Of a stretch of DNA of 64,000 nucleotides, positions 1 through 64,000 are shown piece after piece. The notes under the pieces were generated by a model, which was not told the DNA's origin, ran no database searches, and worked only from the letters and a program-made list of their open reading frames with translations. Numbering within the stretch: position 1 is the stretch's first letter; each line of letters opens with the position of its first letter. Both the position numbers and the translations under genes were made by a program. The stretch comes from SAR202 cluster bacterium (GTDB taxonomy: Bacteria; Chloroflexota; Dehalococcoidia; Lucifugimonadales; UBA2962): contig VFGV01000010.1 of NCBI GenBank assembly GCA_009392275.1, forward strand, positions 62,001 to 126,000, in the 5' to 3' direction.

Positions 1-1259
1 TTGTATAGTTTTTCTCTTCCCGCATTTATAGCTCCACACATTGCAACACCTAAAGCGAAAGCTAACTGCCTGCCACTAGCTATTGAAGCTGATGCGGTGC
101 CATATCTGTCAGATGGCACACTGCTCATTATGGTTAAAGTATTCGGTGGCTCATAAATACCGGATCCTATACCGATTAATAGTAATGCGATGAATATACT
201 TGATTCTGAACCCGATGTAGATAAAAAACTAAACCAAACTAAAGATGCACATATCAAACCAAGACCAACGGCAGAAAGGTGCCATGGGCTAATAAAGCGA
301 AGAATATATCCTGTGAATGGAGCAATAAATACTCTCATAAGAGAATAAAGCATTATAAAAACTCCAGCTTTTGTAGCCGAAAAACCCAAATTATCGATAA
401 AGAAGAATGATGCCAATAACATAATAGCGCCGAGAGATATGTAATGACACATTAAAATAATTAAGCCAAAACCATACCCTGTAATTTTGAATAAAGGCAA
501 GTCTAATATCGGCCTTTTTGATCTCCTTTGATACTGCAATAAAACTGGCAGCGATATTAATAACACCACAACCATGATTAGTACAACAGGGGAGTTCCAT
601 CCGTCTTGAGCGCCTCGATTAAAAATAAGTATTAACGATGCTAGAACTGCAAATAAGGACACTACTCCAATCCATTCTACTTTTAGGTGATTTTCTTCAG
701 AAACATCTTGTTTTTGTAAAACTAACCAAGATAAAACCCCGGCTACTATAGATATTGGTATACGGCTATAAAATAGAGATCTCCAATCTAAATAATCTAA
801 TAAAAACCCTCCAAAGATTGGCCCTCCAGACAATCCTATTCCAACAACTGCTCCGGCGAATCCAATTGCTTTAGCTCGTTCATGACCATGAAAATTATTA
901 ACAATTATTGCATTAACCCCTGCTAGTATCATTGCAGAGCCTACACCCATAAAAATACGCACCAATATTAATTGCCACAACGATGATGTAAGCGACGCCA
1001 ACATTAAAGCCAAAGAAAATATAACAAATCCCAAGGTGTATATGATTCTTTTATCCCTGACATCAACCAGCCAGCCTATAGTCATGCCTAAGCCAACTGT
1101 AGTAACCCAAAACGCTACTGATATCCATAATATAGTTGATGTGTCAGTATTAAACACAGTCGCGAGTTCCGGATAGGTTATAGGCATAAGGCCACTATCA
1201 ACGGTTAAGACAAGGTTGCCTAAAGCTGCAACAATCAAAATCATCCATTTAGACTGCAT
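1..1259 (-). CDS. MFS transporter (DHA2/EmrB-like), partial, runs off left edge
   Basis: Manual minus-strand translation from ATG at 1259: MQSKWMILIVAALGNLVLTVDSGLMPITYPELATVFNTDTSTILWISVAFWVTTVGLGMTIGWLVD...; multi-TM MFS pattern; absent from the ORF track because it has no stop inside the window. Confidence 0.85.
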   Translation of the reverse strand, partial: MQSKWMILIVAALGNLVLTVDSGLMPITYPELATVFNTDTSTILWISVAFWVTTVGLGMTIGWLVDVRDKRIIYTLGFVIFSLALMLASLTSSLWQLILVRIFMGVGSAMILAGVNAIIVNNFHGHERAKAIGFAGAVVGIGLSGGPIFGGFLLDYLDWRSLFYSRIPISIVAGVLSWLVLQKQDVSEENHLKVEWIGVVSLFAVLASLILIFNRGAQDGWNSPVVLIMVVVLLISLPVLLQYQRRSKRPILDLPLFKITGYGFGLIILMCHYISLGAIMLLASFFFIDNLGFSATKAGVFIMLYSLMRVFIAPFTGYILRFISPWHLSAVGLGLICASLVWFSFLSTSGSESSIFIALLLIGIGSGIYEPPNTLTIMSSVPSDRYGTASASIASGRQLAFALGVAMCGAINAGREKLY

Positions 1260-1324
1260 ATGAATGATGAATTTAGTATTAGTATTCAAAATTCTTATGC
1301 TTCAGTTAATTTTCTATTAATGTT

Positions 1325-1696
1325 TTATTCACGTGGCTTCAAAAACTCATCAAAATATTGAACCACCAATTTTTTATATTCTTCTCGAGGAGGGCTAAAT
1401 AAATCTAAAGCCAAAGACCATCCTCCTAAGTTTTGAACACTATGCTCTATACCGCCTGGTATCATCCATCCTTTATTCACGCCTATTCTTTTAGTCTCAC
1501 CACCGATAGTAAAATCAAACTCACCTTGAACACAAAGTCCTGCTTGCTCATGAAAATGAGAATGTACCGGTACAATGGAATAAGGCTCCATTTCAATAAG
1601 GCTTATCATTATTTTGTCACCCCATATAAGCTTAGTTGTTACTCCAGGTGCAAGTTGTTTCCTATCTATATGTTTTAAGTCATAGAAATACGACAT
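1325..1696 (-). CDS. Cupin-domain protein
   Basis: Cupin motif PVHSHFHEQAGLCVQGEFDFTIGGE. Confidence 0.8.
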   Translation of the reverse strand: MSYFYDLKHIDRKQLAPGVTTKLIWGDKIMISLIEMEPYSIVPVHSHFHEQAGLCVQGEFDFTIGGETKRIGVNKGWMIPGGIEHSVQNLGGWSLALDLFSPPREEYKKLVVQYFDEFLKPRE

Positions 1697-1774
1697 ATTA
1701 ATTCGTCTCCCTTTTTATTTACCACTTTGTAATATTTGAATATTTGCTCTGAAAGATTATTAAATCAATCTTAT

Positions 1775-2740
1775 TCATGCTCCATAAGGCATAGCTTTAT
1801 AGCCAAGAGCCCTAGCTTCTTTTGCACGGTCGTTATACGGCTTCAAAGCCTTACAAATAAAATCATTCAAAGGAGTCTCTATATTGTTCTGCTTACCTAG
1901 CTTTGATACTGCGCCATTTAAAACATCTACTTCTAAAGGATTACCGTTGGTCAAATCCATAAACATTGAGGACACTGCCATTTCTTTATGCTCTAATAAA
2001 TAATTCATTTGCTCATCCTCTATTTTGTCAGGCAATTTAATTGCCATAGATCGTGCAACATTAGCGACTTCAGCAATTACTCCTTTGGTCAGATTGAATG
2101 AATCCTCAGTCGTTAGAATTTGGTTAATAGACTCCCGTGTTATGCACATCATTCCACTAAGAGCGCATATTAGGATAAGTTTTGACCATAACGTAGAGGA
2201 AATGTCCTCTGATATAGTGGAATTTATACCTGAGTCAATCATGATTTGATTTATATTAATTATCCCCTCAGTAATTTTTCCTAATTTAGAGCCAAACACA
2301 ATTGCACATCCGCCACCGTATTCATTAATTACACCAGGAGACTTTAATGAAGCATCAATATAAGTAGCTCCAAGTAGTATCGTTGCTTTATGAAAGGCAT
2401 GCTCCAACTGATCACCACTGCCCAGACCATTCTGCAACGTTAGTATAAGGGTATTATGGCCTATTGCAGGTGCAATAATTTTTATTGCCTCAGCATTTGA
2501 ATAGCCTTTCACACAATATAAAACCAATTCGGCTTCAAATGAGCGGTCTAATTCATGTTTAACCAAGACGTTTTGCAATATAAAGTCATTTGAAGTCACA
2601 CTATTAATAATTAATCCGCGCGATTTCATGACTGCAGCATGTTCACCTCTGGCAACAAACAGCACATCATGACCTGCTTTTGCCAACACAGCTCCATAAT
2701 ATCCACCAACAGCACCAGAACCCATTACTAAAATCTTCAT
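1775..2740 (-). CDS. panE: 2-dehydropantoate 2-reductase family protein
   Basis: N-terminal GSGAVGGYYGAVLAKAGHDV Rossmann motif and ketopantoate reductase C-terminal domain. Confidence 0.8.
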   Translation of the reverse strand: MKILVMGSGAVGGYYGAVLAKAGHDVLFVARGEHAAVMKSRGLIINSVTSNDFILQNVLVKHELDRSFEAELVLYCVKGYSNAEAIKIIAPAIGHNTLILTLQNGLGSGDQLEHAFHKATILLGATYIDASLKSPGVINEYGGGCAIVFGSKLGKITEGIININQIMIDSGINSTISEDISSTLWSKLILICALSGMMCITRESINQILTTEDSFNLTKGVIAEVANVARSMAIKLPDKIEDEQMNYLLEHKEMAVSSMFMDLTNGNPLEVDVLNGAVSKLGKQNNIETPLNDFICKALKPYNDRAKEARALGYKAMPYGA

Positions 2741-2862
2741 GATATACGCCTCAGTTCAAAAAGTAATCGAAAAATTTTGTTTAAACAGTTTTCAAACAGG
2801 TTTACATATAATGTATACACTGTGTCAGTTTAACTTCCATCAATAAAACCTTGCAATGGTTC

Positions 2863-2890
2863 TTGACACACAACATAGGGACCATAAAAT
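2863..2890 (+). promoter_or_regulatory. Candidate sigma70-type promoter upstream of M20 peptidase
   Basis: TTGACA (2863-2868), 16-nt spacer, TAAAAT (2885-2890), followed by ggggga RBS and ATG at 2925. Confidence 0.5.
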
Positions 2891-2924
2891 GATGTCTCTG
2901 GAAAAAAGTTATTAGGGGGAATAC

Positions 2925-4025
2925 ATGATAAATAGCGACAGGTTGGTAAAAACTTTTTGCGACATAGTGCAAATCGACAGCATATCTGGAGAAGAAGATG
3001 AAATCGCCGAAGATCTTACCTCACGGTTAGAGAGTCTCGGTTTGACTGTCGAAGCAGATGATTATGGCAATTTGATTGCAAATTCTGAAAACTTTGATTC
3101 AAGCTTTGAATCTCCCCCAATACTATTATCGGTACACATGGATACCGTTGATCCAGGGCGAGGTATAAAACCGCAAGTGGCTGACGGCGTTATAAGGTCT
3201 GATGGAACCACAATTATAGGTGGCGACGCTAAGGCAGGTGTTGCTGCTGTATTAGAAGCAATAGAGTCAATAAATGAAGATAAAGCAGAGCATCTACCGT
3301 ACCAAGTATGCCTAACAAGAGAAGAGGAAACCGGGCTACATGGAGCACGAAATCTTGATTTTTCAAAGATATATGCTAAAGAAGCTATAGTGTTTGATGG
3401 CGAAGGTCCGGTGAATACAGTAACGGTTGCAGCACCTACTTACATTGGTTTTACGATTGAGATTACTGGCCGCGCCGCACATGCCGGGGTGGAGCCAGAA
3501 AAAGGACTATCAGCTATTAGAATTGCTGCAGAACTAATAACACGGATGCCTCAAGGGCGATTGGATGAAGACACGACTTTTAACATAGGATTAATAGAAG
3601 GAGGAAGTGTAAGAAACACTGTTCCAGAAGACGCGAAAATAGTCGGTGAATTTAGAAGTCAAAATATAGAAACAATCGATAACATTGGCCTTGAAATCAA
3701 AGATATTATCAGTAGAGTCCAGCTAATGTACCCTGATGCTGAACTTAAAGAGCACCTTCATACTGAGTTCGAACACTATGAATTTGGAGATAAAGATCCT
3801 ACATATATTCGCGTTGCTGAGGCCATGAGTCAAATGAACTTAACTCCGTCAATGAAGTCAAGTGGTGGTGGTACCGATGGAAATGTTTTCAGACTAAAGG
3901 GAATAACATCTGTTGTTGTAGGCATGGCAGATAATGGAATGCATACCGTACGCGAACACGTAAAAGTTGATGAACTGACTGATGCAGCTCAATTCTGTGA
4001 AATTATTTTAAAAGCTGAACAATAA
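2925..4025 (+). CDS. M20/M42-like (peptidase T-like) metallopeptidase
   Basis: SVHMDTVDPG, TREEETGLHGA, GRAAHAGVEPEKG motifs. Confidence 0.85.
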   Translation: MINSDRLVKTFCDIVQIDSISGEEDEIAEDLTSRLESLGLTVEADDYGNLIANSENFDSSFESPPILLSVHMDTVDPGRGIKPQVADGVIRSDGTTIIGGDAKAGVAAVLEAIESINEDKAEHLPYQVCLTREEETGLHGARNLDFSKIYAKEAIVFDGEGPVNTVTVAAPTYIGFTIEITGRAAHAGVEPEKGLSAIRIAAELITRMPQGRLDEDTTFNIGLIEGGSVRNTVPEDAKIVGEFRSQNIETIDNIGLEIKDIISRVQLMYPDAELKEHLHTEFEHYEFGDKDPTYIRVAEAMSQMNLTPSMKSSGGGTDGNVFRLKGITSVVVGMADNGMHTVREHVKVDELTDAAQFCEIILKAEQ

Positions 4026-4034
4026 GGCATAGAC

Positions 4035-5309
4035 ATGTTAGTGAAACTTGCTTATGGGGAAAGTGGCCTGGAAGTCAATTTTCCCGAGTTGATAACCGAT
4101 GTCGTTGAGCCAGAATATATTCCCGGTTTACCAGACGAAACTGCTGCTGTACAAAGTGCATTAAGAAACCCAATAGGTTCAAAACCGCTTCGACAGTTAA
4201 TATCACATAATCAAAAAGTTGCAATTTCAATTTGCGACATTACACGCCCATCGCCAACAGAAGTAGTACTGCCTATTATACTAAATGAAATATCTCATAT
4301 ACCTAAAGATAATGTGTCTATTCTTGTGGCTACAGGTACTCACAGAGCAAACTCAAAAACTGAATTAATAAATATGGTAGGGAATGAAATAGTAAACAAC
4401 AATCAAATTATCAATCATGACTGTTTTGATGAGGATAATTTGGTTTTGACCGGGCAAACGTCAGATGGCACACCTATTTGGTTAAACAAAACTTGGGTTG
4501 AGTCGGACGTGAGAATAACATGCGGATTTGTCGAACCACACTTTTTTGCTGGCTTTTCTGGTGGCCCTAAAATGGTCGCTCCGGGACTAGCTGGCTTTGA
4601 TACTATAATGGCTTTACATAACTCAGAGAGAATAGGATCCACTAAAGCCGTATGGGGCATTACCAATGGTAATCCGGTTCATGATACTATTCGAGAAATT
4701 TCAAAATTAAGTGGAGTAGATTTTTCAATCGATGTCACTATAAATAAAAATCGGCAAATCACATCTGTATTTGCTGGAAACCTATTCGAGGCGCATAATG
4801 CTGCCTGTGAAACATCAAAACGCATCGTGATGAAACCAGTCAACAATCAATATGACATAGTAGTTACCACTAACTCTGGTTATCCCTTAGATCAAAACTT
4901 ATACCAAACTGTTAAAGGCTTGTCGGCAGCTGCACAAATAGTAAAACCAGGAGGAACAATTATATGCGCTTCTGAATGTAGGGATGGAATGCCAAGTCAT
5001 GGTGAGTACAGCAAAATACTATCTGAATCAAACTCAATGGCTAAACTATTAGAAAAAATTAATAAGACCAAACAGACCAGACACGATCAATGGCAAGTAC
5101 AAGTACAAGCAAAAATACAAATGCGTGCAGAGGTTTTAATTAAGTCAGACTATTTAACAGATACAGAACTACGAGCTGCCCATTTCAAACCGATATCTAG
5201 TATAGAATCTGCTGTTGCCGATTCTATCAATAAATACGGTAAAGCTGCTCGCATCTGCGTCCTTCCGGAAGGGCCTCAAACAGTTCCCTACCTAACGGGC
5301 AATATTTAA
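4035..5309 (+). CDS. larA: LarA-like nickel-dependent racemase (DUF2088 family)
   Basis: GTHR and EPHFFAGFSGGPKMVAPGLAGFDTIMALH motifs; His-Lys-His spacing of 10 and 16 residues matches the known LarA catalytic/cofactor residues. Confidence 0.8.
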   Translation: MLVKLAYGESGLEVNFPELITDVVEPEYIPGLPDETAAVQSALRNPIGSKPLRQLISHNQKVAISICDITRPSPTEVVLPIILNEISHIPKDNVSILVATGTHRANSKTELINMVGNEIVNNNQIINHDCFDEDNLVLTGQTSDGTPIWLNKTWVESDVRITCGFVEPHFFAGFSGGPKMVAPGLAGFDTIMALHNSERIGSTKAVWGITNGNPVHDTIREISKLSGVDFSIDVTINKNRQITSVFAGNLFEAHNAACETSKRIVMKPVNNQYDIVVTTNSGYPLDQNLYQTVKGLSAAAQIVKPGGTIICASECRDGMPSHGEYSKILSESNSMAKLLEKINKTKQTRHDQWQVQVQAKIQMRAEVLIKSDYLTDTELRAAHFKPISSIESAVADSINKYGKAARICVLPEGPQTVPYLTGNI

Positions 5310-5341
5310 ATTTTTGTTAATCAAGATAAAATTTACAAAAA

Positions 5342-5728
5342 TTAAGAAATGCTTGCTTTAGCCCCTGCTTCCTCTAATTTAGTCTTAGTTGACTCAGCAT
5401 CATCTTTACCAACGCCTTCCTTCACATTAGCAGGAGCACTCTCAACTAAATCTTTCGCTTCTTTTAAACCTAAAGATGTTACTTCTCTAACTGCTTTAAT
5501 AACGTTGATTTTATTAGGTCCTACTTCTTCGAGCTTGACGACAAAATCTGTTTTATCTTCAGCAGCTTCTGCTCCTCCAGCAGCTGCTTCAGCACCGACT
5601 CCAGGAGCAGCTACAGCTACAGCAGCTGCGGCACTTACCCCAAAGGTTTCCTCTAATTCCTTTACGAGCTCCGACAGCTCAAGAACTGACATACCCTTTA
5701 TAGCTTCTAAAATTTCTTCTTTACTCAT
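5342..5728 (-). CDS. rplL: 50S ribosomal protein L7/L12
   Basis: Canonical L7/L12 sequence with Ala-rich hinge and [24 protein letters not shown]. Confidence 0.97.
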
Positions 5729-5781
5729 TTATTAACTCCTAAACCCTTTGTATGTAACTTAAATGTTTTATCTAATTAATC

Positions 5782-6495
5782 TTATTCAGTTTTTTCATCA
5801 GTTGCTTCTGAAGTAGCTTCTTCCTCTACTGGTGACTCATCAGTTGCTTCTGAAGTAGCTTCTTCCTCTACTGGTGACTCATCAGTTGCTTCTGAAGTAG
5901 CTTCTTCCTCTACTGGTGACTCATCAGTTGCTTCTGAAGTAGCTTCTTCCTCTACTGGTGACTCATCAGTTGCTTCTGAAGTAGCTTCCACATGTCTTTG
6001 AAGCACATTAGCCAATCCATTAATTGGTGAATTCAAAACATATACTAAGCCTTGTATACCGCCATTCAATTGACCAACTAGCTTAGCTAACAATTCGGTT
6101 TTGCCAGGTAATCGAGATAATTGTTCGATTTCCTTTATATCCAGAGATCTGTCTCCCATTAAAGCGCCACGAATTATTAGATCCGAATCTTCTGAGTCTT
6201 TAATAAAAGTTGTGAGCGTCTTTACTGCATCAACCACCTCTCCATATCCTAATACCAACCCTGTAGGACCAGAAATGATTTCCTTCAGCAAGCTTTTATC
6301 AGCCGAATCAGCTGCAATATAAGCTAAAGTATTCTTAACAATCACATATTCAACGTTTTTTGCCCTCAACATTTTTCTAAGCTCATTTGTATCGCTAACA
6401 GACATACCGGAATAGTCGGTTGACACAGCAATAGTACTGTCAGCTATACGTTTGGTTAAACTTTCTACCACTTGTACTTTTTGTGGTGTAGGCAT
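5782..6495 (-). CDS. rplJ: 50S ribosomal protein L10 with repetitive acidic C-terminal tail
   Basis: L10 core MPTPQKVQVVESLTKRIADSTIAVSTDYSGMSVSDTNELRKMLR...; C-terminus is tandem EATSEATDESPVEE repeats. Confidence 0.95.
   Translation of the reverse strand: MPTPQKVQVVESLTKRIADSTIAVSTDYSGMSVSDTNELRKMLRAKNVEYVIVKNTLAYIAADSADKSLLKEIISGPTGLVLGYGEVVDAVKTLTTFIKDSEDSDLIIRGALMGDRSLDIKEIEQLSRLPGKTELLAKLVGQLNGGIQGLVYVLNSPINGLANVLQRHVEATSEATDESPVEEEATSEATDESPVEEEATSEATDESPVEEEATSEATDESPVEEEATSEATDEKTE
5795..5988 (-). repeat. Tandem repeat, 42-bp unit, about 4.6 copies, inside rplJ
   Basis: tcatcagttgcttctgaagtagcttcttcctctactggtgac repeats identically at 5795, 5837, 5879, 5921, and partially at 5963-5988. 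Confidence 0.97.
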
Positions 6496-6506
6496 ATTTT
6501 TCTCCC

Positions 6507-6535
6507 AAAAAAAATCCCGACTTGCAAGTCGGGAT
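6507..6535 (-). terminator. Intrinsic terminator/attenuator between L10 leader and rplJ RBS
   Basis: Perfect 22-nt palindrome ATCCCGACTTGCAAGTCGGGAT (6514-6535) followed on the minus strand by eight T residues (6507-6514). Confidence 0.85.
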
Positions 6536-6573
6536 GTCCATCATAAACAATTACAACAAACTTACTTCAACTT

Positions 6574-6628
6574 GCCTCGGTAGGTAATATTATTCTGATA
6601 AATTACATCAGGACCGACTGTCTCAGGC
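6574..6628 (-). ncRNA. Ribosomal L10 leader (L10-binding autoregulatory element)
   Basis: Minus strand gcctgagacagtcggtcc...attacctaccgaggc between rplA and rplJ, resembling the L10_leader family core (GCC..AGACAG... CCUACCGAGGC). Confidence 0.8.
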
Positions 6629-6644
6629 TAATCTATTTAACTAA

Positions 6645-7364
6645 TTATAAATCATTTCCTTTTATTTCGCTCATAGCCGCTGTAGAAAGCGGAGTACTGG
6701 GGCCCATGGTGCTAGTTAAAAACGCAGATTGTATAAAGTCCCCTTTTACGCCTGACGGCCTTGCACGCACAATATGATCAACAACCGACGATATGTTCTC
6801 AATCAGTTGCCCTTCATCAAAGCTTGCCTTGCCTACCACAACGTGGATTATCGATGTTTTATCTAACTTGAATTCCACTCGCCCCTTCCTTGCATCATTA
6901 ACCGCTCTGTCTATATCTTCCAAAGCCACAACGGTACCAGTCTTAGGATTAGGCATTAACCCTTTTCTACCTAAAACCTTACCTAATTTACTTACCTTGC
7001 CCATCATATCTGGCGTAGCTATGGACACATCAAACTCTGCCCATCCACCTTCAATTTTTTTTATTAATTCATCGTCTCCAATATAATCTGCACCCGCAGA
7101 TTGAGCAATAGACACACCCTCGCCTTGAACAAAAACTGCGATTTTAACAATCTTTCCATTACCATTAGGTAGAGGAGCAACGCCTCTTACCTGTTGATCA
7201 GCGTGACGCGGATCTGCAGACGTGCGCAAATGCAACTCAATCGACTCATCAAATTTGCTGGTTGCAGTAGCTTTTACTTTCCCTACAGCCTCTTGAATTG
7301 AATACTGTGAATCACGATCAATTAATGCCGTTGCAGAATTATATCTTTTCCCATGCTTACTCAA
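6645..7364 (-). CDS. rplA: 50S ribosomal protein L1
   Basis: GRKGLMPNPKTGTV signature. Confidence 0.97.
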   Translation of the reverse strand: MSKHGKRYNSATALIDRDSQYSIQEAVGKVKATATSKFDESIELHLRTSADPRHADQQVRGVAPLPNGNGKIVKIAVFVQGEGVSIAQSAGADYIGDDELIKKIEGGWAEFDVSIATPDMMGKVSKLGKVLGRKGLMPNPKTGTVVALEDIDRAVNDARKGRVEFKLDKTSIIHVVVGKASFDEGQLIENISSVVDHIVRARPSGVKGDFIQSAFLTSTMGPSTPLSTAAMSEIKGNDL

Positions 7365-7398
7365 TGTGCACTCCTCATCGAAATTATCTACTTAGAAA

Positions 7399-7821
7399 TC
7401 AAACGATTTCTATACCCATACTTCTAGCGGTACCGGAAACGATTTTTATTGCTCCTTCTATATCTGCCGCATTCAGATCGGGCATCTTCATTTCAGCTAT
7501 TTCACGGACTTTGTCTTTTGATACTTTTCCCACTTTATCTCTATTTGGCTCACTACTTCCCTTACTGATTCCTGCAGCTTTTTTTAATAAAGCTGTCGCC
7601 GGAGAGGTTTTGGTAATGAAAGTAAATGATCGGTCTTCATAAACTGACAATTCCACAGGAATAATATTTCCTTGCTGTGAACTGGTCCGTTCATTATATT
7701 CCTTCACGAACGCCATTATATTTACCCCATGTTGTCCTAACGCAGGGCCTATTGGAGGAGCAGGACTTGCCTTACCTGCCTCTAACTCAAGCTTTAAAAT
7801 TGTTAAAACTTTTTTTGCCAC
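7399..7821 (-). CDS. rplK: 50S ribosomal protein L11
   Basis: [33 protein letters not shown] signature. Confidence 0.97.
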
Positions 7822-7895
7822 ATTAATTCCTTAATAAGTTTAGTTTTTGATATTTTGCGTAAAGATTAACCCGCTTAGGTTAATACACTTATATA

Positions 7896-8468
7896 TTATG
7901 CTCGTTCAACTTGTAAAAAGTCTAATTCAACAGGGGTTTCTCGACCAAAGAAAGATACCAACACTTTCAGTTTTGCACGATCAGGAAATACTTCATCAAC
8001 TGCACCAATGAAATCGACAAATGGCCCATCTTTAACTCTCACAACCTGACCCTTTTCGAATCCAACTCTCACCCTAGGCTCACTTGATTCCATCTGCTGA
8101 AGAATATTATTAACTTCTTCTTCATCAAGTGGCACTGGTTTAGGCCTTTTCTCCCCAGCATCTTCAGCTGATACAAAGCCTGTTACCCCGGGAGTGTTTC
8201 TTACAACATGCCAACTTTCATCGTCCATCAACATCTTAACCATTATGTATCCTGGAAAGATCTTTTTGGACACAGGCACGCGGCTACCATCTTTGATTTC
8301 AATTTCTTCCTCAGTGGGAATAATCACTTCAAAAATTTTATTTGAAACATCCATTGTCTCTATTCGAAGTTCCAAATTACGTTTTACACGTTCTTCCTGA
8401 CCCGAGTAGGCATGAACTATATACCAACGATGATTTGCTTCTTCCTTTATTTTAGTAGCAGCAGACAT
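7896..8468 (-). CDS. nusG: Transcription termination/antitermination factor NusG
   Basis: WYIVHAYSGQEERVKRNLE, VRVKDGPFVDFIGAVDEV (KOW). Confidence 0.96.
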   Translation of the reverse strand: MSAATKIKEEANHRWYIVHAYSGQEERVKRNLELRIETMDVSNKIFEVIIPTEEEIEIKDGSRVPVSKKIFPGYIMVKMLMDDESWHVVRNTPGVTGFVSAEDAGEKRPKPVPLDEEEVNNILQQMESSEPRVRVGFEKGQVVRVKDGPFVDFIGAVDEVFPDRAKLKVLVSFFGRETPVELDFLQVERA

Positions 8469-8473
8469 ATTCC

Positions 8474-8710
8474 TTAATTACCTATAAAAACCCCAACTAG
8501 ACGTGAGAAACCAATATCAATCAAGCCTAGAAAAATACCTATAACCGCAGATACACAAACGACCATTATTGTAAGCCGAGTAGTTTCTTCTCGCGTAGGC
8601 CAAGTAACTCTTCTCAGCTCTGAATAAATTTCGCCGAAAACACGAAAACTAAACGCCTTTTTCGTTGCGTCTGTGTTCACCTTTCGGGCTGCATTTTGTC
8701 CACGCGCCAA
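8474..8710 (-). CDS. secE: Preprotein translocase subunit SecE
   Basis: ELRRVTWPTREETTRLTIMVV. Confidence 0.93.
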   Translation of the reverse strand: MARGQNAARKVNTDATKKAFSFRVFGEIYSELRRVTWPTREETTRLTIMVVCVSAVIGIFLGLIDIGFSRLVGVFIGN

Positions 8711-8718
8711 AAGCCCTA

Positions 8719-8886
8719 CTACCTCACTTCCTTATGAAGTGTGTGTACTCTACATCTCGGACAGTAACGATTTAATTCTAGACGCTGAGGATCATTACGT
8801 CTGTTTTTAGACGTATGATACGTTCGTTCGCGACAACGTTCACATCCGAGATTAACTAAACTTCTTGCATCGCCTTTTTTGGCCAT
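8719..8886 (-). CDS. rpmG: 50S ribosomal protein L33
   Basis: Manual translation [55 protein letters not shown] (55 aa, missing from the ORF track). Confidence 0.93.
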
Positions 8887-8898
8887 GGATTATATTAC

Positions 8899-10104
8899 CT
8901 ATTTGATTACTTTTGTTATAACTCCCGAGCCCACAGTTCTTCCGCCTTCCCTAACGGCAAACCTTAACTGGTCTTCTAAAGCTACCGGAGTAATAAGTTT
9001 AATTTTCATTTCCACATTGTCACCAGGCATAACCATTTCTACGCCGGAGGGCAATTCTATCTCACCAGTAACGTCAGTGGTTCGTATGTAAAACTGAGGT
9101 TTATATCCTTGGAAGAAAGGAGTATGTCGACCACCTTCTTCCTTACTCAATACATAAACATTTGCCTCAGCTTCAACATGAGGAGTGATACTTCCAGGCT
9201 TAGCCAAAACTTGGCCTCTTTCAACATCTTCTCTGTCAATACCTCTAACCAATAGCCCAACAGCATCGCCCGCTTCACCTTCGTCAAGCGTCTTGTGGAA
9301 CATCTCCACACCAGTGACTACTGTAGTCGTTGTCTCTTTTATACCAACGATTTCTACTTCGTCTCCTGTATTAACAACACCTTGCTCGATTCTGCCGGTA
9401 ACAACAGTACCTCTGCCTTTAATACCAAAAACATCTTCTACTGGCATAAGGAAAGGTTTATCTTTCGGCCTGTTAGGTACTGGCACATATGAGTCAACAG
9501 CGTCCATTAACTCCCATATCTTTCCACCCCATTCTGAATCACGCCCTAATTGATCATCAGGTGCCTCCAATGCATTTAGCGCACTGAGCCTTACAATTGG
9601 AATATCATCTCCAGGGAAACCATATTCAGTCAAAAGCTCCCTTAATTCCATTTCCACCAACTCTAGCAGTTCTTCATCATCCATTGCATCGACTTTATTC
9701 AAAGCAACGACAATTGCAGGCACTTCTACCTGCCTAGCTAGAAGAATATGCTCTCGCGTCTGTGGCATCGGTCCATCTGGAGCGCTCACCACTAAGATAG
9801 CACCATCCATCTGCGCAGCGCCTGTAATCATATTCTTGATATAGTCAGCGTGACCTGGGCAGTCGACATGAGCATAATGACGCTCTTCTGTCTCATATTC
9901 AACATGAGTAATAGCTATCGTCACACCACGTGCTCTCTCCTCAGGGGCATTGTCTATCGTATCAAAAGCTCTAAAGTTAGCTTGACCCGAAGACGCCAGC
10001 GTCCGAGTGATTGCAGCAGTCAACGTAGTTTTTCCATGATCTACGTGTCCTATTGTTCCAACATTTATATGCGGTTTATCTCTTACAAATTTTTCCTTCG
10101 CCAT
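8899..10104 (-). CDS. tuf: Elongation factor Tu
   Basis: [43 protein letters not shown]. Confidence 0.98.
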
Positions 10105-10132
10105 TCAGCTATTCTCCATTGTTGTTTACACC

Positions 10133-10205
10133 AGCCCACAAGCAGACTTGAACTGCTGACCTCGTTCTTACCAAGAACGTGCTCTGCCAACTGAGCTATG
10201 TGGGC
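10133..10205 (-). tRNA. tRNA-Thr(GGT)
   Basis: Acceptor GCCCACA/TGTGGGC, anticodon loop TTGGTAA, T-loop GTTCAAGTC. Confidence 0.93.
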
Positions 10206-10242
10206 CCGTGGGGTTTTGGTATCAATTTTAAAGTCCAGAGAG

Positions 10243-10327
10243 TGGAGGGAGTAGGATTCGAACCTACGTAGCCCTTCCGGGCGCCAGATTTACAGTCTGG
10301 TGGATTTAACCACTCTCCCATCCCTCC
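10243..10327 (-). tRNA. tRNA-Tyr(GTA)
   Basis: Acceptor GGAGGGA/TCCCTCC, anticodon stem-loop CCAGACTGTAAATCTGG, long variable arm. Confidence 0.95.
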
Positions 10328-10496
10328 GCCACAACGCTTCATTTTAGCATAGGCATAATAGCCTTGCCATGTCCATTTATTTAAGTTAATTACAACTTAG
10401 TCGAAACATAAAGTATATTTTTGATAAATATTTATAAATAATCGTACGATTCTTTATAACTTACACTTTAAGTGATGTTTTATTGCATTGTAACGG

Positions 10497-10569
10497 AGCC
10501 CCGGAGAGGATTCGAACCCCCAACCTGCCGATTACAAGTCGGCTGCGCTACCAATTGCGCCACCAGGGC
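10497..10569 (-). tRNA. tRNA-Thr(TGT)
   Basis: Acceptor GCCCTGG/CCGGGGC, anticodon loop CTTGTAA, T-loop GTTCGAATC. Confidence 0.93.
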
Positions 10570-10595
10570 TAAAAATTTTATTGATACATATTCTA

Positions 10596-11786
10596 TCAAT
10601 AAATTATCCGTTTTTTTGCATGATAAAGGGCTATCTGCATAACATCTTTTAATGGTATCTGTCTCTCCATCGCAATTTTACGACATACTTCGTATTCAGG
10701 AGAGAGAGTTGCAGGTTCATTATCACTATATTTCAATTTAACTGGAATATTGCCTATTTCTGTAGAAACAAGGATGGTTTCACGCTTGCTTGCAAATCGT
10801 TTTACTACTTGAGAACGAATACCAAATGTCGTGGTCTCTTTATTTATAATGCTTCTTATTCGGTCATCTAAATCTGGAGTGCAAAGAACTGATAGTAAAA
10901 CTCCGTTACGATTTTTTTTCATATTAATTGGGGTTGTCCATGCATCTAAGGCCCCATAAGAAATAAGTCGATCAACTGTATATGAGATAACTTCTGGAGT
11001 TGAATCATCTATGTTAGTTTCAATCAAAATTAATGATTCAGATTGACTCTGACTTTGGCCAATCCACAATCCAATTACATTCGGATAAGATTCCGGATTG
11101 CGGCTACCCAAACCATAACCCAATTTATCAATTTTCATATAAGGTTGGTCGAATTCGGCAATAGAACTTAATAAAACAGCTCCCGTTGGCGTAACCATCT
11201 CACCCGTATCTATCCTGCCTTCAGGAGGTGGTTTCAAGGGAACATTAAATTTAGATATAATCGCCATTGTTACTGGAGCAGGAACAGGAGTTATCCCATG
11301 TTCAGTGTGCACTATCCCCGACCCACTTGGAAGTGCAGACGAATACACAGAATCTAAATCCAATTCATGTATGCCAGCAACTGAACATGTAATATCAATC
11401 AACGTATCCAAACTTCCTAATTCATGCAATACCAAACTATCGATATCGGCATTGTGAATCTGAGATTCGGCATCACCAATACACTGCAAAATCTCTTGAG
11501 ACTTTTTTACAACATGATCGTTTAGATTAGAATTCTCAAGCTTTTGCAAAAAGTCTCTAATCTTGTACCTGTGACTTTCTTGGCCATTCATTTCGATATG
11601 GATTTTGGTTCCAACAACCCCTTGCCTGTTACTCTTGACCGCATCAATAGAAATGTCTTTTAATTTCAGATCAGTAATGACTGAATTTAAAAATTCTGTT
11701 TTTAGGCCGACATCCACCATAGATCCTAAAATCATATCCCCACTGGCTCCACCAAGACAATTAAAGTACGCTAACTTTTGTGACAT
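10596..11786 (-). CDS. larC: Nickel pincer cofactor biosynthesis protein LarC family
   Basis: YFNCLGGASGDMILGSMVDVGL, HHExG-like HELGSLDTLIDI, PVPAPVTMAII, GEMVTPTGAVLL. Confidence 0.88.
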   Translation of the reverse strand: MSQKLAYFNCLGGASGDMILGSMVDVGLKTEFLNSVITDLKLKDISIDAVKSNRQGVVGTKIHIEMNGQESHRYKIRDFLQKLENSNLNDHVVKKSQEILQCIGDAESQIHNADIDSLVLHELGSLDTLIDITCSVAGIHELDLDSVYSSALPSGSGIVHTEHGITPVPAPVTMAIISKFNVPLKPPPEGRIDTGEMVTPTGAVLLSSIAEFDQPYMKIDKLGYGLGSRNPESYPNVIGLWIGQSQSQSESLILIETNIDDSTPEVISYTVDRLISYGALDAWTTPINMKKNRNGVLLSVLCTPDLDDRIRSIINKETTTFGIRSQVVKRFASKRETILVSTEIGNIPVKLKYSDNEPATLSPEYEVCRKIAMERQIPLKDVMQIALYHAKKRIIY

Positions 11787-11875
11787 GAAAAACCCTGGAA
11801 TTACTCCTTGTGGACAAGAACCAATACTTGCACACTCATAATATTACGGTTAAAGCATCTTGTTTAGAAAAAGTT

Positions 11876-14374
11876 CTAAGCAGAAGCAATTGGTAAGGGA
11901 GATTGAGCCGTGACTTGCAAATTACCGCCTTCATCACTTTCATCCACGTTAACCACAGCTGTATCCCCAGGATTGAGTTCCCCGCTAAGTATAATGTCAG
12001 ACAACTTGTCTTCCACATGATCTTGAATAACTCTCCGCAAAGGGCGAGCACCAAATTGGGGATCAAATCCTTTATTAACAATCCATGATTTTGCTTCTTC
12101 AGTAACCTCTAAATTAATACCGCGTTGGACCAATTCAATCGAGACAGACATAAGCATAAGGTCTACAATTTGATTCATTTGCTCTATAGATAAAGATCTA
12201 AATACTAGCATGGAGTCAATACGATTCAGGAATTCAGGTCTGAAAAACCTCTTAACCTCATCCATAACATTTTGCTTCATTCTTGCGTATCTATGTTCTG
12301 ATTCCTCGGCATTGCCTACAGCCATAGAAAACCCGATCCCTTTATCCTGCCTGATCAGGTCTGATCCAATATTACTTGTCATCACAATAATGGTATTCCT
12401 GAAATCAACTTTTCTGCCTTTCGCATCCGTTAGATGGCCGTCATCAAATATTTGCAAAAGAATATTGAATACTTCGGGATGAGCTTTTTCAATTTCGTCC
12501 AATAGAATCACGCTATATGACTTTCGCCTCACCGCTTCAGTCAATTGGCCCCCGTCATCGTAGCCGACATATCCTGGAGGGGAGCCTACTAATCTAGCAA
12601 CAGCGTGCCTTTCCATAAACTCAGACATATCAACTCTCACTACAGCATCTTCAGTTCCAAAAAGAAATTCAGCCAGTTTTTGCACTAAATAAGTTTTCCC
12701 GACTCCGGTAGGACCCAAAAACATAAATGTACCCACTGGTCTCTTCGGGTTTTTCATGCCTGCACGCGCCCTACGAACAGCTTTGGACACAGATGTTACA
12801 GCCTCGCCTTGACCAAATACTTGCTCAGAAATAACGTCTTCCATATTTATCAAGCGCTCTGTTTCAGACGACGTTAACCTCGTAACAGGTATTCCCGTCC
12901 ACATACTTACAACTTCTCCAATATGATCTGATATGACTGTTGGAGACTCATCTCCTCTCTCAGACTCCCATTCGTCTTCCAATTTTGACAGCGCTTCGGT
13001 CAATTCATTCTCTTTTTCACGCAATTCAGCAGCTATTTCGTATTTTCTATCAGTTATTGCTTCATCTTTTTCTTTTTTTATTTGATCTAGATCTAATCTA
13101 ACTTGTTTAACAGATTGCGGAGGTGTATTGAATTCAATACGCACCCTTGAAGCCGCTTCGTCTATTAGGTCGATTGCTTTATCAGGTAAAAACCTATCTG
13201 CTATATACCGAGAAGCTAATTGGGCAGCTGCATCTAACGCTTCGTCGCTAATAACTAATTGATGATGTTCTTCATAGGCAGCTTTGACGCCTTTTAATAT
13301 CTCAACAGTTTCATCAGCTGATGGTTGCTCCACTTTGACAGGCTGAAATCTCCGCTCTAAAGCCGGGTCGCGCTCTATATATTTACGGTAATCATCTTGG
13401 GTCGTTGCCCCAATACACTGAAGTTCACCTCTAGCCAAAGATGGTTTGAGAATATTAGCTGCATCAACTGCTCCTTCAGCAGCACCAGCACCTACCATTG
13501 TGTGTACTTCATCAATAAAAAGCACACAGTTGGATGCTGATTTAATTTCGTCGATGACTTTCTTTAATCTTTCTTCAAACTCACCTCGATATTTTGTGCC
13601 GGCCACCAAAGACCCCATGTCTAGTGTAACTAGTCGCTTACCTTGTAATGTAACCGGAACATCACCAACTGCGATCCTCTGCGCCAGAGCCTCAACTATT
13701 GCAGTTTTACCTACTCCAGGCTCACCTACCAAAACAGGATTGTTTTTGGTCCGGCGGCTTAAAATCTGAGTGACTCTCTGGATTTCTTGATCACGTCCAA
13801 CAATTGGATCTAATTTACCTGAATTAGCTGCAGCTGTTAAATCAACTCCTAGCTGATCTAAAGTAGGGGTTTTGGTTGCAGATCGCGGGATGGCTTGCCC
13901 CGTCGAAGTGGATACACCAGCTTGCTCAACGCTCTGGGACAGAACACGAATCGTTTCGGTCCGAATTTTATCCAGACTAGCACCTAAACTCTCCAACACT
14001 CCTGCTGCAACACCCTCGCCCTCGCGCATCAATCCAATTAATAGGTGTTCCGTACCAATGTAGTGATGATTCATCCTTCTAGCTTCGTCAACGGCCAGTT
14101 CTATAACTTTCTTCGATCTGGGTGTCAATCCTATTTCCCCTTGTGAAGAAGTCTCTCCTCGACCGATAATGAATTCAATTGCAGAGCGAACTTTAGTTAA
14201 TTCAATTCCTAGCCCAGATAATACTTTTGCAGCAACTCCATTTGTCTCTCTTGAAAGGCCAAGAAGTATATGTTCTGTACCTATGTAATTATGATTAAAT
14301 CTTTGTGCTTCTTCTTGAGCTAATGACAGAACCCTTCTAGCTCTTTCAGAAAATTTTTCGAATCTGCTAGCCAT
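11876..14374 (-). CDS. clpC: ATP-dependent Clp protease ATP-binding subunit ClpC
   Basis: Two N-terminal Clp repeats, two Walker A motifs ([16 protein letters not shown]), UVR-like middle region. Confidence 0.96.
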
Positions 14375-14456
14375 TTTTTAAACCCTCTTTTTAAATTAAG
14401 CAGGGACCCTTTATTCGTCAAATTCGTAACACTCAGTTACGAAAATATCCTCGTCT

Positions 14457-15716
14457 TTATTCGTAATCTTCTTCCGCTCTTTTGAGGCTCAAACCTAAGC
14501 GACGTCTATCAGGCTCAATACGGAGAACTTTAACCCGTACCTTGTCACCCTGCCTCACTACTTCTCTTGGGTGCTGCACCATCCTGTCGGTAAGTTCAGA
14601 CACATGAATCAACCCCTCTACTAATCCTTCAATTCTAGCAAAAGCTCCGAAATTAGTCAGTTTTGTAATGGTCGCATCCACAACATCATTAACAGATAGC
14701 TGATCAGATAAATTCTCCCAAGGTTCTGGAGTGAGTCTTTTTAAACTTAGAGCTATTTTTTTGGTTTCATTATCAGCCTTCAATACGTAAACGTCCAACT
14801 CTTGCCCAACTGCCACAATTTCATCAGGACGCTCTACTTGACTCCATGAAAGCTCAGAAATATGAACTAAACCATCTGCTCCGCCAATATCAACAAATGC
14901 GCCAAAACTACTAATTCCTGAAACTTTACCTTTTACAATAACCCCAGGCTCTAGGTCTTCTATCAATTTATCTTTTATCTCGTCTCGTTTAGCCTGAACT
15001 GAATCTCTTTCAGAAAAAATTGCTCGATTACGACTCCGATTTACCTCTAGAACACGCAACTTTATTTTTTTTCCTATTTCCTCATCAACTTCAACAGATT
15101 GATTAGACGCTTCTGATGGTTCGTCTTGCCCTTCAATTTCGTTATCTGAATCTATTTCTGAAATCCCACTGTTTACAATATCAGTTTCTCCACCATCTTG
15201 TTTAAATCTATCCCTGGAAACAGTTGATAGTTGAGATGCCGGCACAAATCCTTGGACACCCTCCACATCAACAATAGCACCTCCACGATTAAAGCCTATA
15301 ATAGTGCCGTGGATTGTTCCATCAGATTCGGCTAACTTAGTCAACTCACGCCAACTTTGCTCACCTGTTGCTTTGTCGATTGATAAAATCGCTGGTCGCT
15401 CACCGGTTTCAGTGCGCAAAACGACAGTTACGATATCATCACCAACTTTAGGCAAGTTTCCGGTAAGTTGAGACAATGAACTCATTTCCCGAGCTGGTAC
15501 AAACCCCTCAGCCTTATGGCCAAAGCTGACAAGGATACCATCTTTATCTGCGCTCATTACCACACCCTCAACAATGTCTCCCCGCCTGACGGGATCCATA
15601 GATGAAAAAGACTCTAGCAATTGCCCCATATCTTGTATATCTTCAGTTGTTCCATCTGAAGTATGTTCGCTTGTTGATTTTGAATTTGTCGGGTCAGAGT
15701 ATGAAAATGATGTCAT
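14457..15716 (-). CDS. rpsA: 30S ribosomal protein S1-like (multiple S1 domains)
   Basis: Repeated S1 motifs, e.g. GVIVKGKVSGISSFGAFVDIGGADGLVHISELSW. Confidence 0.9.
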   Translation of the reverse strand: MTSFSYSDPTNSKSTSEHTSDGTTEDIQDMGQLLESFSSMDPVRRGDIVEGVVMSADKDGILVSFGHKAEGFVPAREMSSLSQLTGNLPKVGDDIVTVVLRTETGERPAILSIDKATGEQSWRELTKLAESDGTIHGTIIGFNRGGAIVDVEGVQGFVPASQLSTVSRDRFKQDGGETDIVNSGISEIDSDNEIEGQDEPSEASNQSVEVDEEIGKKIKLRVLEVNRSRNRAIFSERDSVQAKRDEIKDKLIEDLEPGVIVKGKVSGISSFGAFVDIGGADGLVHISELSWSQVERPDEIVAVGQELDVYVLKADNETKKIALSLKRLTPEPWENLSDQLSVNDVVDATITKLTNFGAFARIEGLVEGLIHVSELTDRMVQHPREVVRQGDKVRVKVLRIEPDRRRLGLSLKRAEEDYE

Positions 15717-15842
15717 TAAAGTACTTTAGATTATCCAGGATGTCAGCTTCATTATATATACGCCAAACTAGAGTGTAAATGAGTGAAACAGTCTGATCGC
15801 AAAGTTTTAATCAGTTTATGGTAGCTTTGTTGCACAAAAAAA

Positions 15843-15962
15843 CCCCTGGCAATGACATATTTTCCCACACCCTTGCAGGTGCAGTATCGTAAGCGCTGAA
15901 GCGTTTCACTTCCGTGTTCGGGATGGGAACGGGTGGTTCAACCTCGCCAAAATCACCAAGGG
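15843..15962 (-). rRNA. rrf: 5S ribosomal RNA
   Basis: Minus strand ccaccCGTTCCCATCCCGAACACGGAAGTGAAACgcttcagcgc...gggtgtgggaaa, canonical 5S core. Confidence 0.95.
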
Positions 15963-16197
15963 AATTTTTTTATTAAAATAAGTCCCAAACATTCAATCAT
16001 AAACAGATGCAGATGTATGAGACGATATGAGAATTTTAAATGTTAACGTTGAAACCAGTCAATAGACAGCGCTATACAATTCTAACTATTTAATAGTAAT
16101 TGACCCTCAACGGTGCGAAATGCTAGTATCATCTTAAGGTATATATTGAGCAATCATAAAAAGAAATATCTTAAAAATATAATCTCGAGGTATAATT

Positions 16198-16674
16198 TTG
16201 ACCACTGAAACGCCTGGTATAGAAATTACAGACTCTGCAGCAGAAAAATTGCGAGAGGTTTTAGACGAACAAAAAAAACCTTCTGGAATGTTAAGGATAA
16301 TGGTTATGCCTAGTACAGGATCTGGCGGATGCGGAGGCGGAGGAGGCGGATTCCAGTACGTTTTGGGTGTTGAAGACGCTGCTGAACAAGATGATTTAGT
16401 TATCAAAACATCAAAAGTTGATGTTTTGATTGATTCCCAAAGTGCTCCATTAATCGACGGGTCAAGTATAGATTACGTTGATGGCCTAATGCGCAGCGGT
16501 TTCGTTATAAGCAACCCGAATGCACCTGCTTCAGGCGGATGTGCATGCGGAGGTGGTGGTTGTGGTTGCGGAGGTGGATCAAAGCCCCCTGTGGACCCTG
16601 CAAATGTAGAAAGCCAAAGTGAAGCTGGTGGATGTGGTGGCGGTGGAGGTGGCTGTGGTTGCGGTGCGAATTAG
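16198..16674 (+). CDS. HesB/IscA-family iron-sulfur assembly protein with Cys/Gly-rich C-terminal extension (TTG start)
   Basis: ITDSAAEKLREVLDEQ..LRI..GGFQYVLG A-type carrier pattern; tail GGCACGGGGCGCGGG...GGCGGGGGGCGCGAN. Confidence 0.8.
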   Translation: MTTETPGIEITDSAAEKLREVLDEQKKPSGMLRIMVMPSTGSGGCGGGGGGFQYVLGVEDAAEQDDLVIKTSKVDVLIDSQSAPLIDGSSIDYVDGLMRSGFVISNPNAPASGGCACGGGGCGCGGGSKPPVDPANVESQSEAGGCGGGGGGCGCGAN

Positions 16675-16825
16675 CTTCACGCCTTTAAAATTTTTAAGTT
16701 ATATTTAATTTAAGCCTAGATCTTTTGAACCTGTGTTTATAAAAACAATATGACATTATTTTACAAATCAGACGATTTACTAAAGAGTGTATTTTATAAA
16801 TGGTTTAAGTTAAAAAAATATTATT

Positions 16826-17827
16826 ATGACTAATATAGCAATACTCGGCATCGATATAGTTGGGCTATGTATAGCTCTATCTTTGAAAAAAAATCATGGG
16901 AACGATTTTTACATAACCGCCGCTGGTGCAGAACCAGAAAATCTCAAATTCGCTAAAAGTATCGGCGCAGCCGATAAAACTGAAAACAGTGCCCGGAAAT
17001 GTGTAGCTGATGCCGAAATAATCATTCTAGATGCACCATTGCATTACACCAAAGATCTTTTGGAAAATTTGTCTTCGCATTTCGCTGAAGGTGCAACAAT
17101 AACCGACACGGGGCCACTAAAACAACCAATCATAAAATGGGCAGATAAACTATTGCCACCTTCTGTAAACTTTGTTGCAAGTAGGCCAGTTCCAAAGGAT
17201 GTTTTATGGAGCATAGAAGACGTGAGTCCCGATACCATCGCACAATCCCCATACTGTATAGTGACGGATAAAACCACTTCTTCAGAAGGAATACAGACGA
17301 TAACCTGGCTAGCTAAACAATGTGGTGCTCATCCGTATTTCCTAGACGCTGCAGAGCATGACAGTTATAGTTCAGCCATGGCGTTTTTGCCGAATGTAAT
17401 CGCATCAGCTTTGATTATGACTGCATCAAAAAGCAGATCATGGCCTGAAATGTCTAAGCTGTCCACTCCAGAATTCAAATCAATGACCCAACTTGCAGAT
17501 AAAGATCCTGAGGAAAACAGCTTAGCAGCTGACTTAAATTCCAAAGATACAATTCATTGGATAGATGAAATGATTACATCGTTATATGAATTCAGGAATC
17601 AGCTTACAGACGATAAAGAAAAACTGTTTGAGTCATTCATATCAGCTTGGGAGCAAAGGGCAAAGTGGGAAGCAGGCACGTTACATCCTGATGATAGTCA
17701 GGCAACAAATATGCCTAACGCAAAAGAAACAATGGCTGAAATGATGATAGGGACTTACATGATGGATAGATATCGTAAAATGACCGATAAGTCACGAAAG
17801 AACTGGAAGTACTTTAGAAAAAGTTAA
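16826..17827 (+). CDS. tyrA: Prephenate dehydrogenase family protein
   Basis: N-terminal dinucleotide fold, ATITDTGPLKQPI, ASRPVP and AEHDSYSSAMAFLPNVIASAL; adjacent to aroA. Confidence 0.82.
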   Translation: MTNIAILGIDIVGLCIALSLKKNHGNDFYITAAGAEPENLKFAKSIGAADKTENSARKCVADAEIIILDAPLHYTKDLLENLSSHFAEGATITDTGPLKQPIIKWADKLLPPSVNFVASRPVPKDVLWSIEDVSPDTIAQSPYCIVTDKTTSSEGIQTITWLAKQCGAHPYFLDAAEHDSYSSAMAFLPNVIASALIMTASKSRSWPEMSKLSTPEFKSMTQLADKDPEENSLAADLNSKDTIHWIDEMITSLYEFRNQLTDDKEKLFESFISAWEQRAKWEAGTLHPDDSQATNMPNAKETMAEMMIGTYMMDRYRKMTDKSRKNWKYFRKS

Positions 17828-17829
17828 TC

Positions 17830-19146
17830 TTGATTAAATCTCTAACTAAAGCCAAGAAAATAAACGGCATCATCTCACTACCTGGAGACAAGTCGATATC
17901 ACATAGGGCAATGTTGTTAAATTCAATGAGCAACGGCTCAGCCTTGATATCTAATTTCTGTCACGGCGATGACAGAAATGCGATGATAAATTGTCTGAGA
18001 GGCATAGGGGTTAATATAGAAAAGGTCGAATCACCTGATACTGAATACTCAAACGACACATTTCTAGTTAAAGGTAATGAGAACGGGAATTTTTCAACAC
18101 CAAGCTACGTGCTTGACGCAGGAAATAGTGGCACAACTTTTCGTCTCGTATCCGGTTTATTAGCAACACAAAATTTTGAATCTATCATTTCAGGTGATGA
18201 TTCCCTAAGAAGCAGACCTATGGATCGAATAATCCTACCACTCACAGAAATGGGTGCTAAAATAACCGGAGCAAATGATAATTCATTCGCTCCTCTAAAA
18301 ATAAGAGGAGGTGATTTATACGGCATCAATTACAAAATGCCTGTTGCCTCCGCACAGGTTAAATCCTGCATAATGATTGCCGGTACAAAAGCATCTGGAT
18401 CGACTACTATAATTCAACCAAAATTCTCTAGAGACCACACGGAAAGAATGCTAAAGGCTATGGGAGCAGATATCACTATTGATAACTTAACAATTGAGAT
18501 TAAACCTTCAAATTTGTCTTCTCTAGATGTTACTGTCCCAGGAGACATTAGTGGAGCAGCTTTTTGGATGGTTTTAGCATCTTGCCACACGGATGCCTGC
18601 ATAACTCTTAAACGGGTTGGTTTAAACCCATCCCGCACTGGAATAATTGAAGTGTTAAAGATGATGGGTGCAAATATACATGTGTCTAATTTTATTGAGG
18701 AAGCCGGGGAACCGTGTGGAGATATCAAAGTGCAATCTAGCGAGCTAAATGGTGTCACTATTGAAGGAGATTTGATCCCTAAGGTTATTGATGAAATTCC
18801 TATTTTGTCTTTAGCTGCTTGCTTTGCTAAAGGGGAAACAATCATAAAGGATGCCCAGGAACTAAGAGTGAAAGAGTCAGATCGAATCGCAGCCACTGTA
18901 AATGGACTTTCAAGATTAGGAGCAAATCTGAAAGAAACAACTGATGGAATGGTGATAGCTGGTCAATCAAAGCTGATTGGAACTGATGTCGACACATTCA
19001 ATGACCACAGGATAGCCATGACAATGGGTATTGCGGGTGTACTCGCCGACGGCATTACTGAAATACATAAGGCTGATGCAAACAATATTTCCTACCCCTC
19101 GTTCTGGAAACAATTATCGATTATTACAGGAAAACCAGAAGATTAA
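17830..19146 (+). CDS. aroA: 3-phosphoshikimate 1-carboxyvinyltransferase (EPSP synthase)
   Basis: LPGDKSISHRAMLLNSMS, DAGNSGTTFRLVSGLLA, RVKESDRIAA. Confidence 0.97.
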   Translation: MIKSLTKAKKINGIISLPGDKSISHRAMLLNSMSNGSALISNFCHGDDRNAMINCLRGIGVNIEKVESPDTEYSNDTFLVKGNENGNFSTPSYVLDAGNSGTTFRLVSGLLATQNFESIISGDDSLRSRPMDRIILPLTEMGAKITGANDNSFAPLKIRGGDLYGINYKMPVASAQVKSCIMIAGTKASGSTTIIQPKFSRDHTERMLKAMGADITIDNLTIEIKPSNLSSLDVTVPGDISGAAFWMVLASCHTDACITLKRVGLNPSRTGIIEVLKMMGANIHVSNFIEEAGEPCGDIKVQSSELNGVTIEGDLIPKVIDEIPILSLAACFAKGETIIKDAQELRVKESDRIAATVNGLSRLGANLKETTDGMVIAGQSKLIGTDVDTFNDHRIAMTMGIAGVLADGITEIHKADANNISYPSFWKQLSIITGKPED

Positions 19147-19184
19147 ATGAAAAATGCATCTAATAATCCAGAGAGATCGCACTC

Positions 19185-19793
19185 GTGAATCCATTAATCA
19201 TATTAATATCAGGACCGTCCGGAGTTGGTAAGGACTCCCTTATCAATAAACTGCGAGAGGATTGTGATTTTATTAGTATTATCGTTACAGTAACTACACG
19301 AAAAATCCGGGATGGAGAAACGAATGGCAAAGATTACGTTTTTGTAAACCAAGAAACGTTTAACCAAATGAAAATATCGAATGCATTTTTAGAATGTGCA
19401 AACGTTTACGGAAACCAATATGGAGTTCCAAAAGATGCAGTCAAGTCTGCGCTGTGTAGAGGGCAGGATGCATTAATAAAAGCGGATATACAAGGAGCCA
19501 ATGCCATTATGAATCTTGAGCCATCTGTGCTTTCCATATTCATAATGCCTGACTCTACATCTGATCTAGAAAATCGACTAAAGAAAAGAATGACTGAGTC
19601 AAAAAAGGATCTCAAATTAAGATTGGACACAGCAAAAAACGAAATTGATCAAGCTGGCAACTTCGATTTCATTGTTTACAATAAAGAGCATCGTATTGAT
19701 GAGACGCTTAAACAAATACAGGAAATTATTTTAGAAGCAAAAAACTCTAAAACCAAGCGAGTTTTTAATATTACAAACGAAACCACAATTTGA
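19185..19793 (+). CDS. gmk: Guanylate kinase
   Basis: ISGPSGVGKDSLINKL, TVTTRKIRDGETNGKDYVFV. Confidence 0.95.
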   Translation: MNPLIILISGPSGVGKDSLINKLREDCDFISIIVTVTTRKIRDGETNGKDYVFVNQETFNQMKISNAFLECANVYGNQYGVPKDAVKSALCRGQDALIKADIQGANAIMNLEPSVLSIFIMPDSTSDLENRLKKRMTESKKDLKLRLDTAKNEIDQAGNFDFIVYNKEHRIDETLKQIQEIILEAKNSKTKRVFNITNETTI

Positions 19794-22357
19794 AAAACAA
19801 CATTACCCCCAACCATTATGACCTATTCTTGAAACCCGACATTACTAATGCCGTGTTTTCAGGTGAAGTAAAGATCCAATTAACGTCTCTCCAAGACTTT
19901 CAAAATATAGAACTAGATGCAGCAGAGATTGATGTAATTACAGCATCTATTCAACAAAATAATAGAGTTTTTCCTTTAGAGTTTACCTTAGATGAAAAAA
20001 ATGAATCCATCACGTTTCATTGTGAGGAAAAAATCCATAAAGGAGAATCAAATCTAAATATAAAATTTTCTGGAATTTTAAACGATCGCCTTCGAGGCTT
20101 TTATATAAGCAAGTACACTGATGAAAATGGGGTGGAAAACAAGTTGGCTTCAACGCAATTCGAGCCAACTGACGCGCGAAGAGCTTTCCCTTGTTTCGAT
20201 GAGCCCAGTCAGAAAGCGACATTTTCTGTTTCAGTTACCATTAACACAAACCACAGGGCCATCTCAAATATGCCTGAAGAAAAAGAGGAAAACAACAATG
20301 ATGGAACGAAAACTGTATGGTTTACAAAAACACCAATTATGTCAACTTATGTTTTGGCATTAGTTGTAGGGCAGATAAATTGCATAGAAAAAACATCTGA
20401 TAACGGTACGCTAGTAAGAGTTTGGTCAACAGAAGGGTTAGAAAACAATGGCCAATATGCATTAGATGTTGCAATAAAAATTTTACAATATCTAGAAGAT
20501 TACTTTGGAATTAAATACCCTTTACCAAAGTTGGATCATGTAGCAATACCAGATTTTGCTGCTGGCGCAATGGAAAATTGGGGGTGTATCACATATCGCG
20601 AGCCTGCACTTCTGTTCGACTCATCAAACAGTTCTTCATCTACCCGACAACTTGTAGCGGAAATAATTGCACACGAAATGGCTCACATGTGGTTTGGAGA
20701 TTTAGTTACCATGCATTGGTGGAACGACCTGTGGCTGAATGAAAGCTTCGCTTCTTGGATGGGCGATAAAACCATCGATTCAATTTACCCCGAATGGCAA
20801 AAATGGACACAGTTTTTAGCAGCAGACACAGGGCATGCACTCAGATTAGACGGTTTGTTGAATTCACACCCTATCGAACAGGAAGTTCAAAACCCTAATG
20901 AAATTGGTCAATTATTTGATGCAATAAGCTACAGTAAAGGCGCGTCAATAATAAGGATGCTAGAAAACTTTCTTGGCGAAGACACATTTAGAAAAGGAAT
21001 TAACTCTTATCTAAATAAATTCCAATATAAAAACGCATCAACAAAGGATCTGTGGGAATCATTACAAATTGAATCAGGTGAACCCGTAAAAGAAATTATG
21101 GAGGCTTGGATAAAAACACCCGGATATCCATATATTGATATAGAAATCGACAGAATCAAAGATGCAAATCAAATATCACTAAGTCAAAAACGATTCAGTT
21201 ATAACAAAAACATTAAGGACACAAGCGATAAAGTTAAGTGGCCCATTCCTATTGATACAATCGACGGTAATGGTAAAACCAGTAGTTTCTTATTAAGTGC
21301 AGATTCTCAAAAATTTACAGTCCCTCGCATTAATGAAAATACTTGGTTCAAAATAAACGTTGGACAGACAGGGTTTTATAGAGTCAGATATCCTGAAAAG
21401 TATTTATCTGTTCTTAATAAAGGTGTCAAACAAAAACATTTGGGCCCAGCAGATCGACTAGGTTTAATAAGTGATAGTTTTGCTATGGTTCAAGCTATGT
21501 TGGCTCCAGCAAGCAACTTCCTCAATCAATGTAGTGCATATACCTCCGAAACCAGCCAACCAGTCTGGTCTGAGCTTCTTTATGGTTTGGGCTATATACA
21601 AAACCTCGTTTACGAGCAACCATATTATGAAAATTTCACACAATACTGTAGAAGTTTATTAACGGAAATAAGAAATGAGATTGGTTGGGATGCAAAGATC
21701 AACGATAATCACTTAAACTCCTTATTGCGCTCGCAAATATTGTTGTCTTCAGGCCAATTCGAAGAAACAGAAGTTTTACAAAAAGCTAAATACGAACTGG
21801 ATAATTCATTGTCCACAGGCCATCAAATACATGCCGATTTACGGAGACCAATATACATATTAGCAGCTAAACAAGGCGACCAAGATTTATACGATATTCT
21901 CTGGAAATTACATTCGACAACCAATCTGCAAGAAGAAAAAGTTAGACTTCTAAGTGCCCTAACCCAATTTAAAAATTCAAGCCTAATAACAAAAACTCTT
22001 AATCGCGCTCTATCCAACAAAGTGAGAACTCATGAAACTATCAGCGTTATAGTGCATTCCTGTCGAAATCAGGATGGACGCCAATTAACATGGGAATTTA
22101 TGAAGGAAAATTGGAAAGAACTAAACAGGCGATATGGAGAAGGCGGATTTGGCCTTATGTATATGATTCAGGCTCTGTCAGGCTTCACTACTCAAGATGC
22201 GTTGAATGACGTGGATCGATTTTTTAAAATTAACCCTGTGCCTGCAGCAGACCTCACACTATCACAAACAAAAGAAACAATAGAAAATAACATCGACTGG
22301 ATTAAGTATAATGATTCAGATTTATCTGAATGGTCAAATGGGATACGCATGACATGA
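19790..22357 (+). CDS. M1 family aminopeptidase
   Basis: GAMENWG and HEMAHMWFGDLVTMHWWNDLWLNESFASW zinc-peptidase motifs; 4-nt overlap with gmk. Confidence 0.96.
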   Translation: MKNNITPNHYDLFLKPDITNAVFSGEVKIQLTSLQDFQNIELDAAEIDVITASIQQNNRVFPLEFTLDEKNESITFHCEEKIHKGESNLNIKFSGILNDRLRGFYISKYTDENGVENKLASTQFEPTDARRAFPCFDEPSQKATFSVSVTINTNHRAISNMPEEKEENNNDGTKTVWFTKTPIMSTYVLALVVGQINCIEKTSDNGTLVRVWSTEGLENNGQYALDVAIKILQYLEDYFGIKYPLPKLDHVAIPDFAAGAMENWGCITYREPALLFDSSNSSSSTRQLVAEIIAHEMAHMWFGDLVTMHWWNDLWLNESFASWMGDKTIDSIYPEWQKWTQFLAADTGHALRLDGLLNSHPIEQEVQNPNEIGQLFDAISYSKGASIIRMLENFLGEDTFRKGINSYLNKFQYKNASTKDLWESLQIESGEPVKEIMEAWIKTPGYPYIDIEIDRIKDANQISLSQKRFSYNKNIKDTSDKVKWPIPIDTIDGNGKTSSFLLSADSQKFTVPRINENTWFKINVGQTGFYRVRYPEKYLSVLNKGVKQKHLGPADRLGLISDSFAMVQAMLAPASNFLNQCSAYTSETSQPVWSELLYGLGYIQNLVYEQPYYENFTQYCRSLLTEIRNEIGWDAKINDNHLNSLLRSQILLSSGQFEETEVLQKAKYELDNSLSTGHQIHADLRRPIYILAAKQGDQDLYDILWKLHSTTNLQEEKVRLLSALTQFKNSSLITKTLNRALSNKVRTHETISVIVHSCRNQDGRQLTWEFMKENWKELNRRYGEGGFGLMYMIQALSGFTTQDALNDVDRFFKINPVPAADLTLSQTKETIENNIDWIKYNDSDLSEWSNGIRMT

Positions 22358-23493
22358 AAATCATAATAGCGCCACAAGCTTTTAAAGGAAGTATATCTGC
22401 AATGAATGCAGCCAAGGCTATTGAACAAGGTGTCAAAGCTGTGTTACCAGATGCTACGACCATATTGATTCCAATCGCTGATGGAGGAGATGGTACTCTA
22501 GAGACTCTAATAGATGTTATGGGCGGTGACGTTATTACGGAAAAGGTTACCGGTCCGTTGGGATCAAAAGTCAAAGCTAATTGGGGAGCGCTATCGGATC
22601 AAAAAACAGCAATAGTTGAAATGGCTAGCACATCCGGTCTTACTCTACTTAAGCCTAACGAACTAGATCCTTACAAAGCCACAACATACGGATTAGGCGA
22701 AATAATTTGTAAAGCCCTTGATAAAGGGTACAGGGAATTTATAGTAGGTATTGGAGGCAGTGCGACAAATGATGGAGGAGCTGGATTAGCTCAAGCTTTA
22801 GGCATAAAGTTATTAAATTCCAATGGAAAAAATATTGAACTAGGCGGTTTTAACCTTAAACACTTAGATACTATAGACATTTCAAGAATAGATCCCAGGA
22901 TCAGCGAAAGCAAATTTCATGTTGCATGTGACGTAAGCAACCCTATGTGCGGTCCGGAAGGCGCTTCTGCAGTATATGGTCCGCAAAAAGGCGCATCGAA
23001 AGAAATGGTTGCTGTATTAGACAGCGCACTTCAACACTTTTCCCACGTTGTGCATAGAGATCTTAATAAAGAAATAAAACATATGCCTGGAGCAGGCGCA
23101 GCCGGAGGGCTTGGAGGAGGAATGGTAGCCTTTTTAAATGCCTCACTTAAAAAGGGAATCGATATAGTGTTAGACACAATAGATTTTGATCAAAAGTTAG
23201 AAGGCACTGATTTGGTAATCACTGGAGAAGGCCAAATGGACTTTCAAACTGTATTTTCAAAAGCACCAATCGGAGCCGCACAAGCCAGTAAGTTGAGAAA
23301 TATTCCGGTATTAAGTTTATCTGGTTCTCTAGGCAAAGATTATGGATTAGTTCATGATCACGGTATTGATGCAGTATTTTCTATACTTAATAGCCCAATG
23401 ACATTAGAAGAAGCATCCGACAAATCTCATGAATTGATAACAAAAGCCACAGAGGAAATCATAAGAACCTTGATAGTCGGAACTAGGCTTTAA
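22354..23493 (+). CDS. Glycerate kinase (GarK type)
   Basis: KIIIAPQAFKGSISAMNAAKAIEQG, PIADGGDGTLETL, GIGGSATNDGGAGLAQALG; ATGA overlap with the preceding stop, so start moved from 22330 to 22354. Confidence 0.93.
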   Translation: MKIIIAPQAFKGSISAMNAAKAIEQGVKAVLPDATTILIPIADGGDGTLETLIDVMGGDVITEKVTGPLGSKVKANWGALSDQKTAIVEMASTSGLTLLKPNELDPYKATTYGLGEIICKALDKGYREFIVGIGGSATNDGGAGLAQALGIKLLNSNGKNIELGGFNLKHLDTIDISRIDPRISESKFHVACDVSNPMCGPEGASAVYGPQKGASKEMVAVLDSALQHFSHVVHRDLNKEIKHMPGAGAAGGLGGGMVAFLNASLKKGIDIVLDTIDFDQKLEGTDLVITGEGQMDFQTVFSKAPIGAAQASKLRNIPVLSLSGSLGKDYGLVHDHGIDAVFSILNSPMTLEEASDKSHELITKATEEIIRTLIVGTRL

Positions 23494-23529
23494 TTACTGA
23501 AAAGTAAGTACACAAAACAATATAACGAA

Positions 23530-23793
23530 TTAGAAAATCCAACCGTGTACTATAAATCCAAACACCCAACAAATTAAGAAACTTGGACCGGTGGCAAATA
23601 AACCAGTCTCTGTTAATGGGTTGGCTGCACCATGGTATTTAAGCAAAACTAGATAACATATCAAAGCCACAAGCATAATCCACATCGAAGCTAAATTGGC
23701 ACCCAAAGCCAACCCAATTACGAACCCAAGAACGCTCCATGTTATTGGACTATCAATAACAGTTAATACCATTTGACTGACAGACGTATTCAT
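23530..23793 (-). CDS. Small hydrophobic membrane protein, unknown
   Basis: 87 aa with predicted TM segments by eye; sits directly downstream of the 23808-24962 gene. Confidence 0.6.
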   Translation of the reverse strand: MNTSVSQMVLTVIDSPITWSVLGFVIGLALGANLASMWIMLVALICYLVLLKYHGAANPLTETGLFATGPSFLICWVFGFIVHGWIF

Positions 23794-23807
23794 TATAAAT
23801 CCCTTAT

Positions 23808-24962
23808 TTAATCCAGTTTGAATTCCGGCAAAACCTCTGTGCCAAACAATTTGATGGAACTCATTACTTCTTCATGTGGAATCGTATCTAATTGCATAAG
23901 CATTAAAACCTGGTCCTCTCCTGCTTCCTGATGAATTCTAACTCCCTGCCTACAAGAGTCAGGATTTCCTGCAATTATCACACCTCTATCTGATAACGTA
24001 TCACTATCAAAGCCGTCTATTCCAGACGGGTTAACTGACGTTTCCCTAGCTTCCCTAGATTTAGGAACACTACCTTCCTCTTCTTTGAGAACCCAACTGA
24101 ATTGATTTTTCAGATGATCTGGAACCCCTCCCCATGCCTTAATAAGCTGCTTATATACATCTCCTTCTCCTTTGGTATAAGGTCTATCCGGTCCAAAAAA
24201 GCTTTTTAAAGCATTTACTGCAGTATCTTTCGCACGCTTATCATCTTCCCCGCAATGAGATATCGCAAGATGAGCCCACTGATCATTTACCATGTCTCCT
24301 ACAGGATTGGCATTACGAATGTTATCTTTGTATTCCTTGATGTATGGCGCCATCTCAGATGGTGCTCCAGTTGACAACGATAACACACCTAAACCTTTTT
24401 CAGCAGCGATACGGTATGTTTCCGGTTGCATGCCGGCCAACCACATAGGTGGATGTGGGTTTTGTAAAGGTTTAGGTATTACATTTCTAGCAGGTATTTT
24501 CCAATGTTGACCTTCCCAAGTGAATTCGCCTTTACGCCACATTTTCGGGATCATATTAATTGCTTCTTCCCACATAGATCGACTTGACCTAGGATCAACG
24601 TTTAATCCTACTTGTTCGTATGCTCCTCCTCGACCAGTGCCAAAGTCAACTCTACCGTCAGAAAGCTGATCCACCATAGCTATTTTTTCAGCAACTCTTA
24701 CAGGATGATGCTGAGGCAAAATCACAACCCCAAAACCTAGTCGAATGTTTTTTGTTACACGACTGGCGGCTCCATAAAGTATGTCGGGACTTGATGATAT
24801 CGAAAACGTGTCCAAAAAGTGATGTTCTACTAGCCATATATAATCATACCCAAGTTCATCAGCTAACACCCATTGCTCAATAGTGCTTTCAATTAAAGCT
24901 TTTTCATCAACCTCTCCATCCACAAGAGGGCTTTGAGTCTCATACATAAGACCGAATTTCAT
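23808..24962 (-). CDS. LLM class flavin-dependent oxidoreductase (luciferase-like monooxygenase)
   Basis: DELGYDYIWLVEHHF, LGFGVVILPQHHPVRVAEKIAMVDQLSDGRVDFGTGRG. Confidence 0.9.
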   Translation of the reverse strand: MKFGLMYETQSPLVDGEVDEKALIESTIEQWVLADELGYDYIWLVEHHFLDTFSISSSPDILYGAASRVTKNIRLGFGVVILPQHHPVRVAEKIAMVDQLSDGRVDFGTGRGGAYEQVGLNVDPRSSRSMWEEAINMIPKMWRKGEFTWEGQHWKIPARNVIPKPLQNPHPPMWLAGMQPETYRIAAEKGLGVLSLSTGAPSEMAPYIKEYKDNIRNANPVGDMVNDQWAHLAISHCGEDDKRAKDTAVNALKSFFGPDRPYTKGEGDVYKQLIKAWGGVPDHLKNQFSWVLKEEEGSVPKSREARETSVNPSGIDGFDSDTLSDRGVIIAGNPDSCRQGVRIHQEAGEDQVLMLMQLDTIPHEEVMSSIKLFGTEVLPEFKLD

Positions 24963-25098
24963 TTAAATGTCCTTAAAAAATTAAAGTAAAAGTTTAGAAA
25001 CATAGACTTTAAAGATTAAATAGTACATGATATTAAAATATACATCGATTGAATAAAGTCAATCGGTTAATCTTAAAACAACCTAACTACACAATACT

Positions 25099-25914
25099 AT
25101 GCGATTAAATAATAAAGTTATATTAATTACTGGTGCAGCCACCGGATTATCCAATGAAATACAAGGAATCGGAGGTGCAACAGCCTGGAAATGTGCTCAG
25201 GAAGGAGCCAAAGTAATCATCGCTGACATCAGTGATGAAATGGGAGCGGAAACAGCGAAACAAATAACTGAAATGGGGGGTTATGCACGTTATCTGCACT
25301 TAGATGTTACCAATGAAGATAACTGGATCGCAGCATATGAATCTATAGAATCAATAGAAGGGAATCTTAACGTATTGGTCAATAACGCAGGAACAGGTAT
25401 ACCGAATTATGATTTATCGTCTACCGGCGCCCGTAACCCTGAAGAAGCCCTGATGGTTGAATACACGACTATTGAAGGCCTCGAAACACAACTAAAAGTT
25501 CATGCACAAGGAGTTTTACTTGGAATGAAGCATGCTATTCCATTTTTAAGGAAACAACAAGGTGGATCTATAATAAACGTTTCATCAATACATGGCATAG
25601 TTGGAGCACATACTGTAACGTCCTATCAGGCTGCTAAAGGTGCAGTGCGACAGCTAACTAAAGCTGCCGCTGTACAATACTCCAAAGAAAACATCAGGGT
25701 TAATTCAGTTCACCCAGGATTTACTAAAACACCTCTTACTACAGAGTTATTTACTAACCCAGAATTGCACTCGAACAGAATATCTCAAATACCGCTGGGA
25801 CGGTTTGCTGACTCAGAAGAGATAGCTATGGGAATAGTATTTCTCGCATCAGATGAATCTTCATATATAACAGGATCAGAATTAATTATTGATGGCGGAG
25901 TTATAGCACAATAA
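25099..25914 (+). CDS. SDR family oxidoreductase
   Basis: VILITGAATG, NNAGTG, YQAAKGAVRQLT, YITGSELIIDGG. Confidence 0.92.
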   Translation: MRLNNKVILITGAATGLSNEIQGIGGATAWKCAQEGAKVIIADISDEMGAETAKQITEMGGYARYLHLDVTNEDNWIAAYESIESIEGNLNVLVNNAGTGIPNYDLSSTGARNPEEALMVEYTTIEGLETQLKVHAQGVLLGMKHAIPFLRKQQGGSIINVSSIHGIVGAHTVTSYQAAKGAVRQLTKAAAVQYSKENIRVNSVHPGFTKTPLTTELFTNPELHSNRISQIPLGRFADSEEIAMGIVFLASDESSYITGSELIIDGGVIAQ

Positions 25915-25931
25915 CCAAAATGTATTCTCGG

Positions 25932-26026
25932 CGGGAGTGCGAGGGAGTCGAACCCACCGTTCCAGCCGAAGGGCCGGAGCCAACGATTTTGAAGATCGAG
26001 GAGCCCACCAGGACCCATTCACTCCC
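25932..26026 (-). tRNA. selC: tRNA-Sec(TCA)
   Basis: 95 nt; acceptor GGGAGTG/CACTCCC; anticodon stem-loop CGATCTTCAAAATCG (TCA); long variable arm GGCTCCGGCCCTTCGGCTGGAACC-type; T-arm GGTTCGACTCC. Confidence 0.93.
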
Positions 26027-26099
26027 AAAGGACAGCACGCTTCGTCCAGCATGACTCAGGATTTATATTTGTAAGTTAATAAAGTACGTTCGCAATAGC

Positions 26100-26438
26100 C
26101 TATGAGCCATTTATATTTTTCAAAACACTATCAAGTCTATCTTTTATAGATTTCTTTGGTAGTGCTCCTACCAGCTGATCAACTGGAGCTCCACCGTTAA
26201 AAATTAAAAGCGTTGGAATGCCTCGAACACCATATTTTTGTGCCATTTCAGGGTTTTCATCAACATCAATTTTAGTGAATTTAACCTGACCTTCATATTC
26301 ATCTGACAGCTCTTCAACTATTGGCGCTACCATTTTGCAAGGACCACACCACTCAGCCCAAAAGTCTACTAAAACAGGTTTCTGTGATGAAATAACTTCT
26401 GAGTCAAACGTCGTGTCGGTTACATTGATAGTGGACAT
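26100..26438 (-). CDS. trxA: Thioredoxin
   Basis: VDFWAEWCGPCKMVAPI. Confidence 0.96.
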   Translation of the reverse strand: MSTINVTDTTFDSEVISSQKPVLVDFWAEWCGPCKMVAPIVEELSDEYEGQVKFTKIDVDENPEMAQKYGVRGIPTLLIFNGGAPVDQLVGALPKKSIKDRLDSVLKNINGS

Positions 26439-26599
26439 TAAATTCCTCTTTTAATTTGTATTTTTGCAAAACAGACTAATACTTTCATTAAATCCGTTTC
26501 GTTTTGCTATTCAGAAAGTCAAATAACAATGTATTCATACTTTCGCACAAAACATTGATTGCATCTAATAGAGTAAATCATCTGTTTAAATAATTATAC

Positions 26600-27106
26600 T
26601 CAAAATCGTCCTATAATTTCATCAGCTGCGCGCCACCATATCGTAGTCAGATCCAAGCCTGTTGGAACTTCAAAGAAAATCCAACCGGAAGCCTGGTAGC
26701 CCATTTCTACTTCAAATTCTCCCCACAGAATAGGTGCAAATTTTTCAATGTCTTGTGAGCTATCATAACTAGTTGCATTTTCTGTGGGAGATAAAGCTGG
26801 GATCCTAATACCTTTTTCGCCGTTTCCTATGAAAACTGATTCGGTATCTATCCTAAGCTTTAAAATATTGATCTGCTGATTAACTATAGTGAATTTGATC
26901 GCTGCAATCCTAGTGCTTGGGTCGTCTACTTGAATCAAAGCAGTACTATCACCCGAACTAAACAAAAGCTTTTTAACTAAAACCGGCTGTTCATAAACGA
27001 TCTGCAAGTTTCTGCCTTTTTTAGCAAAAACTTTTGCATCATTATTATCACAGCCAACTATTACCAACATTAACATTATCGTGAAAAGAAAAATAAATCG
27101 TGACAA
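26600..27106 (-). CDS. Putative lipoprotein, unknown
   Basis: Signal peptide with lipobox MLVIVGC; located between trxA and iscS-like gene. Confidence 0.6.
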   Translation of the reverse strand: MSRFIFLFTIMLMLVIVGCDNNDAKVFAKKGRNLQIVYEQPVLVKKLLFSSGDSTALIQVDDPSTRIAAIKFTIVNQQINILKLRIDTESVFIGNGEKGIRIPALSPTENATSYDSSQDIEKFAPILWGEFEVEMGYQASGWIFFEVPTGLDLTTIWWRAADEIIGRF

Positions 27107-27107
27107 C

Positions 27108-28304
27108 TTAGTGAACTCCTGCAGTGGAAGACATTTCTCTTAATTTTTTAACAAGGTCAGCCAAAATATCTAAAGTTTTATGTACTTCATCCTCTGTATT
27201 ATTTATTCCTAGAGTAAGCCTTAAGCTTCCTCTTGCTTCCTGAGCGTTTAAACCGATTGCAAGCAAAACATGTGACGGCTCCAGTGATGCAGACGAACAA
27301 GCACTTCCACTTGAACCCAAAATGCCTGCAAAATCTAACCCCAATAAAATAGGCTCTCCATCTACTCCTTCAAAAGAAACATTAACATTATTCGCAACTC
27401 TATCAACTGAGTGCCCATTCAATTTTGTTCCAGAGACGTTCTTAAGTAATCCTTTAATCAATTTATCTCTCAGGTTAGAGCAATGCAATACAGCCTGCTC
27501 TCGACGTTTTTCAGCTAATTCTATTGCACTTCCTAGCCCAACAATTCCAGGAACATTTAAGGTCCCTGATCGTCTCTCACGCTCTTGTCCTCCTCCTGCT
27601 TGTTGGGGTTCAAACGGTGTTCCTCGTTTTATATAAAGAGCTCCCACACCTTTCGGACCATAAAACTTATGCGCTGAGAGACTTAATAGATCAACTCCTA
27701 AAGTTTGTACATTAATATCCAAATATCCAACAGCCTGAACTGCATCAGTATGAAAAGGGATAGTAGTATTATACAAACTTGCTTTTCTTTTAATTATTTT
27801 CGAGATATCAGAAATCTGCTGTATAGTACCTATCTCATTATTGACCATGATTATGCTAACCAAAACTGTTTTGGAAGTTAAAGTCTTTTCGATATCCGCC
27901 AAAGATACCCTGCCAAATTCATCTACTGGCAAGTATGTAACTTTATAACCCATCTGTTCGAGCTGTTGACACGAATGCAAAACAGCATGGTGTTCTATAG
28001 AAGTGGTTATGACATGATTTCCTACATTTTTTAAAGCAAATGCAGTACCTTTTATGGCTGCGTTATCTGATTCAGTCCCACCACTTGTGAAAACAATTTC
28101 AGCGGGTTTGCAATTCAGAGCAGATGAAACTTGATCTCGAGCAATATCAACTGCCTCACGTGCCTGCTGAGCTAAAGTATATATGCTTGATGGGTTAGCA
28201 TAGTTCTCTAGGAAATGCGGTTTCATCAACTCGAATACCTGAGACTCCATAGGAGTAGTGGCAGCATGGTCTAAATAAATGGGATTCATATCTGTCATAT
28301 TCAT
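27108..28304 (-). CDS. Cysteine desulfurase (NifS/IscS-like)
   Basis: [55 protein letters not shown] active-site loop. Confidence 0.93.
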
Positions 28305-28542
28305 AAAATTACTTAACCGATTCTAGCATGTGGGAATTATCAATTAACTATATTTTTAAATTATAAAGTAACATAGGTAATCAATTTATTTCCAAATCAA
28401 ACCTAAGGAACACCAATTTTATATTGTTGGTAAGATCTGCTTGTTATAATATTCATTTAACTTATAACTATTGTCTTGTGCTTATTACAGCTCACTCACC
28501 TTCTTGTTTATAATTCCATCAAATAATTGATTAAATAAAACT

Positions 28543-29535
28543 ATGATTGAACTTGACTCTATAACTAAATATTACGGCAATTACCCGGCTGTTACGGATA
28601 TCAGTTTCCGCGTTGAGAAAGGCGAAATACTCGGCTTTCTAGGACCAAACGGCGCCGGAAAGTCCACCACCATGAAAATTATAACTGGCTTTGTACCTCC
28701 TACAGAAGGAACATGCTCAGTAGCAGGTAATGACATATTAACTAACTCTCTTGCAGCCCGAAGACATATTGGGTACTTACCAGAAACGGTACCTTTATAT
28801 ACAGACATGACTGTATCAGACTACTTAGAATTCATGGGTAGAATTAGAGAGTTAAAGGGAGAGCACCTACGTAAAAGAGTCGATTCAGTTGTACAAATAT
28901 GCAGATTAGAGGAGTACTTCGATACATTTATATCAAAACTCTCTAAAGGTTTCAGACAAAGAGTAGGTATTGCACAGTCCATTATTCACGAGCCTGACGT
29001 ATTAATATTAGATGAACCAACTATCGGGATAGACCCTATTCAAGTTGTCGAAACACGTGAGTTGATTAAAAACCTGGGCGGTGAACATACCTTAATTGTC
29101 TCCACGCATATTTTGCCTGAAGTGAGTATGATTTGTGAAAGAGTAATCATAATCCATGAAGGGCAGATAGTGGCAGTGGATAAACCTGAAAACCTTGCAA
29201 CCCGACTTCGAGGCACCGAAAGAGTGGAAATTGACGTTGCTGGGCCAACTAGAGAAATCGTATCAGCACTTGAAAAAGTGCCTGGTGTTGAATCTGTTAA
29301 TAGAAAAAACTCACTGTCAGATAAAGGTTATAGCAGTTTCGAAATTGAGGCTGAAAGAGGTCTAGAAATCAGGTCTGAACTCGCTATATCCATTGTGAAA
29401 AACAAATGGGATTTACTGAGATTGGAAGCAGTAGGAATGTCCTTGGAAGAAATTTTTCTACGATTAACAACCACTGAGGATGCTACTCAAGACGGTGAAA
29501 ACCTAGGAATTGAAGAGGTTTCTAATAATGAATAA
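28543..29535 (+). CDS. ABC transporter ATP-binding protein (GldA-like)
   Basis: GPNGAGKSTTMKI, LSKGFRQRVGIAQSI, LILDEPTIGIDP. Confidence 0.92.
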   Translation: MIELDSITKYYGNYPAVTDISFRVEKGEILGFLGPNGAGKSTTMKIITGFVPPTEGTCSVAGNDILTNSLAARRHIGYLPETVPLYTDMTVSDYLEFMGRIRELKGEHLRKRVDSVVQICRLEEYFDTFISKLSKGFRQRVGIAQSIIHEPDVLILDEPTIGIDPIQVVETRELIKNLGGEHTLIVSTHILPEVSMICERVIIIHEGQIVAVDKPENLATRLRGTERVEIDVAGPTREIVSALEKVPGVESVNRKNSLSDKGYSSFEIEAERGLEIRSELAISIVKNKWDLLRLEAVGMSLEEIFLRLTTTEDATQDGENLGIEEVSNNE

Positions 29536-30241
29536 TACGCTGACAATTGCATGGAAGGAATTAAAGATATATTTTCAGACACCAACCGCTTATGTTGTAT
29601 CTGCAATGTTTGTCGTATTCGCAGGAATAACGTTCATATTGAATGTTATCGGCACCAACCCTGAAGCAACTGTAAGGTCTTTTGTCGTTCCTTCAAGTAT
29701 TTTCTATATCTTGTTGGCGCCGTTGCTAACCATGAGACTTTTAGCAGAGGAGCAAAAATTAGGAACTTTAGAATTGCTACTTACTTCGCCGGTTAGAGAT
29801 TGGGAAGTTGTATTAGGAAAATACATAGCTAGTCTAGTTATACTTATTGCGACTCTAGCTGCAACTTTATACTATGTGATAATGATCTACGCATTTGGCG
29901 AGCCAGATAGCGGCCCGGTAATGAGCGCTTACCTAGGAATGATATTGTATGGCGCTGCTGCCCTAGCGATAGGAATGTTAGCTTCATCATTAACAAGCAA
30001 TCAAATTGTTTCAGCTGTTTTAGGCATGGGAACATTATTGATACTTACTTTCATTGATACCTTAGGAAGTAGATTAGGTGGTGTAACTGGTGACATCGTA
30101 CTCGAAATATCGATGCGAACACACTTCGGAGATTTCGCTCGCGGAATCGTAGACACTAGTCATATTGTGTATTACCTAAGCATTATAGCTATCTTTTTAT
30201 TCTTAGCTGTGAGATCAGTTGAAACGAGGAGGTGGCGATAA
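29528..30241 (+). CDS. ABC transporter permease (GldF-like)
   Basis: ABC-2 permease: AWKELKIYFQTPTAYVVSAMFV, LLAEEQKLGTLELLLTSPVRDWEVVLGKY. Confidence 0.85.
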   Translation: MNNTLTIAWKELKIYFQTPTAYVVSAMFVVFAGITFILNVIGTNPEATVRSFVVPSSIFYILLAPLLTMRLLAEEQKLGTLELLLTSPVRDWEVVLGKYIASLVILIATLAATLYYVIMIYAFGEPDSGPVMSAYLGMILYGAAALAIGMLASSLTSNQIVSAVLGMGTLLILTFIDTLGSRLGGVTGDIVLEISMRTHFGDFARGIVDTSHIVYYLSIIAIFLFLAVRSVETRRWR

Positions 30242-30243
30242 TA

Positions 30244-31902
30244 ATGGCTGATGACAAAGAGCTTGTGCCATCCGAAGAAACTCTCCTAGAAGCATTTCAA
30301 TCCCAATTAAAGTCTCCTCCGTTCTGGAGTTCGATTTGTGGCATAGTTGGATTTATATCTGCTATTGCTGGAGGCATCTTATTTCTGTCAATCGAGGATA
30401 TTCAAAGTTTTTCTTTAACAGTACTAATTATTGGCCTTCTACTCTTATTCGTTGCACTCGTATTGTCTCCCCGAGGGATCGCAATGTTTTTAGTTGGAAG
30501 GCAAGCCCGATTTGGTACTAATATCCTAATAATGACGGTAGCCTTTTTTGTGATAATTGCATTACTAAACTTTTTGTTTTTCCGTAATTTCCAACGTTTT
30601 GATGTCACATACACTAGATTTTTTAGCCTTGCCCCGCAAACTGTTCAAATTTTAGAGAACCTTGATGTAGAGATCCGGGCTAACGCGTTTTTAGTTGATG
30701 GAGATGGAAGAAGGCAGCAGGTCGAAGATATTCTAAATGAATTTTCACGAAATAGTTCAAACTTCTCATACAGATTTGTTGACCCTGAACTGAACCGTTC
30801 GGTGGCTCTGACATATAATGTTACTCAATTCCCGGCAATTGTTATTGAAAACATGGAAGTTGGCACTTTCCAAGCAGCTTTCCCAGCATCGGAACAGCAA
30901 CTTTTGACAGCAGTCTTGGTAGTCACGGGCGTCGAGACAAAGAAGGTGTATATTCTAACTGGCCATAAGGAGCGTGCATCTACAAGAGACCTTGCTACAG
31001 GACTCATTGAGCCTGTTGGTTTTGATCTGGCATTAGAAGGACTTCTAAGAGACAACTATTCGGTTCAAGCTCTTAACCTAATGCAAATAAAGGAAGTGCC
31101 TGAGGACGCTGCTGCTTTAGTTATTGCGGGACCGACGCAAGAATTAGATCCAGAAGAATATGAAGCATTAGATAATTATCTGAGTGGAGGTGGTCGTTTA
31201 ATCACTCTATTGGATCCAAATAGCCCTCAATCATTCAGAGACCTTATTGCAGAATGGGGTATAAAAACTTATTCAGACACTCTGGCTGATGCTGGCAGTT
31301 CTGTAGCGGGATATGTATTAACTCCGCTGATGCAGAGAGCTAATGGACAGTTTATAAGCACGGATCTAAGTGGCATAGGTATAACTTCTCAAATTGACGT
31401 TGTTTTCTTTCCAGGTGCAACGGCAATTGAGTCAACGGTACTAGCTGAAGACATTCCACCCCAGACTAGATTTGTACCTCTAGCCATGACAACACAAGCT
31501 AGCTGGCTCGAGACTAATGTGGATAATCCTAGACCGGATCCTGAATTAGACCTTCCTGGGCCCTTCCCTGTAAGTTCTGCTCTAGAAGCATGTGCGAAGA
31601 TAGATGCAATTCCGATACGATGTCAAAACAACATGCCATTGACAAAAATAGTCGCTTTCGGTGACTCTGACTTTGTCTCAAATGAATTTTACACAAGTAG
31701 GGATAATTCTGACTTCTTTCTCAACTCAGTAAACTTTTTGACTGACGACTATGAACTTATATCAATTAGACCTAAGGTTTTCCCAGTAAGAGAGTTAGTA
31801 TTGACAGCAAACCAGCGCGACTTTATCCAATGGTCCAGTTGGTTCTTGCCTCCAACACTACTATTAGTTATCGCTGCATTAATCTGGTGGCGTAGAAGAT
31901 AA
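30244..31902 (+). CDS. GldG-like ABC-associated substrate-binding/extracellular protein
   Basis: TM-anchored, FDVTYTRFFSLAPQTVQILENLDVEIRANAFL, LDPNSPQSFRDLIAEWGI. Confidence 0.85.
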   Translation: MADDKELVPSEETLLEAFQSQLKSPPFWSSICGIVGFISAIAGGILFLSIEDIQSFSLTVLIIGLLLLFVALVLSPRGIAMFLVGRQARFGTNILIMTVAFFVIIALLNFLFFRNFQRFDVTYTRFFSLAPQTVQILENLDVEIRANAFLVDGDGRRQQVEDILNEFSRNSSNFSYRFVDPELNRSVALTYNVTQFPAIVIENMEVGTFQAAFPASEQQLLTAVLVVTGVETKKVYILTGHKERASTRDLATGLIEPVGFDLALEGLLRDNYSVQALNLMQIKEVPEDAAALVIAGPTQELDPEEYEALDNYLSGGGRLITLLDPNSPQSFRDLIAEWGIKTYSDTLADAGSSVAGYVLTPLMQRANGQFISTDLSGIGITSQIDVVFFPGATAIESTVLAEDIPPQTRFVPLAMTTQASWLETNVDNPRPDPELDLPGPFPVSSALEACAKIDAIPIRCQNNMPLTKIVAFGDSDFVSNEFYTSRDNSDFFLNSVNFLTDDYELISIRPKVFPVRELVLTANQRDFIQWSSWFLPPTLLLVIAALIWWRRR

Positions 31903-31918
31903 TAGGAACGATTCGTAA

Positions 31919-32956
31919 ATGAATTTATGGGCAACATTAATACTTATTGTGGTAGGCGTGGTAATAGGCATAGTAGTCTGGTTAAACCCGTTTAAAGATG
32001 AAGAATTGGCTCAGGAAAAAGCTCCTTGGTTTTATCAAGTTACTGAATCTGACATTGATATCATAGAGGTCCAGGTTTTAAACGATACTGTCAAATTTGT
32101 ACGAGACGAGCAACGAAGGTGGCAATTCGAAGGTCTAACTGGTGTCACCCCACGTCGAGAAAGGTGGGGTGGTATGGTTTTAATTCTAACTGGACCAAGA
32201 ACACGTCGACTACTGAAAGAAACTGTTGATAACCCAGTACAATATGGCCTGTCTAACCCCAAAACGAAAGTTAGAATTAAACTTGTAGATGGACGTGATA
32301 TAAAAGTTTCTTTAGGTAATGTAACTACTGATGGAAAACATCACTACGGACAAGTAGAGGGATTTGATCAATTATTCTTGATTACATCCACGTGGGGAGA
32401 GGTTTTACAAAAACTAGCTACAGACCCTCCTCTTCCAAAATGGTTTATAGCAAGAAATCCAGATGATCTATATGAATTAAGTATAATCAAAAGTGAATAT
32501 CACGGCGGCAACAATAGCTGGCTACAATTCAAAATACGTGACAACGAATGGACTGTTCAACGTCATGGTCTAGACACAAAATTTGCCTCTTTAAAAATGG
32601 ATATATGGCAAAGCCAGGGTATACCTCTATTGAAAGGTCCAAACGGACAAAAAGTATTAGAAACACATATTGATGATTTTACTCCTTACGGAATATATGA
32701 GAAATCAACTGCCTTAACTTTACGATTTGCTGGTGTGAGTTCGCGAGGAACAGAATACGATGATGGCATTATTTGGAGGATCGGAAATAAATTAGAGGAT
32801 GGCACTGGATATTATGCACGAACAGAAGAAGGGGAACTATCACAACCGTTGTTATTCATCCCTTCAGAATGGATTGACGGCATCTTTGCATTAGACGAAA
32901 ATCCTCCCTACTTAGAAATACCCATGAGACGATCAGACTATGACAATCTCGATTGA
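31919..32956 (+). CDS. DUF4340-like protein
   Basis: N-terminal TM, LLKETVDNPVQYGLSNPKTKVRIKLVDGRDIKVSLGN pattern; directly after the GldG-like gene. Confidence 0.75.
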   Translation: MNLWATLILIVVGVVIGIVVWLNPFKDEELAQEKAPWFYQVTESDIDIIEVQVLNDTVKFVRDEQRRWQFEGLTGVTPRRERWGGMVLILTGPRTRRLLKETVDNPVQYGLSNPKTKVRIKLVDGRDIKVSLGNVTTDGKHHYGQVEGFDQLFLITSTWGEVLQKLATDPPLPKWFIARNPDDLYELSIIKSEYHGGNNSWLQFKIRDNEWTVQRHGLDTKFASLKMDIWQSQGIPLLKGPNGQKVLETHIDDFTPYGIYEKSTALTLRFAGVSSRGTEYDDGIIWRIGNKLEDGTGYYARTEEGELSQPLLFIPSEWIDGIFALDENPPYLEIPMRRSDYDNLD

Positions 32957-32971
32957 TTTATACTTAATACT

Positions 32972-35900
32972 CTAAGTGGTTAATTTCCGATATAAATAAA
33001 GTAATCTATGTGGTAAGGCATGTATGTCATCAAGCACCTCATAACCCATCTCAGTCATCATGGTTTTTAGATAATCATGACCATTACGGTCTACTGTCAA
33101 GCAAAAAGGGTTAATACCTTTACTTCTAGCTTCATCTAGAGCCATTTTAGTATCATGCACAGCATACTCTTTTTCAACACCTTCCCTACTGTACCCTCTA
33201 TCTTGTGGCCTTCCATCACTGATTAGAAACATTAGTTTGGTCCTTGCATCTAATGACGCAAGTTTTGATGTTGAATGTCTAATTGCAGGGCCCATTCTAG
33301 TCGCATGCAATGGAGATATACGATCTATTCGTCGTTTCACTTTGTCTGAAAACAATTCATCTACATCTTTAATGGTATAAAACTCGACGTTTTCTCTTCC
33401 ATACCCCGAAAACCCATATATACCGTAAGTGTCACCTATAGCCTCAATAGCATTAATTAAAAGTATTAAGGCTTCTTTTTCTAGATCTATTATCCGTTTA
33501 TATGTTCGCTTAGAACCTTCCCCTCTTCGAGACCTAAGCCACAACATATATTCGACAGGATCCTCCGGAGCTGTAGATTGATCGTTGATCGATTTTGAAT
33601 CATCTATTGCTTCAGCTGTGGATGCACTAGTATCCAAAAGAAACACAACGGCTACATCTCGGTGTACCTTATTACGCCTCCAATACATTTTTTCATTTGG
33701 ACTAGAGCCTGTCTTGATATCAACCATAGTTTCAATTACATCATCAATATCAATATCCTCTCCATCCTGAAGTCTTCGCTGTTTTCGCATAGTTTCAGGA
33801 ACCAACAACTCGAATTGCCGGCGAACTTGCATAACTAAATTCCCATAGCTTTGTACAATACTGCCATAATATGCATCTTCACCTTCAGCCATATACTTTT
33901 GCCGCACAATACACCAGCGAGGCTTATAATCGCCGGCCCTGAAGTCCCACTCATCATATACAAAGGTTTCAGGTTCGTCTGCTTCTAACTCTCCTCCAGT
34001 TTCATCTATATGGACTAAAGGACCTTGTCCTCCTTCGAGCGATTCAGGTTTTTGCAAACCAACTTCTTTCAACATATTCTCTACTACTTCATCATTAGTG
34101 ATACTACCCACACCTTCATTCAATTCTTGACTCAACTCGACGGTATTCTGTGCAAATTCTTCCATCATTTCCTGTGTTATTGATTCGCTATCATTATCTC
34201 CGTCTCTAAACTGACCTTGCTCTCTTAATTTTTCTAACAATTGTGTTAGTTCAGGTTTAAACTCTCCTCTATAATCTACTTCTTGAGGAGAATTATAGTT
34301 TTCTTCAAGTGTGTCAGCCGGATCATCTCCAGAAGCACTACCCATTGAATCTAAACTTTGTTGCAATCCTTCAGGATCTGAAAAGTTATCACCTTCAGAA
34401 CTCTCATCTTCAAAATCCAATGGATCCCAATCATCCTCATCCACTTCATCGTTCAATACATCAATTAAAATTCTATATATCCTGATCGTAGCTTCAGCAG
34501 TGTCTTCCACAGTACTTTGTGCATTCATGCAATGACGAGCAATTTTCACGATGTTCAATGCTTGAGTTTTATACTTTTTAGGGACTGAAATTGGTTGTGT
34601 TTCGCCTAAGCTAATTTGTACAAGTAATTCCAATAATGCTTCTCTGGATTTCAATTCTCTTACATTAGGGCGTAGAGCAAGTGCATCGGACTGAATAGAC
34701 TTATAGCCCTTACTAATTCCCTTATACTCATCCTTGATCTTTGCGTCAACTCGTCCATCTTCAACGATCGAAAAAATATCTAAGCTCAATTGACGTTCCT
34801 CAAAAAGATTAAAGAACCGCTGAATATCTGTTGCTGCAGACACGTTAGAGCCTGCAATCTCGCTTGTTTTATTGTCAAGAGCATTTCTTAAATTATCAAA
34901 TCGATGTGAGGTTCCGTAAAAATTAAATCGAAAGCTACCAAATTCCATTCTGCCGACTTGATGTGTAGATACAACTTTGTACCATAAAAAGTTTTGAGAC
35001 TTTTTGGAATATCTGTCTACCGTTTCAGGTAAATATACTGTTGAACCTTCAGTTGTTGGAGAATCTGCTGCAACCCATCCAATATTTTTTTCAACCAACT
35101 CACGAGAATCAGCTAAGTTGATCTCTTCACCTGCTAACGCTCTACAATAAAGCTCAATTAAATTACTTATTGCTGAAAAATCCACACTAGATGAAATATC
35201 TTCCAAAAATTTCTCTGATCGTGAAGACTCAATTTTAAAGAAGGCCATAGCGCCATCGGGGTTCGTTTGCAACAATCTCTTACCCTCTGCACACCAGGAA
35301 TCTAATTTATCAAAAGATACTTTATTAAGTACAATAGGTGAGCTCTTTATAAACTCTGGAAATGCACTCGGGTGCAGATCTATTAATGGAGCCGCTATAT
35401 CAAGCAATTGGCCGTGCTCACGCTTATTAATTAGCTGTAAAGCTTGTGAGATTTCCAAAATCGTGTTCGGCATATTGGGAACACCCGATGTGTGTAAACG
35501 CTCAGCCAAACCAAGAAATCTTTTTCTTTGAGACGGATCAATTTTAGGTAAAGATTTTAAACTAGAGTCATAAAAAGCTTTCAACTGCCTCCATCCAGTT
35601 TCCACAAGATTTAAGGATAGTGATATAAAACCAGTTTTGTCATCACCTACCAAAGGAAATAAGCGAAGAGCCAGGCTCAAACATTCAGAACTCAGGTCGT
35701 AAGAATGTTTAGCTAATATATCTATAAATTCTGCGAACCTAGCTAATTCTTCGAATGTAAGCTGTTCAAGTAAAGCTCCACTAGATTCGAAAAATCGATT
35801 TGATAGAGTACCCGATTTCCAAGTCCCCTTATATAGATTTGACCCTAAATCAGCCCAATCTGAAATATGCTCAGCTTGCATATTGTGTAACGCAGCAGGG

Positions 35901-36214
35901 CTAGATGAAAAATATGCGGTTCCGAGCATAGGATACTGACATGCAAGGTCCTCACCGACATTTAACCATTTCATAAAATCATCTGGTTTTAATAAGCCAG
36001 TCATAATGGGGCTTACTCTAAAAAGGTTTACAGTTATATCCCACGAACTATTACTTTGTGATGCAATTTGGACTCCCGAATCAACCCACAAACGGAATTG
36101 ATCTCCTGTTAAATACTCTTCAAGATGTGGTCTAGATTTATCAAATTGATCTTTAACATCAGGGGGAAGTGTTTTAAGTATTTTATTAAAGTTTGTTTTT
36201 TTCTTGTTATTCAA
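32972..36214 (-). CDS. Large VWA-domain protein (NorD/CbbO-like)
   Basis: C-terminal VWA with MIDAS-like VVFLLDTSASTAEAI and LMFLISDGRPQD; 1080 aa with acidic middle. Confidence 0.8.
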   Translation of the reverse strand: MNNKKKTNFNKILKTLPPDVKDQFDKSRPHLEEYLTGDQFRLWVDSGVQIASQSNSSWDITVNLFRVSPIMTGLLKPDDFMKWLNVGEDLACQYPMLGTAYFSSSPAALHNMQAEHISDWADLGSNLYKGTWKSGTLSNRFFESSGALLEQLTFEELARFAEFIDILAKHSYDLSSECLSLALRLFPLVGDDKTGFISLSLNLVETGWRQLKAFYDSSLKSLPKIDPSQRKRFLGLAERLHTSGVPNMPNTILEISQALQLINKREHGQLLDIAAPLIDLHPSAFPEFIKSSPIVLNKVSFDKLDSWCAEGKRLLQTNPDGAMAFFKIESSRSEKFLEDISSSVDFSAISNLIELYCRALAGEEINLADSRELVEKNIGWVAADSPTTEGSTVYLPETVDRYSKKSQNFLWYKVVSTHQVGRMEFGSFRFNFYGTSHRFDNLRNALDNKTSEIAGSNVSAATDIQRFFNLFEERQLSLDIFSIVEDGRVDAKIKDEYKGISKGYKSIQSDALALRPNVRELKSREALLELLVQISLGETQPISVPKKYKTQALNIVKIARHCMNAQSTVEDTAEATIRIYRILIDVLNDEVDEDDWDPLDFEDESSEGDNFSDPEGLQQSLDSMGSASGDDPADTLEENYNSPQEVDYRGEFKPELTQLLEKLREQGQFRDGDNDSESITQEMMEEFAQNTVELSQELNEGVGSITNDEVVENMLKEVGLQKPESLEGGQGPLVHIDETGGELEADEPETFVYDEWDFRAGDYKPRWCIVRQKYMAEGEDAYYGSIVQSYGNLVMQVRRQFELLVPETMRKQRRLQDGEDIDIDDVIETMVDIKTGSSPNEKMYWRRNKVHRDVAVVFLLDTSASTAEAIDDSKSINDQSTAPEDPVEYMLWLRSRRGEGSKRTYKRIIDLEKEALILLINAIEAIGDTYGIYGFSGYGRENVEFYTIKDVDELFSDKVKRRIDRISPLHATRMGPAIRHSTSKLASLDARTKLMFLISDGRPQDRGYSREGVEKEYAVHDTKMALDEARSKGINPFCLTVDRNGHDYLKTMMTEMGYEVLDDIHALPHRLLYLYRKLTT

Positions 36215-36274
36215 TGTTTTACAAATGTCAATTAATATCTACGCCCTTAAAGATCGGGGCAAAAATGCTCTAAA

Positions 36275-36811
36275 TTATAAATTATATGGCTTATCACACA
36301 ATGTTTGCACCAAGCGATCAAGAATCCTTGCCGTAGCCCCAAAAATTATATGTCCGTCGTAACCAAATGAAGGTTTAAATTTCATATGTCCGTTAACTAT
36401 CCAAAAGTCATCGCGTATACAATCCGCATCCATCAGTACATCTAATGGCAGCTCTATGATTTGAGCAACTTCTTCATAGTTAATACGGAACTCCAATTCA
36501 CTCTTTGCCTTTGCGATGAAAGCAAATATCTTAAAATTGGAATTTGTTATAAATGTTCCAAGTTCTCCAACAATCTCTACTTGATTACAATCTATCCCCA
36601 CCTCTTCTTCAAGCTCTCGTAAAGCGGTTTGCTTAAGATCATAATCATCTACTTCTTTACGCCCTCCTGGTAAAGAAATCTCCCCAGGATGCAGATCCAG
36701 AGTATTACTACGCTTTGTCAAAAGTAACTTATTAAATCTATCGTTAGGGTAGATTAGGGCTGTCACAGCAGCAAGATTGTGGTTGCCCAAAACCTCTTGA
36801 GTATTTTCCAA
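36275..36811 (-). CDS. NUDIX hydrolase (CoA pyrophosphatase-like)
   Basis: GEISLPGGRKEVDDYDLKQTALRELEEEVGI Nudix box. Confidence 0.88.
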   Translation of the reverse strand: MENTQEVLGNHNLAAVTALIYPNDRFNKLLLTKRSNTLDLHPGEISLPGGRKEVDDYDLKQTALRELEEEVGIDCNQVEIVGELGTFITNSNFKIFAFIAKAKSELEFRINYEEVAQIIELPLDVLMDADCIRDDFWIVNGHMKFKPSFGYDGHIIFGATARILDRLVQTLCDKPYNL

Positions 36812-36845
36812 AGTAGTTGAAATAAATTGTAATCCTATTTACTAA

Positions 36846-37751
36846 TTACTCAAAAATTGAAGCAGTAACTTCTTCTATACTGTTCTGCAAAGATTGGTCG
36901 TCAGTTACCGACCAGTTTACTGCGACTTGACATGCCCGCCTAGGTTCAATTCCAGCAGCAATTAACTTGCCTGCATATATTAATAAACGAGTACTGGCCC
37001 CTTCTCCCAAACCATGTTCTCTTAAGTTACGTATTTTTTCTCCAAGTTGTGCTAACTGCATTGCTATATCTATATCGATTTTTGCTTCGTGAGAAACTAT
37101 CTCTGCTTCTATTTCTCGAGGAGGCGGGTTAAATTCGATCGACACAAACCTTTGACGAGTACTATGTTTGAGATCTTTTAAGGCACTCTGATATCCAGGA
37201 TTATAAGATAAAACCAAAAGGAATCCATCAGCTGCTTCTAGTAATTCACCTCTTTTCTCAACAGGCAACATCCTTCGATGGTCCGTTAAGGGGTGTATCA
37301 AAACTGTAGTGTCTTTTCTAGCTTCAACTACCTCATCCAAATAGCATATACCGCCAACTTTTACTGCTCTAGTAAGCGGCCCATCGATCCAAACGGTCTG
37401 ATCACCTTCTAACAAATATCTTCCTACCAAATCAGATGCAGTAAGGTCTTCATGACATGCTATTGTCACCAATGGAAGATTATCCTGCTGCGTTGCATTT
37501 TCAGACTTTTTCCCTTTCTTTACCTTTGTTAAGTTAACCCCCAGTTTCCACGACATATATTCAACGAACCTAGTCTTACCCACGCCCGTTGGTCCTTTAA
37601 ATATCACTGGAATCCTCTGAGCGTATGCAGCCTCAAAAAGCTGAATTTCATCACCTACAGGAACGTAATAAGGCTCTTGTTTTAGATGATATTCTTCAAT
37701 TATGTAACTCTGATATAAACTTTTTGTCGAATTTGATGTTTTGGTTGCCAT
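36846..37751 (-). CDS. MoxR-class AAA+ ATPase (CbbQ/NirQ/NorQ family)
   Basis: [21 protein letters not shown] Walker [22 protein letters not shown] Walker B. Confidence 0.9.
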
Positions 37752-37753
37752 GC

Positions 37754-38371
37754 TTAATTATTATTCTCCCCGGCTAAAGATATACGATTATTAAATAACA
37801 GGCCAACTTGTGCCTTTAAGGCCCCAATTGATCCATCATTATCAATAACCACATCTGCTTTATTGATTAGTTCTTCCTGAGACATTTGAAACTCCATACG
37901 CTTTAACGCACCATCCATATTACTGCTAAATTTATCAGACAAACGATCATGTATCGTTTTTTTTCCAGCAGTCAGCACCCATACTTCATCCACCAGATCT
38001 GTCCAACCTGCCTCTATTAGTATAGCGGCATCTATAACCACCATGCTCGTTTTTTCTTTATCAAGTGTACGAATTACTTTTTTTATATGTTTTTTTATAT
38101 GAGGATGAACCATTGAGTTTAGTTTGGTTAAAATGGTTTCATCAGCAAATACAATATCAGCTAATTTAGACCTATTTAACTGGCCTTTATCACCAACTAT
38201 ATCCTGTCCAAATACCTTTATTAGGGCACTATAAAGTTCAGTCCCCTGCATATATGTTTCATGTCCTATAGAATCGGCATCCAGTACAACTGCTCCCAAC
38301 TCATGCAAGAATCGCGAAGCTGTCGACTTTCCTGTACCAATTCCACCAGTTAGTCCAATAATAATCATCAC
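37754..38371 (-). CDS. coaE: Dephospho-CoA kinase
   Basis: [34 protein letters not shown]. Confidence 0.95.
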
Positions 38372-38534
38372 TCATAATGCCAAGTCGCCATTCTAACAAT
38401 GGGGTCGATACCGGTCAATTTAACCACCGGTTAATACAGTTTTTATTACTAAAAGAACATTCGCAATTTATGTTCAATAAACAGGTGTCTGATTTAGTCC
38501 GCCAGATATGGTATTGTATGCATAATTCGTTGCC

Positions 38535-39893
38535 ATGAATGATTTCAGAAAAATACCTAGTGTCGATCGGATTTTAAGCGAGCCGTCGATAAAAGCACTG
38601 TTAGACTCATATTCTCACGACAGTGTAGTTAAACTTGTTCAACAAAATGTGGAAAACTTAAGAAAAGATATTAAGTTAGGTAAACAGATCATTTCTTTTA
38701 AACAACTGATAAATAACATCGAAATATCTATGTCCCAGAATTGGCTGATTCAACCTAGTCCCGTAATCAACGCATCAGGAGTAATCTTACACACTAATTT
38801 AGGTAGATCTCCACTTTCAAATGAATCAATAGAAGCTATTGTTAATAGTGCTGGCGCCTATACGGATCTCGAATACGAACCCAAGACAGGAAAAAGAGGT
38901 AATCGACAACGACATGTACAGAACCTGATAAAACACATCACAGGAAGTGAGTCGGCATTAGTTGTCAACAACAATGCAGCTGCAGCGTTACTTTCATTGA
39001 CTGTGATAGCAAAAGGTAAAGAAGTGATTGTTTCCAAAGGTGAATCGGTAGAAATCGGTGGAAATTTCAGGATACCAGACCTACTTAACCAGAGTGGAGC
39101 TGAATTAATAGAAGTAGGCACCACTAATCGAACATATTTATTTGACTACGAAAAATCGATAAATGAGAATACTGGAGCGATTCTCATAGTCCATCCTAGT
39201 AATTTTAAAAAAATAGGATTCACTCATAGCCCACCCGTTAAGGAATTGGTTGAACTTGGACATCATCATAATATACCTATATTAAATGACTTAGGAAGTG
39301 GGACTTTTATAGATACCACAGTATTTGGATTGAATTCCGAGCCAACCGTGCAGGCAAGCATTAAGTATGGAGCAGACCTAACCTTCTTCTCTGGAGACAA
39401 GCTGCTTGGAGGGCCACAATCTGGAATAATCCTTGGGAGCCAGGTGTTAATAGATGAACTATCACGTCACCCCCTGGCTCGAGCGTTAAGAATAGACAAA
39501 CTGAATTTAACTGCCCTACACTCCACACTAATGCACTATATAAGTGACGAACATCTATCACAAATCCCGATATGGTCCATGATTTCTGCTGATCTCACAG
39601 ATATAAAAAAACGAGCAACCGCTTGGATAAACAACACACAAATCAAAGGACAAGTAATTAAGTCTAATAGCACAATTGGTGGCGGTAGTCTGCCAGGAGA
39701 AGTATTAAACACTTATGTGCTTGCAATTGAGCCAGAGACGTCTACAGCAAACAAAATTTCAGCCGAGCTAAGATCGTATAAAACGCCGATTATCGCAAGA
39801 ATTGAATCAGAACAAGTACTGCTGGACGCGCGAACGGTGTTGCCTACTCAAGATAACATCATTATTCAAGCACTTAAGGAAATTACTACATAA
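38535..39893 (+). CDS. selA: L-seryl-tRNA(Sec) selenium transferase
   Basis: IPSVDRILS, INASGVILHTNLGRSPLS, FFSGDKLLGGPQSGIILG. Confidence 0.95.
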   Translation: MNDFRKIPSVDRILSEPSIKALLDSYSHDSVVKLVQQNVENLRKDIKLGKQIISFKQLINNIEISMSQNWLIQPSPVINASGVILHTNLGRSPLSNESIEAIVNSAGAYTDLEYEPKTGKRGNRQRHVQNLIKHITGSESALVVNNNAAAALLSLTVIAKGKEVIVSKGESVEIGGNFRIPDLLNQSGAELIEVGTTNRTYLFDYEKSINENTGAILIVHPSNFKKIGFTHSPPVKELVELGHHHNIPILNDLGSGTFIDTTVFGLNSEPTVQASIKYGADLTFFSGDKLLGGPQSGIILGSQVLIDELSRHPLARALRIDKLNLTALHSTLMHYISDEHLSQIPIWSMISADLTDIKKRATAWINNTQIKGQVIKSNSTIGGGSLPGEVLNTYVLAIEPETSTANKISAELRSYKTPIIARIESEQVLLDARTVLPTQDNIIIQALKEITT

Positions 39894-39923
39894 TATTAAT
39901 AACAGATCTCACTTTTTTTAAAG

Positions 39924-41255
39924 ATGAACCTTTTCAACCAAAATAAAGACAATATTTTGAATAAAAATGCCCCATTATCTACCAGAATGAGGCCTCGGTC
40001 GTTTGAAGAATTTTTTGGCCAAGAACACCTGGTAGGTCCTCAGCATTCCTTACGAAAAATTGTTGATTCTGATCAAATCTTCTCGATGATATTTTGGGGT
40101 CCTCCTGGCTCCGGCAAAACAACGCTATCACTATTAATATCTCGCCTTACAAAATCTAAATTTGTACATGTTAGTGCAGCTGTTTCCGGAGTATCTGACC
40201 TAAGAAACGCTATAAAAGCTGCTGAAGACCTTCTTGGAATGACAGGTCAAAAAACCATTATATTCATTGACGAGATTCATCGTTTTAGTAAGTCACAGCA
40301 AGACGTAATACTGCCACACGTAGAATCAGGAGCAATAACTCTTATTGGCGCGACAACTGAAAATCCTTCTTTCGAAATAATAGCACCGTTACTGTCTCGC
40401 AGCAGAGTGTTCAAATTAAAACAGTTAAGCAAATCTCATATGGAATCAATTTTGTATCGGGCTATCAATGATAAGGATCATGGGATTGGGAATTTCAATA
40501 TAGAAATTAGTGATGATGCAATGAATGTACTAATTTCATTATCTGGAGGTGATGCAAGGATCGCACTTAATTCCATCGAACTTGCAGTCGCATCTACTGA
40601 AATCAATGCATCAGGCTCCCGTATTATATCCCCAGAAATAATCCAGGATGTGATGCAGAAAAGTATACCTGCATACGACAAAACAGGCGACCAACATTAT
40701 GATTTAATATCGGCTTTCATAAAGTCAGTTAGAGGCTCAGACCCAGACTCTGCACTATACTGGCTAGCTCGTATGATAGACGCTGGAGAAGACTCATTAT
40801 TTATAGCGCGCAGAATTGTAATCCTGGCTTCAGAAGATATAGGTCTTGCAGACCCTAGAGCGCTCTCGATAGCTATAGCAGCCTACGAGGCGACTCATTT
40901 CATTGGAATGCCGGAAGCAAGAATACCTTTATCTGAAGCCACGATCTATCTTGCCACTGCACCAAAAAGTAATTCGGCATATAAAGCAATTAACCTAGCG
41001 TTAAAAGACGCATCGATAACATCTAGAGAACCTGTACCTCTTCACTTGAGAAATGCAGTCACAAACCTGATGAAAGAGCACGGATATGGAGAAGGGTATA
41101 AATACTCACACGATTATGAGAATCATTTTGCCGAGATGCAAAATCGACCAAGTAAAATTAAACATAATGTATATTACACCCCTTCAACACAGGGATATGA
41201 AATAAAAATAAAGGAATCGCACGACCAGCGGTGGAAACCCAAAAATAAAACGTGA
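39924..41255 (+). CDS. rarA: Replication-associated recombination protein A (RarA/MgsA)
   Basis: [54 protein letters not shown]. Confidence 0.94.
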
Positions 41256-41257
41256 AG

Positions 41258-42481
41258 CTATTCCCTTTCCTCAGCAAATACATCTAATTTTAAAAGTTGC
41301 CTGAAATTAATCACCAAGTAAACTAATACGACTATTGCTCCTGCACCGATTGCAATAGCGGCACTAAATACCCCTGCTATCGCACCCATAAATAATCCTG
41401 CTAAGCCAGTAAAACCCCAGCTGGATGTCTGGAAACTCAAAACTCTGCCTCTCATCTCATCTGGCACTACTAGTTGCAAAAGAGCGGATATGATAGTTTC
41501 ATATCCCATAGCGAATGCATAGGCTATCGCAATCAGGATCAATGAAACTGGAAACCAAGGTGAAAAAGAGAATAATAAAAGTGATATAGCAAACAGTCCC
41601 AAAGTTAAAGCAAGAAACAGACCACGTGCAGTCGCTTGCTTCGACAAAGATATAAATATTAAGCTGCTTACTGCACCAACAGCACCAACTGACAGCAATG
41701 ATGCATAACCAAATGCATCTACATTCAAGACTTTTGTTGCCATAACCGCCAATATGGATTCATGTGACCAGACAAATGATTCAGCCACTATTGCCAGCAG
41801 AATAAGAGAACGCACTGCCGGTGCAGTGAAAACGTACTTAAATCCATCCACAATAATTCTAAAACTACCTTTGTTCTCCAACTTATCCGAGACCGAATCA
41901 GGAATATGTGAGGTATTCAAAGTTAAAGCGGATAAAAACGCAAGGCCTGCAGCAATAGTCATTAGAAAATAAGCCCATGACATACCGTATTTAACAATTA
42001 TTGAGCCAGCTATTAAAGGTGCTCCAATAGCAGTTATTTGCCAGCTAACAAGATTAATCGCAGTCGCATTAATTAATCTTTTTTTGCCGACCAAATCTAA
42101 AGTGAGTGCATTACGTGCTGGTATTCTGATTGCCAGAGCAATAGCACTAATTACAGCGCCTATTATCACATGCCACAACAAGATATTGTTGGCTGCAATT
42201 AATATTGCTATAAAAAGCACAACCGCCATATCTATAAGAATTGCTACTGCAACAAGTGTATGTCGCCGACCATAAAAGCGGTCAGCCAAGAGTCCCCCTA
42301 TGGAAGAACAAATTGTTAAGGCAGCTCCATTAAATCCGAAGACTGCTCCAACCCAAAAAGCAGAATCAGTGATTTCTAGAACCAGCAGTCCTGAGGACAT
42401 CACATACACAACTATCATGATGTCACTAAAAAATGAGCTTATCCAAAGACGCCTAAATCCTACATTTTCTAGTAAAAGCAT
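41258..42481 (-). CDS. MFS transporter
   Basis: Multi-TM, GGLLADRFYGRRHTL. Confidence 0.88.
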   Translation of the reverse strand: MLLLENVGFRRLWISSFFSDIMIVVYVMSSGLLVLEITDSAFWVGAVFGFNGAALTICSSIGGLLADRFYGRRHTLVAVAILIDMAVVLFIAILIAANNILLWHVIIGAVISAIALAIRIPARNALTLDLVGKKRLINATAINLVSWQITAIGAPLIAGSIIVKYGMSWAYFLMTIAAGLAFLSALTLNTSHIPDSVSDKLENKGSFRIIVDGFKYVFTAPAVRSLILLAIVAESFVWSHESILAVMATKVLNVDAFGYASLLSVGAVGAVSSLIFISLSKQATARGLFLALTLGLFAISLLLFSFSPWFPVSLILIAIAYAFAMGYETIISALLQLVVPDEMRGRVLSFQTSSWGFTGLAGLFMGAIAGVFSAAIAIGAGAIVVLVYLVINFRQLLKLDVFAEERE

Positions 42482-42556
42482 AATAGCGCAAATATAAAGA
42501 GGATTGCGTTGACTTGCATGTTAATTCATACTTCTAATAAGAATTGGATATGTTAT

Positions 42557-43654
42557 TTAAAAGGATGCATGTTCTTTAAACACATCTCTAATTACATCTA
42601 ATGCGTAATCAATATCATCAGCAGTGATCCCATAATGAGTTACTAATCTCCAACCTGCAGGCAAAGATAATGCTTTCACACCTCGATCATCTAACTTTTG
42701 GAGTATTTCACTGGGGTTTTTAACACTTACATCACAAAACACCAAATTAGTTGGATACGAATCAGGATCACAAATAATTCCATCTATTTTAGAAAGTCCA
42801 ATGGCAAGTTTCCTAGCATTGGCATGATCTTCGGCTAGCCTAGATACCATTGTGTCTAACGCAACTATTCCCGCTGCCGCAAGAATTCCTACTTGTCTCA
42901 TTCCACCGCCCATTGCTTTACGCCACCTTCTTGCAGTTTCTATGTCCTTATTACTTCCAACTAACACAGATCCTACCGGGCATGACAAACCTTTAGATAA
43001 ACAAAACGACACCGTGTCTGCTCCACCAACTAATTTATCCACTGGAGTTTCTAACGCTACAGCAGCGTTAAATATCCGTGCGCCATCTACATGCGTTTTG
43101 ATACCTCTTTCTTTAGCAATGGAGACGACAGATTCTATTTCACATGCAGACAAAGCACTACCTCCACATTGATTCGCAGTATTCTCAATACCAATAAGAG
43201 TGGTTGGCGGATAATGGATATTATCAGGCCTTATCCTACTTCTAAGCTCATCAAGATCAATCATCCCACGACTATCGTTAGCTATTGCTTGAACTGCAAT
43301 CCCACCTAAAGCTGATGCAGCACCAGCTTCTGCGTTAAACATATGGGATTTTTCTCCCACGATCATTTCATCTCCACGAGTACAATGAGTTAAAGCTGCT
43401 GCTATATTACCCATCGTTCCACTAGCAACAAAAGTAGCATCTTCCATTCCAAACATTTCAGCTGCCATTTGCTCCAATCGATTGACTGTCGGGTCCTCTC
43501 CGAACACATCATCACCCAATTTAGCTTTAAATATTGCTTCTCTCATTTCTGGTGAAGGTTGGGTAAATGTATCGCTCCTAAGGTCAACAATTCTAGTAGG
43601 TTGATCTATAGGTTGAGTTTTAGATTCTTTAGCTTCTGAATATCCTGACCGCAT
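42557..43654 (-). CDS. Threonine aldolase family protein
   Basis: VDLRSDTFTQPSPEMREA, DDVFGEDPTVNRLE, SFCLSKGLSCPVGSVLVG. Confidence 0.92.
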   Translation of the reverse strand: MRSGYSEAKESKTQPIDQPTRIVDLRSDTFTQPSPEMREAIFKAKLGDDVFGEDPTVNRLEQMAAEMFGMEDATFVASGTMGNIAAALTHCTRGDEMIVGEKSHMFNAEAGAASALGGIAVQAIANDSRGMIDLDELRSRIRPDNIHYPPTTLIGIENTANQCGGSALSACEIESVVSIAKERGIKTHVDGARIFNAAVALETPVDKLVGGADTVSFCLSKGLSCPVGSVLVGSNKDIETARRWRKAMGGGMRQVGILAAAGIVALDTMVSRLAEDHANARKLAIGLSKIDGIICDPDSYPTNLVFCDVSVKNPSEILQKLDDRGVKALSLPAGWRLVTHYGITADDIDYALDVIRDVFKEHASF

Positions 43655-43859
43655 TCGATTTCTCCTATTTACTTAATACAATGAGGTATAAACGATTCTA
43701 GCAACCTGATAACCCAAATGCTATAGTGACAGAAACATACGCAAATCCCAATCGATTAATAAATTTAAAATAATCTTTTATCAAGACAAATTAGTAGTAC
43801 GTACTTGAAAATTCAACAAAGGCCAACATAATTAAACTTTAACCAGTTCGGAGTCATCG

Positions 43860-45248
43860 ATGAGTAAAAAAATTAACACCAGAATCGAAAAAGATTCAAT
43901 GGGATCATTTGAGGTCCCTGCTGAAGCCTACTACGGTGCAAACACAATGCGTGCAGTTGTAAATTTCCCCGTCAGTTCACTTAAATTCCAAAGATCTTTC
44001 ATTAAATCCCTTGCCCAAATAAAAAAGGCTGCAGCTTTATCAAACTTAGACCTTGGGCTACTTGATAAAGTCGTTGCAGATCAAATAGCAAGTGCAGCTG
44101 AAAAGGTAATAGAAGGAAAGTATGATGATCAATTTGTAGTGGATATTTTTCAAACTGGATCTGGAACGTCTACTAATATGAATATTAATGAAGTGATTTC
44201 GAATTTGGCGATTGAAAAAATGGATGGTGTAATTGGTTCAAAGGTGCCGGTTCATCCGAATGATCACGTAAATATGGGGCAATCCTCAAATGACGTCATT
44301 CCAACAGCTATTCATATTGCTGCGATCGATATAACCACCAAGAATCTTCTACCTGCAATAGAACAATTAAAAAATTCTCTAATACAAAAATCAGAGGAAT
44401 TCATGGATATTGTTAAAACAGGCCGAACTCATTTACAAGATGCTACCCCAATAACGCTAGGCCAAGAATTTCTCGGCTTTGCTGGGCAAATGGATAGATC
44501 CAATTCTCGCATCAAAGCAGCTTTAGAGGGATTGCGTGAAGTTGCGCTTGGAGGAACTGCTGTTGGCACAGGGATAAATACCCATAATGAATTCTCAAAT
44601 CGGGTTTGCGTTTATATTTCCGAGTGGAATGGTCAAGAAATTCGAGAAACTGAAAATCATTTTCAAAGTCAAAACACCTTAGATGCAATCGTTTATATGA
44701 GTGGTGCACTAAAAACATTGGCTGTTAGTGCAATAAAAATTTCTAACGACATAAGGTGGCTTGGATCAGGTCCAAGAGCTGGCTTTGGAGAAATTGAGCT
44801 ACCGGAAGTTCAACCCGGAAGCTCAATCATGCCTGGAAAGGTCAACCCAGTAATAGCTGAATCTACAGCTATGGCAGCCGCGCAGGTTATTGGTAACGAC
44901 TTAACTGTTTCCATAGCGGGGCAGTCTGGAAATTTTGAATTAAATGTCATGATGCCCGTAGCAGCATTCAACTTGTTACAGTCAATTGAATTACTATCAA
45001 CTTCATTAAGTAACTTAGCGAACCAATGTGTTACAGGAATAAAAGCTACTGATCGGGGTCCAGAAATGGTTGAAAAAGGATTAGCGATAGTTACAACACT
45101 AGTACCAGTTATCGGATATGATGCTTCTGCTGCAATTGCAAAAAAAGCTCAATTGAGCGGTAAAACAATTAGGCAAATAGCACTAGAGGAAACGAATATC
45201 GACCCATCTGAATTAGACCAAATCTTAGATCCTTCCAAGATGGTGTAA
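43860..45248 (+). CDS. fumC: Class II fumarate hydratase
   Basis: KTGRTHLQDATPITLGQE, GSSIMPGKVNPV. Confidence 0.95.
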   Translation: MSKKINTRIEKDSMGSFEVPAEAYYGANTMRAVVNFPVSSLKFQRSFIKSLAQIKKAAALSNLDLGLLDKVVADQIASAAEKVIEGKYDDQFVVDIFQTGSGTSTNMNINEVISNLAIEKMDGVIGSKVPVHPNDHVNMGQSSNDVIPTAIHIAAIDITTKNLLPAIEQLKNSLIQKSEEFMDIVKTGRTHLQDATPITLGQEFLGFAGQMDRSNSRIKAALEGLREVALGGTAVGTGINTHNEFSNRVCVYISEWNGQEIRETENHFQSQNTLDAIVYMSGALKTLAVSAIKISNDIRWLGSGPRAGFGEIELPEVQPGSSIMPGKVNPVIAESTAMAAAQVIGNDLTVSIAGQSGNFELNVMMPVAAFNLLQSIELLSTSLSNLANQCVTGIKATDRGPEMVEKGLAIVTTLVPVIGYDASAAIAKKAQLSGKTIRQIALEETNIDPSELDQILDPSKMV

Positions 45249-45254
45249 GTAAAA

Positions 45255-46553
45255 TCAATTACCGTTTTTATGGACAGAAATATAATCTTTTACAAATTGG
45301 GTTTCTTGATCCGCAGAATTCAAATGACCATCTATTTTTGCGTAAAGTAATTCATTTAGTAAGTTGCCAAGCTCGGGACCTTTATTAACACCAATAGATA
45401 TTAGGTCGTCGCCGTTCAATTCCAAACTGATATTTATTAATGAATTTAAGTATATCTCTAATACTGATTTGATATCTTTGTTACGCGTGGTAGTAGCACA
45501 AATACGAATCGATGTAAGACTATATTTTGATAGAAATTTAAAAATGTCACTTCGTCTAAGATCATCTGCAATTAAAAAAGCTTTATTTTGTTGTATTTGT
45601 TCATTTAAATGAACCAAATCAAGGATCACATTAGTTTGTTTAGAACTTAAGTTTAATGTCTGAGACAAGTATTCCGCCTGATCTTTATCTGCATTCATTG
45701 CTAGAATGCCAAACCAGAACTCAGCACAATTATCCTGACTATTTGCATAAGAGGTAGTCTTCAATCCCATCAAGTGATTACAGTCATATTCAGTCAAAAA
45801 TGCTGGTAATAATCCAAGCTTCACACATTGATATAAGATTAAATTGACTTCTTTTTCATTGAATATCTTTTCAAGCTCACCTCTAATTCGATCCCCGGAT
45901 ACAGTGGTTACACAACTTAACGAAGATTGGAATATATTGCTCGTTGAGTCTTCGATATCAAATCCTAATCTACATGAGTAGCGTACGATCCTAAACATAC
46001 GAGTAGGATCATCAACAAAGCTTCTTAGGTGAAGAACTCTTAACTTTTTATTAATGAGATCTGCATAACCAAAATGTGGGTCTATTAACTGACCTGAAAC
46101 CCAACCTTGATTAGAAGGAGGTCGTAAAACAATGCACATTGCAGCTATGGAAAAATCTCTTCTACCCAAATCTTGCAATAAATCCCCTGGGCTTACATCA
46201 GGTAATTGTCCAGGATTTTTATATGTTTCGGAACGACATTTGGCTATATCAATTTCGAGGTTATCGTTAAGGCCAACCGGAATATTAAGTTTATGCGTTC
46301 CAAACATAGAGCTGTTTTTAACGGTGCCTCCCAACTTTTCGGCAAGCCTCGTTGCAAAAACCTTGTCAACATTAGTGCCAGTTAAGTCAATGTCGAAGTT
46401 CGAGTCATTTAACCCCATCATAATGTCTCTCACACATCCACCAACTAAATACAAATCTGTATCCATTTCATTCGCCAACTTGGTAGAAACATTTAAGATG
46501 TTCAAATGAGTCTTGGGCAAGACATGTTTCATTTCATTTGACACTATTTTCAT
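45255..46553 (-). CDS. CCA tRNA nucleotidyltransferase / polyA polymerase family
   Basis: LYLVGGCVRDIMMGLNDSNFDIDLTG, RRDFSIAAMCIVL, DDPTRMFRIVRYSCRLGF. Confidence 0.9.
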   Translation of the reverse strand: MKIVSNEMKHVLPKTHLNILNVSTKLANEMDTDLYLVGGCVRDIMMGLNDSNFDIDLTGTNVDKVFATRLAEKLGGTVKNSSMFGTHKLNIPVGLNDNLEIDIAKCRSETYKNPGQLPDVSPGDLLQDLGRRDFSIAAMCIVLRPPSNQGWVSGQLIDPHFGYADLINKKLRVLHLRSFVDDPTRMFRIVRYSCRLGFDIEDSTSNIFQSSLSCVTTVSGDRIRGELEKIFNEKEVNLILYQCVKLGLLPAFLTEYDCNHLMGLKTTSYANSQDNCAEFWFGILAMNADKDQAEYLSQTLNLSSKQTNVILDLVHLNEQIQQNKAFLIADDLRRSDIFKFLSKYSLTSIRICATTTRNKDIKSVLEIYLNSLINISLELNGDDLISIGVNKGPELGNLLNELLYAKIDGHLNSADQETQFVKDYISVHKNGN

Positions 46554-46608
46554 ATCAATAAATCAATCCATTCAAAAATGTAATTTCTATTTGATTAAAA
46601 TCAGTTTC

Positions 46609-47367
46609 TTAGCTTTGTGCCGCGTTCACTTTATCTAGGTATGATTGAGCTCCGGATAAAAGCCATGGAGTCCATGCCACACTCAAGAACCGAGCACCAA
46701 TATCTATATAATATTCAAGGTTAAAGTCGTCTACCATTGTGCCAGCTACTCGCCCAGCTTTAACAATATCCTTTATTGCTTGATCTCTTACTTCTTGAAC
46801 CTCAGGATGGTTAATCTCACCGGTATATCCCATACTTTGGGCCAGATCACCAGGGGCAACAAAAAAAGCATCAATATGATCTGTTTCTAAAATCTGAGGT
46901 AAATTCTTTATGGCTTCAATGTCTTCAATAATTATAGATATTAAAGTTTCATCGTTAGCTTTTTTTACATATTCACTAACACCGATGCCTTGCCTACTTG
47001 TATACATGCCTCTATGACCTATAGGCCCAAATTTTGCAGCATCGACTACAGCTCGGGCTTCCTCTGCAGTATTAACATGAGGAACGCAAATGCCCATTGC
47101 TCCGGAATCCAGCGTTCTGTAAATGTCTCCAGCATTAACTTGATTAACTCTCACTATCGATGTTTTACCCCAAACATCACATGCTCTAGTCAGATCTGGT
47201 ATGTCAGCAAAGTCAACTGGCCCATGCTCTGCTTCAAGCCAAATTGCATCAAAATCCAGCTGAGAAAAAATTTCTATTAAATCTCCAGTTATAGGTCCCA
47301 TTGCAACTGATACAATCTTGCCTTCATTTAATTTTCGTTTCGCTAAGTTTGGTCTCAATTCTGCCAA
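46609..47367 (-). CDS. HpcH/HpaI aldolase family protein
   Basis: FDAIWLEAEHGPVDF, GAMGICVPHVNTAEEA, DAFFVAPGDLAQSMGY. Confidence 0.9.
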   Translation of the reverse strand: MAELRPNLAKRKLNEGKIVSVAMGPITGDLIEIFSQLDFDAIWLEAEHGPVDFADIPDLTRACDVWGKTSIVRVNQVNAGDIYRTLDSGAMGICVPHVNTAEEARAVVDAAKFGPIGHRGMYTSRQGIGVSEYVKKANDETLISIIIEDIEAIKNLPQILETDHIDAFFVAPGDLAQSMGYTGEINHPEVQEVRDQAIKDIVKAGRVAGTMVDDFNLEYYIDIGARFLSVAWTPWLLSGAQSYLDKVNAAQS

Positions 47368-47438
47368 TGCTTTTCTCCTAAAGGTAATATAATCGGGTCA
47401 CATAAACAAACACCCTAATTAGCGATTATACTGAAGAC

Positions 47439-47945
47439 ATGAAACATACGCATTACAAATCAAAGTATTGCAAAGCATGCGGTCACATAACTACCGAAAG
47501 AGATATAGAGGGCACGCAACGGCAATATTGTAATAATTGTGACTATATCGAATTCGTTGACCCAAAAGTAGTTGCCGTAGCAATTGTTACTAATACCCAA
47601 AATGATCTCCTGCTGGTTAAGCGCAACATAGAGCCTGCTTTTGGGCAATGGGCTTTTCCTTCAGGGTATGTTGATAATGGGGAAGCGGTGGAAGATGCGG
47701 TTATAAGAGAGACCAAAGAAGAAACAAATCTAGACATAGTAGTAGAGAAACTTATCGGAGTTTATTCTAATACAGGAAATCCGATAATTTTGGTTGTATA
47801 TAGTGCAAGCCAGATTGGTGGCAAACTGAGTCCTGGACCTGAAAGTCAAGATGTTAAGTGGTTCAACTTAACCGCACTTCCAAAACTACCGTTTCCTCAT
47901 GACAACAAGATTGTCGATGATTGGATGCAGCTAAACGATAGGTAA
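47439..47945 (+). CDS. NUDIX hydrolase with N-terminal zinc ribbon
   Basis: YCKACGH...YCNNCDY zinc ribbon; FPSGYVDNGEAVEDAVIRETKEETNL Nudix box. Confidence 0.9.
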   Translation: MKHTHYKSKYCKACGHITTERDIEGTQRQYCNNCDYIEFVDPKVVAVAIVTNTQNDLLLVKRNIEPAFGQWAFPSGYVDNGEAVEDAVIRETKEETNLDIVVEKLIGVYSNTGNPIILVVYSASQIGGKLSPGPESQDVKWFNLTALPKLPFPHDNKIVDDWMQLNDR

Positions 47946-47956
47946 ATATTTAAGTT

Positions 47957-48622
47957 TCAAGTCTTATAGAAAATAACTATGTTATCCTCTATAAGCTCTA
48001 TTCTCCAATTCATTTTTGATGCAATCCAATACATTGTGTGATTACTATAAAAACTTACATGAGTCGGATCTCTACGATAATACCAGTCACCGAAACTGGA
48101 AATATTATCGGTAAAAGACGTCATTACACCTAAAACGCCAGTGTGTTTTAGCATTTGATCAAATCGATTGAATTCATTTGAAGGGTTATGAAAATGTTCT
48201 GCCGTCTCAGTGCATACAATGAAATCATAAGTTTTATCTAAAACATGTTTGTCATTTGCAAAAAACGGATCATACATTTCAACAAGGTATCCAGCCCTAG
48301 ACATCATTTGCATAAGGGCTGGCCCCGGACCAGCACCGTAATCTAATCCTGTATTCCCTTTTTCAAGCAACTTTTCCAATGGATTCCATAGCTTTGACAA
48401 AAAAGCTTGGTAGGCAGGGTCATCCAAATCATTGTTGTGTGATAAGTACCTGTCTTTTTCTACTGTTGGATCAGGCAAACATTCCTGTTGCACGAAAATC
48501 AATTTACAGTTTGTACATCTAAAAAATATTTTTCCACCATTGTGATTATCTATAAAAAAAGTAGATACATTATCCTCGCCACATAACCGGCATAATTCTA
48601 ATTTTGAAAACTTGTTATTCAA
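47957..48622 (-). CDS. Class I SAM-dependent methyltransferase
   Basis: Zinc-binding CRLCG...CTNC N-terminus and GLDYGAGPGPALMQMM. Confidence 0.83.
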   Translation of the reverse strand: MNNKFSKLELCRLCGEDNVSTFFIDNHNGGKIFFRCTNCKLIFVQQECLPDPTVEKDRYLSHNNDLDDPAYQAFLSKLWNPLEKLLEKGNTGLDYGAGPGPALMQMMSRAGYLVEMYDPFFANDKHVLDKTYDFIVCTETAEHFHNPSNEFNRFDQMLKHTGVLGVMTSFTDNISSFGDWYYRRDPTHVSFYSNHTMYWIASKMNWRIELIEDNIVIFYKT

Positions 48623-49415
48623 TAATCCAATATCTGCGACCTTTCACACTTTTTATTCGACCAAAACCTGGTTCTGGGAAGTGACCTGCAGCTACTAAAA
48701 TATTTTTGTGTTCCAAATTGTTAAGCACACGATGCCTTGTTTCACGCGCAAGGTCAGGATTCACGTCAAACCCAGGACTCCAATCAGTATATTCTGCCTG
48801 AGCAGGACTATGTGCTACGTCACCCAATATAAACCCATGGTAACCATTCGATGTAATAGATATGGAAATATGTCCCGGGGTATGCCCTGGAGTAGGCACA
48901 GTTTTTATTTCTGGAGTAACATCATACTCACCGTCAATCAAATCTAAAATTCGTTCCTCACTCAATGGCACCACACTATCAGTGATCCATGGGGCATCAT
49001 TAATAACTTTAGCCCCAGTCCAGTAATCCCAATCAGGTTTCGGAACAAGATATCTTGCGTTAGGGAAAGTTGGCTGACCATTGCTTAGGTTCCATCCAAC
49101 ATGATCAGGATGTAAATGCGTATTTATTACCACTTCTATATGATTGCGATCCACTCCTTTATTTTGCATATCTTCTAACAACTTTCCATCCGGCCCGTTC
49201 ATACCAGTATCTACAACTATTAATTTTCCTTTAACAGAAATAACAAATGACCCAAATCTTGGGTGTAACACAGTACCATCTAACAAGTCTTTGTACTCTG
49301 ACTCCCAGATGTTAAGATCGCTAGTCGGGAAAATTTCTGTTACCTCTCCTGCTCCGTGCCCATCAGTTAATGAAATCAACTCAATATCGCCTACGTTAAC
49401 TTTGTATTTGGACAT
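48615..49415 (-). CDS. MBL-fold metallo-hydrolase
   Basis: NTHLHPDHVGWN, VPTPGHTPGHIS. Confidence 0.92.
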   Translation of the reverse strand: MSKYKVNVGDIELISLTDGHGAGEVTEIFPTSDLNIWESEYKDLLDGTVLHPRFGSFVISVKGKLIVVDTGMNGPDGKLLEDMQNKGVDRNHIEVVINTHLHPDHVGWNLSNGQPTFPNARYLVPKPDWDYWTGAKVINDAPWITDSVVPLSEERILDLIDGEYDVTPEIKTVPTPGHTPGHISISITSNGYHGFILGDVAHSPAQAEYTDWSPGFDVNPDLARETRHRVLNNLEHKNILVAAGHFPEPGFGRIKSVKGRRYWIIE

Positions 49416-49486
49416 ATGTTTTTACCTCCCCAAACTTAAACCGATTTTATATGATTATAGCGATATAAAAAGGGAGAGTGCGTACA

Positions 49487-50542
49487 TTGTCAAAAACTGG
49501 TCATGAAATTCGTTTAACTCAACTAACCTCGTCTGCTGGTTGAGCTGCTAAATTTAGCTCAGAACGCCTGGTGCAGGTACTGCATCAATTACCTAAATTA
49601 AATAACCCATCTCTATTGACAGGAATTCATTCACGTGATGATGCTGCTGTATACAAGTTAGATGAAAATACTGCTATCGTACAGTCAGTGGATTTTTTTC
49701 CTCCAAATGTAGATGATCCTTTTACCTATGGAGAAATAGCTGCAGCTAATGCAATAAGCGATATATATGCTATGGGTGGAAAGCCAATTTTTGCACTAAA
49801 TATAGTTTCTTTCCCTGACAATTTACCAAATGCAATACTTAACGATATTATTGCCGGAGGGTCATCCAAAGCTACAGAGGCAGGGATGTTGATTGTTGGT
49901 GGGCACACTATAAAGAATGATGTTCCGATATATGGATTATCAGTTACAGGAACCATTAAACCCGGTAGTGAAATTTTAAATTCCTCTTGCCAAAACAATG
50001 ATTTACTATTGCTTACAAAACCCATTGGATCAGGCATAATAACTACTGCCGCAAAATCCGATGCTGTTAATAAAGAATCACTGAATCAATGTATAAACAT
50101 TATGAAAACCCTCAATAATAAAGCATCTGATGCAATGATTAAATCGACAATAAATGCCTGCACTGACATAACTGGTTTTGGGTTGATAGGGCATATATTG
50201 GAAATGACTCAAGATAGCGAGTTAATGGCAACTATCAAGCTAGATAATGTGCCCATCATGGATAACGCCTACGAAGCTGCATTGGCTGGACATGTACCAT
50301 CAGGAACAAGAGAAAACTTGAGAGCTTGTGAGAAATCAGTTGAATGGGCGTCAAATATAAGTTTAGAAAATAAACTAATTCTTTGTGACGCACAAACATC
50401 AGGAGGCCTAGTGATCTCAGTGAGTCCTGACAACCTCGACAACCTCGTTAATAAATTAAAGCAAAACGGGATATCTGACTATGCAATCATCGGTGAAGTA
50501 AATTTACGTAAAGACGCTTCAACGCAAATCATAGTAAATTAA
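49487..50542 (+). CDS. selD: Selenide, water dikinase (selenophosphate synthase), selenocysteine-containing; UGA at 49541-49543 read as Sec
   Basis: TTG start at 49487 after agggag RBS; reads LSKTGHEIRLTQLTSSAG-U-AAKFSSERLVQVLHQLPKLNNPSLLTGIHSRDDAAVYKL..., in frame with the 49571-50542 ORF; Sec falls at the catalytic Cys/Sec position of SelD. Confidence 0.93.
49539..49578 (+). promoter_or_regulatory. Candidate bacterial SECIS element of selD
   Basis: Hairpin GTT/GAGCT-gctaaattt-AGCTC-ag-AAC includes the UGA; second hairpin CCTG-GTG-CAGG at 49567-49577 has its loop 27 nt after the UGA. Confidence 0.5.
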
Positions 50543-50588
50543 AATTTTTTAAAAGTAATGAGTAAAATAATGAGATATATTCAATAAA

Positions 50589-52280
50589 ATGACAAATCTT
50601 TATTCATTAATGGCCGTGCAAGACCAAATCTGGGATACTATAAAATCTGCTATACACAAGGCCCAGACTGCCGACGAGTTACCTGTTTGCGAATTACCAA
50701 ATAGGTCTTTAGAGCATCCACAAAATCCTAACCATGGCGATTATTCAAGCAATATTGCTCTACGGCTAGCAAAACCAATGAGGATTAATCCCATGCAAAT
50801 TGCTGAACTTGTTAAAGCGAGGATTGATCTAAAAAGTCCTATTGCATCAGTGTCTGTTGCTAAACCAGGGTTCTTGAATTTCAATCTTGAATCAGCTTGG
50901 GTTAAAAACCAAGTCGAAAAAATTCTAGAAATTGGTGAAGAATATGGAAATATAGAACTTGGAAATTCAGCAAAGATCCAAATCGAGTTTGTCAGCGTGA
51001 ACCCAACTGGGCCATTACATATTGGTCATACCAGGGGTGCTGTGGTGGGTAGCACGCTATCAAATGTATTGAATGCAGCTAATTACAAAGTGCAAAACGA
51101 ATACTATGTTAATGATGCAGGATCACAAGTGGATAACTTTGCCAAAAGCATTTACGCGCAATTCAAGAAAACTCAAGGTATTGACGTTAACATTCCAGAA
51201 GACAGCTACAAAGGTGATTACATCAATGAAATCGCTTTAAAAATCTCCAATTCTTATGGATTAAATATACACAAAATGTCTGAAAAAGAAGCATTACTGA
51301 ATATTAAAGAATATGGTCTTAAATTAATGCTAAGTTCAATAAAACAAGATCTCGATTCTTTACGCGTAAGTATGAATGAATGGTTTAGTGAAAAATCATT
51401 ATTTCAAGATGGCACATACAAAGAAATTAAAGAGAAACTAGATAAAAACAACCTCCTAGAAAGAAAAGATGGTGCCTTGTGGTTTAAGTCATCTCAACTG
51501 GGTGAAGAAAAGGATAATGTTATCGAAAAAAGTAACGGTATGCCTACATACTTTGCGTCTGACATTGCATATCACTACAACAAATTTGCATTAAGAGATT
51601 TTAAGTTTGTGGTGAATATTTGGGGGGCAGATCATCAAGGACATATACCTAGACTGAAAACCGTTGTGCAGTCACTTCAAATAGACCCCGATCGATTGAA
51701 ATTTATTGTCACTCAAATGGTTAAGCTTAAGCGTGGTTCTAGTATAGTAAAAATGTCAAAGCGATCGGGCGAATTAATCACCCTGGCTGAATTTATTAAA
51801 GAAGTAGGGGTAGATGCTTGTAGGTTCTTTTTTCTTTCAAGGTCGGCTGATAGCCAATTAGATTTCGATATAGAATTGGCACAGAAACAATCATCAGAAA
51901 ATCCCGTTTATTACATACAATACGGTCATGCTCGAATATGCAGCATTTTAAAAAATGCCAAAGAAAATAATATTCGATTTAACGACGGAGATGTAAATTT
52001 ATTAGATGATCCTAATGAATTAAATCTAATAAAAAAGATATTGGCCTTGCCAGAAACAGTACAATCAATATCTGTGAGGCTTGAACCGCATCATCTGGCG
52101 CACTATGCTTTAGAACTTGCGTCTGCTTTCCACCTCTATTATCAAAATTGTAAAGTGATTTCCACTGAGGATGAAGAATTACATATAACAAAAGCTCGTC
52201 TTAAATTGTGCGAGGCAACGCGAATCACAATAAATAGATGTCTTAATTTAATGGGAATGTCTGCACCAGAAAAAATGTGA
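50589..52280 (+). CDS. argS: Arginyl-tRNA synthetase
   Basis: EFVSVNPTGPLHIGHTRGAVVGS, NIWGADHQGHIPRLK. Confidence 0.96.
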   Translation: MTNLYSLMAVQDQIWDTIKSAIHKAQTADELPVCELPNRSLEHPQNPNHGDYSSNIALRLAKPMRINPMQIAELVKARIDLKSPIASVSVAKPGFLNFNLESAWVKNQVEKILEIGEEYGNIELGNSAKIQIEFVSVNPTGPLHIGHTRGAVVGSTLSNVLNAANYKVQNEYYVNDAGSQVDNFAKSIYAQFKKTQGIDVNIPEDSYKGDYINEIALKISNSYGLNIHKMSEKEALLNIKEYGLKLMLSSIKQDLDSLRVSMNEWFSEKSLFQDGTYKEIKEKLDKNNLLERKDGALWFKSSQLGEEKDNVIEKSNGMPTYFASDIAYHYNKFALRDFKFVVNIWGADHQGHIPRLKTVVQSLQIDPDRLKFIVTQMVKLKRGSSIVKMSKRSGELITLAEFIKEVGVDACRFFFLSRSADSQLDFDIELAQKQSSENPVYYIQYGHARICSILKNAKENNIRFNDGDVNLLDDPNELNLIKKILALPETVQSISVRLEPHHLAHYALELASAFHLYYQNCKVISTEDEELHITKARLKLCEATRITINRCLNLMGMSAPEKM

Positions 52281-52286
52281 GTTGGC

Positions 52287-52808
52287 CTAATCAATTTGGG
52301 TATTTAATTTTTCGGCCAAATATATTTTTGTATTGTTTACATAAATATCACGATAACCTTTAATCAAATCTCTATCTTTCTGTGTAGCTTCACGCCTAAT
52401 TCTAGCCGGCAATCCTGCAACAATAGAACCTGATTTTATTTCCATTCTGTCAACAACCATTGCTCCAGAAGCAATAATACAGTCTGAGCCAATCGTAACA
52501 CCGTCATTTACTATACATCCATTACCTAAGAGAACTCTGTCGCCAACAACACGTCCATGGCATAGAACCCTATGGCCAACAACAACATCATCACCTATTA
52601 AAACATCGCTGTCTCCATGTACAACCGAATTATCCTGAATACATGTGTTTCTACCGATCACAATTTTCCCAGAATCGCCTCGTATAACCGTACCTGGCCA
52701 AACACTTGACCCTTCTCCTATCTCTACATCACCCGCAACATATGCAAATTCACTTACAAACGCTTTTGGATGAATATCCGGTGTTTTCCCATTAACAGTT
52801 CGTATCAT
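52287..52808 (-). CDS. Gamma-carbonic anhydrase family protein (left-handed beta-helix)
   Basis: DVEIGEGSSVWPGTVIRGDSGKIVIGRNTCIQDNSVVHGD hexapeptide repeats. Confidence 0.92.
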   Translation of the reverse strand: MIRTVNGKTPDIHPKAFVSEFAYVAGDVEIGEGSSVWPGTVIRGDSGKIVIGRNTCIQDNSVVHGDSDVLIGDDVVVGHRVLCHGRVVGDRVLLGNGCIVNDGVTIGSDCIIASGAMVVDRMEIKSGSIVAGLPARIRREATQKDRDLIKGYRDIYVNNTKIYLAEKLNTQID

Positions 52809-52944
52809 ATAGTGCCTCCGATGAACGATTATTTATTTAAAGATTTTACTTTGTATTTTAAAAATGAGATAACTCAAGTCTAAAGCGATTATAATTGTAA
52901 ACACATATTATGATCGAATCGGGGCAGAAATTTACAATAACGGT

Positions 52945-53532
52945 ATGATTAAGATTGAAGTTAAAAATATTTTTGTATGTTTTCTTGCAATTACACTAGT
53001 TATTTCTGTACTATCTAGCTGTACTAAAGATACAGATATTGATTTAAACTCAATACCCAGTCCAGAACCCACTACTAAAAGTGCAGATTTAGTTGGACCG
53101 ACGGTACCAGCTGATAACGCGCAAGCCGTTGCCAAAGATGTTTTATTTGACTATCTTAGAGCGCAGTCACTGTTAGGTGCAGCAATGTATAAAGAGGCGA
53201 TTGGAAGCTACAACGTCGTGCTCAAAATACTGCCAGATCTTTATTTAGCCTACCATGGTAGAGCTCTCGCATACTACAAAGAAGGAATGGTTGAAAGAGC
53301 TTTAGAAGATTTCGGTCGAGCGATAGAAATAAAACCTGACTACGCGTCTGCATTAAGAAATCGCGGTGTTGTATATGCAAATGAAGGTATGTTCAATGAA
53401 GCGTGTGCAGATTTAAATGAAGCTATCAAAATATATGAAAATAAATTAAGTTCAGAACAAGCAGTATTTAATCAAGAAAAATATGAAGCCGACCTACTAG
53501 AAACAATGAGCCAATTGGGACCATGCAGGTAA
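52945..53532 (+). CDS. TPR-repeat lipoprotein
   Basis: Lipobox LSSC; TPR motifs LAYHGRALAYYKEGMVERALEDFGRAIEIKPDYASALRNRGVVYANEGMFNEACADLNEAI. Confidence 0.85.
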   Translation: MIKIEVKNIFVCFLAITLVISVLSSCTKDTDIDLNSIPSPEPTTKSADLVGPTVPADNAQAVAKDVLFDYLRAQSLLGAAMYKEAIGSYNVVLKILPDLYLAYHGRALAYYKEGMVERALEDFGRAIEIKPDYASALRNRGVVYANEGMFNEACADLNEAIKIYENKLSSEQAVFNQEKYEADLLETMSQLGPCR

Positions 53533-53571
53533 ATATCATGGAAAATACGTTTAATGGATTAGAAGACTAAT

Positions 53572-54084
53572 ATGCAAAACGAACCGAATGATGCAAAAAA
53601 AAGCAGAATAAGTGATCGAGACTATAATTCTAAAGTAATTTTGCAGATGACAGAAATCATTAGTAAAAATCCAAACGATTGTAAAGCTTACGTAATGCGA
53701 GGCAACAATTACCTAGACGCAGGAAAATTAAATGAATCTATTTCAGATTTAACGAAAGCTATAGAACTGGATCCGACTAACGCTATGGTATTTAACAACA
53801 GAGGTGTTGCTTATAGGAGATCCTCTGACAAAGAAAACGCCCTGGCTGATTTTGAAAAAGCCATAACGATTAAACCTGACTATCGAGAGGCTTATAACAA
53901 TCGTGGTATGGTCCTAGCTGACAATTATGAATATGAAGCGGCCATTACTGAGTTCACAAAAGCAATCGAAATAGATTCTGATTACTGGTACGCATATAAT
54001 AACAGAGCTATGAGTAGATGGGCCTTAGGAGACCGCAAAGGTGCAGAATCTGACTATAAAGTTGTATCTAAATATATGTCCTGA
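53572..54084 (+). CDS. TPR-repeat protein
   Basis: Repeated AYVMRGNNYLDAGKLNESISDLTKAIELDPTNA-type TPRs. Confidence 0.9.
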   Translation: MQNEPNDAKKSRISDRDYNSKVILQMTEIISKNPNDCKAYVMRGNNYLDAGKLNESISDLTKAIELDPTNAMVFNNRGVAYRRSSDKENALADFEKAITIKPDYREAYNNRGMVLADNYEYEAAITEFTKAIEIDSDYWYAYNNRAMSRWALGDRKGAESDYKVVSKYMS

Positions 54085-54126
54085 TAAGTTCAATGCTTCA
54101 ATATTATTAAAATAAGGAAATAAAAT

Positions 54127-54729
54127 ATGTCTACAGAACAAAATTCCTCACAAAATCTTGATCTAAATAAAATATTACTCACAGGTGAAAATTCGTTCAT
54201 CAGATTAAAACAAAAAGATGATGGCCCTATAACCACCAAAGCTACTCACTGGCGCATACTAAAATCTCCAGGTGGCCCTGGCCACGTACTGTTTATCCAA
54301 AGTGATATTACAGATAATGAAGTACGTATATATTCTGACAATTTTGCTATGACCAGGTGGATTCAAGGAAAAATAGAATGTGCTTTAAATCCTGAATTTG
54401 GTGATCCTGAAACACCTATAATTGACTCTGTATTTTCAAGCTCTGGCGACGGGGTTAACTATTGGATAGAAAGTATAGACTCTTTAAATGAAAGCATCCA
54501 AATGAATTGGCATGGTATTAGTGAACCATTTTATTTGAGAGTAGCAGCGGGATTTTTAGAAACAGCCCCTAAACTTGGAGTATACAGTTGCATGATTCCT
54601 TCATCGAAAGCCCAAATAACTAACAATGATATTCCTGCTTTAGGGTCTCCGTACTCTGAATTATTTGATGGACATCCAACGAGCTCATCATGCTTAGCAT
54701 GGTCTGAAACGTGGACGGAACTTAAATAA
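54127..54729 (+). CDS. Hypothetical protein
   Basis: 200-aa ORF on the same strand following the two TPR genes; no family recognised. Confidence 0.7.
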   Translation: MSTEQNSSQNLDLNKILLTGENSFIRLKQKDDGPITTKATHWRILKSPGGPGHVLFIQSDITDNEVRIYSDNFAMTRWIQGKIECALNPEFGDPETPIIDSVFSSSGDGVNYWIESIDSLNESIQMNWHGISEPFYLRVAAGFLETAPKLGVYSCMIPSSKAQITNNDIPALGSPYSELFDGHPTSSSCLAWSETWTELK

Positions 54730-54732
54730 ATA

Positions 54733-55224
54733 TTACGAGTCTTCTAGTGCAAAGTATTCCTGCATTTTGTTTTGGCGATAATCGAAAATTTGATTCAATT
54801 GATTGCGAACATATAAAAAGTTGCTAATAAACCCACCTGGGACTTGGTATTCAACCCGGTCTTTTATCAAAATACCTTGTGGCGTTTTGGTAAACTCATG
54901 TGTATGAATCCACTTTGTATAAGGCCCCTTCGTTTGTTCATCAACGAATTTATTTGGCGGATCCCATTTTGTTATATCACTTTGCCATTTAACAGGAATA
55001 CCGTGTAACTTTAGTTTGTAGTTTATTTGCGCGCCAGCCTTCATCTTTATCGGCAAAACTGTAAGTATATTGAAGTTTAACCACAGTGGTGTCAGGACTT
55101 CCAGGTTAGATGCGTCTGAAAAAAAACTGAACACTATATCAATCGGTTGATCAATGACTGTTTGTCGCTCTAAAGTAAATGTCTGATAAAAGCTAAGTAA
55201 ATTTAAAATTGTTTTTATTAACAA
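54733..55224 (-). CDS. SRPBCC (START/Bet v1-like) family protein
   Basis: IDIVFSFFSDASNLEVLTPLWLNFNIL...ITKWDPPNKFVDEQTKGPYTKWIHTHEF. Confidence 0.85.
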   Translation of the reverse strand: MLIKTILNLLSFYQTFTLERQTVIDQPIDIVFSFFSDASNLEVLTPLWLNFNILTVLPIKMKAGAQINYKLKLHGIPVKWQSDITKWDPPNKFVDEQTKGPYTKWIHTHEFTKTPQGILIKDRVEYQVPGGFISNFLYVRNQLNQIFDYRQNKMQEYFALEDS

Positions 55225-55277
55225 GATCCTCTCAACGAACCATATTAAATATTGGTTACAAGTTTAATTTTACAGAA

Positions 55278-55553
55278 TCAGTAAAAGATTTGCTCGACTA
55301 CTGGTGTTACTGCAAAGTCGGCTGTCTTCTTACATTGTCCTATTGTTTTTTCCACATCCGAATAGTCTTCAGCTTCCAATAAAATAAAAAATATATGCTC
55401 AGAAGGATTAACTTTGAAAAATTTTATATCTACCTTGTTTTCTTCGGCATTTGCTTTAACTTGCTTCCATAACGACATTATGGTTTCATCTTCATTCGGA
55501 GGGCCAAAACAATTTCCGGCTGAATGAGTGACTGTAATGTGATATGTTGCCAA
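55278..55553 (-). CDS. Hypothetical small protein
   Basis: 91-aa ORF, ferredoxin-like alpha/beta pattern suggested by eye. Confidence 0.6.
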   Translation of the reverse strand: MATYHITVTHSAGNCFGPPNEDETIMSLWKQVKANAEENKVDIKFFKVNPSEHIFFILLEAEDYSDVEKTIGQCKKTADFAVTPVVEQIFY

Positions 55554-55589
55554 TTTAATACTCCTAATTACTGATGGTAAAAGTTCTAA

Positions 55590-57365
55590 TTATTTCGTAG
55601 TTGGCTCGAACACGACTATAGTAGCAGTGATTTCACCTGCTTCATTCGCTGAAACCCCCAAAAGTCCAAGCCAAACCCTGGTAAAACTTGTGACTCCTGG
55701 ACCACTTTCTCCTGGAGCAATAACTAAATCCATATCTCCCATATCCCATCCACTGGAACGTAGATTGACTCTAACAATAACACCCTCTTCATTAGAGTTT
55801 GCGACCACTTCTTTAAATCTTACTAATGTTCCGTTTGCGTCCATTGATGGACTGCCAAGACCTTGACCAATCCTTATTGTAGCTGGAGTTCCTAAAGGTA
55901 CAACCACATCATCACCAGGCTCCGCCACAACAGGGTCTGCAAACACTAGATCTGACTCTGAAAGTCCAGACTCTTCCAGCTCAGAGAACCTAGCCGAATG
56001 CGCTTCAACACTGCCAAATTCGTTTAATTCACCTTCGGCATAAACATTTTCTGATTCATCAATATCTCCAGAGCCAGGATCATCTAGAGACAGCAGAGGA
56101 GAACTCTTTCCTTGCACACCAACACTGCATGTTTTTGATGCATCAAAAACAGGCGCCTCAAATGTTTCAGTTGTTATATGAACATATTTATCTGATTGGC
56201 CACCGCTTAAAATTACAGTACCATCGTTAAGTTTCAATGCTCGATGTCTATATCTGGTCTCTATCATTGGTCCAGTTGAGTACCATGCATCAGTATCAGG
56301 ATCGTAAACTTCGGCTCTAGGCAACAAACCACCCGTTACCAATACCCGACCATCTGATAAAAGAGTAGCTTCATGTTCTGTTCTAGCATCTCCCATTGAA
56401 GCAGCTGGCTCAAATTTACCAGTATCTGGATCCCAAATCTCAGCTGATGCTCGAGTGGACGTGTCAATGTTAGGTACGGCTTCTCCTACTCCTCCAACGA
56501 CAAGAACTCTTCCATCTTCAAGCAATGTTGACGTATGCTGCACTCGCGCCAATCGCATTGAGCCCGTGTATTCCCAAGTCTCTGTAACTGGGTCCCATAT
56601 TTCAGCACTGGAGTAATAAGGTCCTTCCCTATGTTTACCTCCCCCTATAACAATCACACGACCATCTTTAAGAACTGTAGCAGTGTGAATAGACCTCTTT
56701 TGGTTTAGCTCACCCGAAAGAGTCCATTCATTTGTAATCGGATCAAATATCTCTGTGGTGGAGTTATCTCCCAAACGATCATTCTTACCGCCGGTATACA
56801 AAACTCTACCATCATTTAATTTAACCGCAGCACCTCTTTCTCGAGAATCATTTAATTTTCCAACCTTGGTCCAATTACCGCTCTCATCCCACACCTCACT
56901 GTTTTTCATAGCTTCCATTTGAATATCTTGTCCACCTGCAACAAGAACTCTACCGTCATCCAAGGTAAACATTGCAAAATCTTGTCTCTCTGAAAGCATA
57001 TCTCCAGATTCGGTCCATTGACCGGTATCTAAGTTGAAAGTCTCTGAATGAGGAAATACCCTAGGTCCGCGGGGGCCTCCCTTGCCACGACCTCCGGTTG
57101 TTAAAATTTGGCTGTCACTCAAAATTACCCATCCGTGTCTCTGTCTTTCATTAAACATTTTCCCTTCTAATAGTGTGAATCCGCCGTAAGGTTCACAATC
57201 CACTGTACTAAAAGGGGTCGGGGTTGAGATCAAAAATCCACCATCTGAATTGCCAACCGACGAGTCATTAGTTTCTGAACTGGAACAACTGATTAAAAAA
57301 ATTAAAGAAAATATTAGAAACGTTACAATCGTTTTAATTATCATGTCAGCTCCTTGCGAAGGCAA
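55590..57365 (-). CDS. Kelch-repeat beta-propeller lipoprotein with extra C-terminal domain
   Basis: Lipobox LISC; seven copies of the L.DGRVLV.GG kelch motif; about 180-aa non-kelch C-terminal region. Confidence 0.85.
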   Translation of the reverse strand: MPSQGADMIIKTIVTFLIFSLIFLISCSSSETNDSSVGNSDGGFLISTPTPFSTVDCEPYGGFTLLEGKMFNERQRHGWVILSDSQILTTGGRGKGGPRGPRVFPHSETFNLDTGQWTESGDMLSERQDFAMFTLDDGRVLVAGGQDIQMEAMKNSEVWDESGNWTKVGKLNDSRERGAAVKLNDGRVLYTGGKNDRLGDNSTTEIFDPITNEWTLSGELNQKRSIHTATVLKDGRVIVIGGGKHREGPYYSSAEIWDPVTETWEYTGSMRLARVQHTSTLLEDGRVLVVGGVGEAVPNIDTSTRASAEIWDPDTGKFEPAASMGDARTEHEATLLSDGRVLVTGGLLPRAEVYDPDTDAWYSTGPMIETRYRHRALKLNDGTVILSGGQSDKYVHITTETFEAPVFDASKTCSVGVQGKSSPLLSLDDPGSGDIDESENVYAEGELNEFGSVEAHSARFSELEESGLSESDLVFADPVVAEPGDDVVVPLGTPATIRIGQGLGSPSMDANGTLVRFKEVVANSNEEGVIVRVNLRSSGWDMGDMDLVIAPGESGPGVTSFTRVWLGLLGVSANEAGEITATIVVFEPTTK

Positions 57366-57424
57366 TTGTATTCATTAGATGGCCAATCAATTCATTTGAG
57401 AGATGAATTCAGCAAATCCTATAT

Positions 57425-58045
57425 CTAGGATTTCTTTATTGCAACACCAACCAAATTGGGAAGTGAAATCGGAGTCCCAAACCTTATAGTAAATTTGCTA
57501 GTATCTACCTTGGAAAAACCAGCGTTATTAATGATTCTCTCCGTATCTCTGTTCAAATTACAACCGGTGGTTATAAATTTCCAAAAAGGATTTAATACGT
57601 CTTGAAACTTGCTGCCAATGTAACTACTTGAAGACACATGCTCATAAAAATAAAACCTGCCTCCGGGTTTTAAAACCCGAGTTATTTCGGAAATGACGCT
57701 TTCTACGTCATCAACCATACACAAAACCAAGGTCACAACAACGGTATCGAAAACCTCATTTTCAAAAGGCATATTCTCTCCATATCCCTGAAAAATAGTA
57801 ACGTCTTTTTTAGATTTTAATGTCCTGTCACGAATTTTTTTAAACATAAAAGGGTTTGGTTCCAAAGCAGTAATATTCACCGAATCTGGATAATACTTAA
57901 GGTTTGAACCTGTTCCAAAACCAATCTCTAATACACGGCCACTGGCTTGGCCTGCGGTAGATCGACGATAAGAAGATATGCGCCACTCAACTAACGTATT
58001 AAGTAAGTCATAGGAATTGGCGAATAGTTTTTGAGATATTTTCAC
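57425..58045 (-). CDS. Class I SAM-dependent methyltransferase
   Basis: VLEIGFGTGSNLKYYP, ITRVLKPGGRFYFYEH. Confidence 0.92.
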   Translation of the reverse strand: MKISQKLFANSYDLLNTLVEWRISSYRRSTAGQASGRVLEIGFGTGSNLKYYPDSVNITALEPNPFMFKKIRDRTLKSKKDVTIFQGYGENMPFENEVFDTVVVTLVLCMVDDVESVISEITRVLKPGGRFYFYEHVSSSSYIGSKFQDVLNPFWKFITTGCNLNRDTERIINNAGFSKVDTSKFTIRFGTPISLPNLVGVAIKKS

Positions 58046-58126
58046 AAAATACCATGATATTCCTAATTATTATTTGTATCAATTACACTGTATGAATTGA
58101 TAAGTTAATTTAATACAATAATAGTT

Positions 58127-59086
58127 ATGAACTCTGAAAGCAAAATATATGATGTAATTATCGGTGGGCAAGGAGCTGCTGCTTTCGCAGCAGGGATGTA
58201 TGCTGCCAGATATCAAATGTCAGCTATAGTTGTGGGAACAACATTTGGGGGTGAAACTGCCACAGGTGGATTAATAGAAAATTACCCTGGATACCCTGAA
58301 ATTGATGGCTTTGAACTTATGATGAAATTTCGAGAGCATGTCGAAAAATATGATGTGCCTATAATTGACGATAAGTTGGTTATATCCAATACAAATGGTA
58401 ACTCGAGGAAAGAATCAGATATCTTTGAAATTGCTGGTGAATCAGATCAAATTTATAGAGGCAGGTCTGTAATACTTGCAATTGGTCGGGAACGACGTTC
58501 ACTATGGCTTGATCACGAAGAGGATTGGACAGGAAGAGGGGTTTCATACTGTTCTACATGTGATGCTCCTATGCATAAAGGCAACACAGTAGCGGTAGTA
58601 GGTGGTGGTGACTCAGCTGTTAAAGGCTCAGTATTAATCAGTAAATACGCAGATAAAGTATATTTAATTTACCGTAAATCCGAATTGACTCGACCGGAAG
58701 CAGCGAATCTTCGTCAGTTAGATTCCGCATCCAACGTTGAACGTATTTTCAATACGAATGTCGTGGAACTACTTGGGGATAATCAAAAAGGTTTAACCGG
58801 AATAAAATTAGATAATCCCTATCAAAACGTAGATTCATTGGATGTTGATGGCCTGTTCATTGAAATTGGTGCAGACCCACGCAAAGAGCTTCCCATGCAT
58901 CTAGGTGCAAAAGTAAATGAACTGGGCGAGGTAATTGTAGACAAATATATGAACACAAATATATCTGGGCTTATAGCTGCCGGAGACTTAACAGATGCCT
59001 CTGGAGACCTAAAACAAACCATTACTGCTTCAGCCCAGGGTTCAATAGCTGCTACAACTGCCTACGAGCACGTCTCTAATCTATAA
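58127..59086 (+). CDS. Thioredoxin reductase-like FAD/NAD(P) oxidoreductase
   Basis: CSTCDAP redox motif, AVVGGGDSAVKGSVLISKYADKVYLIYRK, GLIAAGDLTDA. Confidence 0.92.
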   Translation: MNSESKIYDVIIGGQGAAAFAAGMYAARYQMSAIVVGTTFGGETATGGLIENYPGYPEIDGFELMMKFREHVEKYDVPIIDDKLVISNTNGNSRKESDIFEIAGESDQIYRGRSVILAIGRERRSLWLDHEEDWTGRGVSYCSTCDAPMHKGNTVAVVGGGDSAVKGSVLISKYADKVYLIYRKSELTRPEAANLRQLDSASNVERIFNTNVVELLGDNQKGLTGIKLDNPYQNVDSLDVDGLFIEIGADPRKELPMHLGAKVNELGEVIVDKYMNTNISGLIAAGDLTDASGDLKQTITASAQGSIAATTAYEHVSNL

Positions 59087-59089
59087 AAT

Positions 59090-60199
59090 CTAATTGTGGC
59101 AACCACGACCGGGTATTGAAATCACCTGCTCAACAACACCATTTCTAACAGCAATATAGTTGTCATATCTATTAACAGTTAAATCTTGTTGAGGGCATCT
59201 AAGCATAAATTTATCACCAACGGTTAATGGCATTTCGCCTTTAGAAGTTAATAAACATGCTTCATCATGCATCGCTGTGAATTCAACCTCATCATATCCT
59301 TCCAAAACAGGATGGTCTGAATTGAGCGATGATGCAATTGAACGATATCCTATATCACCCACTGCCACATTAGGTTTCGGTTGACTAACAACTGTGCCTA
59401 AAATTTTGGCAGCGTATTTAAAATGACCGTCCATATATGACAACATTGTGCTCATGAGTGCATACATACCACCTTCAACCTCAGTGATGCCATCAACAAA
59501 TGGTGCCATATCATAAGAAAAAGTCTCTCCTGAGGAAACCATGTCGAATTCTATACCCTTGGCTCGTATAGCATCTGCCAGTTCGACTGTTTTTTTATAA
59601 TACTTTATAGCTTCGTCATTTTTGAATTGATCATCTTTCGGCACGCCAAACATTGCAGAGTGACTCATCACCCCTCTAAAGTTTAATCCACTTAGTTGAT
59701 TAGCAACGCTCGCTATATGAACACCTTGCTCAACGCTACGAACGCCTGCCCTATCCATATTTGTATCCACCTCAATTGCAATACCAACCTTCACGTTCAA
59801 ATTAGAGGCAATCCTAGATATATCACGTACATTTTCCTCTGAGTCGACACAAACAGTGACGTCAGCTCGGCCTGCTAAAACACACAATCTTTTTATTTTG
59901 TCTTCAGTTACAACTTGGTTAGGGATTAATACACTCGCAATGCCACCTTCAACCATGACTTCAGCTTCAGCTACTTTGGCAGAGCATACTCCTCCAACTG
60001 TCCCACCCTTACGTATTTGCATATGAGCGAGCGCTGGGCTTTTAATATTTTTTGTATGTTCTCTTAGCTTGACTTTGGTATCTTTAAATGTCTCAGACAT
60101 TCTCCCAAAATTATGATCTAATGCATCCAGATCCAAAATCAAACATGGAGTATCTAATTCACTAATCTTAGTGCCAACAGTGGGTCTATAATGATCCAT
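59090..60199 (-). CDS. DSD1/D-threonine aldolase-like PLP enzyme (alanine racemase fold)
   Basis: ELDTPCLILDLDALDHN, LREHTKNIKSPALAHMQIRKGG, VGIAIEVDTNMDRAGVRS. Confidence 0.85.
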   Translation of the reverse strand: MDHYRPTVGTKISELDTPCLILDLDALDHNFGRMSETFKDTKVKLREHTKNIKSPALAHMQIRKGGTVGGVCSAKVAEAEVMVEGGIASVLIPNQVVTEDKIKRLCVLAGRADVTVCVDSEENVRDISRIASNLNVKVGIAIEVDTNMDRAGVRSVEQGVHIASVANQLSGLNFRGVMSHSAMFGVPKDDQFKNDEAIKYYKKTVELADAIRAKGIEFDMVSSGETFSYDMAPFVDGITEVEGGMYALMSTMLSYMDGHFKYAAKILGTVVSQPKPNVAVGDIGYRSIASSLNSDHPVLEGYDEVEFTAMHDEACLLTSKGEMPLTVGDKFMLRCPQQDLTVNRYDNYIAVRNGVVEQVISIPGRGCHN

Positions 60200-60218
60200 T
60201 TCGTCTCCTTAAAGACTA

Positions 60219-61316
60219 TTACCTATATCTTCCTCTTGCAGTTACTTCTAGAATGCTTTGTAATTTTCCATTTTTAATAAGCATTATGAAATCAAACAAA
60301 TTCGCAGTAACACCTATATCGTAAGGTTGGAAAAATAACTTATCTCCTCTTACTATAGGCTTTTTAACTTTAGTAGTAATGATGTTGCAATGCTCCGCGC
60401 TAAGATACATGATTTCTGCATCTGGATAATTCATTATTCTTGGCAAGCCAATATCATTACCATTAGTTTTCATTCCAGCATCACCAATTATTAAACCATC
60501 GCGCGGCAAACTGCCTACCGTACCGACAACCATCGCAGCAGGCTTAAGAGACGATTGATACTCACTATTTAATACATCCATCAACGCGTAAGACCCTGCC
60601 GTAACTTGATTAACACCATCAACTTTGGCTATCAAATCATAATTGCTCGTAGAGCCAGCTGAGACTGTGTTGACAGGAATACCGTTTGATTCTATTAAAG
60701 ATTTCACGTCTAATAGAGGCTTAATTGAATCAATGACTTCATCAGATTTGGTTCCACTCATGGTGGGACTGTATGCCAAGATCAAACCCTGAAAGTCTGT
60801 TCCTTCAGACCCTAAAACCTGTTTAGCTAAATCAAGCGCAGATTTTGAATCAGAGACACCAGTAAATCCATTCGGTGAACTTATTTCAATAAGAACTGAT
60901 AAATTGACTCCTCTTGAACTGGCTATAGCAGAAATATCCTTTAAGTTTTCTTGATTATCGACTGTAACGGTTATGCTTGCTCTCTGTGCAAGCGAGCAAG
61001 CCAATTGTATTTTGTCAGCTGTAACTAATTTACCGGTAATCAATGTGTCGTGAAAACCATTAGCTATAAATGTCTCAGCCTGGCTAACGGTCCCGACAGC
61101 AACGCCACCATTATGTCCACTATGTTGCATCTGTATATTTGCTAGGGCGGGGCATCTATGCACGCCAACAAAAGGTCGAATTTTAGCGTCTTGATTTTGA
61201 AAGAAGGAATGCACAGACTTTACATTTGATTCAAACACATCTAGGTCAACTAACAATGCAGGAGTATCTAATTCTTCGACTTTACTTCCTAGAGGCTTAA
61301 ATATAGGCCTTTCCAT
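60219..61316 (-). CDS. DSD1/D-threonine aldolase-like paralog, probable non-PLP variant
   Basis: ELDTPALLVDLDVFESN and IRPFVGVHRCPALANIQMQHSG: same family but the HxK lysine position is Gly. Confidence 0.8.
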   Translation of the reverse strand: MERPIFKPLGSKVEELDTPALLVDLDVFESNVKSVHSFFQNQDAKIRPFVGVHRCPALANIQMQHSGHNGGVAVGTVSQAETFIANGFHDTLITGKLVTADKIQLACSLAQRASITVTVDNQENLKDISAIASSRGVNLSVLIEISSPNGFTGVSDSKSALDLAKQVLGSEGTDFQGLILAYSPTMSGTKSDEVIDSIKPLLDVKSLIESNGIPVNTVSAGSTSNYDLIAKVDGVNQVTAGSYALMDVLNSEYQSSLKPAAMVVGTVGSLPRDGLIIGDAGMKTNGNDIGLPRIMNYPDAEIMYLSAEHCNIITTKVKKPIVRGDKLFFQPYDIGVTANLFDFIMLIKNGKLQSILEVTARGRYR

Positions 61317-61437
61317 TTGACACTCCTTAAATGTGCATATCTGATCACAAAATTTGCTTTTGTGATTATAATGGAAACGTGTTTAAAAAAAATAGTAATT
61401 CGTATTTATCTGATAGCCTTTCAAGCGAGAATAAATC

Positions 61438-61977
61438 ATGACACTTATACTCGACTTAAACAAAGGTCTCATTGAAGAGGAAATCCCGAATTCAAACCGG
61501 GTTGTTTTACATGACGTTAATACTATTGAATTAAAACTAAGCTCTGAGGATGATAAATCTATTATATTTAATGTCAGAGACGTTAAATCTACAGCAGTGA
61601 TCTCAGGCGGCAACAATTATTCAAGTGTATTCTGGTTAGTCATGTCTATATTAGTTGGGTTAATTACATGGAGGTTGATTGATAATCAGGTATGGGCCTG
61701 GATATTTGGCGCAATAATCTGGATATTAGGAATATACTTCTTTATTGACAAACTAGTGCTGAATAGAAATATTTTACTTGTCTTTAACTTAACTGACGGT
61801 AAAGATTGTCAAGTTACGCTCGCCAGAAAACAATTAAAAGACGATGTATTTTCATTTGTGGAAGCAATACAGATGAGAAAGTCTCGCATTTCAGGTAAAA
61901 CATCAACCAATGAACAGGGCAATGCAATTAAACATAAAAACAGATATTCAAACCAGGTATACACAATAGGAGATTAG
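61438..61977 (+). CDS. Hypothetical membrane protein
   Basis: Two adjacent hydrophobic segments SVFWLVMSILVGLITW and AWIFGAIIWILGIYFFI. Confidence 0.7.
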   Translation: MTLILDLNKGLIEEEIPNSNRVVLHDVNTIELKLSSEDDKSIIFNVRDVKSTAVISGGNNYSSVFWLVMSILVGLITWRLIDNQVWAWIFGAIIWILGIYFFIDKLVLNRNILLVFNLTDGKDCQVTLARKQLKDDVFSFVEAIQMRKSRISGKTSTNEQGNAIKHKNRYSNQVYTIGD

Positions 61978-61979
61978 CT

Positions 61980-63182
61980 GTGAATTGCAAAATAGCATTC
62001 CTCAAAACAATCAGTTTACTTTTAATTGGTTTAATTGGAACAACATTAATATCCTGTTCTAATGAACCTGCTTCAATCGAAACTCAAGCTAATGTAGATG
62101 AATCTACTGAAATTGATGAAAAAACTGAGGTAATAGAACCGATTGGGCAATTCGTTGCAACCGGGTCAATGGGTAACGATAGGAAATCTCATCACATGGT
62201 TTTACTGAATGACGGTCGAATCTTCACTACTGGTGGAACAGGCAAAGGTGTTGGAGGACAAAGGCTTTTAGTTCACCCTTCATCAGAAATATATGATCCA
62301 GCTACTGATAAATGGGAATACACTGGAGAGCAATCTGAAGGCAGGACAAAAAACTTACTTGCATTACTTCCAGATGGCTCAGTTTTAGCTGCAGGTGGAG
62401 AGAGGTCAACAACTGAAGGAATTAAATCTGCTGAGCGTTGGGACTCATCTCAGGGAACATGGAGTCAGACTGGCGACATGATAAAAGCACGCGAAAGAAG
62501 TGCGTGGACACAACTGCTAGATGGACGAGTTATCGTTATTGGCGGGTTTGATACGAAGAAGGTGAAAAGGCTCGACACAGTTGAAGCATACGACCCAGAA
62601 ACTGGGGAATGGTCAGAACTAGCTCCTATGACCACAGAAAGAACGCTACATACAGCTATAACATTGAAAGATGGTCGAGTACTTGTTGTAGGAGGTGGAA
62701 AGTTAGATGGCCCCCATATCGACTTAGCTGAAATCTATGACCCTGAGTCTAATACTTGGTCTGATGCAGGCAATATGTTGCTTGGCAGAGTACTCCATAC
62801 AACTACACTACTAAGTGATGGTAGAGTACTCGTGGTAGGGGGACAAGGCAAAATAGTCGGAGGAACCGGTAAGGTGACGTCCGCAGAGATTTGGAATCCA
62901 GAATCATTATCTTGGTCATCTGCAGGAAATACCGAAATTCCTCGATCTGAACATGCTGCGAGTCTTCTTAATGACGGTCGAGTACTTGTTACCGGGGGAC
63001 AAGGAGCTAAGAACACAGCTGAAATTTATAACCCAGAGGATTCTTCGTGGATCAATGCATCTGAGATGATTAAATCTCGATATCGGCATGCGGTGATAAC
63101 GTTACCAGACGGAAGAGTGCTTATATCAGGCGGAGTAGGTGAGGATGGAGTTATTGAAAAAAGTGAACTGTTTATCCCTTAA
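61980..63182 (+). CDS. Kelch-repeat beta-propeller lipoprotein (GTG start)
   Basis: Lipobox LISC; seven L.DGRVLV.GG motifs. Confidence 0.87.
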   Translation: MNCKIAFLKTISLLLIGLIGTTLISCSNEPASIETQANVDESTEIDEKTEVIEPIGQFVATGSMGNDRKSHHMVLLNDGRIFTTGGTGKGVGGQRLLVHPSSEIYDPATDKWEYTGEQSEGRTKNLLALLPDGSVLAAGGERSTTEGIKSAERWDSSQGTWSQTGDMIKARERSAWTQLLDGRVIVIGGFDTKKVKRLDTVEAYDPETGEWSELAPMTTERTLHTAITLKDGRVLVVGGGKLDGPHIDLAEIYDPESNTWSDAGNMLLGRVLHTTTLLSDGRVLVVGGQGKIVGGTGKVTSAEIWNPESLSWSSAGNTEIPRSEHAASLLNDGRVLVTGGQGAKNTAEIYNPEDSSWINASEMIKSRYRHAVITLPDGRVLISGGVGEDGVIEKSELFIP

Positions 63183-64000
63183 CTAAAATCCTTGTTCGCC
63201 TATCCTTAATCCCGGTAAAATATCTAAATCCCATTTTGTTAAGGGTAGTTCCTTAAATTTAAAATACCCCGCAGAAGCTATCATCGCACCATTATCAGTA
63301 CATAAAGCCGGCTTAGGCATTACAACTGGCAGAGGTGATTTTTCTTCAATACGTGACCTAAGACAAGAATTAGCTGCAACTCCCCCAGAAACAATAATTC
63401 CTTTCACAGAAAGCTCTGAGGCAACTTTAAGTGTACGGTCAACTAAAGTGTCGACAACGGCTTCTTGGAAAGCAAAAGAGATCTCATTAACTAACTCTGA
63501 ATCAACACAAGTATCATCCTCTCTCGGATATATTCTTTTATCCACGGCTCGTTGAATTAAAGATGTTTTTAAACCACTAAATGAAAAATCGTTAGAATTT
63601 TTTACTTTTGGTCTAGGGAAAGGCTTTTCTGTTCCTTTTGCTTTCTCGGCGGCCTTTTGAATTTCAGGACCTCCTGGATACCCTAAACCTAAAACTCTAG
63701 CAGCCTTATCAAAAGCTTCTCCCGCGGCATCATCTCTAGTTCTATTGATTAATTTAAATTGCCCATGAGCGGACATTAACGCAAGGTCCGTATGTCCACC
63801 TGAAACAATCAGACATAGTAACGGAAAGTCTATTTCTTCTAACTTGTTAGATTCGTTTAACCAAGTCGCGTAGACATGTCCTTCAAGATGATTTACTGGT
63901 AATAAAGGCACCGATGAACCAAATGACAACCCTTTCGCAGCATTCAAACCAACCAATAAAGACCCTGCCAAACCAGGTCCATAAGTTACTGCTATGCCAT
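63183..64000 (-). CDS. tsaD: tRNA N6-adenosine threonylcarbamoyltransferase TsaD, partial (5' end beyond right edge)
   Basis: GIAVTYGPGLAGSLLVGLNAAKG..PVNHLEGH..LCLIVSGGHTDL..IIVSGGVAANSCLR; frame stays open to the window edge. Confidence 0.95.
   Translation of the reverse strand, partial: GIAVTYGPGLAGSLLVGLNAAKGLSFGSSVPLLPVNHLEGHVYATWLNESNKLEEIDFPLLCLIVSGGHTDLALMSAHGQFKLINRTRDDAAGEAFDKAARVLGLGYPGGPEIQKAAEKAKGTEKPFPRPKVKNSNDFSFSGLKTSLIQRAVDKRIYPREDDTCVDSELVNEISFAFQEAVVDTLVDRTLKVASELSVKGIIVSGGVAANSCLRSRIEEKSPLPVVMPKPALCTDNGAMIASAGYFKFKELPLTKWDLDILPGLRIGEQGF

Follow-up and report, generated by a model that had tools for sequence, protein, structure and literature searches.

The selD gene described here almost certainly is an ordinary, intact gene whose in-frame UGA codon is decoded as selenocysteine (Sec). 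It lies in a 64,000-nucleotide stretch of contig VFGV01000010.1 from a SAR202 cluster bacterium, referred to below as the window. The original prediction, made from the letters of the window, had proposed a Sec-containing SelD, and that proposal is now supported by the family match of the read-through protein, by conservation of the codon, by a hairpin following it, by the Sec machinery of the genome, and by other selenoprotein candidates. Such proteins are already established: Sec is encoded in 19% of the SelD genes detected in reference prokaryotes, always at the same position as in the window's gene (PMC4561486), and few marine selenoproteins are as widespread as SelD (PMC2398784). The window's selD is therefore an added member of a known group, in an uncultured Chloroflexota lineage. 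In the literature collection that we searched, we found no report on SAR202 and selenoproteins.

The selD reading frame extends upstream through an in-frame TGA

The selD frame runs from a TTG codon to the stop codon TAA at 50540-50542, and its sole interruption is one TGA (Table 1), exactly as the original prediction had read it. The mechanical list of open reading frames places the start of the gene at GTG 49571, a truncation that had also been pointed out and that we reproduced with a plain ORF lister. When the TGA is read through, the translation agrees with the one proposed, with Sec as residue 19 if the TTG is counted as 1, and the AGGGAG named earlier as the ribosome-binding site is found about 10 nt before the TTG. 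Each of the four genus members in which selD was found retains the TTG start, a purine run resembling a Shine-Dalgarno sequence, and the TGA, and the RLTQ...SSAG segment is likewise conserved within the genus. Over codons 1 to 18, the window's gene differs from that of its closest relative (L010) by three synonymous and no nonsynonymous codon differences, and from that of L011 by three synonymous and one nonsynonymous. Because these differences are mostly synonymous, the stretch 5' of the TGA must be coding. A lack of upstream conservation in close homologues had been named as evidence that would count against a Sec-containing SelD; within the genus, the upstream stretch is conserved instead. 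Downstream of the TGA, the remainder of the 351-residue frame is intact.

TABLE 1 Features of the selD locus, the Sec machinery, and other selenoprotein candidates (positions refer to the window unless a contig is given)
Feature	Position	Strand	Basis
selD, selenide water dikinase, 351 aa, one predicted selenocysteine, TTG start	49487-50542	+	Frame reading, family match, genus comparison
In-frame TGA, predicted Sec19, motif SSAG-U-AAK, in the place of catalytic Cys17 of E. coli SelD	49541-49543	+	Alignment, conservation
Shine-Dalgarno-like AGGGAG, ~10 nt 5' of the TTG start	49471-49476	+	Sequence; purine-rich in 4/4 genus members with selD found
Bacterial SECIS-type hairpin, 8-bp stem (49569-49576/49580-49587), loop GUA (49577-49579), 33 nt after the UGA	49569-49587	+	RNA folding, homologue comparison
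tRNA-Sec (selC), anticodon TCA	25930-26026	-	ARAGORN; Rfam RF01852, 59.7 bits at 25933-26026
selA, L-seryl-tRNA(Sec) selenium transferase	38535-39893	+	TIGR00474, 536 bits at G000:C10:100544-101881; ORF
SelW-like selenoprotein candidate (Rdx, PF10262), YCVP-U-DY, L186	G000:C11:127598-127915	-	Rdx 66 bits; cut by TGA
AhpC-TSA/TlpA-like selenoprotein candidate, WASW-U-AC, C-terminal TPR-like part, L176	G000:C8:87028-87762	+	TGA at redox Cys
Membrane-anchored thioredoxin, selenoprotein candidate, YSDY-U-VGC, L203	G000:C22:68457-68945	-	TGA at redox Cys
DsbA-like selenoprotein candidate, FHDYI-U-PFA, L207	G000:C22:145931-146755	-	TGA at redox Cys

The read-through protein belongs to the SelD family

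An alignment to SelD families with the TGA read as U had been suggested as a check. The read-through protein gives a full-length match to the family, scoring 363 bits against TIGR00476 (cut-off, 125; residues 9 to 316) and 338 bits against PRK00943 (cut-off, 299), and the catalytic sites align on the TGA. The family's catalytic Cys or Sec with a conserved Lys three positions further on (G-C/U-x-x-K) is present as AG-U-AAK, compared with AGCGCK in Escherichia coli. The best match of solved structure is E. coli SelD (PDB 3u0o; 231 bits), whose catalytic AGCGCK aligns with AGUAAK of the window's protein; it has Cys where the window's SelD has Sec, and at +2 it has another Cys, for which the window's SelD has no counterpart. 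Aquifex aeolicus SelD (PDB 2yye/2zod; 196 bits) is a more distant relative; its crystallised chain carries Cys at the catalytic position, and the SSGCAAK of that chain lines up with SSAGUAAK. Bacterial Sec-containing SelD proteins share the family, the position of the Sec, and a hairpin just 3' of the UGA with the window's gene, and no functional difference from them is visible, the window's member being distinguished by its origin in an uncultured Chloroflexota order.

The TGA codon is conserved throughout the order

Our comparison of selD covered 60 genomes from the order, among them the one that contains the window. Exactly one internal stop, a TGA, is present in each of the 46 full-length SelD genes, and in all 30 of the order's selD loci that were read it occupies the codon of the catalytic motif. 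The GTDB genome set supplied 80 more distant loci, whose catalytic codon is TGC (40 loci), TGA (26 loci), or TGT (14 loci), and the in-frame TGA of the window thus aligns with Cys or Sec in homologues. The original prediction had singled out TGC or TGT in relatives, together with reads supporting a base error, as counterevidence; these codons are seen in the more distant homologues, and the order loci that were read all have TGA. In a broader sample of the class, nearly all the SelD matches listed contain a single TGA, and a few among them lack any stop (e.g., G247, G253, G276, G225, G215, and G089). Taken with the conservation within the genus, the counts for the order rule out chance and leave very little likelihood of either a base error or gene decay.

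A SECIS-type hairpin follows the UGA

In the bacterial SECIS consensus, which supplied our rules for distance and loop, the hairpin lies shortly 3' of the UGA and a G opens its loop. Folding of the region, another check that had been proposed, revealed a hairpin of 8 bp, located 33 nt after the UGA and with GUA as its loop. The hairpin overlaps conserved codons, and we compared its strength with that of synonymous-codon shuffles keeping the encoded protein, in 110 homologues (56 Sec forms and 54 Cys forms). The mean z score was 1.84 in the Sec forms and 0.13 in the Cys forms (Mann-Whitney P = 2e-12, a value that is indicative only, because the homologues are related and not phylogenetically independent). 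Register 33 held a stem of 5 bp or longer in 28 of the 56 Sec forms and in 1 of the 54 Cys forms, and the positions of this stem were paired in 83.9% of cases in Sec forms versus 52.3% in Cys forms. When the stem was slid by 1 to 3 bases, pairing in the Sec forms dropped to 27 to 49%, and several of its pairs show changes on both sides among these forms. As judged by these comparisons, the hairpin is stronger than coding constraint would produce, and Cys forms hardly ever have it in this register.

Among the related Sec forms (L009 to L118, 20 to 40 nt after the Sec codon), the hairpin loop occurs in at least three registers, at distances of 20, 27, or 33 nt from the UGA, and the hairpin therefore seems to move within the gene.

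The genome encodes Sec machinery and other selenoprotein candidates

The genome encodes tRNA-Sec, SelA, and SelB. The first two genes lie inside the window, and selB is on another contig (G000:C20:21293-23137). The genus retains the gene order tRNA-Sec, selA, selD, in which the starts of selA and selD lie about 11 kb apart. Across the order, selA, selB, and tRNA-Sec all score above their cut-offs in 41 of the 46 genomes with selD, and the remaining 5 have two of the three; in five other genomes (G020, G031, G034, G045, and G057), these three genes and selD are jointly absent, which agrees with a Sec-containing SelD. As a point against it, two order genomes (G032 and G040) have selA, selB, and tRNA-Sec, and selD was not found in their assemblies, which are about 94 to 95% complete; incomplete assembly may account for the missing gene, or the gap may be real. 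An ordinary ribosomal protein L10 leader (RF00557) was also noted in the window, at 6499-6645 on the minus strand.

In a non-exhaustive scan of the whole genome for coding frames running on past a TGA, we recovered SelD and four convincing candidates with TGA at a redox Cys (Table 1). The idea that SelD is the genome's only selenoprotein was rejected on the strength of these candidates. A plain ORF caller would cut at least these four likely selenoproteins, just as it drops the catalytic residue of SelD together with the 28 N-terminal residues. Sec in SelD is near-universal across the class, a pattern that annotation pipelines not handling Sec would hide.

Alternative explanations for the in-frame TGA

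An assembly base error replacing a true TGC or TGT would be a natural concern with a single draft genome of 23 contigs, but the 46 order genes with TGA come from separate assemblies, the codon sits at the catalytic motif in the 30 order loci read, and the Sec forms have in common a hairpin that is missing from Cys forms in that register. We regard such an error as extremely improbable. Hardly any weight can be given, either, to a true start at GTG 49571, yielding a shortened product that lacks the catalytic residue, or to a decayed Cys form. That start is the one given by mechanical ORF calling, but in the genus codons 1 to 18 change mainly synonymously, and RLTQ...SSAG is conserved there along with the TTG and its Shine-Dalgarno-like run; decay is opposed by the intact remainder of the frame and by conservation across the order.

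A third possibility, that TGA has been reassigned to a standard amino acid or is read by a near-cognate tRNA, found no support and has a negligible chance of being correct. TGA closes 210 of the 970 long open frames in the 1.53-Mb genome and therefore remains an ordinary stop codon there, the genome carries a tRNA-Sec gene whose anticodon is TCA, and the site is occupied in TGA-free homologues by Cys rather than by Trp or Gly.

With decoding of the UGA as Sec as the preferred reading, expression of the gene would follow standard SelB-dependent recoding. SelB carrying Sec-tRNA-Sec would be recruited by the hairpin just 3' of the UGA, yielding an active 351-residue selenophosphate synthetase in which Sec19 replaces the catalytic Cys17 of E. 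coli SelD. This enzyme would convert selenide and ATP to selenophosphate, which SelA would use to form the Sec-tRNA-Sec needed for SelD itself and for the other candidate selenoproteins, at least four in number. Sec insertion, the enzymatic activity of SelD, and any selenium feedback on its production are steps that we infer from sequence.

Residues flanking the Sec

The original prediction had described Ala-Lys after the Sec as less common than Cys-Lys. This did not hold for Sec forms, in which Ala or Ser before the Lys is the rule: 51 of the 56 collected have no Cys at +2 (GUAAK, GUASK, or GUAGK), making the window's AAK typical of them, and 53 of the 54 Cys forms do have Cys at this position. 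The association of Sec with the absence of Cys at +2 is strong (Fisher P = 2e-24), but the pattern needs only about five changes on the tree, and we therefore do not claim it as a product of selection; it may reflect shared ancestry.

At -3, a Cys (CAG-U, giving CxxU) is present in all 26 loci read from relatives in the order but outside the genus (L013 to L038), whereas the window's genus (L009 to L012) has SSAG-U. Lacking Cys at both -3 and +2, the selenol of the genus SelD might conceivably work without a local thiol partner, its recycling might differ from that of its relatives, and UGA decoding might render SelD synthesis dependent on the enzyme's own product, a speculative proposal that we consider rather unlikely. 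Of single-domain marine Sec-SelD proteins, only about 5.6% are reported to have the CxxU arrangement of these order relatives (PMC2398784).
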